Part shown: positions 1 to 64,000 of the stretch, piece by piece | Numbering within the stretch: the stretch's first letter is position 1 | How the letters are laid out: each line of letters starts with the position of its first letter | Source of the DNA: Bacteroidia bacterium | GTDB taxonomy: Bacteria; Bacteroidota; Bacteroidia; Chitinophagales; UBA2359 | NCBI GenBank assembly: GCA_030427245.1 | Contig: JAUHXA010000004.1 | Span: forward strand, 124,001 to 188,000 | Reading direction: 5' to 3' | Length of the DNA stretch: 64,000 nt | Made by a program: the position numbers and the translations under genes | Notes under the pieces: generated by a model | The model's database searches: none | What the model was told of the DNA's origin: nothing | Seen by the model: only the letters and a program-made list of their open reading frames with translations

Positions 1-1114
1 GATCCAATCCTGCACCAATTGCTATTTGAAAATGATTACCGAGTGATTGATAGGTTTTTTTGATGATGTCGAGTGAAGGATAGCGGTTTTCAAGTTGTTC
101 GTCTAAAGAAAAGATATCGGCTTTGTGATAAAGCAAAGCGGCATAAGATTTTTTACCATCTCGTCCTGCTCGTCCTGCTTCCTGATAATACGCTTCTAAA
201 CTTTCGGGCAAATCTATATGCACCACAACCCGCACATCGGGTTTGTCTATGCCCATTCCAAAAGCGTTGGTGCAAACAATGATTCGTCTTTGATTTTTGA
301 TCCATTTATCCTGTTTGTCGGAACGTGCTTTGGCATCCAAACCTGCATGATAGAAGTCTGCACTGATGCCATTCTTTTGCAGAAAATAGGCAATGTCTTT
401 GGTCTTTTTGCGGCTGCGGACGTAGACAATTCCTGTGCCCGGCACGTTTTGAAGAATTTGAAGCAGTTTCTTGGTTTTGTCTTCTTCAAAAAAAACGGAA
501 TAGGAAAGATTGGAGCGAGTAAAACTTTTTTCGAATACATGGCCACCTCGAAATGCCAATTTTTCTTGAATGTCTTTTTGGACTTGTTTGGTAGCGGTAG
601 CTGTTAGTGCCAATACAGGAATATCGGGCAGTAGTTCACGAATTTCTGCAATTTGCAAGTAAGGTGGACGAAAATCGTAGCCCCACTGCGAAATACAATG
701 CGCTTCGTCAATTGCCAATAAGCTTACATTAAGTTTGGGAAGACGAGCTTTGAAGAGTTCGGTTTGAAGTCGTTCGGGCGAAAGGTAGAGGAATTTTGTA
801 TTGCCGTAGGCGCAGTTGTCGAGGGTGCGTTCAATTTCGGTTTTGGTCATTCCTGAAAAAATGGCAGAAGCTGAAAGGTTGCGCTTTCGGAGATTATAGA
901 CTTGGTCTTTCATCAACGCAATGAGAGGCGAAATCACCAAACATACTCCATCTTGTGCCATTGCAGGAACTTGAAAGCAGATGGACTTTCCTCCTCCTGT
1001 TGGCATCAAGGCAAGCGTATCGTGACCTTGCAAGACGGAGTTGATGATGTCCTCCTGCAAAGGGCGAAAGGCTGAATAACCCCAATGTTTTTTCAGTATT
1101 TCGTTGATTGTCAA
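1..1114 (-). CDS. recQ: RecQ-family ATP-dependent DNA helicase (3' end beyond window)
   Basis: ATP-dependent 3'-5' DNA helicase of the RecQ family, acting in recombination and fork repair. Translation of the minus strand gives about 371 residues with the RecQ zero motif region (WGYSAFRPLQ, residues 11-20), Walker A TGGGKS (39-44), the DEAH box in AIDEAHCISQWG (about 134-145), the TATAT motif III, and near the window edge the motif VI string QEAGRAGRDG. The RQC and HRDC parts would lie beyond position 1. The frame is closed by a TAA just upstream, leaving a TTG at 1114 as the only start before the core; the next in-frame ATG is 36 codons in, after conserved residues, so TTG is preferred. It is the last gene of a minus-strand run and shows no frameshift in the visible part. 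Confidence 0.93.
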   Translation of the reverse strand, partial: MTINEILKKHWGYSAFRPLQEDIINSVLQGHDTLALMPTGGGKSICFQVPAMAQDGVCLVISPLIALMKDQVYNLRKRNLSASAIFSGMTKTEIERTLDNCAYGNTKFLYLSPERLQTELFKARLPKLNVSLLAIDEAHCISQWGYDFRPPYLQIAEIRELLPDIPVLALTATATKQVQKDIQEKLAFRGGHVFEKSFTRSNLSYSVFFEEDKTKKLLQILQNVPGTGIVYVRSRKKTKDIAYFLQKNGISADFYHAGLDAKARSDKQDKWIKNQRRIIVCTNAFGMGIDKPDVRVVVHIDLPESLEAYYQEAGRAGRDGKKSYAALLYHKADIFSLDEQLENRYPSLDIIKKTYQSLGNHFQIAIGAGLD

Positions 1115-1181
1115 TTTTCTACTTTAGAATTGAAACGGTGTAATTGAAAAATAAACTCAATAAAAATTGTTTTGCGACTTC

Positions 1182-1658
1182 TCATTCTTCAGCCATCAAT
1201 CCTTTGAAGATACTTTTGAAGGTGTTAAATATTTTTATCAAACCACTTTGTTTGTCTTTTGCACAAACTCTCATATCTTCTTTTTTGTTTTCAAAACTCC
1301 TCAATACCTCTTCCGTCATTCGCTCTTGGTCTTTGTCAAGTTCCTCCAATTGTTCGGCATTGAAGCGTTTCTGAAGGTCTTCATATACAGGCATAATGAC
1401 ACACTGACAGCGCAAAGCATCCAATTTTTCGGGATCGCAGTGTTTCGCCATCAATTCATCCATTGTATTGTTTTTAAACATTTGCTCAAGTCCTGGCTCA
1501 ATTACATCTTCAATGCTTCCGCCGAAAAAGAATATATATCCGAATAGCAAAAAGGCTGCAAACAGCACAACCTTAAAAATCGCACCTGCAATTTTGGTGA
1601 AAATCCAAATAGCAACAGCAGCAGCTATCACTAAGAGAATCATTTGTGTAGGTTCCAT
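1182..1658 (-). CDS. Small membrane protein of unknown function
   Basis: I do not recognise a family. The 158-residue product has an N-terminal membrane region with one long or two short hydrophobic segments (about residues 5-45, rich in I, L, V, A, F). A charged, soluble, probably helical tail follows, with four cysteines (KHCDP, RCQC and CAKDK). An earlier in-frame ATG at 1715 would add 19 residues, but starting at 1658 (MEPTQMILLV) puts the hydrophobic segment right at the N-terminus, so I prefer it. It lies 67 bp before recQ and 142 bp after the large membrane protein on the same strand, so co-transcription is possible. The cysteine-rich tail could face either side of the membrane; the sequence does not decide this. 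Confidence 0.7.
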   Translation of the reverse strand: MEPTQMILLVIAAAVAIWIFTKIAGAIFKVVLFAAFLLFGYIFFFGGSIEDVIEPGLEQMFKNNTMDELMAKHCDPEKLDALRCQCVIMPVYEDLQKRFNAEQLEELDKDQERMTEEVLRSFENKKEDMRVCAKDKQSGLIKIFNTFKSIFKGLMAEE

Positions 1659-1800
1659 AAGAGATAGGATTTTAATGAAAGTGTAAAATAAAAATTGAAG
1701 GGATTGCAAGTGCAAAGTTAAGCATTTTTAGAGCCATACTGCAAAAATCTCTTTGCCTTGTAGGTGAGTAAAATTGGAAATTGATTTTTTAAAGTATTCC

Positions 1801-4800
1801 TTATGCCTGCTTATAATAATCCTCTCTTGAAGAAGTCATGTAGTTCTTACCCAACAAACTACGTAGCAATTTGGCGGTATTCTCCAAATCTAGGAAATCG
1901 GGTAATTGTTCCATTCCATACTGTAAAAACGCCAATTTTTCCTTTTTATGTTTGCGGAAAATCTGCTCATCATCCGCAAGTGCAGGGCCGAGGTTGGTTT
2001 CATTACCGTCGAGCAGCCATTGAAGATAATCGTCCAATATTCGCAAGATGTAATCCCATTGATCAAAAATACTTTGTACCAATCCCAAGTCTTGGTGGGC
2101 ATCTTCAATGATTAACAGTTGAATCACTTTTTCCTCCATTGAAGGGCGGGAATCAGCTACTTTTACACTCGGAAAAAGCTTGTCGAATTCTCCTTTTATC
2201 ACCAATTCATTCAGAGGTGAACCGACCATTACATACTGATGCGTTTCAGGGAAAAGTGACCACATCAACTCATTGAGCAACACCGACAAAGTAGCAATCA
2301 CACGAAGCACTTCTTCCTTAGAAAAACTGTCGTCCATTTCGATAGTCAAAATCGCAATACGCCCCAGATGATACTCACGCACAGGGACTTCACGCTCACC
2401 TACTCGTGTATAATTGTAGGCATTGGAGGCAAGGCTGATGCCTGTTTTGAAGCTGAAATACCCTTTGGTAGCCACATCAAAAGTACCCTCGCACAAGTCC
2501 AAGGTCATGCGGCTGCTAGGTTCTTTGTGGTGTGAATTGGTCAAAGGCGGCCGAAGTTTCTGCAATGTCACCTCAAGGTCTGGACGATAAGCAACGATAG
2601 GTTCGGGCGGACGGTGATTGGCTCGCAGTACTCGATTGTTGCGGTCGTAACCTCTGATATTAAAGGGGCGACCATTGAAGGCATGTGTTTGGTCGGGCAA
2701 GTAATTTTGGAAAAGAAGATCGTAAGATGTCACCTGCAAAACGTTTGTCGCTTGATCGGTAATTTGCACATTTCGCAGGAAACTGAGATTGATGTCGTCT
2801 TTGATTTTGGGCTGCAATCGGTATTTGACGATTTCCTTGAACTTGTCGTCTGCTTTGTCGAATTCAAAAACAGTTTTAATAGACAGATAGTTGGATGCCA
2901 CAATATCAATCCGAAAAGCGATTTTGAAGAGTTTGTGAAGTTCTTGTTTGACAAAACGGGCATCTGGATTGATCCAACTCAATTTCTCCAAAATGGCACG
3001 CTCCGAAAGGTCGTGATTGACCATACGCTCCAATAAAGTTCGGGCAACCTCAAAACGACTGATCATTTTGCGAGAGCTCAGTGGATAAATTGGAGTCTTG
3101 ATGAAGTATTCGATATTGTCTGCTAAGTAGGAACGCAGTAAATAAGGCGGCGAAACAACGTGGACAAAGGCTTGGTCTTTTGCATACACTTCCCACTTTT
3201 TGAGGGTTGTTATCAGATTGAAGTCTGTATCCCTCGCCAAAATAAAGCTGTTGTCAAAAGGTTTCATCAAGAAGCTAACCTGTTCATGCCCAACTTCTTG
3301 CACCGCTTTTTGCTTCAATGTGCGAGATGAAACAGGTGTTTGCATCAAACTCCCTGCATTGTTATCGAGTTCTTCGAGGTATTCATAAAAAGGTAATTCT
3401 TGTTGTCCTACCAACTCGATATTTTTCATTTGTTCTCGTCTTGGCAACAATGCCAATACTGCTTCTGCACCCAAAAACATTTCGATGTGACCACTCAAAA
3501 CCTTGTGCTGAAAAAAGCTATCTCCTTCCAATTGCCAACAAATAACAAAGGTCTTACGGGGCATCAAATGACGCATCCGCACTTCTGCCAAGTCCTTTTT
3601 GACATCCAAGTTCCGCATGACCGAAGATTGCAGTGCTTCTCTATAGTTGGAGAGCACAATGCTTTGGATACTCGGAGATTGATCTCGCAATATGCTCAGT
3701 AATATATTGTTGGAGGTCAGTGATTCGGAGAAGATTTCTGTACCATTCAAAAACAAGACGGTTTTCAACTGGTCAAACCATTGATGTGATACGATGTTTT
3801 TTTCCAAAATATCGTCTGCCGAACTCACAATGATACGAGAAGCCAATTCCACATCTTCTACTTTGTTGAAAATTTGCACTTTCCAAAAATCTCTATTGGA
3901 AGTAAGTTTGTAAAACCATTCGTTGATCCATTCGATTATTTCTTGGTGGTATTCCGAATTGGCATAACAGCGCTTTGCAGTCAAAACCAATATATTCTCT
4001 CCATCCATCAATCGCCGCATGAATACGGTGAAAAGAATCGGAGCTGTATGGTCGGTAATTACATCATCAACCAATAAATCACTGCCTTTGGTCAATTCTT
4101 CAATGATATAATAATCATTGATAGTCAGCTTGTAACCCGCATTGATGAGATTTTGGGCTTCAATGATGTTGATTTTTGTAGGCGGATGTAGTTCTACACC
4201 TTTTGCCTTATAGTACCATGCTACCAACACTTTCTCCTCCCAAATTCGCTGGTATTCTTCCCAAAGGTTGTAATAGTCTAAAGGAACTTCTGTTTTGGGT
4301 TTGGTTTCGGGCATGTCTTCGGGGGCTTCTACTCTTGGATGTTGCAGATACCAATATAATTCCAAGGTTATCAAGACTGCAAATCCTACCAATGCTGAAA
4401 AAGAAGGAAAATTCTCATTATACGCTTCTACGATTTTTAAGCCAAAGGTCAATAAAAACAATCCCAGACCAAACCAACGCAAATAACCGAAAAACATCCC
4501 TGGATAGACCCATTCTTTCTTCAATACAGAACCTTGTTTGGGATCTTGTTTGTAGGCTTTTGACCATTTAGGAATAGAAGGAGCTGTTTTTTGTTTGCCT
4601 CTAAAAATACGCCCTCCTTCATTGACAACCAACTTGATAAGTGCAAATACTCCAATCATCAAAAGGGTGTAGACCAACTCAGCATAAGCTTTGAAGCCTT
4701 CAATGTCGTACAATTCCGCATCCAATTCAAAGAAAATATAGACAGAAGTCAACATCCAAAAAATGGAGAGATACACGCACCAATGTTGCCGATAACGTTC

Positions 4801-4878
4801 TCCCATTTTGCGGTTACCAATCAGGAGTAAAATGTATAGGGCAGCAAAGGATATTAGTAAGAAAAAAATGTTTTCCAT
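1801..4878 (-). CDS. Large membrane protein with a degenerate helicase-like region
   Basis: A 1025-residue protein with about five N-terminal membrane segments (near residues 1-20, 35-52, 68-86, 133-150, 160-178), then a long cytosolic part. From about residue 240 the pattern resembles an SF2 helicase with catalytic motifs lost. GSDLLVDDVITDHT (265-278) sits where Walker A is expected but has no GKT. ILVLTAKR (296-303) resembles motif Ia. LKTVLFLNGTEIF (371-383) sits where DEAD/DEAH would be. SIVLSNYRE resembles the SAT strand. A second domain contains VHVVSPPYLLRSYLADN. The last 250 residues have a late section (LLIIEDAHQDLGLVQSI) that recalls DUF1998 without its zinc cysteines. The helicase relationship is inference from order and spacing; no ATPase activity is expected from the visible motifs. 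Function unknown. It is preceded by an M15-type peptidase gene on the same strand. Confidence 0.8.
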   Translation of the reverse strand: MENIFFLLISFAALYILLLIGNRKMGERYRQHWCVYLSIFWMLTSVYIFFELDAELYDIEGFKAYAELVYTLLMIGVFALIKLVVNEGGRIFRGKQKTAPSIPKWSKAYKQDPKQGSVLKKEWVYPGMFFGYLRWFGLGLFLLTFGLKIVEAYNENFPSFSALVGFAVLITLELYWYLQHPRVEAPEDMPETKPKTEVPLDYYNLWEEYQRIWEEKVLVAWYYKAKGVELHPPTKINIIEAQNLINAGYKLTINDYYIIEELTKGSDLLVDDVITDHTAPILFTVFMRRLMDGENILVLTAKRCYANSEYHQEIIEWINEWFYKLTSNRDFWKVQIFNKVEDVELASRIIVSSADDILEKNIVSHQWFDQLKTVLFLNGTEIFSESLTSNNILLSILRDQSPSIQSIVLSNYREALQSSVMRNLDVKKDLAEVRMRHLMPRKTFVICWQLEGDSFFQHKVLSGHIEMFLGAEAVLALLPRREQMKNIELVGQQELPFYEYLEELDNNAGSLMQTPVSSRTLKQKAVQEVGHEQVSFLMKPFDNSFILARDTDFNLITTLKKWEVYAKDQAFVHVVSPPYLLRSYLADNIEYFIKTPIYPLSSRKMISRFEVARTLLERMVNHDLSERAILEKLSWINPDARFVKQELHKLFKIAFRIDIVASNYLSIKTVFEFDKADDKFKEIVKYRLQPKIKDDINLSFLRNVQITDQATNVLQVTSYDLLFQNYLPDQTHAFNGRPFNIRGYDRNNRVLRANHRPPEPIVAYRPDLEVTLQKLRPPLTNSHHKEPSSRMTLDLCEGTFDVATKGYFSFKTGISLASNAYNYTRVGEREVPVREYHLGRIAILTIEMDDSFSKEEVLRVIATLSVLLNELMWSLFPETHQYVMVGSPLNELVIKGEFDKLFPSVKVADSRPSMEEKVIQLLIIEDAHQDLGLVQSIFDQWDYILRILDDYLQWLLDGNETNLGPALADDEQIFRKHKKEKLAFLQYGMEQLPDFLDLENTAKLLRSLLGKNYMTSSREDYYKQA

Positions 4879-5082
4879 ATTGTCTTGTCAGTAAGTTTGG
4901 AATATTTTCAGGATTTTTGGTAATTTACAAATAGGTGAACATTCCCAAAATAAAAATCTAAAATACACCATTTATTCTGTTTCTAAATAGTTTTGAGATG
5001 AAAAACCTGAAATTTGCCTTTTTCATATTCAATACCACCACTTATTCCCCCCTAACTACTCTACTTTAATTCGGTGAGTTTT

Positions 5083-5532
5083 TCATTTATGCCAACGCGC
5101 CCAATAACCTCTACAATCAAAATGTACCATTTGACGACTGAAAAAATTACTTTCTTTTTTATAAGTCCCAATGCCACCTTCGTTTTTGACAATCTGCTCA
5201 TTGAGAATATCGAATACAATGTCGACATCCTCCGCATTTGATTCCCCATCTTTATTGACATCCAATACCACAATATCAATTGCTTCACCATTTAGATGTT
5301 TACTATTTTTGGCAGCATTGCCATATTCATTCAGCCATCCATTGTCCCAAACATACCGTTTGCCGCTGAGGATGAAAAAATTTGGAGTATAATCTTTTTC
5401 TTTTAAGGTTTCCTTTAATTGTTGTAAAAACACTCTCGATTCTTGTTTCACTCCAATAAGTAAATAGGCGTGTAACCAATACAAAAAGATTCCTAAAACA
5501 ATCAATAACAAAAATAAGCGTAGGAATTTCAT
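5083..5532 (-). CDS. Membrane-anchored M15-type D-Ala-D-Ala peptidase-like protein
   Basis: 149 residues with one N-terminal membrane anchor (about 4-26) and an exported domain resembling peptidase M15 (DUF882/VanY-like peptidoglycan peptidases). The zinc-site signature SxHxxGxAxD is present as SKHLNGEAID (77-86; H79 and D86), and the third ligand lies in MVHFDCRG (H137). The domain is short for a full VanY, so it may be a minimal version. An insertion directly after the second ligand, DVNKDGESNAED (91-102), matches a calcium-binding EF-hand/dockerin loop (D1, N3, D5, G6, D12). Likely substrate is the peptidoglycan stem peptide in the periplasm. Downstream on the same strand, 204 bp away, is the pseudo-helicase-like membrane protein. 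Confidence 0.78.
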   Translation of the reverse strand: MKFLRLFLLLIVLGIFLYWLHAYLLIGVKQESRVFLQQLKETLKEKDYTPNFFILSGKRYVWDNGWLNEYGNAAKNSKHLNGEAIDIVVLDVNKDGESNAEDVDIVFDILNEQIVKNEGGIGTYKKESNFFSRQMVHFDCRGYWARWHK

Positions 5533-5866
5533 AGGTGTAGTGTATTTTATTTAAAATATTTTCAAAAAAAACAATTAAAAAAGTGATTTAAAAAACTGAT
5601 GTCCAAACTATTAAGGCAAATCTTAAAAGTTTATTTTTTGTTTTTTTGCATTTTTTTTAAAAAATTTCATCAGGTCATTAAACTTCAATCCCCAATCTGC
5701 ATCCAATATACTGAAACCAACGCAATAAAACTACCGCCATAGTAAAAAACAAACGCTCTTAAAACCTCATGAACACCAACATACTAAAAACTAAAGTCAT
5801 AAAAATCTTCAATTGTAACTAACATTCTAAAGCCATGAAAAAGCATTCTTAAAGCCAAAAATTAAA
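5533..5866. other. Gene-free AT-rich stretch ahead of a tandem repeat array
   Basis: No convincing reading frame. The first half is AT-rich (runs of T and A near 5550-5670) and probably holds the promoter for the M15-type gene on the minus strand. The second half (about 5770-5866) contains short phrases such as aaaccattaaaacc that look like decayed units of the array that follows. Confidence 0.5.
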
Positions 5867-6146
5867 CCTCAAAAACCATTAGAACCTAAATTTTCTTGAA
5901 AATAAGAATTGCCAAACCTCAAAACCATTAAAACCTAAACTTTTGTGAAATAAGAAGCCGCCAAACATTAAACCTCAAAACCATTAAAACCCAAACTTTT
6001 GTGAAATAAGAAATCGCCGAACATTAAACCTCAAAACCATTAGAACCCAAACTTTTGTGAAGTAAGAAATCGCCGAACATTAAACCTCAAAACCATTAGA
6101 ACCCAAACTTTTGTGAAGTAAGAAATCGCCGAACATTAAACCCTAA
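5867..6146. repeat. Tandem repeat array, 56-bp unit, about five copies
   Basis: Units begin with cctcaaaacc at 5917, 5973, 6029, 6085 and (degenerate, ccctaaag) 6141, exactly 56 bp apart. A shorter divergent first copy of 50 bp begins at 5867. The two units starting at 6029 and 6085 are virtually identical, while earlier ones carry substitutions, suggesting recent expansion at one end. The unit is not a multiple of three and has stops in all frames, so it is noncoding. There are no spacers, so it is not a CRISPR array. Confidence 0.9.
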
Positions 6147-6179
6147 AGAATTAGACCATCATTTAAACCTCATGCAAAC

Positions 6180-6214
6180 AAAGCACGCATTGTCAACCCA
6201 CAATGAACGTGCTT
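6180..6214 (-). terminator. Hairpin terminator for the ldcA gene
   Basis: Arms aaagcacg and cgtgcttt enclose a second helix (cattgt/acaatg). Read on the minus strand the hairpin starts 9 nt after the stop codon of ldcA and is followed by tttgttt. It is probably an intrinsic terminator; the T-run is imperfect. Confidence 0.75.
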
Positions 6215-6222
6215 TTTGCATT

Positions 6223-7128
6223 TTAGGGCAAATCTAAAAATGTCAATTCACACCTTTCACCAACCTCTAACTTTGCTTTTCCGCCCATTACCAGAGCCCG
6301 ATTATCGTCTATATGTCCAGCAGGGAAGTTAAAAGCCACAGGATAATTATAGGCCGCAATGTGTTCCTCTATGATATGCAAAGCCGTTTTTCCAAAAGGA
6401 GTTGTGTTGTCACACATTTCGGTCATACCACCAATCAACAAACCCGCTAAATCCTTTAACTTGCCACTACGCTTCAAGTTCATCATCATTCGGTCAATAT
6501 GATACAAATATTCATCTAAATCCTCCAAAAACAGGATTTTACCCGATGTATCAATATCCGAATCACTTCCCATCAAACTGTATAAAATAGACAAATTCCC
6601 TCCAATCACCTGCCCCTCTCCCACTCCTTTTCGGTTCATGGAATGTCCTTCAAAATCATACTTCAATGTCTCTCCAAACAATCCTTTCCGTAAACTCTCC
6701 AAAGCCTCACCACTGTTTTTCTCAAAACTAATCGGCATTGTAGCATGCAAAGTTGCAGTATTGTATTTGGTGTGAATGTGGCTGTGCAGAACTGTCACAT
6801 CACTATAACCTACAATCCATTTAGGATGTTGTTTAAAAATACTAAAATCCACGAGATCAATCATCCTCACCGTTCCATATCCACCCCTTGCACAAAAAAT
6901 TGCTTTGACGTTTTTATCCTTCAATTGTGCTTCAAAATCGGCAGCTCGTTGCTCATCAGTTCCTGCAAATTGATGCAATTTCAAACCAATTGTAGTACCT
7001 AAAATCGGCTTCAATCCCCAGCCATAAAGCACAGGCAAAACCGCCTTCAAATCCGCTTCCGCAAAACTTCGTGCCGTACACACAATCGCTACTTTATCAC
7101 CTTGTTGAAGAAAAGGAGGAATGTTCAT
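6223..7128 (-). CDS. ldcA: LD-carboxypeptidase (peptidase S66)
   Basis: 301 residues, the usual length of the S66 family (LdcA/MccF). LdcA removes the terminal D-Ala from murein tetrapeptides during cytoplasmic peptidoglycan recycling; MccF relatives cleave microcin C-type acyl-adenylates. The nucleophile elbow is GYSD (Ser109), with the expected Glu202 in FLEDLDEY and His272 in PAGHIDDNRA, so the Ser-Glu-His triad is complete. The RGGYGT motif (81-86) is also present. No signal peptide is seen, in line with a cytosolic enzyme. A strong hairpin follows the stop codon. It is transcribed away from the divergent ABC transporter genes. Choosing between LdcA and MccF activity is not possible from sequence alone; recycling is the default. 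Confidence 0.92.
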   Translation of the reverse strand: MNIPPFLQQGDKVAIVCTARSFAEADLKAVLPVLYGWGLKPILGTTIGLKLHQFAGTDEQRAADFEAQLKDKNVKAIFCARGGYGTVRMIDLVDFSIFKQHPKWIVGYSDVTVLHSHIHTKYNTATLHATMPISFEKNSGEALESLRKGLFGETLKYDFEGHSMNRKGVGEGQVIGGNLSILYSLMGSDSDIDTSGKILFLEDLDEYLYHIDRMMMNLKRSGKLKDLAGLLIGGMTEMCDNTTPFGKTALHIIEEHIAAYNYPVAFNFPAGHIDDNRALVMGGKAKLEVGERCELTFLDLP

Positions 7129-7274
7129 ATTACTTCCATTTTAGAAATTTGTAATAAAACTCAAAAATAGCAGCTTTCACAAAGCTCCTCTCCACATTTT
7201 TACATTAATTTGTAACTTTAATGCTATTCTACACTACTAACAGATGGAATGTGTATGTTTACTTCCACAAAAAA

Positions 7275-8156
7275 ATGACAAACCCCTCACTTATGCAACT
7301 AAAAATTCGCAATCTTTCTAAAACCTATGCCAATGGAGTGCAAGCCCTCGATGATGTTTCCCTTGACATAAACAAAGGTATGTTTGGTTTATTAGGGCCA
7401 AACGGTGCAGGTAAATCCACTTTGATGCGCACCATTGCTACTCTACAAGAACCCGATAGCGGTTCTATTCAGTTGGGTGACATTGATGTATTGCAGCAAA
7501 AACACGAACTCCGCAAGACTTTGGGCTATCTACCCCAAGAGTTTGGCGTTTATCCACGAGTCAATCCCGTAGAGTTATTGACACACATGGCAATCCTCAA
7601 AGGAATCTCCAATAAGTCCGAACGCCAAGAACTCATTGAAGCCCTCCTCAATCGCACCAATCTTTGGGACCACCGAAAAAAAGCTATCAGCAGTTTTTCG
7701 GGTGGAATGAAACAGCGTTTTGGCATAGCTCAAGCGCTACTCGGCAATCCTCAATTGATTATCGTAGATGAACCTACGGCGGGTCTTGACCCTGGTGAAC
7801 GCAACAGATTTTACAACCTGCTCTCCGAAATTGGAGAAAATGTAGTGGTCATTCTATCCACTCATATTGTGGAAGATGTGAAGGAACTCTGCGAAAGAAT
7901 GGCGATTATCAATCAAGGCAAACTCCTTTTTACAGGTGCACCTACTGATGCGATTCACGATTTGACGGGTAAAATTTGGGAGAAACGTGTCGAAAAATCT
8001 CAGATGGAAGATTATTACAACAATTATCGGGTGATTTCTGCAACACTCATGGCTGGTAAACCGATGATTCATATCTATAGTGAAACGAATCCTGGGGAAG
8101 GGTTTCAAGCGGTCGAGGCGGATTTGGAGGATGTTTTCTTTTCTTATGTTCTTTAG
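7275..8156 (+). CDS. ABC transporter ATP-binding protein
   Basis: ATPase subunit of an ABC-2 type transporter. Walker A is GPNGAGKST, the signature is FSGGMKQR, Walker B is LIIVDEPTAGLDP, and the switch histidine lies in STHIVED. The product is 293 residues from the ATG at 7275 (MTNPSLMQLKIRNL). An upstream in-frame ATG at 7221 adds 18 residues unlike the family, and an ATG at 7293 is an alternative. The C-terminal 70 residues after the ATPase core are variable. The next gene on the same strand, 313 bp on, encodes two ABC-2 permease halves fused to an M1 peptidase, and the two probably form one transporter. The gap between them carries a duplicated hairpin element. Substrate unknown. Confidence 0.92.
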   Translation: MTNPSLMQLKIRNLSKTYANGVQALDDVSLDINKGMFGLLGPNGAGKSTLMRTIATLQEPDSGSIQLGDIDVLQQKHELRKTLGYLPQEFGVYPRVNPVELLTHMAILKGISNKSERQELIEALLNRTNLWDHRKKAISSFSGGMKQRFGIAQALLGNPQLIIVDEPTAGLDPGERNRFYNLLSEIGENVVVILSTHIVEDVKELCERMAIINQGKLLFTGAPTDAIHDLTGKIWEKRVEKSQMEDYYNNYRVISATLMAGKPMIHIYSETNPGEGFQAVEADLEDVFFSYVL

Positions 8157-8168
8157 ATTTTCTTTTTA

Positions 8169-8430
8169 TCATTTTGAAAAAATCTTGTTGAGAAATATCA
8201 CTGCAATAAAGTAAATTCAAAAGACTTGGATAAATACGAAATCCATTGAAGTGAAGCACAAGATGCTTGCAGCATGACACGATAAGGGACTCTCATTTGT
8301 CATTTTGAAAAAATCTTGTCGAGAAATATCACTGCAATAAATTAAAACCCAAAAATCTGTGAAAGACGAAATTTATTGAAGTCCCTCATAAGATACTTAC
8401 AGTATGACACCATAAAGGGGCTCTCATTTG
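8169..8430 (+). repeat. 131-bp direct repeat, two tandem copies, hairpin-bearing
   Basis: Copies start at 8169 and 8300 with tcattttgaaaaaatcttg and end with ctctcatttg; a third copy starts at 8431 but breaks off after 6-8 bases. Each has a short hairpin near its 3' end: atgct-tgc-agcat (about 8263-8275) and atact-tac-agtat (about 8393-8405). The stem is kept although both strands changed, a covariation that argues for selection on, or origin from, a structured element. It fills the gap between the ABC ATPase and permease genes and shows no reading frame. Its agatgcttgcagcatgaca core resembles palindromic intergenic repeats common in Bacteroidota. Confidence 0.85.
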
Positions 8431-8469
8431 TCATTTCGTTAATAAACAACCACTTAAACACAAAAAAAT

Positions 8470-11400
8470 ATGTTTCGTGAATTCTTCACTTTCGAACTTC
8501 GACATCGCTTCAAACAGCCGATGGTCTATATATTCCTCCTCATCACTGCCCTATTGTACTTCTTAGGAGTCACCGTAGAAAATGCCACAATTGGAATGAG
8601 CGTGCGAAACATTCATGTCAATTCACCTTACGCCATCATTGGATGGGCGGCATTTTACGCATTTATTGGACTGATGTTCACCACCGCATTCGCCAATACA
8701 AGTGCATTGCGGGACTTCAACTACAAATACGATGGAATCCTATTCTCCACACCCTTAAAAAAATGGGGCTTCTTTATGGGACGCTTTTGGGGAGCATGTT
8801 TAGTAGCGATTATACCCGCTTTGGGCATCTTTGTAGCCGTATTGATAGGCAGTCAAATGCCTTGGATTGCAGAAAACAAACTCGGTGCATTTTACCCAAT
8901 GGCATATTGGGAAGCATTGGTCTATTTCATCATTCCCAATGTCTTTTTTGCCTCCGCTATCATTTTTTCCATTGCCATTTTGACCCGCAGCACCATTATG
9001 TCCTTCATTGGAGCGATTGCGATGATAGTAGGTTATGGTATTGCGATTAGCTATGTCAGTGATTTAGAAAACGAAACACTGGGTATCATGCTCGACCCTT
9101 TTGGCATTAGTTCCTTTCGCACACTGACCAAATACTGGACCATTGGAGATAAAAATACGATGACTTTGGGCATCACCCCACTACTTATAGCCAATCGCAT
9201 ATTGTGGTTTGTAGTTGGAATGTTGATTTTGGGAGCTGCTTATATGCGCTTCTCTTTCACAGCTCGAAAAACCAAACGCAAATCCAAAGAACTCGCTCCA
9301 AGTACAGAAATGAAACCCACTTTTGTCGCTTTAGCCGCTTTGCCAAAAGTCACGATTACCGACAATGCCAAAACCCGTTGGCTGCAATTGTGGACACAAA
9401 TCAAGGTCGACTTCATTGGGGTGCTGAAAAGCACTGCCTTTATCGTTATCATGGTTTTTGGTTTGCTAAACATGGGCGTTGCCCTTACCAATGCCAATCA
9501 ATGGTACGGATTGACCACACACCCTGTCACCTATTCGGTGATGCAATTGATTCAAGGTACTTTGTATCTGTTCATACTGATTATCATGGTGTTTTACAGT
9601 GGTGTTTTGGTTTGGAAAGAACGAGATTCCAAAATGGATGGCATTTACAATGCCTTACCTTATCCTACTTGGCTTCCTTTTGTAGCGAAATACATTGCAG
9701 TCATCGCCATAGTAGCAGTCATTCAATTGATTGCAATGTTGACAGGTATGGCAGCGCAAGCAATGTTTGGTTACTTCAATTTTGAAGTGGGTGTTTATTT
9801 CAAACAATTCTTCTTAATAGATTGGGTGGGTTTTGCTTTGGCAGCCGTATTGTCCATGCTGATTCACGCTTTGGTGAACAACAAATATTTGGCGTATTTC
9901 GTCTTTTTGGTGGTCTTTTTCCTCAATGGCTTGATTTGGCTTCCTTTGGATGTACAGAGTTATATGGTCAGTTTTGCAGCTACTCCAAGTCCTATTTATT
10001 CCGACATGAACAAATTTGGTCCTTATATAGCCAGTTTGATATGGTTCAATCTCTATTGGATACTATTTGCAGCAATGTTGGGTATTGCCACTATTGTTTT
10101 TTGGGTGCGGGAATCGGGCGCAAGTTTCGGTCAAAGAGTGCAAATTGCTAAAAGACGTTTTGCAGGGAATTACAAAATGATTACTGCTGTTTTTGCGCTT
10201 TTATGGGTGGTCACAGGTGGTTTTGTGTATTACAATACGCAGGTGTTGAACACGTATGTTACACCCAATACGATTGAAGAAAGAAGTGTAGCCTATGAAA
10301 ACCAATACAAACAATACCAAAATTTGGCGCAACCTCGCACTACCAACATCAGCTACAATATTGACATTTTTCCCTACGATAGAGATGTAAAAATCGAAGC
10401 GAAAGTTTGGGTCAAAAACAAGTCCGCTGAACCCATTGAAGCGATTCACTTCAATATGCCTCAAAACTTCAAAGTCAAAGTGGATTTGCCCAATTCGAGC
10501 ATTGAAGCCAAAGACACCCTTTTGAATTATTGGATTTATAAGCTGAATACCCCATTGCAGGTAGGTGATAGCCTTCAATATGTTGTAGATTCAAAATACA
10601 TTACCAATGGTTTTGAAAATGATGTGAGTTTTACGCAAGTAGTTCAAAACGGCACTTTCTTCAACAACATGGATTTTATGCCTTCAATGGGCTATCAGGA
10701 ACAATACGAGCTTTCAGACAAAAAAGACCGCAAGGAACACAATCTTTCTGAAAAACTCACCAGAATGCCCGAACTGCAACACAATTGTTCTCAAGCTTGT
10801 ATGAATACCTATCTTTCTAACGACTCGGACTGGGTGATGGTGGATTGTACAATCAGCACGGCTGCCGACCAAATTGCGATAGCTCCAGGTTCCCTGCAAA
10901 AAGAGTGGATGGATGGCGACCGTCGTTATTTCCATTACACACTTGACCATCCTTCTTTGAATTTTTACTCCTTTGTTTCAGCACGTTATGAAGTAGCGAG
11001 GGACAAATGGAAGGATGTTGATGTAGAAGTGTATTACCACAAAGGACATGAATACAACGTGGATAAAATGCTCAATTCTATCAAAAAATCGCTCGAATAC
11101 AACACCAATAACTTCAGTCCTTACCGCCACAAACAAGCCCGAATCATTGAGTTTCCAAGATACCAATCGTTTGCTCAGGCTTTTCCTGGCACGATGCCCT
11201 ATTCCGAATCTATCGGCTTTATAGCAGACATAGATGAGGAGGAAGAAGACATAGATATGGTGTTTTATGTGGTGGCGCACGAAATGGCGCATCAATGGTG
11301 GGCGCATCAAGTGATTGGGGCAAACATGCAAGGGGGTACGGTTATGTCCGAAACTTTTGCTCAATATTCGGCTTTGATGACCATGGAAAAAGAGTATGGA

Positions 11401-12069
11401 AAAGAAAGGATGCACAAGTTTTTGAAGTACGAAATGGACAGGTATTTGCGGGGTCGTGGTGGCGAATCTCAAAAAGAAATGCCTCTGATGCGTGTTGAAA
11501 ACCAGCCGTATATCCACTACCGAAAGGGAAGCGTGATTATGTATGCCTTGAAAGAATTTATCGGTGAAGAGAACCTCAACAATGCGCTGAAAGCATTGGT
11601 AGATTCCACTGCCTACAAAGAACCTCCTTACCCGACTACCTACACTTTGATGGGCTTACTAGAAGAAGCGACTCCCGATTCCCTTCAATATTTGCTGACG
11701 GATATGTTTGAAGAAATCACCTTATACAGCAATCGAACTTTGGAGGCAACTTACAAGAAATTGGAAAGCGGCAAATACGAAGTGACCTTCAAAACGGAAT
11801 CCCAAAAGTTCAAAGCGGATTCGGTGGGCTTGGAAACGCCTGTCGAAAAACTCAACGATTGGGTCGACATTGGAGTCTATGGGGAAGCTCCAAAAGGAAA
11901 GGATTTGGGCGAATTGCTTTACAAACAACGTGTTCGCATCAATAAAGAGGAAAATACGTTTACCGTGAAAGTGGATGAAAAACCCTCAAAAGCAGGGATT
12001 GACCCGAATCATATTCTAATTGATAGAGTGCCTGATGATAATTTGAAGACGGTGAGTGAAGGGAGTTAA
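8470..12069 (+). CDS. ABC-2 permease fused to M1-family aminopeptidase
   Basis: 1199 residues. The N-terminal half has two blocks of about six membrane segments (roughly residues 15-265 and 315-580), each like an ABC-2 permease subunit. A final membrane segment (about 565-590) leads to an exported M1-type metallopeptidase domain (about 600-1180). Its zinc motif is HEMAH (937-941), with the third ligand in MSET (Glu961), 19 residues after the second His rather than the canonical 18. The exopeptidase GxMEN motif appears as PGTMPYSE. Known relatives are annotated as ABC transporter permease/M1 aminopeptidase. The ATPase is encoded just upstream. The likely role is export coupled to extracytoplasmic peptide trimming; the substrate is not evident. 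Confidence 0.9.
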   Translation: MFREFFTFELRHRFKQPMVYIFLLITALLYFLGVTVENATIGMSVRNIHVNSPYAIIGWAAFYAFIGLMFTTAFANTSALRDFNYKYDGILFSTPLKKWGFFMGRFWGACLVAIIPALGIFVAVLIGSQMPWIAENKLGAFYPMAYWEALVYFIIPNVFFASAIIFSIAILTRSTIMSFIGAIAMIVGYGIAISYVSDLENETLGIMLDPFGISSFRTLTKYWTIGDKNTMTLGITPLLIANRILWFVVGMLILGAAYMRFSFTARKTKRKSKELAPSTEMKPTFVALAALPKVTITDNAKTRWLQLWTQIKVDFIGVLKSTAFIVIMVFGLLNMGVALTNANQWYGLTTHPVTYSVMQLIQGTLYLFILIIMVFYSGVLVWKERDSKMDGIYNALPYPTWLPFVAKYIAVIAIVAVIQLIAMLTGMAAQAMFGYFNFEVGVYFKQFFLIDWVGFALAAVLSMLIHALVNNKYLAYFVFLVVFFLNGLIWLPLDVQSYMVSFAATPSPIYSDMNKFGPYIASLIWFNLYWILFAAMLGIATIVFWVRESGASFGQRVQIAKRRFAGNYKMITAVFALLWVVTGGFVYYNTQVLNTYVTPNTIEERSVAYENQYKQYQNLAQPRTTNISYNIDIFPYDRDVKIEAKVWVKNKSAEPIEAIHFNMPQNFKVKVDLPNSSIEAKDTLLNYWIYKLNTPLQVGDSLQYVVDSKYITNGFENDVSFTQVVQNGTFFNNMDFMPSMGYQEQYELSDKKDRKEHNLSEKLTRMPELQHNCSQACMNTYLSNDSDWVMVDCTISTAADQIAIAPGSLQKEWMDGDRRYFHYTLDHPSLNFYSFVSARYEVARDKWKDVDVEVYYHKGHEYNVDKMLNSIKKSLEYNTNNFSPYRHKQARIIEFPRYQSFAQAFPGTMPYSESIGFIADIDEEEEDIDMVFYVVAHEMAHQWWAHQVIGANMQGGTVMSETFAQYSALMTMEKEYGKERMHKFLKYEMDRYLRGRGGESQKEMPLMRVENQPYIHYRKGSVIMYALKEFIGEENLNNALKALVDSTAYKEPPYPTTYTLMGLLEEATPDSLQYLLTDMFEEITLYSNRTLEATYKKLESGKYEVTFKTESQKFKADSVGLETPVEKLNDWVDIGVYGEAPKGKDLGELLYKQRVRINKEENTFTVKVDEKPSKAGIDPNHILIDRVPDDNLKTVSEGS

Positions 12070-12178
12070 AGCCATTAAAATTATTAGTATCTTAGTAGGA
12101 ATATTGGTTTTGGTTTGTTCGGATTAAGTCTTTTAAATCCGGAAAAATCACAATTATTACAAAAAATCATTTCCTATT

Positions 12179-13528
12179 ATGCCTTCAAACCTCCATTTTA
12201 TCTCCTCTCAAATCCCTTTTTGGCTTCAAAAGGGCTGGATAAGTGAACAGACAGCCCAAGAAATGCTTGCACACTATGAAGTAGAAGCCGCCAAACACCA
12301 ACCGACTAATTGGGGCTACATCATCATGGGTATCTTAGGAGCAGTGCTGATAGGCAGTGGCATCATCTTGATATTCGCCCACAATTGGGATGATTTCAGT
12401 CGAGCCACCAAAACCGTTTTGTGTTTCTTACCTTTGATAGCAGCCCAAATCATTTATGGTTACGCCTTCTTCAAAAAATCGGATTCCGTAGCATGGACAG
12501 AAAGCACAGCAGCATTTTTGATGTTGATGTTGGCAAGCTGTATGGCATTGATCAGTCAAACCTATAATTTACCAGGCACGATGAACGACTTCGTGTTTGT
12601 ATGGAGTTTGTTGACCATTCCCCTACTCTATCTCAGCAACGCTACTTTGGTGTGTATCTTGTATTTGTGTCTAATCAGTTCTTGGGCATTGGGAGCAGGC
12701 ACACATGGGGAAAGTGTGTGGTATTGGGCATTGTTGTTGGCTGCCCTGCCGCATTTGTGGAAAAATTTGCGGGTATTACAGAAAGGATATGTCTCCAAAC
12801 AGTTTGTGGGATTTGGAGATAGAGCAAGAGCAAATTTATTGGGATGGGCATTGGTACTTACCTTTACCGCCGCTATCCACAATGTATTCGAAAACCGCAT
12901 TCAATTGAATTGGTTGATGGGTGATGCCATCATTTTTGCTTTTCTGTATATGGTGGGCAAACAGTTTTTTGGGCAAGAAAAAAGTATGTGGTTGCGACCA
13001 TTTCAGACCACTGCCATTGCAGGAATTTTCATACTTTCTATGGTTCTCACCTTCAAATGGTATTCAGGTAATATCAGTTTTGAAGAATGGTTTGCAGGAC
13101 GCAACTATACTTCGACAGCGACTTGGATCAACTTTGCTATTTTACTCCTTGCCGTCATCACGCTTAAAGCCTTGGCCATTCGATTTTGGAAACAGGGAAA
13201 ACAAGTCAATTATTTGCTATTGAGTTTTCCAACATTGGTGCTGATCAGTATTTTCATAGCCCTCTCAACGAATGATTTTTGGGCAAGAGCATTGTTCAAT
13301 TTGTATATTTTTGTGTGGGGTTTGTATTATGTCAATGAAGGAATTAAGCATCAATTAGTAGCACTGGTCAATGCGGGTACTTTCTTTTTGGCGACCTTGC
13401 TGATTGTGCGTTTCTTTGACAGTGACTTGGATTTCTTATTGAAGGGCATAGCCTTTGTGGTGATTGGCGTTGGCTTTTTGACCGCCAATTATGTTCTAAC
13501 CAAACGACTTAAAAAAATAAACGGATGA
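12179..13528 (+). CDS. DUF2157 polytopic membrane protein
   Basis: 449 residues. A soluble N-terminal head (about 1-45, with SEQTAQEMLAHYE) precedes roughly 12-14 hydrophobic segments, the usual layout of the DUF2157 family. The typical first helix GYIIMGILGAVLIGSGIILIF (broken here at its start, residues 46-66) is followed by NWDDFSRATK, a conserved DUF2157 element. No enzymatic motif is visible. The stop codon overlaps the start of the following GDYXXLXY gene by ATGA (13525-13528), so the two are translationally coupled, as in many genomes where these two families pair. Molecular role unknown. Confidence 0.85.
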   Translation: MPSNLHFISSQIPFWLQKGWISEQTAQEMLAHYEVEAAKHQPTNWGYIIMGILGAVLIGSGIILIFAHNWDDFSRATKTVLCFLPLIAAQIIYGYAFFKKSDSVAWTESTAAFLMLMLASCMALISQTYNLPGTMNDFVFVWSLLTIPLLYLSNATLVCILYLCLISSWALGAGTHGESVWYWALLLAALPHLWKNLRVLQKGYVSKQFVGFGDRARANLLGWALVLTFTAAIHNVFENRIQLNWLMGDAIIFAFLYMVGKQFFGQEKSMWLRPFQTTAIAGIFILSMVLTFKWYSGNISFEEWFAGRNYTSTATWINFAILLLAVITLKALAIRFWKQGKQVNYLLLSFPTLVLISIFIALSTNDFWARALFNLYIFVWGLYYVNEGIKHQLVALVNAGTFFLATLLIVRFFDSDLDFLLKGIAFVVIGVGFLTANYVLTKRLKKING

Positions 13529-14109
13529 AAAAACCAATCTATCTTACCATCGCTTTTTTTGTGGTCATGTTCTTGTATTTGGCTTATCCTGCCTACCTCA
13601 TTGCCACACATGAAAACACGCTTACAACAGGTCAGGTTTTTCGTTTCAAGCCACAGCCCGTTGATCCCTACGATGCTTTTCGAGGCAAGTACATCGTGCT
13701 TTCTTACCAAGAAACCAATCTTCCTTATCCAAATGCGATGGAGACTTTTGACTTTAATTCAAAGGTATATTTGGAGGTCAATACAGATGCACAGGGTTTT
13801 GCCAAAATCACCAATGCCTATACACATACCCCCGATTTTTCCAATTACATTGCTACAAATATCAACTATGTAGATAGCAATGCAATTTACTACGACCTTC
13901 CTTTTACTCGATACTATATGAATGAGGACTATGCGCTTGCAGCGGAGAAGGCTTACAATGATGTGCTTAGACTACAAAACCGCAACGGTAGTGATAGCAC
14001 AACTGTTGCGGCTTATATAGATGTTCGTGTAAAGGATGGCATGGCAATTATTGAAGAATTGTATCTTCAAAATCAACCTATTATGGAGTACCTTAAGGCG
14101 ATTGAGTGA
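13525..14109 (+). CDS. GDYXXLXY domain membrane-anchored protein
   Basis: 194 residues with one N-terminal membrane anchor (about 5-25) and an extracytoplasmic domain carrying the family motif near residues 48-63: DPYDAFRGKYIVLSY, a variant in which Gly-Asp-Tyr is Gly-Lys-Tyr. This family (PF14345) regularly sits immediately behind DUF2157 genes, as here, with a 4-bp overlap. Near the C-terminus a second conserved block appears (ARVKDGMAIIEEL-like; here VRVKDGMAIIEELYL). No catalytic function is known. It ends 8 bp from the convergent DAHP synthase gene with no obvious terminator between them. Confidence 0.85.
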   Translation: MKKPIYLTIAFFVVMFLYLAYPAYLIATHENTLTTGQVFRFKPQPVDPYDAFRGKYIVLSYQETNLPYPNAMETFDFNSKVYLEVNTDAQGFAKITNAYTHTPDFSNYIATNINYVDSNAIYYDLPFTRYYMNEDYALAAEKAYNDVLRLQNRNGSDSTTVAAYIDVRVKDGMAIIEELYLQNQPIMEYLKAIE

Positions 14110-14117
14110 TTAAGTAA

Positions 14118-15218
14118 TCAGACAGCCGCCTTATTCATCACTTTTGTTTGATGTCGAATAGACTCATTGTGAACCGCATTGTATAAATCCTGCATAAACT
14201 GTTGGCTCAAACCCAACTTTTCACCTGCTTCCACACGACCACGAATCAGTTCATCCCATCTTGCAGGCTGCAAAATCGTGATGCCATTCTCTCGTTTATA
14301 ATCCCCAATTCGTTCTGCAATCCCCATTCGTTCAACCAAGATTGAAATGACTTCTTGGTCTTTTTCATCAATCAACTCTCTCAAATCATCCAACGTATGT
14401 TGCACCATTACATCATCCGTTGAAGTTTTTCGAATCACCAAAGAATTCACGATTTCGCCATATTTTTCGGGAACAACTTGCTGTTTGGCATCGCTCAATG
14501 CTTTAGCGGGATTAATATGTGACTCCAACATAATTCCATCAAAGTTCAAATCCATTGCCTTTTGAGATACCTCTTGCAGCAAATCTCTGCGACCACAAAT
14601 GTGGCTTGGATCACAGATCATAGGTAGTTCTGGAATCCGTCGCATCATTTCAATCGGAATTTCCCAAAGTGGTATATTTCGGTAACGAGTTTGGCTATGA
14701 GAAGAAAAGCCACGGTGAATCGCTGCCAATTTGGTGATACCAGAACCATTCAATCGTTCCAATGCGCCAATCCACAAAGCCAAATCTGGATTCACAGGAT
14801 TTTTGACCATTACAGGAATGTCCACATCTACTAAGGCATTCGCAATCTCTTGAACTGCAAAAGGATTGACCGTAGTTCGTGCGCCCAACCACAAAATGTC
14901 GACACCCATTCGGAGAGCTTCATAAACGTGTTTGACATTTGCCACCTCACAAGTCACAGGTAATCCCGTTTCCTTTGAAGCTTTTTTGAGCCACTTCAAA
15001 GCAGGACTTCCGATTCCTTCAAAACTATTTGGGCGAGTACGAGGTTTCCAAATACCTGCTCGCAAAAGATGTATTTTTTGTTTGTTCAACCTTAGGGCAG
15101 TCTCCAAAACCTGCTCCTCTGTTTCGGCACTACATGGGCCACTGATCAACAAAGGTTCTTTCCGACTCAATCCCAATCCCCAATCTTCTAAAGGGGTGAT
15201 GTTCAATTTAATTTGCAT
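14118..15218 (-). CDS. Bifunctional DAHP synthase / chorismate mutase
   Basis: 366 residues. Residues 1-265 are a DAHP synthase of the KDO8PS-like type I-beta group: GPCSAETEEQ, KPRTRPNSFEG, LGARTTVNPFA and the metal-site CDPSHICGRRD are visible. It condenses PEP with erythrose 4-phosphate. Residues about 275-366 are an AroQ-type chorismate mutase (LDDLRELIDEKDQEVISILVERM, given here only by its ends; then IGDYKRENG). This fusion is common in Bacteroidota, where the mutase can also serve as a regulatory module. It is the last gene of the aromatic operon (prephenate dehydratase, aminotransferase, prephenate dehydrogenase, this gene), 97 bp after tyrA, so the same attenuator probably governs it. 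Confidence 0.94.
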   Translation of the reverse strand: MQIKLNITPLEDWGLGLSRKEPLLISGPCSAETEEQVLETALRLNKQKIHLLRAGIWKPRTRPNSFEGIGSPALKWLKKASKETGLPVTCEVANVKHVYEALRMGVDILWLGARTTVNPFAVQEIANALVDVDIPVMVKNPVNPDLALWIGALERLNGSGITKLAAIHRGFSSHSQTRYRNIPLWEIPIEMMRRIPELPMICDPSHICGRRDLLQEVSQKAMDLNFDGIMLESHINPAKALSDAKQQVVPEKYGEIVNSLVIRKTSTDDVMVQHTLDDLRELIDEKDQEVISILVERMGIAERIGDYKRENGITILQPARWDELIRGRVEAGEKLGLSQQFMQDLYNAVHNESIRHQTKVMNKAAV

Positions 15219-15315
15219 GATTTTATAAATTTATTTTTTAAATAATGAATTTCTGACTGTGTTCTTGTGAATATTTATGGAAACCAATTTTTAACTTTCA
15301 ATTCTCGATATTCAA

Positions 15316-16158
15316 TTAGTCTAAGATTTTCCGAATGGCATTTGCCGATTCCATCATCTTCGCCAATTCGTCAAATTCCCCTTGCTCGATGTGCCAACGC
15401 CAGAGCAATAGATTTTTGACATACGTATTGATAACTTCCATGATGTTGTCTGCATTTTGTTCGAATATTTGCGACCACATTTCGGGCGAACTCTTCGCCA
15501 ATCGCACCGTTGAAGCAAAACCACCACCTGCCATATTAAAAATATCTGCTTTGCTTTTCTCTTTCTCCAATACCGTATTTGCCAAGATAAAAGAGCTGAT
15601 ATGTGAGACGTGTGAGACATAAGCGGCATGAATATCATGATCAGCAGCATCCATTTCAATCACCTTCATTTTCAAACGACTATACATAAAACCAACCGTA
15701 TGTTTGGCTTCCGAACTGCTGTCATTCGCATTGCACAATATTGCCACTTTTCCGTCAAACATTCCTCGAATCGCTGCTTTCGGTCCCGAATATTCTGTAC
15801 CCGCCATTGGGTGTGAGGCAACATACTGTCTTCTATTCGGGTGGTTTTCAACGGCTTTCACCATTCCTTCTTTGGTCGACCCCATATCCGTCACTACCGC
15901 ACTTTCTTTAATACAATCCAATACAGTTGGTAAAAGTTTTATAATATAATTGACAGGAATTGCCAAAATGACCAAATCCGCCACTTCAACTGCTTCCTTC
16001 AATTCCATCGCCTCATCCACCAAACCCAATTCTAAGGCATCTTCTATATGTTTTGGGTTCTTGTCCACGCCAATCACTCGCTGAGTAAATCCTCTTTCTT
16101 TCAAGTCCATACCCAAGGAACCGCCTATCAATCCAAGTCCAATAATTGTTGTAATCAT
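15316..16158 (-). CDS. tyrA: Prephenate dehydrogenase
   Basis: 280 residues. The N-terminal Rossmann fold starts with TTIIGLGLIGGS (GxGxxG at 7-12), followed by the family motifs TDMGSTKEG and ASHPMAGTEYSGP (the catalytic-site HPMAG). The C-terminal helical dimerisation domain is present; no ACT domain is attached. It oxidatively decarboxylates prephenate to 4-hydroxyphenylpyruvate for tyrosine. The start codon overlaps the stop of the upstream aminotransferase gene (ATGA, 16155-16158), which indicates translational coupling. Length matches stand-alone TyrA enzymes. Confidence 0.94.
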   Translation of the reverse strand: MITTIIGLGLIGGSLGMDLKERGFTQRVIGVDKNPKHIEDALELGLVDEAMELKEAVEVADLVILAIPVNYIIKLLPTVLDCIKESAVVTDMGSTKEGMVKAVENHPNRRQYVASHPMAGTEYSGPKAAIRGMFDGKVAILCNANDSSSEAKHTVGFMYSRLKMKVIEMDAADHDIHAAYVSHVSHISSFILANTVLEKEKSKADIFNMAGGGFASTVRLAKSSPEMWSQIFEQNADNIMEVINTYVKNLLLWRWHIEQGEFDELAKMMESANAIRKILD

Positions 16159-17354
16159 CTGCTAAAAGAATTGCTAAATTGTGGAATGGTCTTATTGTTA
16201 AAAATCTGAATTCTATCTTTGGCTTCCTCCAACACCTCTAAGGAACTGCAAAGTGAAATCCGTACATAACGAGCTCCTGCCGTTCCAAAAATAAATCCTG
16301 GAGTCATAAACACATTTGCTTCATACAACAGCTCATCTATCAACTTCTCTACGGACTGCACTTGATTCGGCACTTTTGCCCATACAAACATTCCTACTTG
16401 ATGGGAAGAATACTTACAATCCAACAAGTCCAATATTTCACAAGCCTTCTTTTTGCGAAGCGCATATTCTTTATTTTGAAGGCTATGCCACTTTTGGGAA
16501 TTGCCCAAAGCTTCAATTGCAGCCTTTTGAAGTCCCAAAAACATTCCCGAATCCATATTGCTTTTCACCTTCAATATGGCTTGCAAATAATCGCTTGCTC
16601 CCAAAACCATTCCCACACGCCAACCCGCCATATTGTGGGATTTGCTTAAAGAATTAAGTTCTATTGCCACCTCTTTTGCCCCTTCTATTTGCAAGATACT
16701 TTTGGGAGCGTTGTTCAGCACCAAGCTATAAGGATTATCATTGACTATCAAAATCTTATGCTTGTGAGCGAAACTTACCAAACGCCCAAACAACGAATCA
16801 GAAGCATCTGCACCTGTTGGCATATTGGGGTAGTTCGTCCACATGATTTTGACCCTAGTTAAATCCATTCTCTCCAATGCTTCCCAATCTGGTTCCCAGT
16901 TATTTTTTTCTTGCAAATCGTAAGAAATGATGTTTGCATGCATCAATTTCCCCACCGAAGAATAGGTTAAATAACCAGGATTTGGCACCAACACACTATC
17001 ACCTGCATTGAGAAACGCCATCGAAATGTGCATGATTCCTTCCTTAGAACCCATCAAAGGCAATATTTCAGAATCCGCATCCAAATCTACTCCATAGACT
17101 CTTTCATACCAACTCGACATCGCTTTTCGGAGTTCAGGAATGCCTGTATAACCCTGATAACCATGAACATTTTCTTTGTGAGAGGTATTCACCAAGCCAG
17201 CAATTGTTTTTTTTGAAGGAGGTAAATCAGGGCTGCCAATACCAATATTGATGATAGGTTTGCCCTCTGCCTTCAATTGCCGAATCTCTCGCAGTTTTTT
17301 GGAGAAATAGTATTCCTCAACAGTGTCTAACCTATTTGCTGTCGAAATAATCAT
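16155..17354 (-). CDS. PLP-dependent class I/II aminotransferase, probably aromatic
   Basis: 399 residues, fold type I aminotransferase. Visible are the substrate-binding GIGSPDLPP (38-46), NPGYLTY, the NYPNMPTGA segment (canonical NYPxNPTG), the cofactor-binding DNPYS (206-210) and the Schiff-base lysine in NSLSKSHNMAGWRVG (Lys238). The family includes LL-diaminopimelate aminotransferases and Bacteroidota aromatic/aspartate aminotransferases. Its place between prephenate dehydratase and prephenate dehydrogenase argues that it transaminates phenylpyruvate and 4-hydroxyphenylpyruvate, or prephenate to arogenate; this is inference from context. A 167-bp gap with a small hairpin separates it from pheA, and it overlaps tyrA by 4 bp. 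Confidence 0.9.
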   Translation of the reverse strand: MIISTANRLDTVEEYYFSKKLREIRQLKAEGKPIINIGIGSPDLPPSKKTIAGLVNTSHKENVHGYQGYTGIPELRKAMSSWYERVYGVDLDADSEILPLMGSKEGIMHISMAFLNAGDSVLVPNPGYLTYSSVGKLMHANIISYDLQEKNNWEPDWEALERMDLTRVKIMWTNYPNMPTGADASDSLFGRLVSFAHKHKILIVNDNPYSLVLNNAPKSILQIEGAKEVAIELNSLSKSHNMAGWRVGMVLGASDYLQAILKVKSNMDSGMFLGLQKAAIEALGNSQKWHSLQNKEYALRKKKACEILDLLDCKYSSHQVGMFVWAKVPNQVQSVEKLIDELLYEANVFMTPGFIFGTAGARYVRISLCSSLEVLEEAKDRIQIFNNKTIPQFSNSFSR

Positions 17355-17454
17355 TTTTTTTTGTTTATGTTGATAGCTGTATTTGAGTCTTTAGGTGGCT
17401 ATGTGTTTGGGTTGATAATTGTAATCAAAACATCTTAGGCAAAGTCAAAACTTG

Positions 17455-17473
17455 TCCCGGATTTTAATCGGGA
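17455..17473. repeat. Short palindrome between pheA and the aminotransferase gene
   Basis: tcccggattttaatcggga is a near-perfect 19-nt palindrome with a 4-bp cccg/cggg core stem flanked by AT pairs. It lies inside the operon, 49 bp upstream of the pheA stop region on the plus-strand map and about 100 nt before the aminotransferase start. It may be an mRNA processing or stabilising hairpin; no T-run follows, so it is not a terminator. Confidence 0.45.
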
Positions 17474-17521
17474 TTCAAGCAATACTTCATAATAATCGCC
17501 AATCCACCAATCACCATAAAA

Positions 17522-18364
17522 TCAAATCGTCCGATGTTTAATCCCACGATGATACTCTCCCAAAATCTGCAATTCATTGATATAGGGCTGAATCACCTCC
17601 AACGTTTTCCGGTATCCATCATAATCTTCAAACTCAATATCCAGATGAAAAAAGTATTCCCATGCTTTGCCCACTACAGGCAAAGATTGGATTTTGGTGA
17701 GGTTGATACCATGTTCGCTTAGAATAGTCAATGTCTTAGCCAATGACCCTACTTCGTGTGCCAAGTGAAAACAGAGAGAGGCTTTGGTAGGTGCTTTTGC
17801 AGGAGATTTGGTGAATTCTTTGTGCTGCAACACTAAAAAGCGGGTAAAATTTCGCTTGTTGGTTTCGATACCTTCTGCCACAATATTCAACTTGTAGTAA
17901 TCTGCCGCCAAACTACTTGCAATTGCCGCTCTTCCTCTGGGTCGTTTTTCGCTCAACTCCTTTGCACTCCAAGCAGTATCAATCGTTTCGACAGAACGTA
18001 AGTGATGATGTTTGTCCAAAAAACTTTGACACTGCAAAATCGCCATTGGGTGAGAATGGACCTCCTGAATGTCTTCTACGCTTTGTCCATCAATGCTCAA
18101 AAGGTGATGTTGAATCCGCAAATAAACTTCTCCAATTATGTTCATTTCAGAATTTCTAAGCATTGCATAGTTGGGTAAAATCGTTCCTGCAACGGTATTT
18201 TCGATGGCCATTACCCCATAGTAATCTGGGCGTTTTTGAAAAGAACGAAACAACTGCGGAAAAGTATGACACTCAACGGCATCTATTGCTTCACGCTCTC
18301 CAAAATACTTGAAGGCAGCTATCTGATGAAAACATCCTCTAATTCCTTGTATGGCTACTTGCAT
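17522..18364 (-). CDS. pheA: Prephenate dehydratase
   Basis: 280 residues, monofunctional prephenate dehydratase converting prephenate to phenylpyruvate. Catalytic-domain landmarks are IQGIRGCFHQIAA at the N-terminus, VMAIENTVAG (51-60), and the diagnostic TRF triad (174-176). A C-terminal ACT domain follows (about 195-275), but its Phe-binding motifs are weak: GSLAKTL in place of GALxxxL, and KIQSLP where ESRP is expected, so classical Phe feedback may be altered. It is the first structural gene of the aromatic operon. Between the leader-peptide stop and this start codon lies a strong intrinsic terminator, so expression should be set by attenuation. Confidence 0.93.
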   Translation of the reverse strand: MQVAIQGIRGCFHQIAAFKYFGEREAIDAVECHTFPQLFRSFQKRPDYYGVMAIENTVAGTILPNYAMLRNSEMNIIGEVYLRIQHHLLSIDGQSVEDIQEVHSHPMAILQCQSFLDKHHHLRSVETIDTAWSAKELSEKRPRGRAAIASSLAADYYKLNIVAEGIETNKRNFTRFLVLQHKEFTKSPAKAPTKASLCFHLAHEVGSLAKTLTILSEHGINLTKIQSLPVVGKAWEYFFHLDIEFEDYDGYRKTLEVIQPYINELQILGEYHRGIKHRTI

Positions 18365-18391
18365 GGCAATGAATGAAAATTAAATTATGAC

Positions 18392-18423
18392 AAAAAAAAA
18401 GCCCCGACTTTTTCAGTCGAGGC
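18392..18423 (-). terminator. Intrinsic terminator acting as attenuator upstream of pheA
   Basis: On the minus strand gcctcgact-gaaaa-agtcggggc forms a 9-bp stem (one T-G wobble), followed directly by nine Ts (18400-18392). It stands 28 nt ahead of the pheA ATG and 33 nt beyond the leader-peptide stop. The 5' arm can alternatively pair with agttgagg at 18469-18462 in the leader, which would prevent the terminator from forming. Confidence 0.9.
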
Positions 18424-18455
18424 GTATGTAAATGATTGTTTTGTATATAACCTTA

Positions 18456-18530
18456 CTATTTCCTCAACTTTTGGTCTGGAGTACAGAAATAAAAAAAATA
18501 AAAACTGTTGTTTGAAATAGTAAAATTCAT
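18456..18530 (-). CDS. Phe/Tyr leader peptide of the aromatic amino acid operon
   Basis: A 24-codon frame too short for ordinary gene finding. It begins with ATG preceded by gaaaggg, a Shine-Dalgarno-like stretch that is better than most in this window. It reads MNFTISNNS, then F-Y-F-F-Y-F (codons 10-15, TTT TAT TTT TTT TAT TTC), then CTPDQKLRK and TAG. Six aromatic codons in a row directly upstream of the pheA operon are what a transcription attenuator needs. The codons for K-L-R near the end overlap the antiterminator arm agttgagg (18469-18462). A ribosome that reaches the stop would cover that arm and let the terminator form; a ribosome stalled for Phe or Tyr would leave it free. Family knowledge: classical phe and trp attenuators work this way. 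The application here is inference. Confidence 0.8.
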   Translation of the reverse strand: MNFTISNNSFYFFYFCTPDQKLRK

Positions 18531-18551
18531 TTTCCCTTTCTTTTGATGCTG

Positions 18552-18583
18552 TAAAGCTAAAGGAGTTTTTTTTCTCCACCAAA
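18552..18583 (-). promoter_or_regulatory. Bacteroidota-type promoter for the aromatic operon leader
   Basis: TTTG at 18583-18580 and TAGCTTTA at 18559-18552 match the Bacteroidota -33 TTTG and -7 TAnnTTTG boxes, with one mismatch in the last base and a 20-nt gap. Transcription would start roughly 15-20 nt before the leader-peptide ATG. The spacer holds a ggag-a8-ctcc hairpin. Confidence 0.55.
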
Positions 18584-18802
18584 TATTTATTGAAGAAATC
18601 GCAAAAAAAGGCATTTTTTTTGTCAATTATGGAAGCATTTGCCTTTTTCATTGAAAAACTATCAATTGCTAGTGAAGTGATGTGCTAAGACTATTTATAT
18701 TTTAGTCGAACTTGCAGGTCAGAGTGTTGAAGGACTGTCAATGTTATGATTTAATAACGGTAAATAAATAATCTAAATTGGGAAACTATTCTATTGCTGT
18801 TC

Positions 18803-19471
18803 CTAACCCAACCAATAGAATATTGCAGGAAGAACAAACCATAGGACAATCTGCCCCAAAATCAACCCAATTCCGTTTTCACCTCCAAAAACTTCTGATA
18901 AAAATAGTTTTCCTTTAACTACCTTATTCAATACCAGTACATTTGCTCTAATTTCGATAAGAAAAGCCACTGCAAAACTGAGAATGTTCCAATAGGCAGC
19001 CTCGGTACTATATAATTGTTGATTCCACCAAGTTGCGACAAAACCCCAACTTCCTGCTCCGATCAAACCGACAAAAATTAGAGGTAGGCAGCCCATGTCT
19101 CGCCAAGCTGTATGTCCTTCATCGTTTTTGAAGAATAGGAATACAATTGCCAAGCCTACCATTAAACCAACCATTTCTATGACTGCTTGCTCCAAAAAAA
19201 AATTCCAAATAGAAAGATCGAGTGTAGTTTGATTGAAGGCTATCAATAATGGCGGTACAAAAGGCAAGGCAAAAGTATATTCACGTTTTGCAGTCGCTTC
19301 AAAAACAGCTAAATACATTGTTTGATGAATGAGTAAAACGACCCAGCCAAGCATGATAATCAAACCATCGGCTGGGTAATTTTCCCTCATTATTAAGACT
19401 GCCAAATAACCGAGATAGGGCAAAATAGCATAGTAAAAATAGCTTGTTTTGTAAGCGAAGTTTTTCATCAA
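18803..19471 (-). CDS. Polytopic membrane protein next to a vWA gene
   Basis: 222 residues with about six hydrophobic segments spread along the whole length (for example near 12-28, 34-50, 66-82, 98-115, 125-145 and 200-220). No family recognised and no catalytic motif visible. It begins 3 bp after the stop of the von Willebrand A gene on the same strand, so the two are almost surely co-transcribed. A membrane partner for the cytosolic vWA protein is a reasonable guess. Confidence 0.72.
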   Translation of the reverse strand: MMKNFAYKTSYFYYAILPYLGYLAVLIMRENYPADGLIIMLGWVVLLIHQTMYLAVFEATAKREYTFALPFVPPLLIAFNQTTLDLSIWNFFLEQAVIEMVGLMVGLAIVFLFFKNDEGHTAWRDMGCLPLIFVGLIGAGSWGFVATWWNQQLYSTEAAYWNILSFAVAFLIEIRANVLVLNKVVKGKLFLSEVFGGENGIGLILGQIVLWFVLPAIFYWLG

Positions 19472-19474
19472 AAG

Positions 19475-20149
19475 CTAAAATACAATATTCTGCCCACTTG
19501 AAGCACTGGAAATGGATTGACTGATAAAACCAATCATTTTTTTGATTTCTGAGCCTGATGTCCCCACTTTTGCTAAGTGCTGAATACCCATGTCTTGCTG
19601 TGCCTTTCCAAAGCTGGACGAATGACCGACTCCAAACAAAATAGTTGTGAAAGAAAACATATTTTGCTCTTTGGATAAAATATGGTTGATTTCGGTTTTG
19701 ATTCTATTTGGCTGAACCTTAGAACTGTTGTCTGCACCATCGGTAATAACAAATAGCAAGGTTTTGGTGGTTACGCCCGATGCTTCCAGATTTTCTCGGT
19801 AATCAGTTGCCTGCTTCAACCCTTGCAAAGTTGCATCGTATAAAGCCGTTCCTCCTCCACTTGGTTTGAACTGTATGTTTGGAACTTGAAGAATGGGCTG
19901 AAATCCCGTTCGGACACTCACTCTTTCGTTGAATTCTATAACGGATACCAACAAATGATCCGCCACATGAGATTGCTGCATGGAAGCAACAAAATCATTG
20001 AATGCGTGATTGAGGTCACTGACATAGCTGTGTATGGAGGGCGAAACATCTACGACAAAAACGGCATTGATGGTTTCGTCAGTTTGGATGTCATCTGGAT
20101 TGAAGTTGTTGAAATTGAGGTCAAAATCTATATCTTGAAAGTTTTGCAT
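19475..20149 (-). CDS. von Willebrand factor type A (vWA) domain protein
   Basis: 224 residues, nearly all one vWA domain. The MIDAS metal site is complete: DVSPS (34-38, DxSxS), Thr101 in GGGTALYD, and Asp137 in ITDGADNSS. There is no signal peptide and no membrane segment, so it is cytosolic. The 30-residue N-terminal extension is rich in N, D and F. Such stand-alone bacterial vWA proteins usually bind a partner through the metal site; the polytopic membrane protein encoded 3 bp downstream is the obvious candidate. A 9-bp tandem repeat lies 26 bp upstream of the start. Confidence 0.86.
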   Translation of the reverse strand: MQNFQDIDFDLNFNNFNPDDIQTDETINAVFVVDVSPSIHSYVSDLNHAFNDFVASMQQSHVADHLLVSVIEFNERVSVRTGFQPILQVPNIQFKPSGGGTALYDATLQGLKQATDYRENLEASGVTTKTLLFVITDGADNSSKVQPNRIKTEINHILSKEQNMFSFTTILFGVGHSSSFGKAQQDMGIQHLAKVGTSGSEIKKMIGFISQSISSASSGQNIVF

Positions 20150-20175
20150 TTTTTTATGTATTTATGTTTATAAAT

Positions 20176-20229
20176 GTGGATGCTGTGGGTGCTGTGGATG
20201 CTGTGGATGCTGTGGATGCTGTGGATGCT
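20176..20229. repeat. 9-bp tandem repeat, six copies, upstream of the vWA gene
   Basis: gtggatgct is repeated six times in direct succession (second copy gtgggtgct). The array starts 26 bp upstream of the vWA start codon on the opposite-strand map, in the region expected to hold its promoter or 5' leader. Copy-number changes of 9 bp would shift promoter spacing without touching a reading frame. Confidence 0.92.
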
Positions 20230-20297
20230 AAAGGTACTAACCGGAACAAACAAAAGTTACACAAACCACCCAAAGCATCAACCAAGAATCCAAGGCA

Positions 20298-21089
20298 TCA
20301 ACTAAGTACGATATCTGTCGTCTTTGCGAATCGAATACCTTGCTTTTTGGCTTCTTGGTAAATCGGATCACCCAAATGTCCCAAACCTTGAACATCTGAC
20401 ATTACATCCTCTAATACCACAATTTTGTTTGCCAAATTGGGAGCGTATTTCATAGCTTGTTTCAAGCTCGTAGCAACGCAATGCGACTTAGCTTCTCCTA
20501 CCAAATAGACGGTTTGGAATCGTTCCAAAGTTCGGATAAGGTTTTGGTTAAGTTGAGTTTCGGGGCGGTCAGCTACGGGAACTTGTGCCATAAATATACC
20601 GAAATGCTCTGTCAAGGGGTAAGTGCCTTTGGCGACTGCTTGATACCATTTTCCTGAGCGTGTCCAACTAATGAGGGCTTGCATCAATTCATCGTGAAGG
20701 GCTGCACCTTTTGAGCCAATCAAACAGTGTTCGGGCCAAATAAAGTGTGGAAATTCACCTTGACTTTCCAAATCTGCTACATATTGAATAGCAGCTTGCG
20801 GCGAAAAACGAGGAGTCCATTGACCTTCGTTGATTTCGTTGAGGGTGATTTGGGTGAAAGGTGAAGGGAATTTGCCATTTTTGTCCATCCAAAAGGAAGG
20901 ATGCGAAATGTCATTGACGGGATGTGAATCCAAGGTAACACAGATGTGGTCTATGAATTGTTGGTTGTTTTCGATAAATTTTCGAAGACGAAGCATGTCT
21001 TGTTCTGCGCCATTGACGTATAGGGCACCATTGGGGTGACAAAAATCATATTGGGAATCAATGACTAATAGAGCATTTTTATTTCTCAT
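20298..21089 (-). CDS. Isochorismatase-family hydrolase, nicotinamidase-like
   Basis: 263 residues of the cysteine hydrolase fold. The catalytic triad can be placed: Asp11 in LLVIDSQYDF, Lys154 in VAKGTYP, and nucleophile Cys204 in GEAKSHCVATS. The metal site TLDSHP (Asp54, His56) and the WPEHCLIGSKGA loop (118-129) match nicotinamidases, which convert nicotinamide to nicotinate in NAD salvage. The protein is longer than E. coli PncA by about 50 residues, mostly in a mid-protein insertion around 60-95 (NDISHPSFW...). Other isochorismatase-type amidases remain possible. Confidence 0.85.
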   Translation of the reverse strand: MRNKNALLVIDSQYDFCHPNGALYVNGAEQDMLRLRKFIENNQQFIDHICVTLDSHPVNDISHPSFWMDKNGKFPSPFTQITLNEINEGQWTPRFSPQAAIQYVADLESQGEFPHFIWPEHCLIGSKGAALHDELMQALISWTRSGKWYQAVAKGTYPLTEHFGIFMAQVPVADRPETQLNQNLIRTLERFQTVYLVGEAKSHCVATSLKQAMKYAPNLANKIVVLEDVMSDVQGLGHLGDPIYQEAKKQGIRFAKTTDIVLS

Positions 21090-21506
21090 TTTGAGACTAT
21101 TTTAAAAAGTTAAAGTAAATGCCAGCTGGTTTAAAGTAAGTTATTGTAATAAGTACACTATCCTTAACGTAGTACAAACACAAATAGTTCGTGTAAAACG
21201 TACACTTTTAACATTTAATTATTCCTTATTTATTACTTGATGTAAACCTGATTATTTCATTTTTTTAGAATTCATTATCCTTTCCCTTAATTTCTTATTG
21301 AAGATATATTGTCAAGTAACCAAACTTTCCTCAATTATGTCATAGGCTTGCTTTGTTTTCATAAAATAAATATAATCAGTTGTTTACAAATAAATATTGA
21401 GTATTTTTTTGTTTAACTAATGCTTAAAGAACGAAGAGCAGTAACAAGATTGGTCAAAAGTCAGTATAATATAAATGTAAAAATTGCCCATTAAAGCCCT
21501 TATAAT
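21090..21506. other. Gene-free AT-rich intergenic region
   Basis: Between the divergent nicotinamidase-like and histidine kinase genes. AT-rich with no convincing frame, hairpin or repeat. It must hold both promoters, but I could not place boxes with confidence. Confidence 0.4.
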
Positions 21507-22988
21507 ATGCCCGAAATTTACGGTAAAAAAGATACCTCTATTGCCCATGCCGTTCCAACGGCCTATAATGATTACATACCCACCATTTTTCCTATCTCGG
21601 ATGCGATGATTATCATGGACAGCCAATATCGCATCACTTTTACCAACAATCATGCACAAAAAATTTTTGATTTTCAGACAGAGGACTTGCTCCACAAGCA
21701 TATCAAACGCTTTATAAGCAAAAAACACTTGAAGTTATTTGTCGAAAAAGTAGCTAGTTGTTTTAGTGGATTATCTGCCGAATGTGACCTCGAAATTTTG
21801 TGTCAAAGAAATGATGGTTCCGTTTTTCCTGCACTGCTAAAAATTAAGCCCCTTACCAGTGGAACAACAAATTCAGTTGCTATCGTATTTTCAGATGCCA
21901 ATTATTACAGGCTTGAAGAAGAACGTTCACTCCTTCAACAATTTTCTGTGGAGTATGCTAAAGAGGCTGTTTTTTGGCTGGATAAAAAAGGCAATATATT
22001 GTATGCCAATGAAAAAGCATGTGAGGTAACAGGATACAATTCACTGGAACTGTATTTGACAAACGCCTCCTTGTTGGCTCCTACAATGCAACTAAAGAAT
22101 TGGGCAAGACTTTGGAAAGACCTCAAACAGCGAGGAAAAAACACCTTTGAACTATATATAAAAAATAAGAACAACAAATCTGCCCCTTTCGAAGTCGCAG
22201 CTAATTATACGGCTTTAGAGGGGAAGGAATACATCTGTTTGTTTGCACAAAATATCAGTTCCAGAAAGCTCAAGGAAAAGCAGATTGAAGAATATGCTAA
22301 AGCACTGGAACGCCGCAATAGAGAACTGGAAGAATTCAACTATCTTACTTCTCATCATTTGAAGGAGCCTCTTCGACGAATCAGTGGATTTATTCAAATT
22401 CTGGACAGACGATATAGAGATAAATTAGACAGCGATGCACATGAATTTATTGAATATGTAGTTGATGGGGTGAACAGAATGGAAGAACTATTGAAGGATT
22501 TGTCTTACTATTCCGATCTAAGCCTTCGACACAAATCCTTCAATTTCATTTCTTTGGAGCGGGTTTATGATGCAGCTATTGAAACATTACACAAAGAAAT
22601 CACTAAAAGTAAGGCCATCATTACCCATCAAATACTTCCAGATATTGTGGGCGATTCCTTTGAACTGATTCACCTTTTCACCAACTTAATTCGCAACGCT
22701 ATCCAATATTGTGGTGATAAAACTCCCAAAATACATATCAATGTAGAAAGAGGTGATAAGTTTTGGACTTTTTCTGTCAAAGATGACGGCATCGGCATCG
22801 AACCTGATTACCGAGAGAAGGTTTTTCGTATTTTTAACCAACTCGAAAAATCTGAAAATATACAGGCGGGAACAGGCATTGGCTTATCTATTTGTCGCAG
22901 AATTGTCGAAAAACACAATGGACATATTTGGCTGGGTTCAGATAGCTGCAAGGGAGTCACAGTCTATTTTACGTTGCCTATCCTGTAA
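21507..22988 (+). CDS. PAS-domain sensor histidine kinase
   Basis: 493 residues, no membrane segments, so a cytosolic sensor. Two PAS domains: about 25-130 (MIIMDSQYRITFTNNHAQKIF) and about 150-250 (AVFWLDKKGNILYANEKACEVTGY, named here by its ends only). A helical linker leads to the HisKA block FNYLTSHHLKEPLRR, where His283 should be phosphorylated. HATPase motifs are present: N box LIRNAIQY, G1 DDGIGI, F box FRIFNQL, G2 GTGIGLSICRRIVEKHNG. The residue after the phospho-His is His284, where most kinases have Asp or Glu. No response regulator gene adjoins it, so the partner is elsewhere. Confidence 0.92.
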   Translation: MPEIYGKKDTSIAHAVPTAYNDYIPTIFPISDAMIIMDSQYRITFTNNHAQKIFDFQTEDLLHKHIKRFISKKHLKLFVEKVASCFSGLSAECDLEILCQRNDGSVFPALLKIKPLTSGTTNSVAIVFSDANYYRLEEERSLLQQFSVEYAKEAVFWLDKKGNILYANEKACEVTGYNSLELYLTNASLLAPTMQLKNWARLWKDLKQRGKNTFELYIKNKNNKSAPFEVAANYTALEGKEYICLFAQNISSRKLKEKQIEEYAKALERRNRELEEFNYLTSHHLKEPLRRISGFIQILDRRYRDKLDSDAHEFIEYVVDGVNRMEELLKDLSYYSDLSLRHKSFNFISLERVYDAAIETLHKEITKSKAIITHQILPDIVGDSFELIHLFTNLIRNAIQYCGDKTPKIHINVERGDKFWTFSVKDDGIGIEPDYREKVFRIFNQLEKSENIQAGTGIGLSICRRIVEKHNGHIWLGSDSCKGVTVYFTLPIL

Positions 22989-23059
22989 GTATTTTGATTT
23001 TAATTCTAACCTTTCTGTGTATTCCTTCAAATCTGTGGTCAAAATCTGATGGCATTTTT

Positions 23060-23067
23060 TATCTTTG
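23060..23067 (+). promoter_or_regulatory. -7 box of the deoxynucleoside kinase promoter
   Basis: TATCTTTG matches the Bacteroidota -7 consensus TAnnTTTG exactly, 28 nt before the GTG start. No clear TTTG was found at -33. Confidence 0.5.
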
Positions 23068-23095
23068 TGCAGTCTCAAATCAAAAATAAACACAG

Positions 23096-23734
23096 GTGAA
23101 AGACGGGAACAAAAGAATTAAACACATTGCAATTGCTGGAAATATAGGTGCGGGTAAAACCACATTGGCAAGTTTATTGGGCAAACATTTTGGATGGCAT
23201 GTCTATTATGAAGATGTAGAAAAAAATCCTTATTTGGAAGACTTCTATGAAAACATGCCTCGTTGGTCTTTTAATTTGCAGGTCTATTTTTTGAACAGCC
23301 GCTTCAATCAAATCATTGAAATTCAAAAAGGTAACCGAGTTGTTATTCAAGATCGCACAATTTATGAGGATGCCCATATTTTTGCGCCCAACTTGTACGA
23401 AATGAACTTGATGTCGAAACGGGATTTTGAAAACTATGTGAACCTCTTCAAAACAATTGCCTCTCTTTTCAGTCCGCCTGATCTGTTGATTTACTTGAAG
23501 GCTTCAACGCCTACTTTAGTCAAACAAATCAGTCGTCGTGGCCGAGATTATGAAGATAAAATTCGCTTAGACTATCTCAACCGCCTCAACAACTACTACA
23601 ACAATTGGATCGAAAACTATAAGGAAGGAAACCTCTTGGTTATCAATGTAGATGACATCAACTTCGCCGACAAACGAGAAGATTTGGGTGAAGTGATTAA
23701 TCGGGTTTCGGCGGAGTTACATGGCTTGTTTTAA
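23096..23734 (+). CDS. Deoxynucleoside kinase
   Basis: 212 residues of the dNK/dGK-dAK family, phosphorylating deoxynucleosides for salvage. P-loop GNIGAGKTT (15-23); YYEDVEKNPYLEDFY with the substrate-binding Glu; the DRS-like motif as QDRTIYEDAHIF (with Arg and the downstream Glu-Asp); the lid SRRGRDYEDKIRLDYL, with arginines contacting phosphates. The start is GTG at 23096; no in-frame ATG precedes the P-loop, and a good -7 box lies 28 nt upstream. The gene overlaps the convergent secreted-protein gene by 4 bp at its 3' end. Confidence 0.92.
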   Translation: MKDGNKRIKHIAIAGNIGAGKTTLASLLGKHFGWHVYYEDVEKNPYLEDFYENMPRWSFNLQVYFLNSRFNQIIEIQKGNRVVIQDRTIYEDAHIFAPNLYEMNLMSKRDFENYVNLFKTIASLFSPPDLLIYLKASTPTLVKQISRRGRDYEDKIRLDYLNRLNNYYNNWIENYKEGNLLVINVDDINFADKREDLGEVINRVSAELHGLF

Positions 23735-24366
23735 TGATACGTTTTTCCTCCAAAAATATACGAACAATTAGGGATGGCAGTCAATCGAAAACGATATTTT
23801 TTCATCGTATTTGAGTCGCTCTTTCCGTTTCCTGCAATGTAATTTCCTTCATCTATTGAAATAAAACGAATGATTTCGTTGCCCATCTTAAAGGTGGTTT
23901 TGCCATTGTTGTTGGGAGATAATGCAATAAAAGCTGTTTTGCCATTAGCAGGATTTTCTACCTTTCCTTCAAAAATACATTCATTGAAGTCGTATTTCAG
24001 GTGACCTTTGTATTTCAACTTGGATGTTAACCAAACCGTTTTTCTACCGTCTTTGAAGGGTGTCAGGATTTCGTAATCTATTTGGACTTCAATATCGTTC
24101 CACGCATTTTTAATTTCATAGTCGACCTTACACGCAGGTAGTTTTTGAGCATGTTGCACTAAAGGTTTGAAGTAAGAGCTGGGACTACAGATTTCCACAA
24201 ATTTTATCCCATTGGGAGTTTTTTGTACCTGCTGTGCTTTTTCTACTCGTAGTTGGTATTTTTTGAAGGTTGATGTCGAGGAAGTTGGTCGTTGGGCATA
24301 AGCAATTTGAAGGCACAACATAGAAGTAAAAACAAAGTAACATAAGATTGAAAGTAGATTTTTCAT
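23731..24366 (-). CDS. Secreted protein of unknown function
   Basis: 211 residues with a clear signal peptide (MKNLLSILCYFVFTSMLCL, cleavage likely after AYAQ near residue 25). The mature part is predicted beta-rich with several hydrophobic-polar alternations (WNDIEVQIDYEIL, VWLTSKLKYKG) and a few cysteines. It has no T9SS sorting domain. I do not recognise the family. The gene ends inside the last codon of the convergent deoxynucleoside kinase gene. Confidence 0.72.
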   Translation of the reverse strand: MKNLLSILCYFVFTSMLCLQIAYAQRPTSSTSTFKKYQLRVEKAQQVQKTPNGIKFVEICSPSSYFKPLVQHAQKLPACKVDYEIKNAWNDIEVQIDYEILTPFKDGRKTVWLTSKLKYKGHLKYDFNECIFEGKVENPANGKTAFIALSPNNNGKTTFKMGNEIIRFISIDEGNYIAGNGKSDSNTMKKYRFRLTAIPNCSYIFGGKTYH

Positions 24367-24452
24367 GGTTTATCAAATTTGAAGTTTGAAAATGAATACG
24401 CTACTTTATGACTGTTTTGAAGGACATGTTACTGCTCAAGTACATTTTTTTC

Positions 24453-26879
24453 TTACTGCAATGCTACAATGCTCACCCCTTGACCTCCATACTGTGGTTC
24501 TTCGTCTCTCACTTCTTGCACTTGTTTATAACTCTTCAACATTCGACGAATTGCTTTGCGGAGAATTCCGTCTCCAATACCATGAATAATTTTGAGTTCA
24601 TCTACACTATAAATCAGTGCCTTATCAATCAATGATTCGACCACACTCAATGCCTCCTCACGTCTCATTCCACGCACATCTATATTGCTATCAAACTCGG
24701 CACTTGCTTGTAGCGAGTTATAATAAGAAGTAGATTTTTTTTCCTCTTTGGGTTCAACCGCTTCAACCGCTACGATTTTCTTCAATTTGACATGGGTTTT
24801 GAGGCGATCAAATTGGACGATTGCTGCATTTTTGCGGAGTTCTAGGACTTCACCAATTTCTTTTCCATCCCTCAACCGCACATAAGAACCTACTTTGATC
24901 GGTTTGTCGGTATCTCGATAATAGAGTTTGTCTTTGAGGATTTCAACATGTTTGTTCAGTTTCTCTTTATCCTTTTCTATATCTTGTTTGATTTTGCGAA
25001 TCAGTTGTTTGTCCTCTTTGTTTTCGTTCCAGTTTTTCACCTTGTTCTCAAAACGTCGGTTGGCTTCCTGCAAAAAGGTAAGCGCCTTCTCTTTCGTTTC
25101 CAAGATGATTTCTTTCTTTTGCTTTTCCAATCCTTCCTTCAATTTAGCATAATCAGCCAACATCGCATCCATCTGAACATTCTTTGCAGCCAAAGCTCTT
25201 TCTTTTTTCACAATCGCTTGCTTTTCTTTTCGCATCTTGGACAAAAGCTCGTCAAACTCTTTATAATCAGCATCTACTCTTCGCTTGGCTTCTTCAATCA
25301 AGTCTTTTGGTAGCCCACTTTTTTGTGCCAACTCAAAGGCAAAAGAACTACCAGGTTTGCCCATCTCCAATTTGTAAAGCGGCGAAAGGGTGCGGTAATC
25401 AAAAGCCATTGCACCATTGACAATTCCAGAAGTGTCTGTTGCAAACACCTTCAAATTGGAATAATGTGTGGTGATGATTCCATAGCAAAACTTCTTGTTC
25501 AATCGCTCCAAAATCGTTTCGGCTATTGCACCACCCAAAGCGGGGTCGGTTCCCGAACCAAATTCATCAATCAACAAAAGCGTTTTGGCATCAGCATGTT
25601 CTACAAAAAAGCGCATATTTTTGAGACGAGAACTGTAAGTACTCAAGTCGTTTTCGATGGATTGCTCATCGCCTATGTCCACAAACATATTGCGAAAAAT
25701 AGTCATTACCGAATGGTCATTTGTTGGGACCAACATACCCGACTGCAGCATCAACTGGAGTAAACCGACTGTTTTGAGCATGACCGACTTTCCTCCTGCA
25801 TTTGGACCACTGACCACCAAAATTCTATTTGCCAACGACAATTCAAAAGTTAATGGAACCGTTTCTTTTTTTTCTGCCTTGTTTTTGAGGAAAAGCAGTG
25901 GATGGCGGGCATTGTAAATTTCTATTGTTTTGGTGTTCGATATGAAAGGTTTGTGGGCATTCATATCCCAAGCCAATCGTGCTTTTGCTCGAATAAAATC
26001 TATGACTCCCAAAAGTCTTTGGTAGTGTTCGATGTCTTCGGTGTGTTCTCGAATGAAGGCGGTGAGGGTTTGAAGGATGCGATATATTTCTCGTTTTTCA
26101 GCCATTTGGAGTTCGACAATCGCATTGCTGATTTGCAATGTAGAGTCGGGCTCGATATAGGTGACACTTCCCGTATTGGATTCATCGTGAATAATGCCTC
26201 TAAACTTCCGCTTGTGTTCTGCTTTAACCGCCAATACCCTTCGACCATTTCGAACCGTTTCTACAGTATCTGCCAGCCAATTGTTCTTTTTGTACTCGCT
26301 GATTACGGCATTAAATTTTTTCTGTAAATCGGTGAACTGTGAATTGATTGCCCGACGGATGTTGAGCAATTCTTTGGAGGCATCAGACCGAATTTTTCCA
26401 TTTTCGTCAATGATGTTTTTGATTTGGTGCAGCAGGTCTTGCTGAAAATTGAGGTCTTTGAGGATGGAAAGCAAAGCGGGATAACGCTCACGTTTTTCGT
26501 CTCCTTCTCTGCCAAAGTATCTCGATATTTCAAATACTGTTTGCAGGACTTGAAATATTCTGAACAATTGCTGCTCATTCAATACGGAGTTGCTGACATT
26601 CAGCAAATCTATCTCGCTTTTGAGATCGAGATAGTTGTGAGAAGGAAAAGGTTTTTCCTCCACCATCAAAAGTTGTTTGAAGTCTGAAACCTGTGCCAAC
26701 AATCTTTCGATTCTTTCAGCATCATTCTGTATCCGAATTTTCTGCACCAATTGTTTGCCTAATGGACTGTAACATTTTTCGGTGAGTAACTCCAATACTT
26801 TGTCAAACTCTAACTTTGTATATAAATCTCTGGGATATAATCGAGTAGGTATTCTTCGTCTTTTATTTGTCTCCGACAT
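24453..26879 (-). CDS. mutS2: MutS2 protein (endonuclease / ribosome-collision factor)
   Basis: 808 residues from the ATG at 26879 (MSETNKRRRIP). A longer frame reaching 27002 adds 41 residues of low conservation and is not preferred. Core and clamp region about 1-330; ATPase with Walker A GPNAGGKS (358-365), Walker B LLLIDEFGSGTDP (Asp438, Glu439), and the MutS signature STYSSRLKNM. A long coiled coil follows (about 520-640, K/E rich), then a KOW-like part and a C-terminal Smr nuclease domain with the DVRGMRREEA (LDxR-like) and IHGIGDGILRKAI motifs. Family knowledge: MutS2 suppresses recombination and, in Bacillus, splits collided ribosomes. Confidence 0.94.
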   Translation of the reverse strand: MSETNKRRRIPTRLYPRDLYTKLEFDKVLELLTEKCYSPLGKQLVQKIRIQNDAERIERLLAQVSDFKQLLMVEEKPFPSHNYLDLKSEIDLLNVSNSVLNEQQLFRIFQVLQTVFEISRYFGREGDEKRERYPALLSILKDLNFQQDLLHQIKNIIDENGKIRSDASKELLNIRRAINSQFTDLQKKFNAVISEYKKNNWLADTVETVRNGRRVLAVKAEHKRKFRGIIHDESNTGSVTYIEPDSTLQISNAIVELQMAEKREIYRILQTLTAFIREHTEDIEHYQRLLGVIDFIRAKARLAWDMNAHKPFISNTKTIEIYNARHPLLFLKNKAEKKETVPLTFELSLANRILVVSGPNAGGKSVMLKTVGLLQLMLQSGMLVPTNDHSVMTIFRNMFVDIGDEQSIENDLSTYSSRLKNMRFFVEHADAKTLLLIDEFGSGTDPALGGAIAETILERLNKKFCYGIITTHYSNLKVFATDTSGIVNGAMAFDYRTLSPLYKLEMGKPGSSFAFELAQKSGLPKDLIEEAKRRVDADYKEFDELLSKMRKEKQAIVKKERALAAKNVQMDAMLADYAKLKEGLEKQKKEIILETKEKALTFLQEANRRFENKVKNWNENKEDKQLIRKIKQDIEKDKEKLNKHVEILKDKLYYRDTDKPIKVGSYVRLRDGKEIGEVLELRKNAAIVQFDRLKTHVKLKKIVAVEAVEPKEEKKSTSYYNSLQASAEFDSNIDVRGMRREEALSVVESLIDKALIYSVDELKIIHGIGDGILRKAIRRMLKSYKQVQEVRDEEPQYGGQGVSIVALQ

Positions 26880-27099
26880 CTGTTCTTTTTCACTTAACTT
26901 AAATAGAGCAGTTACAACATAGTTGTTTTGTATTAAGTTCCATTTTTTTTTTGAAGTGGGATAAAAAATGCGAGAAGATAGACCAATTAACTTGGCAACC
27001 AATAATTCAAAAAATAGGTTTTAGTAATAACTATTTTAGCGTAGTTAAAACAAAATCCCACTTCTGGCATCTCTCCTCCTGTCTTGTCCAAATAATAAA

Positions 27100-27732
27100 T
27101 TATTTGTTATCAGGTTTATTACCTCCATTAAACAGTCTTTGCAGAGAATCTATTTGGCTTTGAGACATTTGTGGAACACTAAAATCACTCGCTCCTTGGC
27201 TAAAAGGATCTGTGCTGCTGCTGAAAGGATCACTTCCAAAAGGGTCACTTCCGCCTACTCCCAAGTCTATAATAATGGCATCTCCACCATAATTAGCACT
27301 ATCAAGCATACTATCAACATCGCTTTGATCTACTTTTACATCTCCACATTCATCACAATCTTCCTTTGGATTGGTGGCTACAGGACGCGAAATCTCCTTT
27401 GGTAAGGTTAAATCTACTTTGTACCCCATTTTTCCGATTTCTTTTAAGACCAACGACTTGTTCAACATTTGCTGAATATCTGTACCAGGTTCGCCCACTA
27501 TTTTTAAGGAATTTTTTTGAGGATCGGACTTGCAAAACTTTACTCCCTCTTGAGCATTGAAAAAACGAACCAATTGAATAGCATCGCTTACCGTAAAAGC
27601 TACTTCTTTGCCTTGACTGTCTATTTTTGATAGCCGCAAATTTTTTAGTTCATTGGAACTGGGTTGGGCTACTAATGGAGTGAAAGAAGAAGTTAACAAA
27701 AAAGAAACCAATATGAAAATAATGTATTTCAT
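27100..27732 (-). CDS. Exported protein with DPF-rich tail, unknown function
   Basis: 210 residues from the ATG at 27732, two codons inside a GTG-started frame. Signal peptide about 1-22 (MKYIIFILVSFLLTSSF, then TPLVAQ). Residues 25-120 form a compact domain with a stretch resembling a secretin/TonB short N-terminal domain (SKIDSQGKEVAFTVSDAI). Then come Cys-x-x-Cys (DCDECGD) and an acidic, glycine-rich tail with repeated DPF units (SDPFGSDPFSSSTDPFSQ). I know no family. The low-complexity tail suggests an unstructured, perhaps partner-binding, end. Confidence 0.7.
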   Translation of the reverse strand: MKYIIFILVSFLLTSSFTPLVAQPSSNELKNLRLSKIDSQGKEVAFTVSDAIQLVRFFNAQEGVKFCKSDPQKNSLKIVGEPGTDIQQMLNKSLVLKEIGKMGYKVDLTLPKEISRPVATNPKEDCDECGDVKVDQSDVDSMLDSANYGGDAIIIDLGVGGSDPFGSDPFSSSTDPFSQGASDFSVPQMSQSQIDSLQRLFNGGNKPDNK

Positions 27733-27994
27733 AACCACCTATTTTGTTTGAAGGTTGTATATATAATATGATAAAACTGTTGCTAACACCAACAGTCTTC
27801 AAAATTTATTTATAAAGATTGATTGCTCAACCTTGGTATATTTCGTGGGCTTATATTCAATCAAATACAGGTTATCAGCAAAAAAGGGTTATTCAACAAT
27901 TTACTTCAAATTAGTCATTAATTCTGAAAAAAGAGAATTCAAATGTGTAAAAACATTATTTTACTCTTCAATACAATTCTAAACAGCCTAATAT

Positions 27995-28207
27995 CTAACG
28001 GGTTAGAGCCATATTATCTTGCTTACAATCTTCTCCTGGAGTTCCACCACATACAGTACATTCTCCTACTTGATTTTTCAACATAGGATTATTCGTTGCA
28101 CAAGTTCCTCTAAATTCGCCGCCTTTTACCAATAAGATTCTCAATCCTATTCCCGCAAAAACGAGTGCTATTAAAATAATGGTCAATATTAAAGTTGGAA
28201 TAAACAT
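27995..28207 (-). CDS. Small cysteine-rich membrane protein
   Basis: 70 residues: one N-terminal membrane segment (about 3-25), then KGGEFRGTCATNNPML and a CTVCGGTPGEDC cluster (four cysteines in total after the membrane segment). Small proteins of exactly this layout occur widely in Bacteroidota as unnamed membrane or secreted proteins, so the frame is probably genuine although short. The cysteine spacing (C-x16-C-x2-C-x6-C roughly) could bind a metal; that is a guess. Confidence 0.72.
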   Translation of the reverse strand: MFIPTLILTIILIALVFAGIGLRILLVKGGEFRGTCATNNPMLKNQVGECTVCGGTPGEDCKQDNMALTR

Positions 28208-28270
28208 AATTCTTTTATTTTTTTATTCTTAAATAGAAACAACAAAACACAAAGATATGTTTTGTTCCGC

Positions 28271-28278
28271 TATTTTTG
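28271..28278 (+). promoter_or_regulatory. -7 box of the mazG promoter
   Basis: TATTTTTG matches TAnnTTTG, followed by cagc as often seen, and lies 38 nt upstream of the mazG ATG. It is also about 64 nt from the divergent small membrane protein gene. Confidence 0.45.
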
Positions 28279-28315
28279 CAGCTCGTTTGGTCATAAACAA
28301 AAATACAAAATATCT

Positions 28316-29101
28316 ATGAAACCTATCAATCTATCTACCAAACTAGATGCTTTTGAACGAATCTTGACAATAATGGAAGAGTTGCGTGAAAAATGTCCGT
28401 GGGATAAAAAACAAACCATTCAAAGTCTTCGCACCTTGACCATTGAAGAAACATATGAGCTGACGGATGCCATTACAGAAAAGAATATGGTAGGCATCAA
28501 AGAGGAACTGGGCGATTTACTGTTACACATTGTTTTTTACGCCAAAATTGGGGAAGAACAAAAAGCTTTTGATATCGCTTCAATTATTGATAGTTTGTGC
28601 GAAAAACTTATTAAGCGACATCCCCATATATATGGCAATTTGGAGGTAAAGGACGAAAAAGACGTGCAGGCAAATTGGGAGATGCTTAAATTGAAGGAAG
28701 GAAAAACTTCTGCACTTCAAGGAGTCCCAAAATCATTGCCGGCATTGGTTAAAGCCATACGGATTCAGGAAAAAGCAAAAAAAGTAGGTTTTGAGTGGGA
28801 TACTAAAGAACAGGTATGGGACAAAGTAGAAGAAGAATTGGACGAATTGAAGGAAGCTTTGGAGGAAGGAGACCAATTGAATATCAACAAAGAATATGGA
28901 GATGTCCTTTTTTCTTTAGTCAATTATGCTCGATTCATTGATGTTGACCCTGAAAATGCCTTAGAACTTACGAACAAAAAGTTTATCAAACGTTTTAAGA
29001 AAATGGAAATCATCGCAAAAGAACAGGATAAACAGCTACTCGATATGACCTTACGAGAAATGGATGCAATCTGGAATGAGGTAAAAAAAGACATTAATTA
29101 A
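28316..29101 (+). CDS. mazG: Nucleoside triphosphate pyrophosphohydrolase MazG
   Basis: 261 residues from the ATG at 28316 (MKPINLSTKLDAF). An upstream frame to 28262 adds 18 residues overlapping the promoter and is not used. Two MazG repeats are present: N-terminal LREKCPWDKKQTIQSL...EETYELTDAI with EELGDLLLHIVFYAKI, and C-terminal VGFEWDTKEQVWDKVEEELDEL with EYGDVLFSLVNYARF. The EExxE-12-ExxD metal residues are intact in both. It hydrolyses non-canonical or excess NTPs to NMP and PPi. It is followed 7 bp later by the DUF2027/Smr gene. Confidence 0.94.
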   Translation: MKPINLSTKLDAFERILTIMEELREKCPWDKKQTIQSLRTLTIEETYELTDAITEKNMVGIKEELGDLLLHIVFYAKIGEEQKAFDIASIIDSLCEKLIKRHPHIYGNLEVKDEKDVQANWEMLKLKEGKTSALQGVPKSLPALVKAIRIQEKAKKVGFEWDTKEQVWDKVEEELDELKEALEEGDQLNINKEYGDVLFSLVNYARFIDVDPENALELTNKKFIKRFKKMEIIAKEQDKQLLDMTLREMDAIWNEVKKDIN

Positions 29102-29108
29102 AATTGAT

Positions 29109-30239
29109 ATGAAAAAAAACAAGGAATATATACGAATCGGCGATAAAGTTCGCCTAATCTTTACAGACGAAGTAGGCATAGTTGTGGAAGCTTTTGACGG
29201 AGAAACAATGATGGTCGAATTGGATGGAGAAGAAATTCCTGTATTTATCGAACACCTTGAAAAAGTAGTGGAGAATGATTCAGAAGCTTCAATATCTTCC
29301 AAGCCCAATCCCAATCTTCAACAACACTTCAAAACAGGTAAGAAAAAACCCTTAAAAAAGGTGGAGCTTCAAAAAAAGAAAATGGAGGCTGCTCAAAAAA
29401 TCAATGCCAGCGGACTCCAAACCAGTCTAGACAAAGCCCCTGATAGAGGTATAAGAGTTGCCCTCCAACCCTTTCATGACGACAATGGAGATATCACTTA
29501 CTTTTTGATTCACTTGATAAATGATTCGGGTTATGCACTTCAATTTGAATACGAAATGTCAAGCATTGAAGCCATAGAATTTGTATTGAAGAAAAAAATT
29601 GGCGGTCGTGAAACGATGATTCTTAATTCGATGAACTACGATATGCTCAATGAGCAGCCTTTTCTGCAATTTAAATTTGAGCTACTCAAAAAAAATAACA
29701 CCAAGCTTTTACAGAAGTTTGAAAAAATAGTGAAGCCCAAGGCTAAAATGCTCCGTCGTCCGCCTGAGCCACTCGACAAGATTGAAGGCAAAGCTTATCT
29801 TTATCCAATTTGTCATCAGTTCCCCACTGCTCCTAATGTAGAAAAATCTGTCAACCCTGAAAAAAAATATTTGGAAAAATTAAAATTTCATACTTTTGAG
29901 GACAATGTAATAGAGCAAGATTTTTCTGAAAAAATATACATCAATGCTGAGGAAAGAATTATAGATTTGCACATTGAGAAACTTATCAAGTCTTATCGGC
30001 ATTTACCTAAAAGAAACATTCTGTCTATCCAATTGAAGGAATGTCAAAAGAGTATTGAAGAAGCCATCAAAAGAAAGGAAAAAAACATGGTGGTGATTCA
30101 TGGCATTGGAAAAGGTAAGTTGAAGCAAGAAGTTTTTAAGCTACTCATGAACTACAAGGAAATCACCAACTTCAAAAATGAATACAATCATCGGTTTGGT
30201 TTTGGAGCCACAGAAATTTTCTTTGAGTACGAAGAATAA
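29109..30239 (+). CDS. DUF2027 and Smr domain protein
   Basis: 376 residues. An N-terminal small beta domain (about 8-55, GDKVRLIFTDEVGIVVE) leads to a lysine-rich linker, the DUF2027 domain (about 110-210), and a C-terminal Smr domain (about 285-372) with IDLHIEKLI and HGIGKGKLKQEVFKLL, the HGxGxG motif of Smr nucleases. This architecture is characteristic of Bacteroidota. Smr domains cleave RNA near stalled ribosomes or DNA; the substrate here is unknown. Note that a second Smr protein, MutS2, is encoded 2.3 kb upstream. A hairpin element begins 3 bp after the stop codon. Confidence 0.88.
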   Translation: MKKNKEYIRIGDKVRLIFTDEVGIVVEAFDGETMMVELDGEEIPVFIEHLEKVVENDSEASISSKPNPNLQQHFKTGKKKPLKKVELQKKKMEAAQKINASGLQTSLDKAPDRGIRVALQPFHDDNGDITYFLIHLINDSGYALQFEYEMSSIEAIEFVLKKKIGGRETMILNSMNYDMLNEQPFLQFKFELLKKNNTKLLQKFEKIVKPKAKMLRRPPEPLDKIEGKAYLYPICHQFPTAPNVEKSVNPEKKYLEKLKFHTFEDNVIEQDFSEKIYINAEERIIDLHIEKLIKSYRHLPKRNILSIQLKECQKSIEEAIKRKEKNMVVIHGIGKGKLKQEVFKLLMNYKEITNFKNEYNHRFGFGATEIFFEYEE

Positions 30240-30241
30240 TG

Positions 30242-30317
30242 ATTGAACTGCTATATGGCTATACTGTTGTATTGCTTACCCACACGAAGCAATACAACCA
30301 TAAAACAATTCAACAAT
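30242..30317. repeat. Hairpin-forming intergenic element, copy B
   Basis: A 12-bp perfect stem (gttgtattgctt/aagcaatacaac, 30266-30277 and 30287-30298) sits inside a longer imperfect hairpin. Its 5' part (30242-30269) matches 52354-52381 at 24 of 28 bases, all four differences being T/C. It starts right after the DUF2027 stop and merges into the 5' flank of rnpB, and may serve as the terminator of the mazG operon. Confidence 0.7.
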
Positions 30318-30751
30318 ATAAAAAAACTACAAACCGTTCTATCGCTTTGCCGCCTTATAGAGGGCAGGTTAAGAGGAAAGTCCGGGCAACAAAGAGCAAC
30401 CACACCATCTAACTGATGGACTCCAACTCGAAAGTATTGGAGATAGCCAGTGTCGCAGAAAATAACCGTCCCGAGTACTTGGGATAAGGGTGAAAAAGTA
30501 GGGTAAGAGCCTACGGACAGATGTGGAAATTCATCTGTGGGGCAAACCTTGTGGGTTGAAAGACCAAATACACCAGCATGTTCAAGCTTTTTGGAGCTTG
30601 AACTGAGGGCTGCTCGTCCAAAGCTGGGGGGTAGGTCGTTGGAGGCAGCGGGTGACTGCTGTCCTAGATAAATGATAGAAAACTGGATGCGTTCAGTTAC
30701 AGAACTCGGCTTATAGGTTTGTAGTTTTTTTTATATTGTTGAATTGTGTTA
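30301..30751. repeat. Inverted repeat enclosing rnpB
   Basis: The arm 30305-30335 (31 nt) is the reverse complement of 30716-30747 (32 nt) with one bulged base in the A/T run, and pairing continues with one mismatch to 30301 and 30751. This extends helix P1 of the RNase P RNA from a normal dozen base pairs to more than 30. Confidence 0.88.
30321..30730 (+). ncRNA. rnpB: RNase P RNA, bacterial class A
   Basis: Catalytic RNA of RNase P, which matures tRNA 5' ends. The universal 5' core gaggaaagtccgggc is at about 30379-30393. The middle carries the cgtcccgagtacttgg and gggtgaaaaagtagggtaag elements. The 3' core reads agataaatgata with acagaactcggcttatag (about 30699-30716), pairing back with the 5' end. 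P1 arms are actacaaacc and ggtttgtagt. Ends are estimated from P1; the T-run after P1 (30725-30732) suggests P1 doubles as terminator. It lies between the DUF2027/Smr gene and a sigma-54 regulator gene. Confidence 0.96.
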
Positions 30752-30778
30752 CTGTTAAATTGTTATATTGATGAATAA

Positions 30779-30838
30779 CTAAATGGTTTTTAGTTAGCAA
30801 TATAGCCAATAGGTGATATAATGATAAAAACCATTTAG
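30779..30838. repeat. 14-bp stem hairpin downstream of rnpB
   Basis: ctaaatggttttta (30779-30792) and taaaaaccatttag (30825-30838) are perfect reverse complements around a 32-nt loop. It is too AT-rich for a standard terminator. It lies 48 bp past the RNase P RNA and about 120 bp before the next gene, and is similar in style to the element at 30242-30317. Confidence 0.7.
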
Positions 30839-30958
30839 CTATTCAAACCATTTTCTCCTTATTCAAGTTGAATTTGTAGAAATTGGCTTATTTATTGCAG
30901 TTATTTCCTAAATTTACAGATATTTTTTAACCCATTCGTTCAAAAACAAACAGAGAAG

Positions 30959-32332
30959 GTGGCTAGTACAAAAGCAAAGATTTTATTAATTGATGATGAT
31001 AGAAGTATTCGGCGAACACTTAAAGAAATTCTCGAATATGAAGACTATAAAGTAGAAGAGGCAAAAGACGGCATCGAAGGTATGGTGAAAATAAAAACCA
31101 ACAAATATGATGTGGTCTTTCTCGACATTAAAATGCCCAAAATGGATGGCATGGAAGTCCTCGAAAATGCCCAAAAAATACGTCCCGACCTACCCATTAT
31201 TATGATTTCGGGACATGGTACAATGGAAACTGCAGTAGAAGCCGTCAAAAAAGGTGCTTTTGACTTTATTGCGAAGCCGCCAGATTTGAACCGCCTCCTC
31301 ATCACCGTACGAAATGCTCTAGATAAATCCAGTCTGATCACGGAAACCAAAGTTTTGAGGCGTAAAGTCACCAAAGTACGGGACATTGTAGGTGAATCAG
31401 GAGTAATTTCTAAAATTAAGGAGACCATTGACCGAGTCGCTCCTACTGATGCCAGAATTCTCATTACTGGACCAAATGGTACGGGTAAAGAATTGGTAGC
31501 TCGTTGGATACACGAAAAAAGCCACCGCAATAAAGGTCCTTTTGTGGAGGTGAATTGTGCTGCAATTCCTGCTGAACTTATCGAAAGTGAACTGTTTGGA
31601 CACGAAAAAGGAGCATTTACTTCTGCCCACAAACAGCGTATTGGCAAGTTTGAACAGGCAAATGGTGGTACGCTTTTCTTAGATGAGATTGGAGACATGA
31701 GTATTTCGGCACAAGCCAAAGTACTGAGAGCCTTACAGGAAAATCGAATTACTCGAGTAGGTGGAGATAAAGACATTCAAGTAGATGTTCGGATTCTTTC
31801 TGCCACGAATAAAAATTTATTGAAGGAAGTAGAGGACACCAAATTCCGATTGGATCTTTACCACCGCCTTAATGTCATTCCGATTCGTGTGCCGTCTTTG
31901 AACAATCGTCGAGAAGACATCCCTATGCTCACCAATGTGTTTATCAATGATATTTGTAGTGACTACAATATTCCTCCAAAACCCATCACACAAGAAGCTA
32001 TTCAATTGTTGAAGAGTCAAAACTGGTCGGGGAATGTGCGTGAACTACGCAATGTAGTGGAACGTCTCATTATTTTGAGTGAAGAAAAAATAACAGGTGC
32101 GGATGTGCAAATGTTTGTTTCTCCGGCTGGAGCAAATGTCACCAGTAACGTCAGCTTGTACGACCGATTCGACAGCCTGCAAGACTTCAAGGAATACACC
32201 GAAAAAATGTTTATTCAACACAAATTGGGCGTAAATGGTTGGAATGTCAAAAAGACTTCCGAAATATTGGGCATCCAACGAAGTCACCTCCACAACAAAA
32301 TCGTTAAGTACGAATTGAAGCGAGATGAATAA
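30959..32332 (+). CDS. Sigma-54-dependent response regulator (NtrC family)
   Basis: 457 residues. Receiver domain (1-120) with acidic pocket IDDD and phospho-acceptor Asp56 in VVFLDIKMPKMDG. AAA+ domain (about 143-375) with Walker A GPNGTGKE (171-178), Walker B FLDEIGDM, and the sigma-54 contact loop GAFTSA (218-223; canonical GAFTGA). C-terminal Fis-type HTH (about 420-457, KKTSEILGIQRSHLHNKI). The start is GTG, just before ASTKAKILLIDDD. No kinase gene adjoins it. It activates transcription from sigma-54 promoters in response to phosphorylation; targets unknown. Confidence 0.94.
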   Translation: MASTKAKILLIDDDRSIRRTLKEILEYEDYKVEEAKDGIEGMVKIKTNKYDVVFLDIKMPKMDGMEVLENAQKIRPDLPIIMISGHGTMETAVEAVKKGAFDFIAKPPDLNRLLITVRNALDKSSLITETKVLRRKVTKVRDIVGESGVISKIKETIDRVAPTDARILITGPNGTGKELVARWIHEKSHRNKGPFVEVNCAAIPAELIESELFGHEKGAFTSAHKQRIGKFEQANGGTLFLDEIGDMSISAQAKVLRALQENRITRVGGDKDIQVDVRILSATNKNLLKEVEDTKFRLDLYHRLNVIPIRVPSLNNRREDIPMLTNVFINDICSDYNIPPKPITQEAIQLLKSQNWSGNVRELRNVVERLIILSEEKITGADVQMFVSPAGANVTSNVSLYDRFDSLQDFKEYTEKMFIQHKLGVNGWNVKKTSEILGIQRSHLHNKIVKYELKRDE

Positions 32333-33499
32333 TCAATAGGTCAAATAAGCATCAGTAAAACCACGTTTATGAACCTCTATCAAGGTTTCATAAGCGGCAG
32401 CATGATTGGGCAAACCTTTGACAATCACTGTTTGACTACCATTGGTTTGGTTGTTTACTTCCAACTGTCCAAGGTCTTTGACAGCATCAACATGATCTTG
32501 GGTAAGCATGAAAAAATCACCGATATTCACCTTCAATTCATTCACATTTGTGCTCTCAATAATGCTACTATTACGGACTACATTTCCTGTCGTATTCCAT
32601 TGAGGATTGATAGAATTGGCATAGTTTGGGTTGCTGTAATCAGTTTGATTGAAGGTCGTGAAGCTATCAGGTTTTTGGATGTCTGCAGAATAAAATTCAG
32701 CAGTCTGATTGTTTGTAGGAGTTGTGTTCCTCCAAGAGTCATTGGTTGAAGTATTGTTCCACGATTGACTATTTATTGTAGCAGTGTTCCCCCAAGAATT
32801 ATTAGTCGGAGTGTTGTTCCACGATTGATTATTGGTTGGAGTTGTGTTTGCACTAACATTCAAATTTTGGGCAGAAGTATTATTTGGATTGGTAGCCACA
32901 GTTCTTCCCAATTTTCGAGGACCAGGCTGATCACTCCTTTCACTCAAAATCGCATCCATTTCAATCAAGGAAGGATTTTTGGCGATAACCACACCATTTG
33001 GAGAAATAAGGTAAGACGTTGGTACAGTTCTCAAATCCCACATAGTCAATTGATTTGTACCCTGTTCGTCCTGAATTCGAGCATTATGCAACCAAACCAT
33101 ATTGTAATCTTCTACCGCTTCATTCCAATTCATTTCCTTTTCGTCAATCGAAACACTGTATATTTCAAATCCATTGGCATCTACAAAATTTGCGTTTTGG
33201 TATTTGTCATAAATTACCTTATAGTTTGGAATGTGAGGCTGCGAACAAGGACACCAAGATGCCCAATAATGTAAATAAACATACTTACCTCCCAATGCAT
33301 AGAGGTTTGAGGTCGTATTGTAGCGGTTTTGCAGCACTATGTTCGGAACCTTCTCCCCTACATGCAGACCACCAGCATTTTTGTCTAAATGAATTGCTTC
33401 GACAATTTCTTGTGCAGTTGTAGTTTCGGAATAGAATAACAAAGAAAAAGATAGGGCTAAAAATAATAATCCTTGCCTTAGATTAATTGAATCTAACAT
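32333..33499 (-). CDS. TlpA/thioredoxin-fold exported protein with Asn/Thr-rich repeats
   Basis: 388 residues. Signal peptide about 1-29 (ends TTTAQE). A thioredoxin-like fold (about 45-185) follows the TlpA pattern: GEKVPNIVLQNRY, YLHYWASWCPCSQPHIPNY, then the cis-Pro region TVPTSYLISPNG. The active site reads W-C-P-C-S, so the second cysteine of CxxC is replaced by serine while a cysteine stands two residues after the first. Residues about 205-300 are low-complexity Asn/Thr/Trp repeats (SWNNTPTNNSW, SWNNTSTNDSW). The C-terminal 80 residues form a small domain (LKVNIGDFFMLTQDHVDAVKDLG). It ends 1 bp after the convergent regulator gene. Confidence 0.82.
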   Translation of the reverse strand: MLDSINLRQGLLFLALSFSLLFYSETTTAQEIVEAIHLDKNAGGLHVGEKVPNIVLQNRYNTTSNLYALGGKYVYLHYWASWCPCSQPHIPNYKVIYDKYQNANFVDANGFEIYSVSIDEKEMNWNEAVEDYNMVWLHNARIQDEQGTNQLTMWDLRTVPTSYLISPNGVVIAKNPSLIEMDAILSERSDQPGPRKLGRTVATNPNNTSAQNLNVSANTTPTNNQSWNNTPTNNSWGNTATINSQSWNNTSTNDSWRNTTPTNNQTAEFYSADIQKPDSFTTFNQTDYSNPNYANSINPQWNTTGNVVRNSSIIESTNVNELKVNIGDFFMLTQDHVDAVKDLGQLEVNNQTNGSQTVIVKGLPNHAAAYETLIEVHKRGFTDAYLTY

Positions 33500-33940
33500 A
33501 AAATAACTCGAGATTTGGGTGAATTAAATCTCCCCTATTTTGTTTTGAACTAGGGGATTATTGGTTTTATGGATTAAGTATTTGGAGTAACGTTAGTGTT
33601 TTGGATACTAAATTTAACCTTTTTCTGATAATCAACCAAATAGAAAAAAGAGTAGTCTTCCCCAAAAAACACCTCGAACAATAAGATACGTACTTTTTTT
33701 TTATTAAATTATATAAAAATAAATTATTTCGGTATCTAATTAAAATTTAACATTTCTCGTTTCGAAAACATAATACATTGAAAATTAATTTTATTATACA
33801 TAAATTATTTTTATCTTTAACTTTCTATGACTGGATTAAAAAAAAGTGTTTTTATCTGGCTTCCAATCTAAATATAAAATTTTTCACCTTTTGGCTCATT
33901 ACCAAGAGTCATTCTACAAAAAAATGACTTAACTATGTTT
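33500..33940. other. Gene-free AT-rich region with a leader hairpin
   Basis: No gene seen. At 33531-33557, tcccctA and its complement taggggA form a 7-bp stem that would sit about 32 nt upstream of the TlpA-like gene start on the minus-strand transcript. The rest (about 33600-33900) is very AT-rich and unremarkable. Confidence 0.5.
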
Positions 33941-36550
33941 TTATTTCTTCACAAATCGCCTTGAAACCTTCAAGCTATTGTATTTCACTTGAAATAAATA
34001 AATACCTTTTGGTAAATCTTCCACACTTAGGCCGAATTTGTTGGTTTTTAAAACATCATTCATCACCTGCTTTCCTTCAATGCTGTAAATCACCCATTCA
34101 CAATTTGAAGTAGCCTTAAAATTTTCCTGTTTTAGTTCTACTTCAATAAAAATATCAGCAGGATTTGGACTTATTTGTAGGTCACTACTTTGAAAACTCA
34201 CACCTTCAATACCTGTTAACAAATCGTATTGAATGACCGAATCCAATGGAAAACTATACATGGACCGAGCATAAGTTCCTGCAATCAAGCGTTGGTTTTG
34301 AACATCGTAGTCCATGTCAAACACAAAAACATAAGGCATATTGTTACCCAATCTATCCCAAGTTTCGCCAGCATCTAAAGAGGCATATACGCCCGCATCC
34401 GTTCCTGCAAATAGAAAAATATCTGCAAAATCTTCGGGAAGAGTCAAAATATCATTTACTCCAATTGGCGGAAGGTTGCCCGAAATATCTTCCCAAGTTT
34501 CTCCATAATCTATCGAACGGTGAATATGTGGCAAATCTCCATTCCCTTTAAATCCTGAATGAGTTACATAAACAATGTTTGGATTGTGCAGCGAAGTTTT
34601 AATGCTCGTAATGTAACGTATTGGCAAATTAGCGGTAATATTTTGCCAATTTTCACCTCCATCTAAAGTTCGCCAAACGTTTGCATCAGATGTGCCAACA
34701 AACAAATAATCGGGATTGCTGTGAGATTCTGCAATTGCAGTGATGGTGTGAAAACTGCGCCCAAAAATAATTCCATCTGTCAAATCATCACTTATAGGTG
34801 TCCATAGAGGTTGAATACCTGATTCGTTTTTATAGAGTCTATGTGTACCTGCATATAGCACATTCGGATCGTGTGCGCTCATGATATAAGGCATATCCCA
34901 ATTCACCCTATCATTCTGAAAATCAATCCCATTGTAGGCTGCAAAAAAGATATTCCCCCCATCATTACTCACTACAATTCTACCATTCTGCGTTTCAGTC
35001 CAAACTATGTCTTCATCCTCAGGATGGAAAATCACCTGAAAACCATCTCCTCCAAACGCTCGTCCCCATTCATTGATTTTCGTATCATTGCCATGAAGCG
35101 TGCCATTGTCTTGAGCGCCTCCCCAATAGCTATTATCGTGTGGATTGTTGGCCACTCGGTAAAACTGCGTATTGGGGATATTTTCAATGTCCTGCCAAGT
35201 CAGGCCATTATCACTACTTTTGTACAAGCCACCATCCGTTGCCAAAAGAAAAGTACTGTCGTTTACAAAAAAGATACTGTGCTTGTCTGCGTGAACTGGC
35301 GGGAAATTGTCTTCCGAAATGGGTCTATTCCAGATATTGCCGCCATCTTTAGTGCGATGCAAATCTACGCCCAATAAGAAAATATCGTCATCGCTTTGAG
35401 GGCTGATTCCAATTTTCGCAAAATACCATCCAAACCCTCCCAAAGGATTATTCGGCATGCCAAACCCTTCAAAAGTAGGAACTTCACTCCAAGTATCACC
35501 ATTATCAGTGGTTTTGTATATTCCCTCAAGTTCGTGGGCAGTGCTGACATAGATAGCTGCTATCACATTGGGATTATTGGGCGAAATTGCCAGACCTATG
35601 CGAGACATATTTTGGTGTGGTAATCCTTCAGTCAAAATCGTCCAAGTATCACCACCATCCTGAGTCCTAAATATTTTGGCATCATCACCTGAAGTAATGC
35701 TTTCTTGATTCGTTCTGATTCTATTCCAGCCCGCAGCATAGATAATGTTGGGGTTTTCCCAATTCATCACCATATCAATCACGCCCGCATCTTCTGCCAC
35801 AAAAAGTACCTGCTCCCATGACAAACCTCCATTTTTGGAACGGTAAACTCCTCTTTGGGAATTTCGCTCCAAAGGATTTCCCATACAACTAACATAGAGT
35901 ATTTTGGAATCTCCTGGGTGAATCAAAATTTTTGAAATAATTCTCTCCTCCACCAATCCCAAATGTGTCCAAGTATCACCTCCATCTTCACTTTTGTACA
36001 GTCCATCCCCTACTGCAAAATTGCCCGAAATGTTCAAATCACCTGTTCCTACATAAATCACCTCCGAATCATTAGGGTCAATCGCTATAGCTCCAATTGA
36101 TAAAAACAACTGCTCGTCAAAAATCGGCAACCAACTTTCCCCCCCATTTGTGGTTTTGAAAACCCCTCCTTTCGCAGCACCAATATAAATGATGTCGGAA
36201 TTTTTGGGGTCAGCAACGACCACATTGATGCGCCCTCCAATATTATTAGGGCCTTCGAGCTTCCAATCTACGCCAAAGCCTAACTTGTCTTTCTGTTGAA
36301 GAGTAACCCCCGCTTGTTTTTTTGCCTGTTGAAGCGTACTTCGATAGGCTTCAAAATCAAAAGTAAAATCGGGATAAGTTCTTTGAAAATAGAAATAATC
36401 GTTGGGGAAATGTTTTTTTGTTTCTTTGTCTTCAAACTGAAAGTTCTCAGCTTCAATAGGAGCTTTTGCAGTAGGTGAATTCAAGTGTATGAATGAATAT
36501 AAATAAGTTAAAAAGAGTGTGGTTAGTAAGAAAAATATAGGTTTCTTCAT
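33941..36550 (-). CDS. T9SS-exported BNR/sortilin-like beta-propeller protein
   Basis: 869 residues. Signal peptide about 1-20. Residues about 90-770 hold many Asp-box/BNR repeats of the type SxDGGxTW (TTNGGESWLPI, SEDGGDTWTHL, TQDGGDTWTIL, TTDNGDTWSEV, SLDAGETWDRL), typical of sialidase and VPS10/sortilin propellers. No sialidase catalytic Arg triad or FRIP motif is evident, so enzymatic activity is not claimed. The last 80 residues (about 790-869, SPNPADIFIEVEL...SIEGKQVMND...LPKGIYLFQVKY) are a type A T9SS sorting domain, so the protein should reach the cell surface or medium. It is monocistronic as far as seen. Confidence 0.92.
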   Translation of the reverse strand: MKKPIFFLLTTLFLTYLYSFIHLNSPTAKAPIEAENFQFEDKETKKHFPNDYFYFQRTYPDFTFDFEAYRSTLQQAKKQAGVTLQQKDKLGFGVDWKLEGPNNIGGRINVVVADPKNSDIIYIGAAKGGVFKTTNGGESWLPIFDEQLFLSIGAIAIDPNDSEVIYVGTGDLNISGNFAVGDGLYKSEDGGDTWTHLGLVEERIISKILIHPGDSKILYVSCMGNPLERNSQRGVYRSKNGGLSWEQVLFVAEDAGVIDMVMNWENPNIIYAAGWNRIRTNQESITSGDDAKIFRTQDGGDTWTILTEGLPHQNMSRIGLAISPNNPNVIAAIYVSTAHELEGIYKTTDNGDTWSEVPTFEGFGMPNNPLGGFGWYFAKIGISPQSDDDIFLLGVDLHRTKDGGNIWNRPISEDNFPPVHADKHSIFFVNDSTFLLATDGGLYKSSDNGLTWQDIENIPNTQFYRVANNPHDNSYWGGAQDNGTLHGNDTKINEWGRAFGGDGFQVIFHPEDEDIVWTETQNGRIVVSNDGGNIFFAAYNGIDFQNDRVNWDMPYIMSAHDPNVLYAGTHRLYKNESGIQPLWTPISDDLTDGIIFGRSFHTITAIAESHSNPDYLFVGTSDANVWRTLDGGENWQNITANLPIRYITSIKTSLHNPNIVYVTHSGFKGNGDLPHIHRSIDYGETWEDISGNLPPIGVNDILTLPEDFADIFLFAGTDAGVYASLDAGETWDRLGNNMPYVFVFDMDYDVQNQRLIAGTYARSMYSFPLDSVIQYDLLTGIEGVSFQSSDLQISPNPADIFIEVELKQENFKATSNCEWVIYSIEGKQVMNDVLKTNKFGLSVEDLPKGIYLFQVKYNSLKVSRRFVKK

Positions 36551-36810
36551 TAATGTTGATTTGAAAATTTGGGATAGAATAGCTTCAATGTATAAAATTA
36601 CTAATTTTGTCCACTTACTTATCTAAAGCTTCTCCCTAACACTAAAGAATGTCGTATTAGGTACAGGATTGAATTTCACCATCTAGCCTTTCGGCATTAG
36701 TTTTGAACTTTAGAAAAAAGAGTTGTTGAGATTAGCTATTTTTTACTTAACTTGACCTTCGCATTTTAAAAAAATCCAAATACATCCTTCATCATTGATT
36801 CAGGTAGTAT

Positions 36811-37503
36811 ATGCTTACATTTGATTATAAATTTATTTTTGAAGACCAAAGTGAAAAAAAAATCAGGGTTCAACTGGACGAAGAAACCCTGAATTTGGTG
36901 GAGGAAGACCTGCCCGAATATCCTGAATGGACAAATTTGGCCTGCTCAAAACATCCTCATTGTAAGCACAATGGAGAAACAATGCACCAATGTCCAGTAG
37001 GGAAAAGCTTGGTAGGTTTGATTGAAAATTTTGGCAACAAACAGTCTTATGAGAAAGTGAAGGTGATGATTGAAACAGAAGAAAGGACTTTTGTACAAGA
37101 CACCACCCTTCAAAGAGGACTGAGTTCGCTGATAGGTATTTACATGGTCGCAAGCGGTTGCCCTTTATTGGGTAAATTGAAGCCCATGGTTCGTCATCAC
37201 CTCCCTTTTGCCACGATTGAAGAGACCATTTACCGAGTCATTTCGATGTATTTGCTGGCACAATTTTTTCGTGAAAAACAGGGCAAAAAACCAGATTGGG
37301 AATTGGCACACCTGGTTTCGATGTACGATGACATCCAAGGTGTGAACAAAAATCTGTGTGATAAATTATTGAGTGCCACCACCAAAGATGCAAGCCTCAA
37401 TGCGGTCATTATCCTCAACAACTTCGCCAATATGGTTCCTTTTTCGATTGACGATGATGCTTTTGAAGAAATCGAGCAGTTGTTTAAGGCCTATTTAGAA
37501 TAA
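36811..37503 (+). CDS. Conserved cytosolic protein with CxH/CHxG cluster (DUF6901-like)
   Basis: 230 residues, no signal peptide or membrane segment. A beta-rich N-terminus (FDYKFIFEDQSEKKI) is followed by a Cys/His cluster ACSKHPHCKHNGETMHQCPVG (split: ACSKHPHCKH, then NGETMHQCP, residues about 48-68) that could bind a metal. The region around 105-150 (SLIGIYMVASGCPLLGKLKP, MVRHHLPFATIEETIYR) matches my memory of the DUF6901 family; I could not verify this. Function unknown. Confidence 0.72.
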   Translation: MLTFDYKFIFEDQSEKKIRVQLDEETLNLVEEDLPEYPEWTNLACSKHPHCKHNGETMHQCPVGKSLVGLIENFGNKQSYEKVKVMIETEERTFVQDTTLQRGLSSLIGIYMVASGCPLLGKLKPMVRHHLPFATIEETIYRVISMYLLAQFFREKQGKKPDWELAHLVSMYDDIQGVNKNLCDKLLSATTKDASLNAVIILNNFANMVPFSIDDDAFEEIEQLFKAYLE

Positions 37504-37594
37504 GTTATTGTTTCACAAATTTCCTAACAAATCTATTTTCTCTAATTTCTGGTTGTAGGGTTGGTGTTCCTTCTATAAAGCTAAGTAGAACCTC

Positions 37595-38041
37595 TTAACT
37601 TTCATGCTTTTCCAACCACTCCATTGCCTTCTCATAATAATACTGATTCTCAAAATCTCGCCATTCATCCACATAATTGGGATGCACCTTGAAGACATTG
37701 GAAAAATGTAAAATGGGTTCATCGCTTTGAAGGGCTTGTTGAAGATGTGCCTCCAATTTTTTATCGTAATCCGTTCTCGATTCATCTTCGCTTGCAGCAA
37801 TCAACTCTACAAAATCACGCATGATTTGAAGAGTCAATTCATCTTCTGCAATAGGTACGATTTCCACAAAGTGAGTGTCGTTTTGAACTTCCTCCAACTG
37901 CTCTCGATACAAAACCCTTGAATAAGGCTCATCACGAGGCACACGAATTATATCCTTTGAAACCAAATGAAAAAACGCCTGTACTTCGGGAGTTTTCAGT
38001 GCTTGTGCGATGTTGTAGCGCAAATAATCTAGTTTTTTCAT
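37595..38041 (-). CDS. Hypothetical cytosolic protein
   Basis: 148 residues, acidic, predicted mostly alpha-helical, without signal peptide, membrane segment or known motif. The N-terminus (MKKLDYLRYNIAQALKTPEVQ) suggests a helical domain. It stands alone between convergent and tandem genes with 90-140 bp gaps. Codon use looks like its neighbours. Family not recognised. Confidence 0.6.
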   Translation of the reverse strand: MKKLDYLRYNIAQALKTPEVQAFFHLVSKDIIRVPRDEPYSRVLYREQLEEVQNDTHFVEIVPIAEDELTLQIMRDFVELIAASEDESRTDYDKKLEAHLQQALQSDEPILHFSNVFKVHPNYVDEWRDFENQYYYEKAMEWLEKHES

Positions 38042-38180
38042 TTGGTTATTTTCGTTTTTTGAAGGTCAAATGGAACTTACCATGAATTAAATACTTTCGC
38101 ATTTTAATGATTATTCAGTTGTTATGGACGTTTCATCTGTTTAGTTTGTATTTGCTTGATTTTTAGACTTTGGAGCTTCA

Positions 38181-39593
38181 TTAATCTCCATAAGGCTCTG
38201 CCATCAATGCTTTGGCGGTTTCGATAAAGCGTTCTTTTTCTGAAGGGCGAGGTGGTTTTGCAGCGAAGTTACCGTTTTTGTCTATCAAAAAATAAAGAGG
38301 AACACCCGCTACATTGTATTCCTGTGCGGTGAAAGACTTCAACCCTTGTGAAAGCACTTGCACACCCACCAGTTCTTTTTTGGCCACCATATTGCGCCAA
38401 GCATCTTCCTTTTCATCTATCGAAATATAAAGAAAAACCATTTCCTCTGCATCCAATTCTTTGTAAATCTCCTTGATATACTTGACCTGCTGCAAACAAG
38501 GATTGCACCAGCTTGCCCAAAAAGAAACGTGTATCACCTTGCCCCGAAAATCGCCCAAAGAAACAATCTCGCCATCAATGGTTTTGAGCATGAAATCAGG
38601 TGCAGGACTGCCTTTCGCAAATTTTTTGGCATTGAAGAAGGTCTTATTTACAGTCGTAAAATATTTAACATTATCGTTTGCCAAGTCAAAATCATTGTAC
38701 ACTTCTTCCAATGCTTTCACATCGCCTTTCATGCAGCCTTCAATGATGATTTTGGCAAGGGTAAACTCTCGTATATCTTTGTTTTGCAGTAGATTTTTTG
38801 CGATTTCGTAATGTGACACGTAAGGCACCAATGTTGCCCCTTGTTTGGCTTGCTCGTAGTAGAGATATTCGATGTAAAATCGCAAAAAATTGGTGTAGGC
38901 TTGACTCTTTACCAATGCACCATTTTCGACCCTAATATCCTTCAAGAAATTGAAATACACATTTGTCAGTTGCCATTTCTGCAATTCGGCATATCGAAGG
39001 CGATCAAAGGCATCATTGTAAATAATGTCGCCAAATGCAAATTCGTCAAAATCGTTGGTAAAGGTATGTGTAGTTTTATATTTTTTGTAGAAGTCCATCT
39101 TTTCCAATCGCCGATTGTTGATGAATCGGTCAAACTCATGTGTCATCATGTGACTTGCTTCCATGTTGATATAAATTTGGTCAACTTCTTTTCCAAACTT
39201 GTTGTAGTAGGCCGCCAAATAATTGTTGTTGTCCGCTCCTGCGCCAGTAAATTTAATGGTTGACAACATTTTTTCGGCTTCAAAAGCCACTTTGAAGCGT
39301 TCTCCGGGCACAACATAGATGAGTAGATTTTCAAAGGCGTGTTCAAACCGCACCAACATGGGTTTTTCGGGTTGAAATGCCAACAAAAAATGTCCATTCA
39401 ATTGGTCGTCAATAGTTACGGGAGTCGAATAAATAGTTTTTTCGCCGTTGAGCTGATTGTCAATAATCGTAACTGTGACCTCTTCGCTCGAAGGAAGTTT
39501 TATGTCTCCTTCAATAACGGTATATCCTTGTGCGTGTATAACAGTAGAAAGGGAAAATAAAAGTAGTAATAACAACAAATATTTGAAATTCAT
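38181..39593 (-). CDS. TlpA-family thiol-disulfide oxidoreductase with long N-terminal domain
   Basis: 470 residues. Signal peptide about 1-21 (ends VIHAQ). Residues about 25-130 are a beta-rich domain like those preceding TlpA in Bacteroidota (DUF4369-like); 130-320 is a helical region. The C-terminal thioredoxin fold (about 325-470) carries an intact active site WASWCNPCLQQ and the cis-Pro segment NVAGVPLYFLIDKNG. It probably reduces or isomerises disulfides in the periplasm. Unlike the paralogue at 32333, its CxxC is complete. Monocistronic as far as seen. Confidence 0.88.
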   Translation of the reverse strand: MNFKYLLLLLLLFSLSTVIHAQGYTVIEGDIKLPSSEEVTVTIIDNQLNGEKTIYSTPVTIDDQLNGHFLLAFQPEKPMLVRFEHAFENLLIYVVPGERFKVAFEAEKMLSTIKFTGAGADNNNYLAAYYNKFGKEVDQIYINMEASHMMTHEFDRFINNRRLEKMDFYKKYKTTHTFTNDFDEFAFGDIIYNDAFDRLRYAELQKWQLTNVYFNFLKDIRVENGALVKSQAYTNFLRFYIEYLYYEQAKQGATLVPYVSHYEIAKNLLQNKDIREFTLAKIIIEGCMKGDVKALEEVYNDFDLANDNVKYFTTVNKTFFNAKKFAKGSPAPDFMLKTIDGEIVSLGDFRGKVIHVSFWASWCNPCLQQVKYIKEIYKELDAEEMVFLYISIDEKEDAWRNMVAKKELVGVQVLSQGLKSFTAQEYNVAGVPLYFLIDKNGNFAAKPPRPSEKERFIETAKALMAEPYGD

Positions 39594-39799
39594 AACGATA
39601 GAGGTTTTGATTAATTTTGACTTTGATGGGCTGTAAAGTTTAATACAAACAATTGCAAAAATAAGTTGTGAGGGGCACGAATTGAGGATATTTCTTTCTT
39701 TTTAACAGTTTCTATTGCAAATAAATTGCCAAAAATCAGAAATCGATGTCTTTTTTAAGATAAGGTCACCTTCCAGTTGAATGTCTATTTGAAGTTTTG

Positions 39800-42304
39800 T
39801 CAGTCTTTATTCTTCTTTTTGAAAATATTGCGAAGATGGTCAAAAACATTTTCTTTCCCTTCTTCTGCTCTTTTTTCTCGTTTGCGCTCTCGCTCTGCTT
39901 GTTTTTGTTCTTTTTCCATTTCTTTTCTTGCCTTTCTGAGTTGTTTTTCTCGTTCTCGCTCCAACTTGAACAAAGTTTTTCTATCTATTCCCAACGAATC
40001 AGGTTCAATATCTACCAATAAAGAATCAAATTCGGGAATAAACATTGGACAAGCCATCACAAAAGCCAAAGAATCGTTCAAGCTTTCAAAAGTAGCCCTT
40101 TCCAATTTCTCAAAACCACCATCAGTATAGACCTTCTTCATGTACTTCGCCCAAATCGGCAAAGCCGTATTTGCGCCCTGTCCCAATTGAAGGCTTCTAA
40201 AGCGAATTTGACGAGCTTCGCCACCCACCCAAACACCTGTCACCAATTCGGGAGTAAAACCAATAAACCAGCCATCTGTATTGTCTTGCGTTGTACCCGT
40301 TTTTCCTGCAACATCTGTTTTAATTCCGTACCGACTACCTCTCAAACGCTGTGCTGTTCCAGAATTGACCACATTTCGCATCATTTCGACCATCATATCA
40401 GCCGTCTCTTTTTTCAATACCCAATTTCTGCTTTCAGGTTTGCGGAAATCAGCCACAACATTGCCGTTTGCATCTTCGATTTTGAGCAAATAAGTAGGCT
40501 CTACTGAAAGCCCACGGTTCGCAAAAGTGCTGTAAACCGACACCATTTCCAACAAGGAAATATCCGCCGCCCCCAATGCGATTGCAGGTCCATCGGGTAA
40601 TTCACTTTTGACTCCCATATTTTTCGCCAAAGCAATGGTTTTCGGCACCCCCGTTTCCCACACCAACTCTGCTGAAATCGTATTGACCGACTTCACCAAA
40701 CCACCTTGCATTGAGTATTGACCGCCATATTTACCATCCGAATTTCGAGGCGACCAATTGTCTTTGGTAGGATATACTCGCTGTACGTTTTCAATAAACT
40801 CACAAGGATTTCGTCCACTTTCAAGGGCTGCTGCATAGACGATTGGCTTAAAGGTAGAGCCAACTTGTCGGGTTGAAGTGACATGATCGTATTGGAAATA
40901 TTTGTGGTTGATACCACCGACCCATGCCCGTACATAGCCCGTTTTGGCTTCCATGCTCAACAGTCCAGCATGTAAAAATTGAAGGTAATGCGCTACGGAA
41001 TCCAAAGGGCTCATCTTTCGTTGCTTTTCACCATCCCAAGTAAAAACCTCCATTTCGACAGGAGTTGCAAAAATCTTGTTGATTTCTTTCCAGTCTAAGC
41101 CATTATTTTTCAACTGCTTGTAGCGAGGAGATTGTTTAACGGCATATTCAATCAAACTCGCATTTTTTCCCCACGGTTTTTGATTTTTCCAGTGTTCATC
41201 AAATACTTTTTGCAGGTCTTTGAGATGTTCATTCATGGCCAACTCAGCGTATTTCTGCATACGAGAATCAATCGTTGTGTAAATTTTCAATCCATCCGTA
41301 TAAACATTGTAGTTCGTACCATCTGGCTTTTGATTTTCTTTACACCACTTGTTCAGTTCTTGCCGCAAATATTCTCTGAAATAAGTTGCTAACCCTTCGT
41401 TGTGTGTGCTGGCATTGTAATTAAGCTCCAGCTCTTTTTCCTTCAATGAGCTTGCTGCTTCTTCTCCCAAATAGCCGTATTTTACCATTTGATCCAAAAC
41501 CACATTTCGCCTACCCAATGACTTTTCAGGATACAAACGAGGATTGTAACTCGTGGTTGCTTTCAACATTCCTATCAAAACAGCGGCTTGTTCGGGCTTC
41601 AGTTTTTTTGCAGAAGTATTGAAAAATCGCTGTGCACCTGCTTCAATACCAAATACATTGCCACCAAAAGGAACGGTATTGAGGTACAAAGTCAACATTT
41701 CTTCTTTGTTGTATATTTCCTCCAATCGCTGGGCAATGATCATTTCTCTGAACTTATTGACTACGATGCCGATGATGGGGTAATGTTGGCGGGGATAAAG
41801 GTTTTTGGCGAGTTGTTGACTGATGGTACTCCCTCCGCCTGAATTTTCTTTTTGGAGTAAAATGGTCTTAAACACTACACGCCCCAAGCTGCGATAATCA
41901 ATGCCGCTGTGTTCATAAAAACGAGCATCTTCAGTCGCTACCAAAGCATTGATAGCAAAAGGAGAAATGTCGTCGTATTGCAGTTCGGTTCTATTTTGGA
42001 TGTAGTATTTGCCCAAGAGTTTTTTGTCGGCAGAATAGACTTCGGAGGCATTGGCATTTTTTATTGCCTTCAATTCAGTTTTGTTCGGAATTTCACCAAA
42101 ACTACCACTCAGCACCATAAAATACAGCATTAAAACGGCAAAGCAACCCAACAAAATAAATGCTCCAACATACTTCAATATCTTTTTGAAGTTAATATTA
42201 TTAAAGTTGAAGCGTTTGTTGTTTTTTGGTGGTTTAGGTTTTACTTTGTCCAAATAGCGATTGGCAAATTCTTCGTAGTCTTGTGATAAGTTCTTTGTTT
42301 CCAC
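39800..42304 (-). CDS. Class A penicillin-binding protein 1A (copy 1)
   Basis: 834 residues. A cytosolic tail and one membrane segment (about 45-68) precede a GT51 glycosyltransferase domain (ATEDARFYEHSGIDYRS with the catalytic Glu, GGSTISQQLAKNLYPRQ, and the VPFGGNVFGIEAG motif) and a transpeptidase domain with STFK (GSTFKPIVYAAALES), SVN (GGLVKSVNTIS) and KTG (AGKTGTTQDNTDGWF). The C-terminus ends in a highly charged K/E/R-rich coiled coil (about 785-834). It polymerises and cross-links peptidoglycan. It follows an orphan antitoxin-like gene, and a second PBP of the same architecture lies upstream of that. Confidence 0.95.
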   Translation of the reverse strand: METKNLSQDYEEFANRYLDKVKPKPPKNNKRFNFNNINFKKILKYVGAFILLGCFAVLMLYFMVLSGSFGEIPNKTELKAIKNANASEVYSADKKLLGKYYIQNRTELQYDDISPFAINALVATEDARFYEHSGIDYRSLGRVVFKTILLQKENSGGGSTISQQLAKNLYPRQHYPIIGIVVNKFREMIIAQRLEEIYNKEEMLTLYLNTVPFGGNVFGIEAGAQRFFNTSAKKLKPEQAAVLIGMLKATTSYNPRLYPEKSLGRRNVVLDQMVKYGYLGEEAASSLKEKELELNYNASTHNEGLATYFREYLRQELNKWCKENQKPDGTNYNVYTDGLKIYTTIDSRMQKYAELAMNEHLKDLQKVFDEHWKNQKPWGKNASLIEYAVKQSPRYKQLKNNGLDWKEINKIFATPVEMEVFTWDGEKQRKMSPLDSVAHYLQFLHAGLLSMEAKTGYVRAWVGGINHKYFQYDHVTSTRQVGSTFKPIVYAAALESGRNPCEFIENVQRVYPTKDNWSPRNSDGKYGGQYSMQGGLVKSVNTISAELVWETGVPKTIALAKNMGVKSELPDGPAIALGAADISLLEMVSVYSTFANRGLSVEPTYLLKIEDANGNVVADFRKPESRNWVLKKETADMMVEMMRNVVNSGTAQRLRGSRYGIKTDVAGKTGTTQDNTDGWFIGFTPELVTGVWVGGEARQIRFRSLQLGQGANTALPIWAKYMKKVYTDGGFEKLERATFESLNDSLAFVMACPMFIPEFDSLLVDIEPDSLGIDRKTLFKLEREREKQLRKARKEMEKEQKQAERERKREKRAEEGKENVFDHLRNIFKKKNKD

Positions 42305-42316
42305 TTGAGTTTTTTT

Positions 42317-42559
42317 CTATTGATTTTTCACGTTTTTAAACATTAGCTCCACATCTTCTACTGAATACACTTTTCCATCTGAAAAATCTTGTTCTGATTT
42401 TTTGGCTCTTGATGCCAATTCTTCTTTGGTTATGGAAGGAAAATTTTGTTGAGCAGGCTTCATTTTTTGAAGTAGTCGCTCAAATTCCATGATGATGTAT
42501 TCATCTTCAATTTCTAACAAATGCTTAATAATAGCTATCTTCCGAGTTTCTAAGTTCAT
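42317..42559 (-). CDS. Orphan antitoxin-like protein between two PBP genes
   Basis: 80 residues, charged, with an N-terminal helix (MNLETRKIAIIKHLLEIEDE) and a C-terminal segment ITKEELASRAKKSEQDFSDG followed by KVYSVEDVELMFK. This matches the RelE/ParE-neutralising antitoxins common in Bacteroidota, whose C-terminus wraps the toxin. The toxin gene normally follows directly, but here the next gene, 12 bp on, is PBP1A copy 1, and no toxin frame was seen on either side. It may be a relic, or an antitoxin now serving a distant toxin. Confidence 0.65.
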   Translation of the reverse strand: MNLETRKIAIIKHLLEIEDEYIIMEFERLLQKMKPAQQNFPSITKEELASRAKKSEQDFSDGKVYSVEDVELMFKNVKNQ

Positions 42560-42737
42560 GATTGTTGATTTTGTTTCAAATGGATGATAACTAAACGTTC
42601 ATTCCCCCCTTTTCAGTTCAATAACGCAAAAAAATATTGAAAGTATTGAAGCACATCATCATGGAATGTACAAAAATAATGAAGTAAAATAGAAACTACT
42701 CCACTCTAATGGTAATGGGTTTAAAGCCCAAGAGCTA

Positions 42738-45392
42738 CTAATCAGGAGGATTATCGAACTCATCACTGGGTTCGGGAGTTTGATTATTTTCTCTAAAAAG
42801 GCTGTCTGATAAGGCATTATTTCTGTTCGAGGTATCTTCTTGTGGAACATAAGGCTCATACTGTAATACAATCGGTTCTTTAGCGTATTTTCGACCATTC
42901 CGATACTCGTATTGAGGAGATTGAACACCATCATCAATCCGCACACCTGGCACTATATAACCTCCATTTCGGTGTCGAGTATTCACAGGAATAAGGCTAT
43001 AAGTATTGTTGTCGTAGTAAATCGTATCGTAGTAAAAAGTATCACTTGGCATATACATTTCGCAATCCATCGCCCAAACAAGCGTGTCAGGTAAAGCCTT
43101 GAAGTAAGATTTTTCCAAAGGTTTGAATTCAGATGTTTCGTAGAGTTTTTGGAAAAATTTACCGAAAATCGGCAATGCTGTACTTGCGCCCTGTCCCAAA
43201 CTCAAATTACGAAAACGCACTCTACGGTCTGCGCCACCCACCCAAGCTCCTGCTACTATATCAGGGGTAAATCCCATAAACCAACCATCTGTTTGGTCTT
43301 GTGTTGTTCCCGTTTTTCCTGCCAAATCCGTCCAAAGTTTGTATTTGTAGCGAAGCCTTACCGCTGTCCCTTTTCGGGTCACTTCTTGCAGCATTTTTTG
43401 CATTTGATAGGCGGTAGCTTCCGAAAAAGCAAGGGTATCCGCAGGTGCAATGCTGTCTTCAAAACTTGCAATTAAATTTCCATTTCGGTCTTCAATGCAC
43501 TCTATGTAAACAGGTTCGATGTGCTGACCAAGGTTCGCAAATGTTCCATACACCTCTACCATTTCCTTCAATGACAAATCGGCTACTCCCAACGCCAAAG
43601 AAGGTACAGGAGGGATTTCGGATTTTACGCCCATCGCTTTTGCGAGATTTGCCACGCTGTCAATGCCCGAACGCATAATCAATTCTGCTGAAACGGTATT
43701 GATGGAATTGACCAAGCCGCCTGTTAGTGAATACATACCTCCATATTCTTCATCTGCATTGCCTGGCGACCAATCCTCATATAATTCATAAATTCGCTGG
43801 TAATTGTCAATGTATTCACAAGCTGGAATCCCACTTTCGAGTGCATTCGCATAGACGATGGGTTTGAAAGTAGAACCTACTTGACGTTTGGAAGTGATGT
43901 GGTCGTATTTGAAGTAGCGGTGATTGATTCCACCCACCCATGCTTTTATCTTACCCGTTTTGGCTTCCATCGCCAAAAAACCTGCATGTAAAAATCGAAT
44001 ATAATGTTTGACAGAATCCAATGGAGTCAATAAAGTATCTCGATTTCCTTCCCAATGAAAAACGGTCATATTGCGAGGCACTTCAAAGGTCTTCAAAGCC
44101 TCTTCTGGCGACAATCCTGAAGCCCGCAAATTCTCGTATCTATCCGAATGTCTAACCGCAGCATCTACCAAATCTGTCGCATCTCCCCAGGGCATTTTAC
44201 CATCCCAATGTTCATCGAAGAGCTTTTGAAGCTCGGTCATTTGTTCACTAACAGACTCTTCGGCTATCCTTTGCATGGTTTCATTGAGGGTCGTGTGAAT
44301 TTTTAGCCCATCGGTATAAAGATTGTAGCGGCGACCATCAGCAGTTAGGTGATTCTTACACCATTCGACCAACTCCAAACGCAGTTGTTCTCGGAAATAG
44401 GTCGCCAAACCTTCATTGTGATTTTCGGTCGTATAATTCAATTTTAAAGGCAAAGCCTTGTACTTCGCTGCATCTGCCTCACTTAGGTAGTCATTCTTTG
44501 CCATTTGCTGCAAAACGACATCTCTACGCCCTTTAGCACGTTCTGGATGTAGGCGGGGATTGTAATACGTAGTTGCCTTCAACATTCCAATCAATAAAGC
44601 CGCTTCGTGAGTATCCAACTCAGCAGCCGTTTTTTTGAAAAAACGTTTGGAGGCCGCTTCAATACCAAATACATTTCCTCCAAAAGGAACAGTGTTGAGG
44701 TATAGTTCCAATATTTTATCTTTGGAGTACATGGATTCAATACGTTGGGCAACAATCATTTCCTTGATTTTGCCAACTGGTAATGTCATCAAACCATGTC
44801 TTTGTCGGGGATATAAATTTTTGACCAATTGTTGGCTAATCGTACTTCCTCCACCAGAGCTTTCTTTTTGGAGCATGATGGTTTTGACAGCTACACGAAC
44901 CAAACCTCGATAGTCAATTCCACTGTGTTGGTAAAATCGTGAATCTTCTGTGGCGATTAGGGCATTGACCACATTGGGAGAGATATTGTCGAGCGTCATA
45001 GAGGTGCGGTTCTCTACGTAATATTTGCCAATTAAGACATTGCCCTCTGCATAGATTTCTGAAGCTTGGGCATTGTCAATTTGTTGTAAATCTGCTTGTT
45101 GAGGTAATTTCCCGTAGGCTTCAAAATACACTGCTGCAATCAGACTTACGACCATTACCCATCCCACAAAAAATGCAATTCCCAATCCCATTACTACCTT
45201 TGAAAGGCGGGGATAATTTTCTTTAAAACCTTGGAGCTTTTGGCGGATTTGGGTTTGTAATTCTTGTATTTTTGATGCAATTGTTGCCAAATTGTTGGTT
45301 TTTTTGTTGGGTGCAAAGATACCAAGATATTGTAATAAAGGAGATGAGTTGGTAAAATGTTTTATAGACTTGACAATTTGAATCTGAGTCAT
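42738..45392 (-). CDS. Class A penicillin-binding protein 1A (copy 2)
   Basis: 884 residues, architecture as copy 1 and clearly its paralogue. A longer cytosolic N-terminus, then a membrane segment (about 66-90), GT51 domain (ATEDSRFYQHSGIDYRG; GGSTISQQLVKNLYPRQ), transpeptidase motifs STFK (GSTFKPIVYANALES), SIN (GGLVNSINTVS) and KTG (AGKTGTTQDQTDGWF). In place of the charged coiled coil it has an unstructured C-terminal extension (about 770-884) rich in Tyr, Pro, Asn and Asp. All catalytic motifs are intact, so both copies should be active. The two PBP genes are probably a local duplication with diverged tails. Confidence 0.95.
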   Translation of the reverse strand: MTQIQIVKSIKHFTNSSPLLQYLGIFAPNKKTNNLATIASKIQELQTQIRQKLQGFKENYPRLSKVVMGLGIAFFVGWVMVVSLIAAVYFEAYGKLPQQADLQQIDNAQASEIYAEGNVLIGKYYVENRTSMTLDNISPNVVNALIATEDSRFYQHSGIDYRGLVRVAVKTIMLQKESSGGGSTISQQLVKNLYPRQRHGLMTLPVGKIKEMIVAQRIESMYSKDKILELYLNTVPFGGNVFGIEAASKRFFKKTAAELDTHEAALLIGMLKATTYYNPRLHPERAKGRRDVVLQQMAKNDYLSEADAAKYKALPLKLNYTTENHNEGLATYFREQLRLELVEWCKNHLTADGRRYNLYTDGLKIHTTLNETMQRIAEESVSEQMTELQKLFDEHWDGKMPWGDATDLVDAAVRHSDRYENLRASGLSPEEALKTFEVPRNMTVFHWEGNRDTLLTPLDSVKHYIRFLHAGFLAMEAKTGKIKAWVGGINHRYFKYDHITSKRQVGSTFKPIVYANALESGIPACEYIDNYQRIYELYEDWSPGNADEEYGGMYSLTGGLVNSINTVSAELIMRSGIDSVANLAKAMGVKSEIPPVPSLALGVADLSLKEMVEVYGTFANLGQHIEPVYIECIEDRNGNLIASFEDSIAPADTLAFSEATAYQMQKMLQEVTRKGTAVRLRYKYKLWTDLAGKTGTTQDQTDGWFMGFTPDIVAGAWVGGADRRVRFRNLSLGQGASTALPIFGKFFQKLYETSEFKPLEKSYFKALPDTLVWAMDCEMYMPSDTFYYDTIYYDNNTYSLIPVNTRHRNGGYIVPGVRIDDGVQSPQYEYRNGRKYAKEPIVLQYEPYVPQEDTSNRNNALSDSLFRENNQTPEPSDEFDNPPD

Positions 45393-45469
45393 AGCTTGAT
45401 GTTATTCATATATACCCATTTCCAACTTTCTTTTCTTGCTGCTCGTCTCCGATTTCCGACTTCTAACCT

Positions 45470-45790
45470 TCAAAAATGCACCGCCAACCAAATACAAGGC
45501 GGTTCGCTACTTGTATAGATGACCCGATGTTTGCGTTTTGCTTCAATAAAAACAAAATCCCCTGCCTCCAATTGAAGAGTATCTCCTTCTTTGTGGTCAA
45601 ACAATAAGGTGGCTTTTCCCTGCAATAAAACCACCCATTCGTCTTTTTCTTGGTCGTACCATTCATTTTCAGGAGTGATTTGTCCCGTTGAGATGATGCG
45701 TTCTATCAGCACGCTTTTTTTTTGAAGAAGGGTTTCGAAGATTTCTTCTTTTGAAGGAGTGGGGAGTTGGAAGATGTTTTTGGAGATCAT
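45470..45790 (-). CDS. Cupin-domain protein
   Basis: 106 residues, a single cupin barrel: the first cupin motif appears around EWYDQEKDEWVVLLQGKATLLF (named by its ends) and the second as LEAGDFVFIEAKRKHRV (about 74-90). The metal-ligand set is incomplete: only one clear His (His88) with Glu/Asp residues, so metal binding is uncertain. No signal peptide. Function unknown; small cupins like this are often isomerases, dioxygenases or sensors. Confidence 0.82.
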   Translation of the reverse strand: MISKNIFQLPTPSKEEIFETLLQKKSVLIERIISTGQITPENEWYDQEKDEWVVLLQGKATLLFDHKEGDTLQLEAGDFVFIEAKRKHRVIYTSSEPPCIWLAVHF

Positions 45791-45926
45791 TTTTGATGTT
45801 GTTTAAAGGTATATGCCAAAATATATTTTTTCAAGTAAAAGTAACCTCTAATTTTGGAGAAAGAGGAACTCAAAAGCAAATGATTAGCGAGTTGGTGAAA
45901 TAATCACAATTCATCCATCTTTTTCG

Positions 45927-45934
45927 TACCTTTG
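45927..45934 (+). promoter_or_regulatory. -7 box for the DUF6089-uppS-bamA operon
   Basis: TACCTTTG, followed by cgccc, is a textbook Bacteroidota -7 element, 65 nt before the DUF6089 start codon. No clear -33 box was identified. Confidence 0.6.
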
Positions 45935-45999
45935 CGCCCGCTTAATTACAACATTTAGACATGGCACTCGTTAAAGGGAGTGAACCATAAATTAGTTAT

Positions 46000-46851
46000 A
46001 TGTTTGTTAAAAAAATGAAATGGATAGGAGTATTGATGCTGACACTTTTGTTATCAAACTCCTCTTTTGCACAATCAAATTACGCATCTGCACAGCACTC
46101 CGAAGTCGGTCTTTGGTTGGGTTCTGGCACTTATTTTGGAGACCTCAATCGTGATTTTAGTTTCAAAAAAACAAAACCTGCGCTTGGCTTACTCTATCGT
46201 TTTCACTACAATGAGTATGTTTCTTTGAAGGCAGGCATCGGAATGACTTGGTTGGCTCACGCCGATTCTCTTTCTGACAATCCTTTTCAAAAGGCACGAA
46301 ACCTTAGTTTTAAAACTTCGCTTATAGAGGCATCTGGGCAAATTGATTTGCACTTCAACAAATTTCGTCCTGGCGATCCAAAACATGCTTTCACGCCATA
46401 TCTTACCATTGGCTTATCGGCCTTTTACTTCAATCCCAAAGCAGAATTTGAAGGTGAAACCTACAATTTACAAGCATTGGGTACGGAAGGACAACAGAAC
46501 AGCGACTTTTCGGGTAGAAAGCCCTATCGAAAGATACAGATGGCGATTCCGATTGGTGTAGGTATCAAACAGTGGATGAATGGAAATTGGACCTTCTTTT
46601 TTGAGGTAACGTATCGAAACGCTTTGACGGATTATTTAGACGATGTTAGTTTGACCTATGTAGATCCTTTCTTGTTGGGAGATGGAACGATTGCAGCAGC
46701 GTTGGCAGACCGTTCGCTTGAAGCAGGAAATGTACGTATTGGAGAAGCAGGACGACAGAGAGGCGATAGTGTGACCAATGACGGCTACTTGATGGTCAAT
46801 GCTGGAATTACTTTTGTTATTTTTAACCGAAAATGTATCACTCCAAGGTAG
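46000..46851 (+). CDS. DUF6089 outer-membrane beta-barrel protein
   Basis: 283 residues. Signal peptide about 1-25 (LTLLLSNSSFAQSNYA). The mature protein alternates hydrophobic and polar residues and starts with the HSEVGLWLGSGTYFGDLNRD block typical of the DUF6089 family, which precedes uppS and bamA in many Bacteroidota. Several aromatic strand ends (GLLYRFHYNEY, FTPYLTIGLSAFYFNP) point to an outer-membrane barrel. It ends with a conserved YLMVNAGITFVIF strand. An alternative start, MKWIGVLM, is 5 codons further in. Role presumably in envelope biogenesis; not known. Confidence 0.85.
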   Translation: MFVKKMKWIGVLMLTLLLSNSSFAQSNYASAQHSEVGLWLGSGTYFGDLNRDFSFKKTKPALGLLYRFHYNEYVSLKAGIGMTWLAHADSLSDNPFQKARNLSFKTSLIEASGQIDLHFNKFRPGDPKHAFTPYLTIGLSAFYFNPKAEFEGETYNLQALGTEGQQNSDFSGRKPYRKIQMAIPIGVGIKQWMNGNWTFFFEVTYRNALTDYLDDVSLTYVDPFLLGDGTIAAALADRSLEAGNVRIGEAGRQRGDSVTNDGYLMVNAGITFVIFNRKCITPR

Positions 46852-46857
46852 GTATCA

Positions 46858-46944
46858 GAGGAGAGGAGTCAGGTGTCAGGACACATATCAATACACGTAG
46901 TAATGAAAAATTTCTGACACCTCGCACCTAACTCCTCTCGCCTC
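46858..46944 (+). repeat. Long imperfect hairpin between DUF6089 and uppS genes
   Basis: The 5' arm gagaggagtcaggtg (46861-46875), followed by tcag (46876-46879), pairs with the 3' arm (46914-46940, ctgacacctcgcacctaact and following bases). The 3' arm carries a 7-nt insertion. It is too long and bulged for a simple terminator, and transcription must continue into uppS; it may adjust operon expression. Confidence 0.65.
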
Positions 46945-46958
46945 AGAAAATTCAAAAA

Positions 46959-47699
46959 ATGGCTTCTTCAATTCTTGACAAAATCGACAAAGACAAATTG
47001 CCCAAACATATTGCAGTGATTATGGATGGCAATGGACGATGGGCAAAAGAGCGTTTTGGTAGAAATCGGATGTTTGGTCATGCCAAAGGGGTGAAAGCTG
47101 TCCGTGAAACGACAGAAGCCTGTGCTGAATTGGGCATTCCCTACCTTACACTCTATGCTTTTTCAACCGAAAATTGGGGCAGACCTGTCGAAGAAGTTGG
47201 TGCACTAATGGATTTGTTAATTAAGACTATCCAAGTTGAAACTAAGCAACTTTACGAGAACAATATCCGTCTTAATGCCATAGGAAACATCGAGTCACTG
47301 CCCAAGAAATGCTACGATGGATTGATAGAAGCAATGAACAAGACCAAAGACAATCAACACATGACCTTGACTTTGGCATTGAGTTACAGCGCAAGGTGGG
47401 AAATCACCGAAGCCACTAAACGCATTGCCCAGGATGTTCAATCTGGAAAATTGGAAGTTGATTCGATAAACGAACAATTGATAAACAATTATCTAAGTAC
47501 TTGGAATATTCCTGATCCTGATTTGTTGATTCGCACAAGTGGAGAACAGCGAATCAGCAATTATTTGCTTTGGCAAATTGCCTATTCTGAATTGTATTTT
47601 ACGCCTAAATATTGGCCCGAATTCAACAAGGAAGAATTTTACAAGGCCATATACGATTACCAACAGAGGGAAAGACGGTATGGCAAAGTTTTACAATGA
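46959..47699 (+). CDS. uppS: Isoprenyl transferase (undecaprenyl diphosphate synthase)
   Basis: 246 residues, cis-prenyltransferase making C55-PP for cell-wall carriers. Conserved region I HIAVIMDGNGRWAKER with the catalytic Asp (about 22-24), then HAKGVKAVRETTEACAELGI, the YAFSTENWGRP block, and region V RTSGEQRISNYLLWQIAYSELYF, where the WQxAYxEL diphosphate motif is intact. Cytosolic or membrane-peripheral. It precedes bamA by 66 bp, a conserved Bacteroidota order, with an 11-bp stem hairpin in the gap. Confidence 0.96.
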   Translation: MASSILDKIDKDKLPKHIAVIMDGNGRWAKERFGRNRMFGHAKGVKAVRETTEACAELGIPYLTLYAFSTENWGRPVEEVGALMDLLIKTIQVETKQLYENNIRLNAIGNIESLPKKCYDGLIEAMNKTKDNQHMTLTLALSYSARWEITEATKRIAQDVQSGKLEVDSINEQLINNYLSTWNIPDPDLLIRTSGEQRISNYLLWQIAYSELYFTPKYWPEFNKEEFYKAIYDYQQRERRYGKVLQ

Positions 47700-47716
47700 T
47701 GAATTAATGAATGAAT

Positions 47717-47747
47717 GAATTTTGAATAGATTTTTCATTCAAAATTC
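47717..47747 (+). repeat. Hairpin between uppS and bamA
   Basis: gaattttgaat (47717-47727) and attcaaaattc (47737-47747) are perfect 11-bp complements with a 9-nt loop, followed by more attcaaa units. All AT-rich; no T-run, so not a terminator. Confidence 0.65.
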
Positions 47748-47765
47748 AAAATTCAAAATTTAACT

Positions 47766-50456
47766 ATGAATAGATTATTGACACTTACTTTACTACTGTC
47801 GACAATTGTGATGACTTTTTCACTTCAATTGAAGGCACAAGAGATTATAGATTATCGTACACCTAAGACTTATGAAATTGGGGGAATTACCATTTCAGGA
47901 ACGGAATATCTTGATGAAAATGTATTGATTAGTTTTTCAGGATTGAATGTTGGAGATAAATTGACGATTCCTGGAGACGATGTTCCAAATGCCATTAAAA
48001 AATTGTGGAGACAGGGACTTTTTGCGGATGTGAAAATCTATGCTACCCGCATTATCAACGATGTTATTTTCCTCAATATTGAACTCAAAGAAAGGGTTCG
48101 TCTCTCCAAATACCGCTTCAAAGGGGTGAAAAAAGCAGATGAGGAAAATCTAAAAGAATCGGTTGGTTTGATTCGTGGACGCATCATCAATCAAAACCTA
48201 CTGAACAATGCCAAAAATTCTATTCTAAAATATTACACCGAAAAAGGCTATCTCAATGTTGAAGTTGATATAGAACAGGCAAAAGATACGACTTTTACCA
48301 ACCGAGATATGTTAACTTTAACGGTGAAACGAGGCGATAAGGTCAAAATCAATGACATCGTAATAAATGGAAACAAAAATCTGAGTAATAGAAGAATCAA
48401 AAAACGAATGGGCGGAACAAAAGAACGCAACCGCATCAAAACCAATTTCTTCAAAAAAATATTCAAAGACCTCAAAGATGAAAGCATTGGTAGTGCTTTG
48501 GGAAATATCTCTCTTTCTCAAACAGCCGACTATATTGATGCCAATGTCATTCGCTTCAAACCGTTCAGCTCTTCCAAATTTATCGAAGATGATTTTGAAG
48601 ACGACAAAAAAGCCATCATTGACTACTACAACTCCAAAGGATACAGAGATGCCCAAATTATTTCAGACACCTTATACTCTGTTGATAAAAAGAATGTGGT
48701 CGTAGAATTAAGAATTGAAGAAGGTGAAAAATACTATTTTAGAGACATTGCATGGCGAGGCAATAGTAAGTATACAGATGAACAATTGGCCGCAATTTTG
48801 GGAATTGAAAAAGGAGACAGCTACAATCTTGAACTGTTGAACAAACGCCTTCAATTGGATCCAAATGGACAAGACATCGGTTCTCTGTATATGGACGATG
48901 GTTATTTGTTTTTCCAAATAACCCCTGTTGAAAAATCCGTCGAAAACGATTCGATTGATTTGGTAATCAACGTATATGAAGGCCCACAGGCAACGGTAAA
49001 TCGAATCATCATCAAAGGAAATACTAAAACCAACGAGCATGTGATTCGCCGAGAATTACGTTCTGTCCCTGGTGCAAAATTTAGTAGAAGCGACTTGATT
49101 CGTTCTCAACGTGAAATTGCCAATTTGGGTTATTTTGACCCTGAACAAATTGGCATCACCCCTCTCCCAAACCCTCAAAAAGGAACTGTTGACATTGAAT
49201 ACAGTGTGGTAGAAAAATCAACTGACCAATTGGAGTTGTCCGCAGGCTGGAGTGGAAATAGTGTAGTAGGTAGCCTCGGGGTAGCCTTCAATAACTTTTC
49301 ATTGAAGAATATCTTCGATAAAAGTGCTTGGCATCCGCTACCAAGTGGAGATGGACAGCGACTATCGGTGCGCTACCAATCAACAGGCCGCCGCTTTCAA
49401 AGCCTCAACTTTTCTTTTACCGAACCATGGTTGGGTGGAAAACGTCCAAATGCATTGACGGTGAGCGTTTTCAATTCTCGCTATCGTCAGTTGGATTCTC
49501 AAAACTCTATTTATGGTAGTAGTATTTATGGAGGAATTGATGAAGGAAACATCATAGGCAGTTTGGATGTTTCGGGCGCAAGCATCGGTTTAGGTCGTAG
49601 GTTGACTTGGCCTGACGATAACTTTAGTTTGCAGTTGGCATTGAATTACCAACGCTTCAAACTGAACAATTGGCGATCATTTCCACAGTTTATCATCCAA
49701 AATGGATTCATGAACAACGTTAATCTAACAGCTTCGTTGGGACGTTATTCGATTGACAATCCCATCTTTCCACGTATAGGCTCTAACATCTCTCTAACAT
49801 TGCAGGTGACTCCCCCTTATTCTCAATTCAATGACAAGGACTATACAACTCTAACGAGCAACGAAAAATATAAATGGGCTGAATATCACAAGTGGAAATT
49901 CAAGGCCGAATGGTACACGCCTATTGTTGGCAAATTTGTTTTGAAAACAGGCATCAAAATGGGATTGATGGGTTTCTTTGACGAAAGTATTGGTTACTCA
50001 CCATTGGAAAGATTTGAAGTAGGTGGGGATGGCGTTGCCAACTTCGACTTATTGTTTGGTAAAGAAATAATAGCATTGAGAGGATACGAAGTAGAGGATG
50101 TAATGGGTGCAAGAAATTCCTCAACGACACCTGTTGAAGAACAAGCAGGCTTCCCATTTTATTCAAAATACACAATGGAAATACGCTATCCTTTAAGTCT
50201 GAATCCAAGCTCTACAATTTATGCTTTGACCTTTTTGGAAGGAGGAAATGCGTGGAAAAACATCAAAGAATTCAATCCACTTGAAATTAGGCGTTCCGCA
50301 GGAGTTGGACTCCGAATTTTCTTACCAATGTTTGGTACTCTGGGCTTTGACTATGGATTGGGCTTCGACAAACAACCCGATTCATCTGTCAGTACCGACA
50401 GCTATTTGTCGAGATATGGTAAGTTCAGTGTAATTTTAGGAGTAGAACCAGAATAA
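47766..50456 (+). CDS. bamA: Outer membrane protein assembly factor BamA
   Basis: 896 residues. Signal peptide about 1-25 (ends LKAQE). Five POTRA domains (about 35-440; recurring patterns such as IKGNTKTNEHVIRRELRSVPGAKF) precede a 16-strand barrel (about 470-896). The barrel contains the VGLRIFLPMFGTLGFDYGLGFD strand near the end (named by its ends) and the Arg of the lid loop 6 motif in the VRGYE-like FGKEIIALRGYEVEDVMG (canonical VRGF). The BAM complex inserts outer-membrane proteins. The length is above E. coli BamA (810), as is usual in this phylum. It is followed by a long perfect palindrome and then three skp/ompH genes. Confidence 0.96.
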   Translation: MNRLLTLTLLLSTIVMTFSLQLKAQEIIDYRTPKTYEIGGITISGTEYLDENVLISFSGLNVGDKLTIPGDDVPNAIKKLWRQGLFADVKIYATRIINDVIFLNIELKERVRLSKYRFKGVKKADEENLKESVGLIRGRIINQNLLNNAKNSILKYYTEKGYLNVEVDIEQAKDTTFTNRDMLTLTVKRGDKVKINDIVINGNKNLSNRRIKKRMGGTKERNRIKTNFFKKIFKDLKDESIGSALGNISLSQTADYIDANVIRFKPFSSSKFIEDDFEDDKKAIIDYYNSKGYRDAQIISDTLYSVDKKNVVVELRIEEGEKYYFRDIAWRGNSKYTDEQLAAILGIEKGDSYNLELLNKRLQLDPNGQDIGSLYMDDGYLFFQITPVEKSVENDSIDLVINVYEGPQATVNRIIIKGNTKTNEHVIRRELRSVPGAKFSRSDLIRSQREIANLGYFDPEQIGITPLPNPQKGTVDIEYSVVEKSTDQLELSAGWSGNSVVGSLGVAFNNFSLKNIFDKSAWHPLPSGDGQRLSVRYQSTGRRFQSLNFSFTEPWLGGKRPNALTVSVFNSRYRQLDSQNSIYGSSIYGGIDEGNIIGSLDVSGASIGLGRRLTWPDDNFSLQLALNYQRFKLNNWRSFPQFIIQNGFMNNVNLTASLGRYSIDNPIFPRIGSNISLTLQVTPPYSQFNDKDYTTLTSNEKYKWAEYHKWKFKAEWYTPIVGKFVLKTGIKMGLMGFFDESIGYSPLERFEVGGDGVANFDLLFGKEIIALRGYEVEDVMGARNSSTTPVEEQAGFPFYSKYTMEIRYPLSLNPSSTIYALTFLEGGNAWKNIKEFNPLEIRRSAGVGLRIFLPMFGTLGFDYGLGFDKQPDSSVSTDSYLSRYGKFSVILGVEPE

Positions 50457-50469
50457 AATTTAATAACAG

Positions 50470-50508
50470 TTTTCAAGTTCAAACTCAAATTGAGTTTGAA
50501 CTTGAAAA
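50470..50508. terminator. 39-nt near-perfect palindrome after bamA
   Basis: The left arm 50470-50488 (ttttcaagttcaaactcaa) and right arm 50490-50508 are 19-bp perfect complements with a 1-nt centre. It lies 13 bp after the bamA stop. No long T-run on either strand beyond tttcc, so it may work as a partial terminator or mRNA 3' stabiliser for the upstream operon. Confidence 0.72.
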
Positions 50509-50587
50509 TTTCCTTAGTTTCCTCTTAAACTTTCCACTCTACCTAAAAGTCCTACTATTGAATAATTATCAATTTAAAACCTTTTAT

Positions 50588-51106
50588 ATGAAAAAAATAG
50601 CTTTTTTATTATCATTTGTTTTATTCATATCTTTTACAGCTCAGGCACAGAGTGTTGGAATTGTGGATACCAAACAAATTCTCAATGAAGTACCTGAGTA
50701 CAACGATGCTCAAAAGCAACTGGATCAAATCGTGGATGGCTGGCGCAAAGAAATCGAGCAAAAGCACAAAAACATAGATGAAATGTATCGATCCTATCAA
50801 GCTGAGCAAGTACTGCTATCTGAAAATGAACGCACTCGAAGGGAAGAAGCGATTGTGACGAAAGAAAAAGAGATGCGAGAGTTTCAGAAAAATAAGTTTG
50901 GACCAGAAGGAGAATTGTTTCAAAAACGACAAGAACTCGTTCAGCCGATTCAAGACGATGTATATAAAGCCATCGAGCAAGCAGCCAAAAAGAAGAAAAT
51001 TGACATCGTTATAGATAAGTCAGAAGGAGCTGCCATATTGTTTTTCACCCCTCAATATGATATGACTTCATCTGTATTAAAAGAATTAGGTATTTCTACC
51101 AATTAG
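50588..51106 (+). CDS. Skp/OmpH-family periplasmic chaperone (first copy)
   Basis: 172 residues from the ATG at 50588 (MKKIAFLLSFVLFISFTAQAQ); an upstream in-frame ATG at 50558 adds ten residues before the signal peptide and is not preferred. Signal peptide about 1-21. The mature part has the OmpH start (QSVGIVDTKQILNEVPEY), a long coiled-coil (about 40-130, E/K/Q rich) and the conserved C-terminal IDIVIDKSEGAAILFFTPQYD. Skp holds unfolded outer-membrane proteins for BamA, encoded just upstream. Confidence 0.93.
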   Translation: MKKIAFLLSFVLFISFTAQAQSVGIVDTKQILNEVPEYNDAQKQLDQIVDGWRKEIEQKHKNIDEMYRSYQAEQVLLSENERTRREEAIVTKEKEMREFQKNKFGPEGELFQKRQELVQPIQDDVYKAIEQAAKKKKIDIVIDKSEGAAILFFTPQYDMTSSVLKELGISTN

Positions 51107-51166
51107 CCTTACTTTTGCACTCACTTTTTACTTATAAACAAGAAATTTAATTTGCAAATGTAAGTA

Positions 51167-51197
51167 AGAAACTGTATTTAACAACTTCGCAGTTTCT
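51167..51197 (+). terminator. Weak hairpin after the first skp gene
   Basis: agaaactg (51167-51174) and cagtttct (51190-51197) form an 8-bp stem with a 15-nt loop, followed by ctta rather than a clean T-run. It may give partial termination. Confidence 0.5.
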
Positions 51198-51221
51198 CTT
51201 ATCTAAATTTTAACAATCAAT

Positions 51222-51734
51222 ATGAAACGTGTATTAAAATTCTTAATGTTAGGTTGTTGCTTTTTCATGGTAACAAACTTAATGGCACAAAAATTTGGGC
51301 ATACCAACAGTATCGAGCTTTACAGCAGTTTATCTGAGTGGAAAGCTGCCGAAAAACAGTTGGAAACTTATGCTCAACAACTTCAAAAGCAATTGAAAAC
51401 AGAAGAAGAAGCCTTTTACAAAGATTTGCAAACCTTCCAACAGAATGCTAAGGCTGGTGTCCTTTCTGAAGCAGACATTGAAAAACAATATCCTGTTTTC
51501 CAACAACGTGAGCAAAATTTGCTAAAGAAACAACAAGAAGCTCAGCAAAAAGCTTCAAAGAAAGAATTAGAGTTGTTTGGTCCTATCAAAGACCGAGTAA
51601 ACAATGCAATCAAAGCAGTGATGAATGATGGCAATTATGCCTATATTTTTGACATTGCTCAAGGAGTAATTGTACCAGGTCCTTCGGGAGAAGATGTAAC
51701 GTCTAAAATAAAATCAAAAATGGGTGCTCAATAA
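51222..51734 (+). CDS. Skp/OmpH-family periplasmic chaperone (second copy)
   Basis: 170 residues. Signal peptide about 1-22 (ends LMAQK). The mature part is shorter at its N-terminus (FGHTNSIELYSSLSEW replaces the usual VGxVDxxxIL), then a coiled coil (about 45-125) and the C-terminal YAYIFDIAQGVIVPGPSGEDVTSKI. The last motif is nearly identical to that of the third copy, so these two are closest relatives. Separated from copy three by a strong terminator. Confidence 0.9.
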   Translation: MKRVLKFLMLGCCFFMVTNLMAQKFGHTNSIELYSSLSEWKAAEKQLETYAQQLQKQLKTEEEAFYKDLQTFQQNAKAGVLSEADIEKQYPVFQQREQNLLKKQQEAQQKASKKELELFGPIKDRVNNAIKAVMNDGNYAYIFDIAQGVIVPGPSGEDVTSKIKSKMGAQ

Positions 51735-51774
51735 TCCCAAAAATTGATTATCTTTCTTTTCATTCCAAATTTTG

Positions 51775-51813
51775 AACCTAACAATGCTCTAAATAGGCAC
51801 TGTTAGGTTTTTT
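51775..51813 (+). terminator. Intrinsic terminator between second and third skp genes
   Basis: aacctaaca (51775-51783) pairs with tgttaggtt (51801-51809); a mismatch and three more pairs (tgc/gca) extend the stem. A T-run follows to 51813. It separates the third copy from the upstream cluster, so that gene likely has its own promoter or relies on read-through. Confidence 0.87.
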
Positions 51814-51842
51814 CAGTTTTTATATTTGAACAAACTATCGCA

Positions 51843-52352
51843 ATGAAATACTTAAAAATATTGTTCTTTCTTGGATTTGTAGTATTTTCTACTTCAAACA
51901 TTCAGGCTCAAAAATTGGCTTACATGAACAGCTCTACTTTGTTTAGCAGTCTTACAAGTTTCAAGACAGCCGAAAAAGAGTTGGAAACGTATGTAGAACA
52001 GTTGAACACTAAGTTTCAGAAACAAGAAGAAGTTTTTTTGGCAGAGGTAAAACAATATCAAGACTCCATCAAACTTCTTCCTCCTATCAAACAAAAGGAG
52101 CGTGAGGAACAACTAAAAACCAAAAAAAATGCATTGGATTTAGGTAAAATTCAAGCAAATCAAGATGTTTCCAAAAAGGAACAAGACCTCCTCAAACCCA
52201 TTCAAGACAGTGTCGACAAAGCTGTCTTGGACCTGCTGAATGAAGGCAATTATGTTTTCATTTTCGATACAGCACAACCTGGCATTCTTCCAGGTCCTTC
52301 CGCTGAAGATGTTACAGAAACCCTTCGCAAGATGATTGAAGGGGAAGAATAA
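51843..52352 (+). CDS. Skp/OmpH-family periplasmic chaperone (third copy)
   Basis: 169 residues. Signal peptide about 1-22 (ends NIQAQK). The layout matches copy two: LAYMNSSTLFSSLTSFKTAEKELETY (ends only), coiled coil with a lysine-rich stretch (KKNALDLGKIQANQDVSKKE), and YVFIFDTAQPGILPGPSAEDVTETL. Clearly a paralogue of the preceding gene rather than of the first. Ordered arrays of two to three skp genes after bamA are known in Bacteroidota; division of labour is not established. Confidence 0.9.
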   Translation: MKYLKILFFLGFVVFSTSNIQAQKLAYMNSSTLFSSLTSFKTAEKELETYVEQLNTKFQKQEEVFLAEVKQYQDSIKLLPPIKQKEREEQLKTKKNALDLGKIQANQDVSKKEQDLLKPIQDSVDKAVLDLLNEGNYVFIFDTAQPGILPGPSAEDVTETLRKMIEGEE

Positions 52353-52353
52353 A

Positions 52354-52408
52354 ATTGAATTGTTATATGGTTATATTGTTGAACGGTTGTATGCTCAACA
52401 ATATAGCC
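52354..52408. repeat. Hairpin-forming intergenic element, copy A
   Basis: Arms ggttatattgttga (52369-52382) and tcaacaatatagcc (52395-52408) pair with one T-G wobble around a 12-nt loop. The 28-nt 5' part matches copy B at 30242-30269 apart from four T/C changes. Like copy B it begins within a few bp of a stop codon (third skp gene). Confidence 0.75.
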
Positions 52409-52424
52409 ATTCAACCATAATCCT

Positions 52425-53660
52425 ATGTCCCACCTCTCCCTCTCCGAACTCAATGAAAAAATAAACGATGCACTCTACGGACTGAGCAGCCGTCCGACTT
52501 GGGTGATGGCAGAAATAGCAGAACTAAAAAGCGCTGGTTCGGGACATATTTATTTAGACTTGGTAGAAAAAGAAGACAATAGAATCATCGCTAAGTCTGC
52601 TGCAACGATTTGGTATAATACAGGTAAACAACTGCGAGTCAAATTTGGTCGAGATCTCCCCCGCATATTAAAGAAGGGCAATCGAGTGTTGGTCCGTGCT
52701 AAAGTCAGTTATCATTCGGTTTATGGGCTTAAACTCAACATTGTGGATCTTGATGCTTCGGCAACAATCGGGGATCTCGAATTGAGGCGATTAGAGACCA
52801 TCCGCAAATTGACAGAAGAAGGTTATACCGAAATAAACAACCGCCTGCCCTTACCTTTGGTATTGCAGCGAATTGCCGTTGTATCTTCTGCCAATGCTGC
52901 AGGTTTTGGGGACTTCATCAATCAACTTGCCAATAACCCTTATGGCTATCAAGTGCACTACCAACTGTTTCCATCTTCTATGCAGGGCGACAATATGGAA
53001 AGTGAAATGCGGCAACAATTACAGCGAATTGCCGAACAAAAAGACCACTTTGATGCCATTGTCATCATTCGAGGCGGAGGCAGCAAACTTGACTTAGAAG
53101 CCTTCAATAGTTATACTTTAGCAATCCATATAGCTCTGCATCCATTGCCCATTCTCACTGGCATAGGACACCAACAAGACGAAACTGTTGCCGACTTAGT
53201 CGCCCATACATCCATCAAAACACCCACGGCTGTTGCTGAATACATTTTGGACACTTTCATGCAGTTTGAACAGCACCTATACCTATTGGGAGAACAAATT
53301 CAGCAGCATATGCAAAAACTATTAACCCAACAAAACTACCTCCTCCAACATCTCGAAAGCCGCCTTCAATCTAAAACTTCCCACTTACTGCAAAAAGAAC
53401 AGGTAAATCTTGAACAACTTCAAACTCGTCTTAGCCGTTCTGTTCAACAAAAATTGAAGCGTGAAAATCTCCAATTACAGCTCCTTCTAAGGACCTTCCA
53501 ACTCTTCAATGTTGAAACTTTGCTTCAAAGAGGCTTTAGCATTACTCGAAAAAAAGGAAAGGTGGTCACCGATACGAATACTTTGAAGGAAGGAGATATC
53601 GTAGAAACAAAATTGGCGAGCGGGATTTTCTATTCAACAATCAACAAGCTAAACCGTTAA
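52425..53660 (+). CDS. xseA: Exodeoxyribonuclease VII large subunit
   Basis: 411 residues. N-terminal OB fold (about 1-100: WVMAEIAELKSAGSGHIYLDL), then the nuclease core with FPSSMQGD, the AIVIIRGGGSKLDLEAFNSYTLA motif (about 208-230) and GIGHQQDETVADLVAHTSIKTPTAVAEY (ends only), followed by a long coiled coil (about 285-360) that binds the small subunit. It processes single-stranded DNA ends with XseB. No xseB was seen in the window; the downstream gene is a DUF4258 protein 1 bp away. Confidence 0.94.
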   Translation: MSHLSLSELNEKINDALYGLSSRPTWVMAEIAELKSAGSGHIYLDLVEKEDNRIIAKSAATIWYNTGKQLRVKFGRDLPRILKKGNRVLVRAKVSYHSVYGLKLNIVDLDASATIGDLELRRLETIRKLTEEGYTEINNRLPLPLVLQRIAVVSSANAAGFGDFINQLANNPYGYQVHYQLFPSSMQGDNMESEMRQQLQRIAEQKDHFDAIVIIRGGGSKLDLEAFNSYTLAIHIALHPLPILTGIGHQQDETVADLVAHTSIKTPTAVAEYILDTFMQFEQHLYLLGEQIQQHMQKLLTQQNYLLQHLESRLQSKTSHLLQKEQVNLEQLQTRLSRSVQQKLKRENLQLQLLLRTFQLFNVETLLQRGFSITRKKGKVVTDTNTLKEGDIVETKLASGIFYSTINKLNR

Positions 53661-53661
53661 A

Positions 53662-54237
53662 ATGGCACAAATCACCAAAAAACAAAATATCCTGCTGAGT
53701 ACAGGGCTTTTACTCCTTCTTTGGCTTCTCCAACACTTTGGAATCATTGATGTATCAGATTACTTCCCACCCAATAATACCAATTCATCTGTTGAGGTAG
53801 AAGTAAACACAAGGCAAGATAAAAACGAAGACAATAATTCTAATACCGCTTCTCCTTCTCCTCAGTCCAAAACAATAGAGGAATTGGAGGAAACTACTAA
53901 ATCTAAAAAAGAAGAAGCTTCTAAAACCAGAGTTCCTCCTCCTAATACAGTGAACAGTAATTTGCTCTCAGAACGATTGACTTATACTCGTCATGCTCGT
54001 TGCAGAATGGACTGTCGGTATATTTCGGAAGAAGAAGTTGCCTATATTTTAAGGAACGGAAAGGTCAATAAGCGAAAAAGTAAACCGCACGATGCTCCTT
54101 GTCCTACTTACGCATTGGAGGGGGTTACACCAAAAGACAAACAAGAAGTTAGGATTGTTTTTGCAGCTTGTGACGATGCGACGAAGGTAATCACCACCAT
54201 TGATTTGGGCAATGAATACCAGTGCCATTGTGATTAG
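53662..54237 (+). CDS. Membrane-anchored DUF4258 protein
   Basis: 191 residues. One N-terminal membrane segment (about 10-26, NILLSTGLLLLLWLLQHF), an Asn/Ser/Glu-rich linker (about 35-110), then a DUF4258 domain (about 115-188). The domain shows the RHA-x-RMDxR-x-ISEEEV pattern: TRHARCRMDCRYISEEEVAYIL, here given by its ends (TRHARCRMDCRY...EEVAYIL). DUF4258 relates to small toxin-like or RNA-binding folds. Five cysteines lie within the domain. It starts 1 bp after the xseA stop, so translationally coupled, though a functional link is not evident. Confidence 0.82.
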   Translation: MAQITKKQNILLSTGLLLLLWLLQHFGIIDVSDYFPPNNTNSSVEVEVNTRQDKNEDNNSNTASPSPQSKTIEELEETTKSKKEEASKTRVPPPNTVNSNLLSERLTYTRHARCRMDCRYISEEEVAYILRNGKVNKRKSKPHDAPCPTYALEGVTPKDKQEVRIVFAACDDATKVITTIDLGNEYQCHCD

Positions 54238-54497
54238 TCAGCCTTTCAAAACCTGATTCATTAAAAAACATACTTATATAAATACGAAAGCAATATAGTA
54301 TCCTATTGATTTTTAGGGTGGCTATTACAAAGCAATGAATAAAAGTAATTTTTATGTAAAAAAAACTTGAATAGGGTTAGCATCTTGTATATATTTACCA
54401 AATCCTACCAAAAATACAACTCGTTTTTTTAAATTACAAAATTTCTTTCTGTGCTTTGTACCAAAACCATTGCATTTTTTTCTTATTTAAAATTTAA

Positions 54498-55199
54498 ATG
54501 ATGAATAAAGTAGTAAGTAACGCTCATGCAGCAATAGAAGGCATCGAAAATGGAATGACTTTGATGTTGGGAGGCTTTGGGCTTTGCGGCATTCCCGAAA
54601 ATTCCATTACAGCTCTCGTTGAAGCGGGAATCAGTGACCTTACCTGCATTTCTAATAATGCGGGCGTAGATGATTTTGGATTGGGGCTGTTGTTGCAGAA
54701 ACGTCAAATCAAAAAGATGATTTCTTCTTATGTAGGAGAAAACGATGAGTTTGAAAGACAGATGTTGAGTGGAGAATTGGAAGTAGATTTAATTCCTCAG
54801 GGTTCTTTGGCTGCAAGATGTCAAGCAGGAGGAGCTGGGATCCCTGCTTTTTTCACTCCTGCGGGGTATGGTACAGAAGTTGCAATGGGTAAAGAAGTTC
54901 GCTATTTCAATGGAAAACCTCACATCTTAGAAGATGCTCTGACAGCAGATTTTGCAATTGTCAAAGCATGGAAAGGAGATCGTTTTGGCAATTTGGTTTT
55001 TAAGGGAACAGCTCGAAATTTCAATCCTGTGATGGCAATGGCAGGTAAAATTACTATTGCTGAAGTGGAGGAACTGGTAGAACCTGGTGAATTAGATCCT
55101 AATTTTATTCACACGCCAGGTATTTTCATCCAACGTATTTTCCAAGGAACGAATTACGAAAAACGAATCGAAAAAAGAACTGTTCGTCAAAGAAATTAA
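54498..55199 (+). CDS. 3-oxoacid CoA-transferase subunit A
   Basis: 233 residues, family I CoA-transferase alpha subunit (SCOT/ScoA type), transferring CoA from succinyl-CoA to acetoacetate or a related 3-oxoacid. The family landmark [11 protein letters not shown] is present (about 24-34), then [15 protein letters not shown] and [26 protein letters not shown] (ends only) and the [20 protein letters not shown] section. The first of two adjacent ATGs is used. The B subunit follows after 18 bp. Confidence 0.94.
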
Positions 55200-55217
55200 T
55201 CAAAAAAAAAATCATAC

Positions 55218-55871
55218 ATGTTAGATAAAACAGGAATCGCAAAAAGAATCGCCCAAGAACTGCAAGATGGTTGGTATGTCAATTTGGGTATTGGTATTCC
55301 AACACTTATTGCCAATTATGTTCCCGATGGACTGAATGTGGTTTTCCAATCCGAAAATGGCATATTGGGTATGGGGCCATTTCCTTTTGAAGGAGAGGAA
55401 GATGCAGATTTAATTAATGCGGGTAAACAAACCATTACCGCTATGCCAGGCGCTGTCATTTTTGATTCTGCCACAAGTTTTGCGATGATTCGTGGTCAGC
55501 ACATTCAATTGACAGTATTAGGCGCAATGGAGGTTGCCGACAATGGAGACATTGCCAACTGGAAAATACCTGGTAAAATGGTGAAGGGAATGGGTGGCGC
55601 AATGGACTTAGTGGCATCTTCTGACAACATCATTGTGGCCATGATGCACACAAATCGAAAAGGGCAATCCAAATTGTTAAGACAATGTAGCCTTCCTTTG
55701 ACAGGGGTGAAATGTGTAAAAAGAATTGTCACCAATTTGGCGGTTATGGATGTCACTCCCAATGGCTTCAAATTGATAGAACTTGCTCCAAATGTTTCGG
55801 TTGAAGAGGTAAAAAATGCCACTGAAGGGCGCTTAGTTATCGAAGGAGAGATACCTGAAATGAAGTTGTAG
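55218..55871 (+). CDS. 3-oxoacid CoA-transferase subunit B
   Basis: 217 residues, beta subunit. The catalytic glutamate lies in FQSENGILGMGPFP (Glu about 48), the site that forms the CoA thioester. Also visible: VNLGIGIPTLIANYVP, GAVIFDSATSFAMIRGQHIQLTVLGAMEVA (ends), and the C-terminal VTNLAVMDV segment. With subunit A it should form a heteromer used in ketone body or 3-oxoacid metabolism. The gene set stands alone, with no thiolase or dehydrogenase nearby in the window. Confidence 0.94.
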   Translation: MLDKTGIAKRIAQELQDGWYVNLGIGIPTLIANYVPDGLNVVFQSENGILGMGPFPFEGEEDADLINAGKQTITAMPGAVIFDSATSFAMIRGQHIQLTVLGAMEVADNGDIANWKIPGKMVKGMGGAMDLVASSDNIIVAMMHTNRKGQSKLLRQCSLPLTGVKCVKRIVTNLAVMDVTPNGFKLIELAPNVSVEEVKNATEGRLVIEGEIPEMKL

Positions 55872-55976
55872 ATCTGATTACATAAAATGTATACATAATG
55901 ATTCAAAGAATATTCTAACCCAACACCGTTTTCTTAGAACATTACTTTGTTTTGAACTGCCTTTATCTTTAAAAAA

Positions 55977-56372
55977 ATGAAGAGAATAAACTCAGTCCTT
56001 CTAATTGAAGACAATGAAATTACAAACTTTTACAACAAGCACCTATTCATTAAAAACAATTTTGTAGAGGATGTAAAGATTGCCACAAATGGTCAAAAAG
56101 CCATAGAGTTGCTATCAGATCCTAAAGTAAAATACAAACCAGATTTGATTCTCTTGGATTTGAATATGCCTGTAATGAATGGCTTTGAGTTTTTGGACGA
56201 ATACGAAAAATTAGATGGTTCAATCCAAGAAGAAATAATTATTTGTATATTAACAACCTCTTTGCATGAAGAAGATTTAGAAAAAGCAAAAAAATATCCT
56301 TCTATCAATCAGTACTGCAAAAAGCCTTTGTCTGTAAGTCAAATACAAAAAATTCTCACACAGTTTTTCTAA
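55977..56372 (+). CDS. Single-domain response regulator (CheY/Rcp1-like)
   Basis: 131 residues, receiver only. Acidic pocket LIEDNE (Glu10-Asp11), phospho-acceptor in DLILLDLNMPVMNGFEF (Asp about 59), switch Thr in ILTTSLHEED, and conserved Lys in QYCKKPLS (Lys about 114). No output domain, so it signals by protein contact. The gap to the following glycosyltransferase gene is 2 bp, so the two are co-transcribed. The sensor kinase partner is unknown; the PAS kinase at 21507 is one candidate in the window. Confidence 0.9.
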   Translation: MKRINSVLLIEDNEITNFYNKHLFIKNNFVEDVKIATNGQKAIELLSDPKVKYKPDLILLDLNMPVMNGFEFLDEYEKLDGSIQEEIIICILTTSLHEEDLEKAKKYPSINQYCKKPLSVSQIQKILTQFF

Positions 56373-56374
56373 CT

Positions 56375-57502
56375 ATGAATATTTTACTAATAGAACCTTA
56401 TTTTACTGGCTCCCACGCAAGTTGGGCTGAAGGCTATGTGAAGCACAGCGAGCATCAAGTAGAGATTTATAAAATTCAAGGCTACTATTGGAAATGGCGA
56501 ATGCACGGTGGCGCAGTGACATTAGCCCGCAAACTTATGAAGAGCAGTTTCCTACCAGATTTGATTTTGGCTACGGATATGCTGGACTTAACCACATTCT
56601 TATCTCTTACCCGAAAAAAAACGACAAACATTCCAGCCGTTGTCTATTTTCATGAAAATCAACTGACCTATCCTTGGTCACCTGTTGATGTGGATGTCGC
56701 ATTGAAGCGAGACAATCATTACAGCTTCATCAACTATACCTCCGCTTTGACTGCTGATGCAGTATTTTTCAATTCTGCTTATCATCACCAATCCTTCTTG
56801 TCGGCTTTACCAAAATTCTTGCAGCAGTTTCCAGATCACAATGAGCTGCAATCAATTTTAGAAATTGAAGAGAAAAGTTATGTCTTGCCTTTGGGAATTG
56901 ACCTTCAAATGTTTGATCGATACAAACCTTATTGGCTGCCCGTCAATGAAGTTCCTTTACTACTTTGGAACCACAGATGGGAATACGACAAAAATCCTCA
57001 AGAATTTTTTGAAGCACTCTATCTATTAGATGCTAAAAACATTGACTTTGAATTGGCCATTTTAGGCGAACAATTCAGCCAACAACCCAAAATTTTTCAC
57101 CAAGCCCAAAAACGACTCAAAGACCGAATTTTACACTATGGTTTTGTAGAAAATTTTGCCACTTACGCCAAATGGGTTTGGCGAGCCGATATTTTGCCTG
57201 TCACTTCCAAGCAAGACTTCTTTGGAGGTAGTGTCGTACATGGTATTTACTGCAATTGTTTTCCAATAATTCCCAACCGATTGGCTTACCCTGAGCACAT
57301 ACCCGAAGAATTTAAAGACCAACACTTATACGATAGTTTTGAGGATTTTGTAATTCGATTAGAAGATGCAATTACAAATGTGAACGACCTCAGAGAACGG
57401 GAAGTACAGGAATATGTCGCTCACTACGATTGGCGAACCATGGCACCAAAATACGACTATACTTTTGAGCAAGTTGTAGAAAAATTTCATGCGATTCCCT
57501 AA
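56375..57502 (+). CDS. QTMAN-like glycosyltransferase (DUF3524 / GTDC1 family)
   Basis: 375 residues, GT4-like. The N-terminus matches the DUF3524 pattern: MNILLIEPYFTGSHASWAEG (1-20), then YYWKWRMHGGAVTLARK (about 45-61). Further on are FHENQLTYPWSP, FNSAYHHQSFLSALPKF, LLWNHRWEYDKNP, GRAD-like VWRADILPVTSKQDFFGGSVVHGIYCNC (ends only). Vertebrate members are QTMAN, which mannosylates queuosine in tRNA(Asp). Bacterial homologues share the fold; that this one acts on queuosine tRNA is inference. It lacks a signal peptide, in line with a cytosolic RNA substrate. Co-transcribed with a receiver-only regulator. Confidence 0.85.
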   Translation: MNILLIEPYFTGSHASWAEGYVKHSEHQVEIYKIQGYYWKWRMHGGAVTLARKLMKSSFLPDLILATDMLDLTTFLSLTRKKTTNIPAVVYFHENQLTYPWSPVDVDVALKRDNHYSFINYTSALTADAVFFNSAYHHQSFLSALPKFLQQFPDHNELQSILEIEEKSYVLPLGIDLQMFDRYKPYWLPVNEVPLLLWNHRWEYDKNPQEFFEALYLLDAKNIDFELAILGEQFSQQPKIFHQAQKRLKDRILHYGFVENFATYAKWVWRADILPVTSKQDFFGGSVVHGIYCNCFPIIPNRLAYPEHIPEEFKDQHLYDSFEDFVIRLEDAITNVNDLREREVQEYVAHYDWRTMAPKYDYTFEQVVEKFHAIP

Positions 57503-57718
57503 CTTTCATTGTAAGTCCACACACTTTTATATCCACAAAATGGTCGTACGGCCATTCCCCAACCTACAATGTTCCTTCATTGAAATCCCAAACACTCAGG
57601 AATTACAAAGTATGGTTTTAATATTTATTCTCATCACAAATCTTCAATTTTCACAAAATGGACTAATATTTGCAGAAAACGAGACAGCCACCCTACACCT
57701 AAATTAAAAATGCTTGCC

Positions 57719-60241
57719 ATGAAACTCACAAGACTCAACTTTGTATGGGGGCTACCTCTATTTTGCTGGTTCCTCTTCGTTGACCTTTCTGCCCAAACTT
57801 CAGCTCCATGCCCTCAAGACTACAACCGCCTTTTTCAATTGGCTCAAGAAGAAAGTGAAAAAGACAACTACGCCAAAGCCATTCAGCTATTGAAAGATGC
57901 TGAAACCTGTGATCCTTCAAAAGAAAAACAAGTGACCGCCCAAGAAATAGAAATGGCAAACCAATGGGAAAACACACAAAAAAAATCCAGTCATACGCTC
58001 CACAAAACCCTAGATGTTCTGCAAGAATTGGAGCAAAAGAAAACAAAGGCAGAACGGCAAAGAGAAACTGCTGAACGAAGTTTTTTTGAAGTGCGAAAGC
58101 GAGAACTTCTTGCTTTGAAGCAAATTGAAGCTGAGAAAAAACAGCGAATCCATGCAGAAAAGCAAATAGCAGAATTAGACAGCTTGAAAGAATTGGCAGT
58201 TTTGCAACAAAAAGAAATTCAAAAACGATTTTTGAAAACCCAAATCGAACTACTTTTACAAGAAGGAGATTTGGACAAAGCATTTAGACTCGCCGAATAT
58301 ACTTACAATAGCACACCCACTCTTGAAAACAGCTTCTTGCTCAATGAGGTGTATTATCACCATGTTTTTCAGATAGACAGTAGTTTTTATTGCTTCCCTT
58401 TTGACAAACCACTGGATTTGAACGACTTTCATCCTAACATCAAAAATGTCCAATATTCCCCTAACAACTCCCAGTTATTCATCACCTTCCAAAACAATTC
58501 TCATGCAATGATTTTGCAGCAACAAAACAATCAGCAAATTCCCATTGAAGGACATACAGGTGCCATTGTAGCTGCTCAATATTCACCCGATGGAGAATCT
58601 ATTTATACTGCTTCAAAAGACAATAGTTTGAAGGTTTGGAATTCCGAAGGACAACTTTTGTCGACCTTCAATAACCCATTGGACAGGGTAAGCGATCTTC
58701 AACTTTCGCACAATGGACAGTATGTTTTGACCGCCGAATTTGGGCGAGCTAAAATTTGGGATGCAAATGGCTATCCTCTAACAGTCTTATCCACAGCAGA
58801 TCGAGAAATTCAACAGATAGCATGGAGTCTTCAACAAGAATACATTTTGATACACTACGACCAAACTATCGAAGTATGGCAGAAAAAAGGAAAGAAACTG
58901 CGTTTTAAACAAGTTTCCTCACAAACTTTCTCCACCTCTTTCAATAGCCTGCAATTTTCGCCAAACGGCCAATATATTTTAGCTGCAGGTCAAGATGGCA
59001 CTGCTCGAATTTGGCAAATTAAAGGCAAAAAATTAATAGAAAGGCATCTTTTGAAGGGGCATCATGAATCCGTAAATAGTGCTTATTTCTCTCCAAATGA
59101 GCGTTTCATTGTCACTACTTCTGATGATCATACAGCAAAAGTTTGGCAATGGAATGAGTCTACTGCAACTGCTAATGTAATTGAGAATGTGACACTTCGA
59201 GAATCTGAATCTACTTTTCAAATAGCGCATTTTTCGACAGATGAGCAGCAAATTGTGACCATTTCGGACATGGGAGAAGTCAAATTTTGGGATTGGCTTG
59301 CCAGACCCCTCTCTTACTTTGAAGGGCAGTTTCCAAAACTCGTCCTGTCTCCTACCAAATATGCTTTTGCGAACAGTACTGAACAAGAAATCCAAATTCG
59401 AAATTTTCAAAACGAGCTGCAATCGGCATGGTCACATCAACAAGCCAACATTCATTCTTTGCAGTTTTCAGCAGATGGAAAACTATTGTTGAGTACGAGC
59501 GCAGACAGCACTTTGAAGATTTGGGATTGGCAAAAACGAGAATTGTTGGACAGTTTAAAGTTTGACAATGCACAAATGTTTGCTGCTTTTTCCCCCATCA
59601 ATTCGGAGGTGATTGCGATGGGTACTGAAAATGGTTTTATGCGTTTGTATAATTGGAAATCCAAAACTTCTATTGCTGAATTGAAAGCTCATTCAGCATC
59701 CATCAATGCCCTTCATTTTTCGAATGATGGTCAATATATTACTTCTTCTGCAGGCGACAAAGCGGCAATTATTTGGGACACCCAAACGGCAGAAAAAGTA
59801 TTGATGCTGCAAGGTCATGAGAGTGCTGTATTGCATGCTCGTTTTTCGGAAGATAGAAAATATTTGGTAACGGCTTCAAAAGACAAGGCAGCAAAAGTGT
59901 GGCAAGCTGATGATAGCAAGGTAGTTAGATTGGAATACAAAGGCCATACTTCTGAATTGTTGGACGCTCGTTTTTTAGGAAACAGTCATTTGATACTGAC
60001 CACTTCAAAGGATGGTTCTGCTAAAATCTGGAACAAAACGGGCAAACTCCTCCAAAGCTTCCAATTTGCCCAGCCCATTACGGCTGCAATCCCCAGCTAT
60101 GACCTCCAATATTTGCTCTTTTTCACGACTGAAGGTTTTTATGTCCAGTATTTGGACGGAGAAAAATTGAAGGAGGAAGTAAATAAATTGGGAGTTTCTG
60201 AATTGTCAGAATTTGAGAAAGAATGGTATGGAGTGGAGTAA
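57719..60241 (+). CDS. Exported WD40-repeat protein
   Basis: 840 residues from the ATG at 57719; a second ATG nine bases upstream adds three residues. Signal peptide about 1-26 (FVDLSAQ end). Residues about 30-190 are helical, TPR- and coiled-coil-like (LFQLAQEESEKDNYAKAIQLL; then K/E/R-rich to IQKRFLKTQ). From about 255 to 820 there are about 12 WD40 repeats with VWxxxGxxLxxF, GHTGAIVAAQYSPDGESIYTAS, and IWDTQTAEKVLMLQGHESAV-type units. No kinase or caspase domain is attached and no T9SS tag is seen, so it is probably periplasmic. Such proteins act as scaffolds; the partner is not evident. Confidence 0.86.
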   Translation: MKLTRLNFVWGLPLFCWFLFVDLSAQTSAPCPQDYNRLFQLAQEESEKDNYAKAIQLLKDAETCDPSKEKQVTAQEIEMANQWENTQKKSSHTLHKTLDVLQELEQKKTKAERQRETAERSFFEVRKRELLALKQIEAEKKQRIHAEKQIAELDSLKELAVLQQKEIQKRFLKTQIELLLQEGDLDKAFRLAEYTYNSTPTLENSFLLNEVYYHHVFQIDSSFYCFPFDKPLDLNDFHPNIKNVQYSPNNSQLFITFQNNSHAMILQQQNNQQIPIEGHTGAIVAAQYSPDGESIYTASKDNSLKVWNSEGQLLSTFNNPLDRVSDLQLSHNGQYVLTAEFGRAKIWDANGYPLTVLSTADREIQQIAWSLQQEYILIHYDQTIEVWQKKGKKLRFKQVSSQTFSTSFNSLQFSPNGQYILAAGQDGTARIWQIKGKKLIERHLLKGHHESVNSAYFSPNERFIVTTSDDHTAKVWQWNESTATANVIENVTLRESESTFQIAHFSTDEQQIVTISDMGEVKFWDWLARPLSYFEGQFPKLVLSPTKYAFANSTEQEIQIRNFQNELQSAWSHQQANIHSLQFSADGKLLLSTSADSTLKIWDWQKRELLDSLKFDNAQMFAAFSPINSEVIAMGTENGFMRLYNWKSKTSIAELKAHSASINALHFSNDGQYITSSAGDKAAIIWDTQTAEKVLMLQGHESAVLHARFSEDRKYLVTASKDKAAKVWQADDSKVVRLEYKGHTSELLDARFLGNSHLILTTSKDGSAKIWNKTGKLLQSFQFAQPITAAIPSYDLQYLLFFTTEGFYVQYLDGEKLKEEVNKLGVSELSEFEKEWYGVE

Positions 60242-60251
60242 TTGCGAAAGG

Positions 60252-60974
60252 TTATTTACCCTCCACAATCGTTAACTCATCAAACTCTACCGTCTGAACA
60301 TCCTCCACAAATACTCCTACATATTTCCAATCCAAGCCCTTCGCCCCTTCATAAGCAAACACGCCATTGACGTAATATTGTACCGTATCGCCTCGAACTT
60401 TCAGAATCCAAATATCTTGCATTCCTTCTCTATTGTCAAATCCAGCTGTTACAGGCATCGGACGGGGAATGTACTCCCCATTGGTTTTAATATTGATGCT
60501 CGCATACCCCGATTTGGTATTGCAGTAGCGGACAAAATTGTTTTCATCCGTACAAAAAAACAAGCCATATTCCGAATCCTCTCGCCCTACTTTGTGATCG
60601 GCAATCAGTTCGACATCGTAATTTTCAGAAATGCTATCAGGTAAAGTCACCGTTGCCCAAGTAAAAAAATTGTCCTCCCCATATCGAAAAATGAATTTTC
60701 CATCATAGACTAAACGAACAGAAGTTTCCGTTATCTTTGCCGTCCAATTGTTGATATTGCTGTCAAAAGTCTCTCGAAACAAGACTTTTGAGGCAGGTTT
60801 TTTAAGTAACTGACTACTATCTACTGATGTCGTCACGACCACACCTCCTGTCCTCAAAGAATCCACTTGTTCTGATAATTTTGATATTTGGGAATTGAGT
60901 CCTAAAAAGGTGAGTACACAGCCCACAATGGCGCCAATCAGCAATACTAAGAAAGGGTGTCTATTCAATCGCAT
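60252..60974 (-). CDS. Membrane-anchored LamG/DUF1080-like protein
   Basis: 240 residues from the ATG at 60974 (MRLNRHPFLVLL); an upstream GTG-started frame to 61052 adds 26 residues and is less likely. One membrane segment (about 8-30) with a short coiled stalk (SKLSEQVDSLR), then a concanavalin-like beta-sandwich domain (about 70-238; FDSNINNWTAKI, EYGLFFCTDENNFVRYCN, GDTVQYYVNGVFAYEG). This looks like the 3-keto-disaccharide hydrolase (DUF1080) or LamG fold, but no catalytic residue can be named. Probably periplasmic, function unknown. Confidence 0.78.
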   Translation of the reverse strand: MRLNRHPFLVLLIGAIVGCVLTFLGLNSQISKLSEQVDSLRTGGVVVTTSVDSSQLLKKPASKVLFRETFDSNINNWTAKITETSVRLVYDGKFIFRYGEDNFFTWATVTLPDSISENYDVELIADHKVGREDSEYGLFFCTDENNFVRYCNTKSGYASINIKTNGEYIPRPMPVTAGFDNREGMQDIWILKVRGDTVQYYVNGVFAYEGAKGLDWKYVGVFVEDVQTVEFDELTIVEGK

Positions 60975-61210
60975 AGCTCTTATTTTAAAAGGTTTATTTG
61001 GCAGTGTTTCTAATCTGCATAAAAACTTAAAGATAAAAAATCTAAGGGACACTCATACATTTTTGGTGTCTCCTATCTTTCCTCTTATGAATCTGAACAC
61101 CCAAATTTCTTGATTGTTTCGTATCTTTATGAAGCCCAACCTTAGCCTGCTTACCCTTAAACTAAATATTATATATCCACCTTACACTATTGGTGTGTAA
61201 AACCCATGAT

Positions 61211-64000
61211 ATGAAAAAACTCTTACTCATCATAACCCTTCTATTTGTAAGTTTCCTATTCTCAGCAGTATGGGCGCAGACTTACAATATTAGCAATACA
61301 ACCGTCACAGACAATTCAGGCACACTCTATGATTCGGGAGGTCCTTTTAACAACTATTCAAATGGCGAAATCATTGAGTTTCAAATTTGTCCTACCACTT
61401 TCGGTCAATGCATTTTGATAGAGTTTGTCGACTTTACTTTAAATTTGGGAGATGTATTGCAAATTCACGATGGCGCAGGTGTTGTGGCAAGCCTCACTAA
61501 AGGCGCAACTCCCCAAAGTTTTGCAGTTTACAATACTTGTGCCGTCATCAGTTTTACCTCCAATAATATAAGCACTTCTGCAGGTTGGGAATTGACTTGG
61601 GAAGCCTCTGACGATTGCCCTCCACCTGCTCCAAATGATTGCATCAGAGCCATTCCTGTCTGTGACAATGGCATACTAAACTTCAATAGCTTCGGACCTG
61701 GAAACGATGATTTTGCTAGTACCAACAACGATAGTGGGTGTTTACTCTTAGAAGAACACCAATCTGCTTGGTACAAAATCAAAGTAGGAGACCATCCTAC
61801 CGATGGAGGTTTATTGGAATTTGTCTTGTCCCCAGAAGCAGGAAACGACGAAGATTACGATTTTGCCATTTATGGCCCTGCTCTTTCTTGTGACGAGTTG
61901 GGTTACCCCGTTCGCTGTTCATACGCTGATGACAACTGCCACTTTTGCCCTGAAACAGGCCTAGGAAATGGGGCAATGGATATTTCAGAGGGAGCCGCCT
62001 GCCCTACTTGCGACGGTTTTGTGGCCGCACTTCCTGTAAATCCAGGAGAGGTATATTACTTGCTTATAGACAACTTCAATGAAAGTTTTGCAGGGTTTGA
62101 ATTGACGTGGGGAGACGATGTGATTTTGGATTGCAGCATTCTCGGCTGTAGCCTATATGCAACGGCAGAATCATTGGGAGAAACTTCAATTTGTACGGCT
62201 CAAGGTACGGATATTCAATTGCAGGGTTCTTTTGCCAACAACGATAGTATCCCTTCTTTCAATTGGAAAGCAGATCCACCCGAAGCAGTTGGTTTTTTGA
62301 ATAATCCATTCATACACAACCCTACAATTGTTAATGACAGCATCCCTCAAGGATTTGACCGAGTAGTAGTTTATACCTTCACCGTTATAGATGGTGATTG
62401 TGTGGCAAGAGATAATGTAAGCATTCAGATTTTGAGTACGCCTTTCCCGCCTGTCACCGATACCTTACTCAACTATTGTGTGGGAGATGAAATAGTTGAT
62501 TTGGAGGTAATCCCTTCTGTAGAGGGCTTTATCGTAAAATGGTACGATCAAGATCCAAGTTTAATTCCCAATCTCACCCCTTTAGAGGATGAAGCGGTAT
62601 TCTCTCCCTTTATAAATGAAAATGTGGCAGGAACGCATCAATATTGGGTAACGGAAACCAATACCTATTGTGAAGGCCTCCCTACCCATGTCGTCCTCAA
62701 CATTTACTCTGTTCCCCAATTAGCCAGTATTCCCGAACAAGCCATTTGCTCGGCAAGTTTTGACCTTTCCACCATTCCATTAATAGATGTCAATGGCTTG
62801 GATTTGAGTCAAGCCGACCGACAATACTTTGTCAGTCCAGACTTGGCAGAAGGTTCGGTGACGGACTCGATTGTCACCCAAAGTGGTATCTATTGGATCA
62901 TGGTAGATTATTTTGGTTGTATTGATGCAGCAGCAGTTATCATCAAACTAGGCGATTTGAGTATAGAAATCAATACCACTGATGCAGATTGTGGAAAAGA
63001 TAATGGAAAAGCAACCGTTTTCACCAGCAATGGTGTGCCTCCCTACGAATACGCTTGGAGCACCGACCCAATACAAACAGCAGCCTCTATTTCTGATTTG
63101 GCATCAGGCATTTATACCCTTACAATAGGCGATGCCACAGGCTGTATATTAACCGAAGATTTTGCCATTTTCGCACCTCCCCTTCCCGAGGCTGCTGTAT
63201 CCAGCAACCTAACTGTTGGCTGTTTGGGCGACACCGTTCAGTTGTTTGGGGCAACTTTTACGGCAGGGCTTGAAATCAGCTATTTATGGACAGGTCCTAA
63301 TGGCTTTATTTCGTTTGAACAAAATCCACAAGTCACCATCACACAAATAGGCGAACCCAATACTTTTAGTTTAACAGTAACCGTTGACGGTTGTACTTCC
63401 CCGCCCAAAAGTCTTGAATTGTTTGCCTTACCTACTCCTATACCCAGTATCGTCAACAATGGCCCAAGTTGTGCAAATATTCCAATTACACTTTCAGCAG
63501 AAGTCGCGGCAAGCGGAAATGGTGCCAGTCTCCAATATTTTTGGAACGGCCCTGAAGGATTGGTGGGCACAGAGAAAAATTTGATCATTGAAAACCCCAT
63601 AGATGGCACAACCTATACCTTGGTGGTTTTTGGAGGCACTTGCTGGTCCGATACTGTCAGCACAGTTGTCACTGTCCAAGAAATACCCACCGTCACCGTT
63701 GACAATGACAGCCCTGTTTGTATTGGCGAGTCCATCACCTTGCTGTCCAATGTAGAAGCCAATACCGAAAATGTAGTCTATTCATGGACAGGCCCGAATA
63801 ATTTCGCTTCTGACGAGCAAAACCCATTGGTTGAAAATGCCGTTGCAGGAGGCGAATACGAATTGATTGCTACTGTCAACGGCTGTCCATCTGCTGCAAT
63901 GACGACAACGATTCAATACCACAGTCAGCCAGACATTCCTGCTATCTTACCTTCCATATTTGCCTGTCAGCCCCCTTTTGATTTAACCCAACTGGAAGTC
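61211..64000 (+). CDS. Giant T9SS-type adhesin with CUB and SprB-like repeats (5' part)
   Basis: 930 residues visible; the frame is open at the window end. Signal peptide about 1-22 (MKKLLLIITLLFVSFLFSAV, then WAQ). A CUB-like domain follows (about 30-135: GGPFNNYSNGEIIEFQICP, WELTWEA). Then a cysteine-rich region, several PKD/Ig-like units with repeated patterns (YSWTGPNNFASDEQNPLV and FWNGPEGLVGTEKN), and one SprB-type repeat around 595-645 (ADCGKDNGKATVFTSNGVPP, YEYAWST, SGIYTLTIGDATGC). SprB repeats occur in gliding adhesins; the T9SS tag would be at the unseen C-terminus. Likely function is attachment or gliding. Confidence 0.93.
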   Translation, partial: MKKLLLIITLLFVSFLFSAVWAQTYNISNTTVTDNSGTLYDSGGPFNNYSNGEIIEFQICPTTFGQCILIEFVDFTLNLGDVLQIHDGAGVVASLTKGATPQSFAVYNTCAVISFTSNNISTSAGWELTWEASDDCPPPAPNDCIRAIPVCDNGILNFNSFGPGNDDFASTNNDSGCLLLEEHQSAWYKIKVGDHPTDGGLLEFVLSPEAGNDEDYDFAIYGPALSCDELGYPVRCSYADDNCHFCPETGLGNGAMDISEGAACPTCDGFVAALPVNPGEVYYLLIDNFNESFAGFELTWGDDVILDCSILGCSLYATAESLGETSICTAQGTDIQLQGSFANNDSIPSFNWKADPPEAVGFLNNPFIHNPTIVNDSIPQGFDRVVVYTFTVIDGDCVARDNVSIQILSTPFPPVTDTLLNYCVGDEIVDLEVIPSVEGFIVKWYDQDPSLIPNLTPLEDEAVFSPFINENVAGTHQYWVTETNTYCEGLPTHVVLNIYSVPQLASIPEQAICSASFDLSTIPLIDVNGLDLSQADRQYFVSPDLAEGSVTDSIVTQSGIYWIMVDYFGCIDAAAVIIKLGDLSIEINTTDADCGKDNGKATVFTSNGVPPYEYAWSTDPIQTAASISDLASGIYTLTIGDATGCILTEDFAIFAPPLPEAAVSSNLTVGCLGDTVQLFGATFTAGLEISYLWTGPNGFISFEQNPQVTITQIGEPNTFSLTVTVDGCTSPPKSLELFALPTPIPSIVNNGPSCANIPITLSAEVAASGNGASLQYFWNGPEGLVGTEKNLIIENPIDGTTYTLVVFGGTCWSDTVSTVVTVQEIPTVTVDNDSPVCIGESITLLSNVEANTENVVYSWTGPNNFASDEQNPLVENAVAGGEYELIATVNGCPSAAMTTTIQYHSQPDIPAILPSIFACQPPFDLTQLEV

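Follow-up and report, generated by a model that had tools for sequence, protein, structure and literature searches.

Ribosome-mediated transcription attenuation is a classical mechanism, familiar from the pheA, trp, and his operons of E. coli, where the pheA leader peptide, pheL, contains Phe codons and no Tyr codons. Some leaders of E. coli do combine codons for two or more amino acids, namely, the pheST leader pheM and the thr and ilv attenuators; however, these control other genes with other mixes, and a near-even, alternating run of Phe and Tyr codons is not among their features. A 2010 survey by Lopatovskaya and others (cited in PMC4833913) may list attenuators of Bacteroidetes.

In a view from 2010, leader-peptide attenuation was limited to Proteobacteria and Actinobacteria, with Firmicutes added (PMC2965389). 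The pheA attenuator (pheL), which is among the known attenuators of E. coli (PMC1183508), resembles the locus described here in its leader peptide with codons for the product, its antiterminator/terminator switch, and its position ahead of pheA; it differs in that E. coli pheA is separate from tyrA-aroF. Within the Bacteroidota, an RNA-seq study of Flavobacterium psychrophilum from 2021 reported "strong clues" that amino acid operons are preceded by leader-peptide attenuators, together with a 5' element of pheA that is conserved in Flavobacteriaceae and gives no Rfam hits (PMC9723704). It thus shares with our locus the phylum, the gene, and the naming of leader-peptide attenuation, and its main text gives no leader sequence, Tyr, pairing, spacing, or distribution past Flavobacteriaceae (PMC9723704). 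Our results are compatible with a reading of the F. psychrophilum element as this attenuator. Two further systems are partly alike. The proposed uORF attenuator uORFC-13-1 of Acholeplasma also involves Phe and a shikimate gene, aroF, but it belongs to another phylum, has at least one Phe only, and is unrelated in sequence (PMC8632094). The Salmonella mgtCBR leader RNA carries two leader-ORF attenuators in series, as do relatives of our locus (PMC3641672).

A Phe/Tyr leader ORF and an intrinsic terminator precede pheA

The locus lies in the window, i.e., the whole stretch of 64,000 nucleotides of a Bacteroidia bacterium that was analyzed. An initial annotation had read it as a complete Phe/Tyr attenuator in front of a pheA-aminotransferase-tyrA-DAHPS/CM operon. 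The features, in the order of transcription, are as follows.

18580-18583, minus strand: promoter -33 element TTTG, from a TTTG/TAnnTTTG scan
18552-18559, minus strand: promoter -7 element TAGCTTTA, in the arrangement TTTG-N20-TAGCTTTA
18456-18530, minus strand: leader peptide ORF MNFTISNNSFYFFYFCTPDQKLRK, 24 codons, ATG at 18530, stop TAG at 18458-18456, with homologous leaders in relatives
18486-18503, minus strand: six aromatic codons, F-Y-F-F-Y-F, codons 10 to 15, the putative stall codons
18462-18469, minus strand: antiterminator 5' strand AGTTGAGG, from pairing and the minimum free energy (MFE) fold
18415-18423, minus strand: terminator 5' arm GCCTCGACT, of which bases 18422-18415 are common to the antiterminator
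18401-18423, minus strand: intrinsic terminator hairpin GCCTCGACT-GAAAA-AGTCGGGGC, -16.6 kcal/mol, z -5.6 versus shuffles
18392-18400, minus strand: T9 tract of the terminator
17522-18364, minus strand: pheA, prephenate dehydratase with ACT domain (Pfam PF00800, 3e-54; PF01842)
16155-17354, minus strand: class I/II aminotransferase (Pfam PF00155, 5e-55)
15316-16158, minus strand: tyrA, prephenate dehydrogenase (Pfam PF02153 and PF20463; NCBIfam NF006307 over cut-off)
14118-15218, minus strand: DAHP synthase-chorismate mutase fusion (Pfam PF00793 and PF01817)

The Pfam matches bore out the gene names of the initial annotation, and the gene order after the attenuator is pheA, aminotransferase, tyrA, and DAHPS/CM. 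The products of this operon are exactly the amino acids encoded in the leader run, as in a ribosome-mediated attenuator.

Promoters were scanned with the TTTG/TAnnTTTG motif in place of sigma-70, and a sigma-70 scan of the window region gave no match, as expected for Bacteroidota. The annotated promoter was present base by base, with a 20-nt spacer and one mismatch to the Bacteroidota-type motif TTTG-N-TAnnTTTG. From its position, transcription would start at about 18547-18544, approximately 15 nt ahead of the 24-codon leader, and a purine-rich stretch of about 15 nt lies just 5' of the leader ATG. A longer in-frame ORF from 18614 was considered as the leader and was rejected because the predicted transcription start is downstream of its start codon. 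The 24-codon ORF does contain the six consecutive aromatic codons (FYFFYF) that had been described for it at positions 10 to 15. Separately, positions 18608-18645 (minus strand; AAAAAGGCA ... TGCCTTTTT) may form a weak, long-looped terminator for the upstream gene; this fold is no better than shuffles (z -1.2).

The terminator likewise corresponded to its description as a 9-bp stem with nine Ts; six of the nine pairs are G-C, and pheA starts approximately 28 nt 3' of the T-tract. This short distance would also suit a leader that acts mainly on pheA translation or via Rho and not through intrinsic termination, a reading made very improbable by the strength of the hairpin with its T9 and by terminators of this form at the corresponding position in relatives.

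Antiterminator and terminator are mutually exclusive

An 8-bp pairing with one wobble had been proposed between the leader and the terminator arm. This pairing was recovered between AGTTGAGG (18469-18462), which sits within the leader ORF tail, and CCTCGACT (18422-18415), with a duplex energy of -12.6 kcal/mol and z values of -4.1 and -3.8 in two computations. When the transcript was ended at the terminator loop and folded without constraint, the MFE fold contained exactly this 8-bp AGTTGAGG/CCTCGACT helix, and the full transcript folded as the terminator (-35.0 kcal/mol versus -28.6 kcal/mol with the antiterminator forced). The two structures are mutually exclusive in the window, as in an attenuator.

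For each unit (defined below), the sequence 3' of the last aromatic codon was paired with the 5' arm of its own terminator. Over 155 units, pairing with the own arm had a mean z of -3.1 versus shuffles and was the best of 50 shuffles in 59%; the helices are the best found in each case, a choice for which the shuffles control, and the z figures come from related sequences. The initial annotation had proposed that the pairing be sought in relatives, and it recurs there with changed sequences: besides AGTTGAGG/CCTCGACT in the window, we found AGTCGAG/CTCGACT (L006), AGTCGG/CCGACT (L005), GGAGGCGGGA/TCCCGCCTCC (L038), and CGAGAC/GTCTCG (L023). When the terminator arms of other genomes were offered instead, the cognate arm was among the best 5% in 61 of 155 units (at 0.6% for the window), and noncognate arms were often nearly equal, because the arms share a TCCCG core.

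Alternative folds of this kind would also be expected of a riboswitch, T-box, or protein-bound leader RNA in which the peptide is secondary. In the window region and six relatives, no Rfam family scored as high as its gathering cut-off, and the only matches listed at E<1 were three weak, unrelated ones; T-box and amino acid riboswitch models gave no match in the window region. Conservation, moreover, resides in the aromatic ORF and in how far it lies from the pairing segment rather than in any aptamer-like sequence, and such an RNA has a very slim chance of being the regulator here. The gammaproteobacterial Rfam model Phe_leader did not match either; the window unit, which shows no sequence similarity to the E. 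coli leader, would work alike without being a member of that family.

The antiterminator is positioned relative to the aromatic codons

Across the 155 units, the distance from the last aromatic codon to the start of the helix is 9.8 ± 4.0 nt, and in 137 of them it falls within 4 to 16 nt, versus 28% in shuffles. At 16 nt, the spacing in the window falls on the upper margin of this distribution. The antiterminator had been described as lying near the leader stop, which is so in the window (4 to 11 nt before the stop) but does not make the stop its anchor: when the stop codon was tried as the reference, the distribution was broad (spread of about 12 nt, versus a standard deviation of 4 nt from the aromatic codons), and the position of the helix relative to the stop tracks how long the ORF tail is (r = -0.93). 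Hence, it is the aromatic codons that serve as the reference across units. A ribosome whose A site holds an aromatic codon covers approximately nine bases beyond it, so that the start of the helix would lie at about the leading edge of a stalled ribosome. By this geometry, in the window and in the 155 units, the antiterminator would be free when the ribosome stalls and covered when it progresses. The spacing is as expected if the decisive event is a stall within the aromatic codons.

The unit is widespread in the class

We counted as a unit any ATG ORF of 10 to 50 codons with at least five Phe or Tyr within a stretch of eight residues and an intrinsic terminator downstream, and searched for such units in 139 pheA upstream regions from the family of the window, its order, and named genomes. 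At least one unit was found in 106 of the 139 regions; the same scan found none in 695 dinucleotide-preserving shuffles and none in the 139 reverse complements. The arrangement in the window is therefore not due to chance, given 106 of 139 loci versus 0 of 695 shuffles. With a terminator cut-off of four G-C pairs, many loci in family f25 escaped the scan; their hairpins are AT-rich but present. Of 86 single leaders, 51 have the promoter motif ahead of them, versus a rate of about 8% in shuffles.

The aromatic run, whose conservation had been named as a check, is thus retained in relatives, and in other families of the class, outside the order, a leader ORF was present in 38 of 40 genomes. Within the order, families f18, f19, and f21 had a leader in all 57 loci. 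Lack of the unit in relatives had been named as a refuting observation, and it holds only locally: in the family of the window (f1), 7 of 16 loci have a leader (that of L009 being doubtful), and 9 of 16 lack a leader ORF, in several cases where the operon has been rearranged; among these 9 are those with the closest PheA relatives, L003 and L004. The attenuator is absent from L003, L004, L007, L010, L012, L013, and other members of f1; in L010, a promoter-like motif lies immediately 5' of pheA, and in L003 and L004 the sequence ahead of pheA is coding-like. When the aminotransferase gene was next downstream, a leader was present in 62 of 73 loci, versus 7 of 18 otherwise, and in leaderless loci the operon was often broken up. 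In other classes of the phylum, a leader ORF was found in 4 of 42 genomes (L158, L177, L189, and L203), all four with the same, Bacteroidia-type PheA (AIQG..SFH). Since leaders outside the class occur only with this PheA, leader and operon seem to move as one, either through transfer or through shared ancestry.

An alternative is that the terminator in the window merely ends the upstream transcription unit and that the ORF is an AT-rich accident. A gene does lie upstream on the same strand (18803-19471), and the region is AT rich; however, the absence of such units from all 695 shuffles, the promoter between the upstream gene and the leader, and the conservation of cognate pairing and spacing leave this account barely credible.

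Proposed mechanism

Taken together, conservation, pairing, and spacing support the earlier reading in which ribosome stalling governs the choice between terminator and antiterminator, and the window very probably holds a ribosome-mediated transcription attenuator that responds to how far both tRNA-Phe and tRNA-Tyr are charged. With ample Phe and Tyr, a ribosome translating the leader would pass FYFFYF and occupy AGTTGAGG; CCTCGACT could then pair only with AGTCGGGG, the terminator would form, and transcription would stop approximately 28 nt ahead of pheA. With either charged tRNA in short supply, the ribosome would stall in the aromatic run with AGTTGAGG just past its leading edge, and the free AGTTGAGG would pair with CCTCGACT as it emerged, so that no terminator would form and the whole Phe/Tyr operon would be transcribed.

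The mixed character of the leader, as annotated for the window, is nearly universal: both amino acids are present in all of 126 leaders, with at least two Phe and at least two Tyr codons in 124. The totals are 625 Phe and 442 Tyr codons, the latter including 162 TAC. Switches between Phe and Tyr numbered 806 versus 689 ± 16.5 expected, a value reached by 0 of 1,000 permutations, a figure that overstates the evidence because the leader sequences are related. Either sensing of both amino acids along the whole run or avoidance of T runs would explain the alternation. A single amino acid might be sensed, with the other codons as passengers or as breakers of T runs on which RNA polymerase could slip. 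The excess of Phe over Tyr codons and the placing of TAT between TTT codons, which avoids long T runs, would agree with this, as would the alternation itself; we consider it unlikely nonetheless, given that every leader contains both amino acids, nearly always at least two of each and with TAC among the Tyr codons, and that both are made by the operon.

Tandem attenuators in relatives

The window has one unit only and is not a tandem attenuator of the mgtCBR type. Two complete units in series were found at at least 20 loci (28 with relaxed terminators): L028, L032, L033, L037, L043, L044, L048, L052, L070, L072, L076, L103, L118, L125, L131, L133, L140, L141, L147, and L016, in the last of which the leader of unit 1 is doubtful. 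Of these loci, L037 and L044 are in single-contig genomes, and L140 is in the isolate Odoribacter sp. Z80. The spacing from the aromatic run was 9.7 ± 3.9 nt in unit 1 and 10.2 ± 4.2 nt in unit 2, and the units pair with their own terminators with mean z values of -2.6 and -2.9, respectively (simple shuffles). Both units appear to share one promoter, since the motif precedes 18 of 19 first leaders and 1 of 20 second leaders, the latter being the shuffled rate.

In such a serial double, a single promoter would serve two different Phe/Tyr leaders, each of which has an antiterminator and a terminator of its own, and the double would act multiplicatively, as a steeper switch on one signal. We know of no description of serial attenuators with the same kind of signal codons, within a literature coverage that is incomplete. 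The mgtCBR units read different signals, ATP and proline, whereas both leaders of the Bacteroidota tandems are Phe/Tyr leaders (PMC3641672). Probably, then, the Phe/Tyr attenuator is class-wide in Bacteroidota and the serial double is the default in some families, most clearly in f18, where expression would need two successive stalls. The tandem loci permit a direct test of whether two serial attenuators sharpen the response to one signal.

Relation to known systems and other leaders in the genome

The mixed Phe/Tyr attenuator had been called hardly described in Bacteroidota. This is fair but does not amount to undescribed, given the leader-peptide clues and the pheA element in the F. psychrophilum report (PMC9723704). 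As far as could be checked, the new points are the reach of the attenuator across the class, its mixed run, its spacing rule, and the serial double attenuators in at least 20 relatives. If the proposed mechanism is correct, a phylum dominant in many soils and guts uses attenuation to control its Phe/Tyr pathway, and Rfam contains none of these elements. It is widely held that Bacteroidota rely little on Shine-Dalgarno sites, and the switch, if real, requires close coupling of ribosome and RNA polymerase; these loci would therefore be a natural reporter of transcription-translation coupling for the phylum.

In the same genome, no leader was found within 900 nt before the match at the trpE, ilvB, and aspartokinase loci, where the first operon gene may be another. 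Upstream of hisG (L245; contig C154 of genome G000), a His leader, MNFSNTHHHIHHCALHSIEAKGG, is followed by a 14-bp terminator and, judged by its sequence, is a putative second, classical attenuator of this genome.

Follow-up and report, generated by a model that had tools for sequence, protein, structure and literature searches.

The window, by which we mean the whole stretch of 64,000 nucleotides that was analysed, carries an rnpB gene between a gene encoding an Smr-domain protein (29109-30239) and a gene whose product combines response-regulator and sigma-54 activator domains (30959-32332). The RNA matches the Rfam model of class A RNase P RNA (RF00010) at 30326-30729 on the forward strand (cmscan, 236.2 bits, E 1.5e-75), and the coverage of model positions 1-367 with a score of 236.2 bits against a gathering cut-off of 100 places it in class A. 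No second RF00010 match was found across the 7.58-Mb genome. The gap between the end of the Smr gene and the Rfam start of rnpB measures 86 nt and is mostly made of array sequence, that is, of tandem copies of a degenerate octamer. The features discussed below are the following (+, forward strand; -, reverse strand).

30236-30275 (-): antisense octamer array, located at the Smr stop codon, with strict units at 30244-30275
30289-30320 (+): sense octamer array of four strict units, pointing at rnpB
30305-30320 (+): outer left arm, formed by the two units of the sense array nearest to rnpB (ACAATTCA ACAATATA)
30326-30729 (+): rnpB, class A RNase P RNA (Rfam model span, cmscan RF00010)
30327-30335 (+): 5' strand of P1 proper, CTACAAACC, forming 9 bp with 30716-30724 at -10.9 kcal/mol (Rfam alignment)
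30716-30724 (+): 3' strand of P1 proper, GGTTTGTAG (Rfam alignment and fold)
30725-30732 (+): T8 tract right after P1, pairing with the A7 at 30320-30326 with one bulge (sequence)
30732-30747 (-): outer right arm, the same two units as the left arm, at the rnpB end of the antisense array
30732-30787 (-): antisense octamer array after rnpB, degenerate past its first two units
30772-30845 (strand not assigned): downstream intergenic hairpin with 21-nt arms (30772-30792 and 30825-30845), 95% complementary (sequence and fold)
52356-52421: further divergent octamer array in the window

The long closing helix of rnpB

The stretch 30305-30335 (ACAATTCAACAATATAAAAAAACTACAAACC) pairs with 30716-30747 (GGTTTGTAGTTTTTTTTATATTGTTGAATTGT) over 31 bp with one bulged U, which comes from the T8 facing the A7, and beyond this helix one mismatch is followed by three further pairs. 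The original prediction, an RNase P RNA with a P1 extended to more than 30 bp and with one further mismatch past the paired flanks, is thus borne out by the RF00010 match and by the pairing itself. The closing helix is composite: the ordinary P1 of 9 bp is prolonged by an A/U-tract step and then by 16 bp formed between two copies of the octamer array.

This helix is present in the predicted minimum free energy structure of rnpB with its flanks, and in the fold of 30240-30880 the pairs of P1 and 15 pairs of the outer arms reach probabilities of 0.93-1.0. The predicted duplex energy amounts to -36.8 kcal/mol for the 31 bp versus -10.9 kcal/mol for the 9-bp P1. The same fold predicts an 11-bp hairpin just upstream (30267-30277 with 30287-30297) that is compatible with the 31-bp helix; its left strand overlaps the antisense array bordering the Smr gene, and the fold of 30240-30320 has a z of -4.59. 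The 31-bp helix is predicted to form if transcription runs through both arms.

Octamer arrays and gene ends

The arm word CAATTCAACAATNTA (15 bases, at most one mismatch) has 82 matches in the genome versus 2 for its reversed control, and a pattern of three tandem units of RCMRTWHA has 207 overlapping matches versus 0. Pure chance in random sequence was rejected on these two counts as a source of the arms. The octamer is degenerate, with 33 strict variants among 253 units. Three-unit matches to RCMRTWHA occur in 9 of 60 genomes including this one: 207 are found here and 195 in a genome of the same family (G002), while the seven remaining genomes have 1-13 each, partly simple tandem repeats. 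With the stricter unit RCMATWHA, 42 of 396 genomes of the class have at least one match, and the present genome comes first with 163, the next one having 69.

The layout of the arrays relative to genes was analysed in 650 kb, made up of a 464-kb sample (the 64-kb window plus twenty 20-kb stretches taken on contigs with a known array match) and of further stretches picked because they bear arrays; ORFs were called by a simple script with ATG starts only, so that start positions are approximate. Among the 72 arrays of these 650 kb, 31 lie in sense orientation before a start, 32 in antisense orientation after a stop and 7 inside ORFs, and 2 are undecided. Whether an array is labelled start or stop depends on the strand of the gene ahead, and the informative measure is the distance: no more than 15 nt separate the front end of the array from the gene boundary in 48 of 63 cases (22 of 31 starts and 26 of 32 stops), against 2 of 62 for the back end. 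Two of the long front-end distances stem from rnpB not being an ORF: they are those of its own two arrays. Furthermore, neighbouring arrays less than 150 nt apart are divergent in 21 of 22 pairs, and in such a gap TTG-type words occupy the left and CAA-type words the right, each reaching the neighbouring gene end. Since arrays point outward, toward gene ends, those on either side of rnpB are mutually inverted. Few gaps contain a strict array (8 of the 265 measuring at least 20 nt in the 464-kb sample), and none of the 313 protein genes of that sample has arrays in both neighbouring gaps, which makes the double flank at rnpB itself unusual. As to gap folding, a z below -2 was obtained for 3 of 6 array gaps and for 46 of 141 array-free gaps, numbers too small for a comparison.

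Our search of the open-access literature returned no description of these octamer arrays, the nearest system being the TAACTGA intergenic direct repeats, which are short-word arrays lying in gaps, mostly a few nt from the start codon, with one Bacteroidetes set reversed directly after the stop codon and a patchy distribution over Beggiatoaceae, Cyanobacteria and five Bacteroidetes (MacGregor 2015, PMC4679880). The octamer arrays resemble them in being intergenic and close to start codons (31 precede a start, 22 at no more than 15 nt) but differ by the word, an invariant heptamer there and a degenerate octamer here (33 strict variants in 253 units), and by the layout, as the octamer arrays form divergent pairs and are just as frequent against stop codons as against start codons. 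REP and other intergenic palindromes are dispersed, extragenic and capable of forming hairpins. The octamer arrays share these three traits; however, they have no fixed palindrome of 20-40 bp and consist instead of runs of degenerate octamers, variable in length and delimited by the adjacent genes.

A scan of named genomes for arrays gave at least 115 stretches, and all 115 listed ones were analysed (80 + 35). Among the matches listed, arrays that lie outside ORFs and have a gene ahead face a stop in 84 cases and a start in 77, and at most 15 nt separate the boundary from the front end in 89 of 161 and from the back end in 8 of 145; a further 18 arrays are located within ORFs and another 7 are undecided. 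Neighbouring pairs, again among the matches listed, are divergent in 34 cases and otherwise arranged in 8, the last 35 stretches alone contributing 6 and 4. The hosts of the matches listed include Hymenobacter, Pontibacter, Pedobacter, Adhaeribacter, Saprospiraceae and Microscilla, together with Ignavibacteriae, several Patescibacteria and one Alteromonadaceae genome. In one genus (g71), 3 of 7 genomes (L312, L314 and L317) have in common the ending of the upstream protein and the gene downstream of the gap, which presumably encodes a GlcNAc-deacetylase-like protein; L313, L315 and L318, with another upstream sequence, and L316, where no start was found, were left out of this comparison. The three gaps, of 73, 71 and 61 nt, fold well (z of -5.90, -5.62 and -3.42), and by eye one is built of the octamer RCMRTWHA and two use other short words. 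The words of this gap seem to have been rewritten while a hairpin of similar size persists in the three species.

P1 length, promoters and T runs at related rnpB loci

A search for rnpB in the order gave a match in 53 of 60 genomes, none of which belongs to the same genus as the genome under study, and 50 of the 53 loci were analysed (G020, G040 and G049 were left out). To these were added the loci of 17 of the 18 array-bearing genomes of the class, the match in G388 being fragmentary. The length of P1 was taken by a strict outward walk from its inner end, which measured 65 of the 67 loci, L290 and L292 yielding no P1 by this rule. This rule stops early at L045 (15 bp strict versus 26 bp lenient); the lenient rule was discarded because it bridged gaps too freely, giving 62 bp at the window locus.

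Compared with class A RNase P RNA, whose whole model is matched here (236.2 bits), the window locus differs in that P1 can be drawn to 31 bp through the flanking repeat arms, the median being 10 bp over the 65 loci. It is the longest of all, followed by loci with 26, 25, 24, 21 and 20 bp. P1 reaches at least 20 bp in 6 of the 50 loci, window locus included, and four other families show P1 helices of 20-26 bp without arrays: f13 (L028, 26 bp), f21 (L011, 25 bp), f19 (L041, 24 bp, and L039, 20 bp) and f6 (L034, 21 bp). Extra searches within families found rnpB in 4 of 4 and 5 of 6 genomes, and by eye the long P1 is present in only some members of f19 and f13. In the family of the window genome, P1 measures 6-17 bp at the 12 other rnpB loci and reaches 20 bp at none, so that a long P1 conserved in the family is rejected. 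The idea that the extension is specific to rnpB therefore finds no support: the short P1 of these relatives is the outcome that the original prediction itself gave as a refutation, and each outer arm is a copy of the dispersed octamer array. The long helix, built as it is from repeat arms, does not count among the conserved features of RNase P.

Strict octamer arrays are absent within 200 nt of rnpB at all 66 other loci, a few of which have shorter flanks. Among these, none of the 17 other array-bearing genomes has an array at this distance from its rnpB, and arrays thus do not settle beside rnpB as a rule. In the array-rich genome G002 of the same family, the rnpB search returned only a 79-base match of 23.2 bits, below the family cut-off. 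In the genome G039 (L011), a heptamer-like run of GTGTCTT words lies directly upstream of rnpB, another word family in a similar place. Within the open-access literature on RNase P P1, processing and boxA, we found no rnpB with a comparable repeat-built helix.

The sequences surrounding P1 were compared over the same loci. At 37 of 50 loci, no more than 20 nt separate the first residue of the P1 3' strand from the beginning of a run of at least five T, and the T8 tract after P1 is therefore the usual arrangement; at the rnpB loci of the order, these runs look as if P1 itself were the terminator stem. The T8 tract at 30725-30732 is a possible termination tail. A scan for an intrinsic terminator, that is, a G+C-rich hairpin with a loop of 3-8 nt followed by a U tract, found none at the site, the loop of P1 being the whole RNA, and a short-loop terminator at rnpB was rejected on this ground. 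On the 5' side, the strict motif TAnnTTTG, which we take to be the Bacteroidota promoter element, is found at -45 to +4 of the rnpB start at 37 of 67 loci versus 1.65 expected from shuffles; it is absent at the window rnpB and at 8 of the 12 other same-family loci. In two genomes of this family, G015 and G010 (L012 and L013), the stop codon of an Smr-type gene lies 7 nt before P1, a spacing that leaves no separate promoter gap and contrasts with the 86 nt, mostly array, before the window rnpB; a scripted search for an Smr-type gene end upstream of rnpB recovered 9 of 50 loci, these two not being among them.

Words such as GTTCTTTAAA, which we take to be boxA-like, were observed in the rnpB leader at 11 of 71 loci versus 0.9 in simple shuffles (L021, L022, L039, L041, L043, L046, L278 with a weak match, L285, L295, L296 and L300), these matches not being independent, as L021/L022 are congeners and so are L039/L041/L295/L296; the offset at L285 is odd. 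At L039 and L041 the word is located inside the long P1 arm. A role of these words in antitermination is a guess.

Origin of the outer helix

The 31-bp helix is rare by the standard of ordinary flanks and less remarkable by that of the genome's own arrays. Random pairings of upstream and downstream flanks in the genome share an exact match of at least 15 nt in 3 of 5983 cases, and the longest match between flanks of the same gene is 13 nt among 209 genes (464 kb). In this 464-kb test a sense array lies upstream of 1 gene and an antisense array downstream of 4 (1 and 2, respectively, in the opposite orientation), and the four possible pairings of array-bearing flanks share just 8-9 nt. Among unrelated pairs of upstream and downstream arrays, 34 of 916 have at least 16 nt in common; within the last 24 nt beside the gene, at least 15 nt are shared in 9 of 916 and at least 16 nt in 6 of 916. 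For the arms to match exactly, in the register of P1, is an additional event of 1-4%.

The outer half of the long helix is made of a dispersed gene-end repeat, and we therefore consider that it is most likely a by-product of genome architecture rather than a special part of RNase P, with a probability of about 0.6. Octamer arrays occupy both rnpB gaps, the left one pointing at the 5' end of the gene and the right one beginning inverted at its 3' end, and the two arms are thus the same type of word standing face to face, in register with P1. The 16 bp come from two exactly matching units, which are bridged to P1 where the left array, A-rich at its end, faces the T8 tract. In this scenario the arm match would have arisen without selection, the mature RNase P RNA would probably keep the ordinary P1 alone, and most rnpB transcripts would terminate in or close to the T8 tract. 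It is nonetheless unusual for two arrays to meet at rnpB and to match over two units, which leaves room for a later use of the stalk.

Such a use is at the heart of a rather unlikely alternative, in which the outer helix would act as a processing stalk of the precursor, cut by an RNase III-type enzyme before the ends are trimmed to the ordinary P1, much as in rRNA precursors; the arms may even then derive from the arrays and have been co-opted. RNase III-type enzymes need about 20 bp or more, and the helix, at 31 bp, is long and predicted to be stable. A P1 of at least 20 bp at 6 of 50 loci, window locus included, points in the same direction, as does the presence of arrays on both sides of rnpB versus 0 of 313 sampled protein genes. 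Moreover, the strict promoter motif found at 37 of 67 rnpB loci is missing from the upstream gap, so that transcription may reach rnpB by read-through of the Smr gene, in which case 5' processing would be needed. This line of reasoning meets a difficulty in the same family, where 0 of 12 loci have a P1 of at least 20 bp and where 8 of 12 also lack the strict motif and yet manage without a long helix; in addition, the T8 tract sits inside the helix, and many transcripts may stop before the right arm is made.

The original prediction had also envisaged a terminator or a stabilising clamp; in such a reading P1 and T8, with or without the outer helix, would close the RNA and stop transcription. 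The T8 tract right after P1 fits this idea, in line with the T runs of at least five residues near the P1 3' strand at 37 of 50 loci, and the A7 facing the T8 may recall two-way terminators; the outer 16 bp, however, lie past T8, where they cannot aid termination, and the scan limited to loops of 3-8 nt found nothing at the site, which makes this explanation improbable. Lastly, a local inverted duplication or a random coincidence involving no repeat family would by itself account for the exact 16-nt match, but it is hardly credible given the 82 occurrences of the arm word in the genome, the 207 three-unit matches versus 0 in the control and the further array units that continue from both arms.

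An outer helix that is a by-product of the arrays tempers the claim of a selected 30-bp clamp on RNase P RNA. More tentatively, divergent arrays bounded by genes might represent a widespread, unnamed intergenic hairpin that persists, along with its fit between gene ends, while its words are rewritten between related species; a structured RNA gene placed between two such gaps, as rnpB is here, would thereby gain a closing stalk that could be co-opted for processing. The arrays themselves would matter more than the helix, as a degenerate octamer directed toward the ends of genes both in Bacteroidota and in phyla far from them. Dispersed gene-end repeats can in this way mimic, or seed, a new RNA helix.
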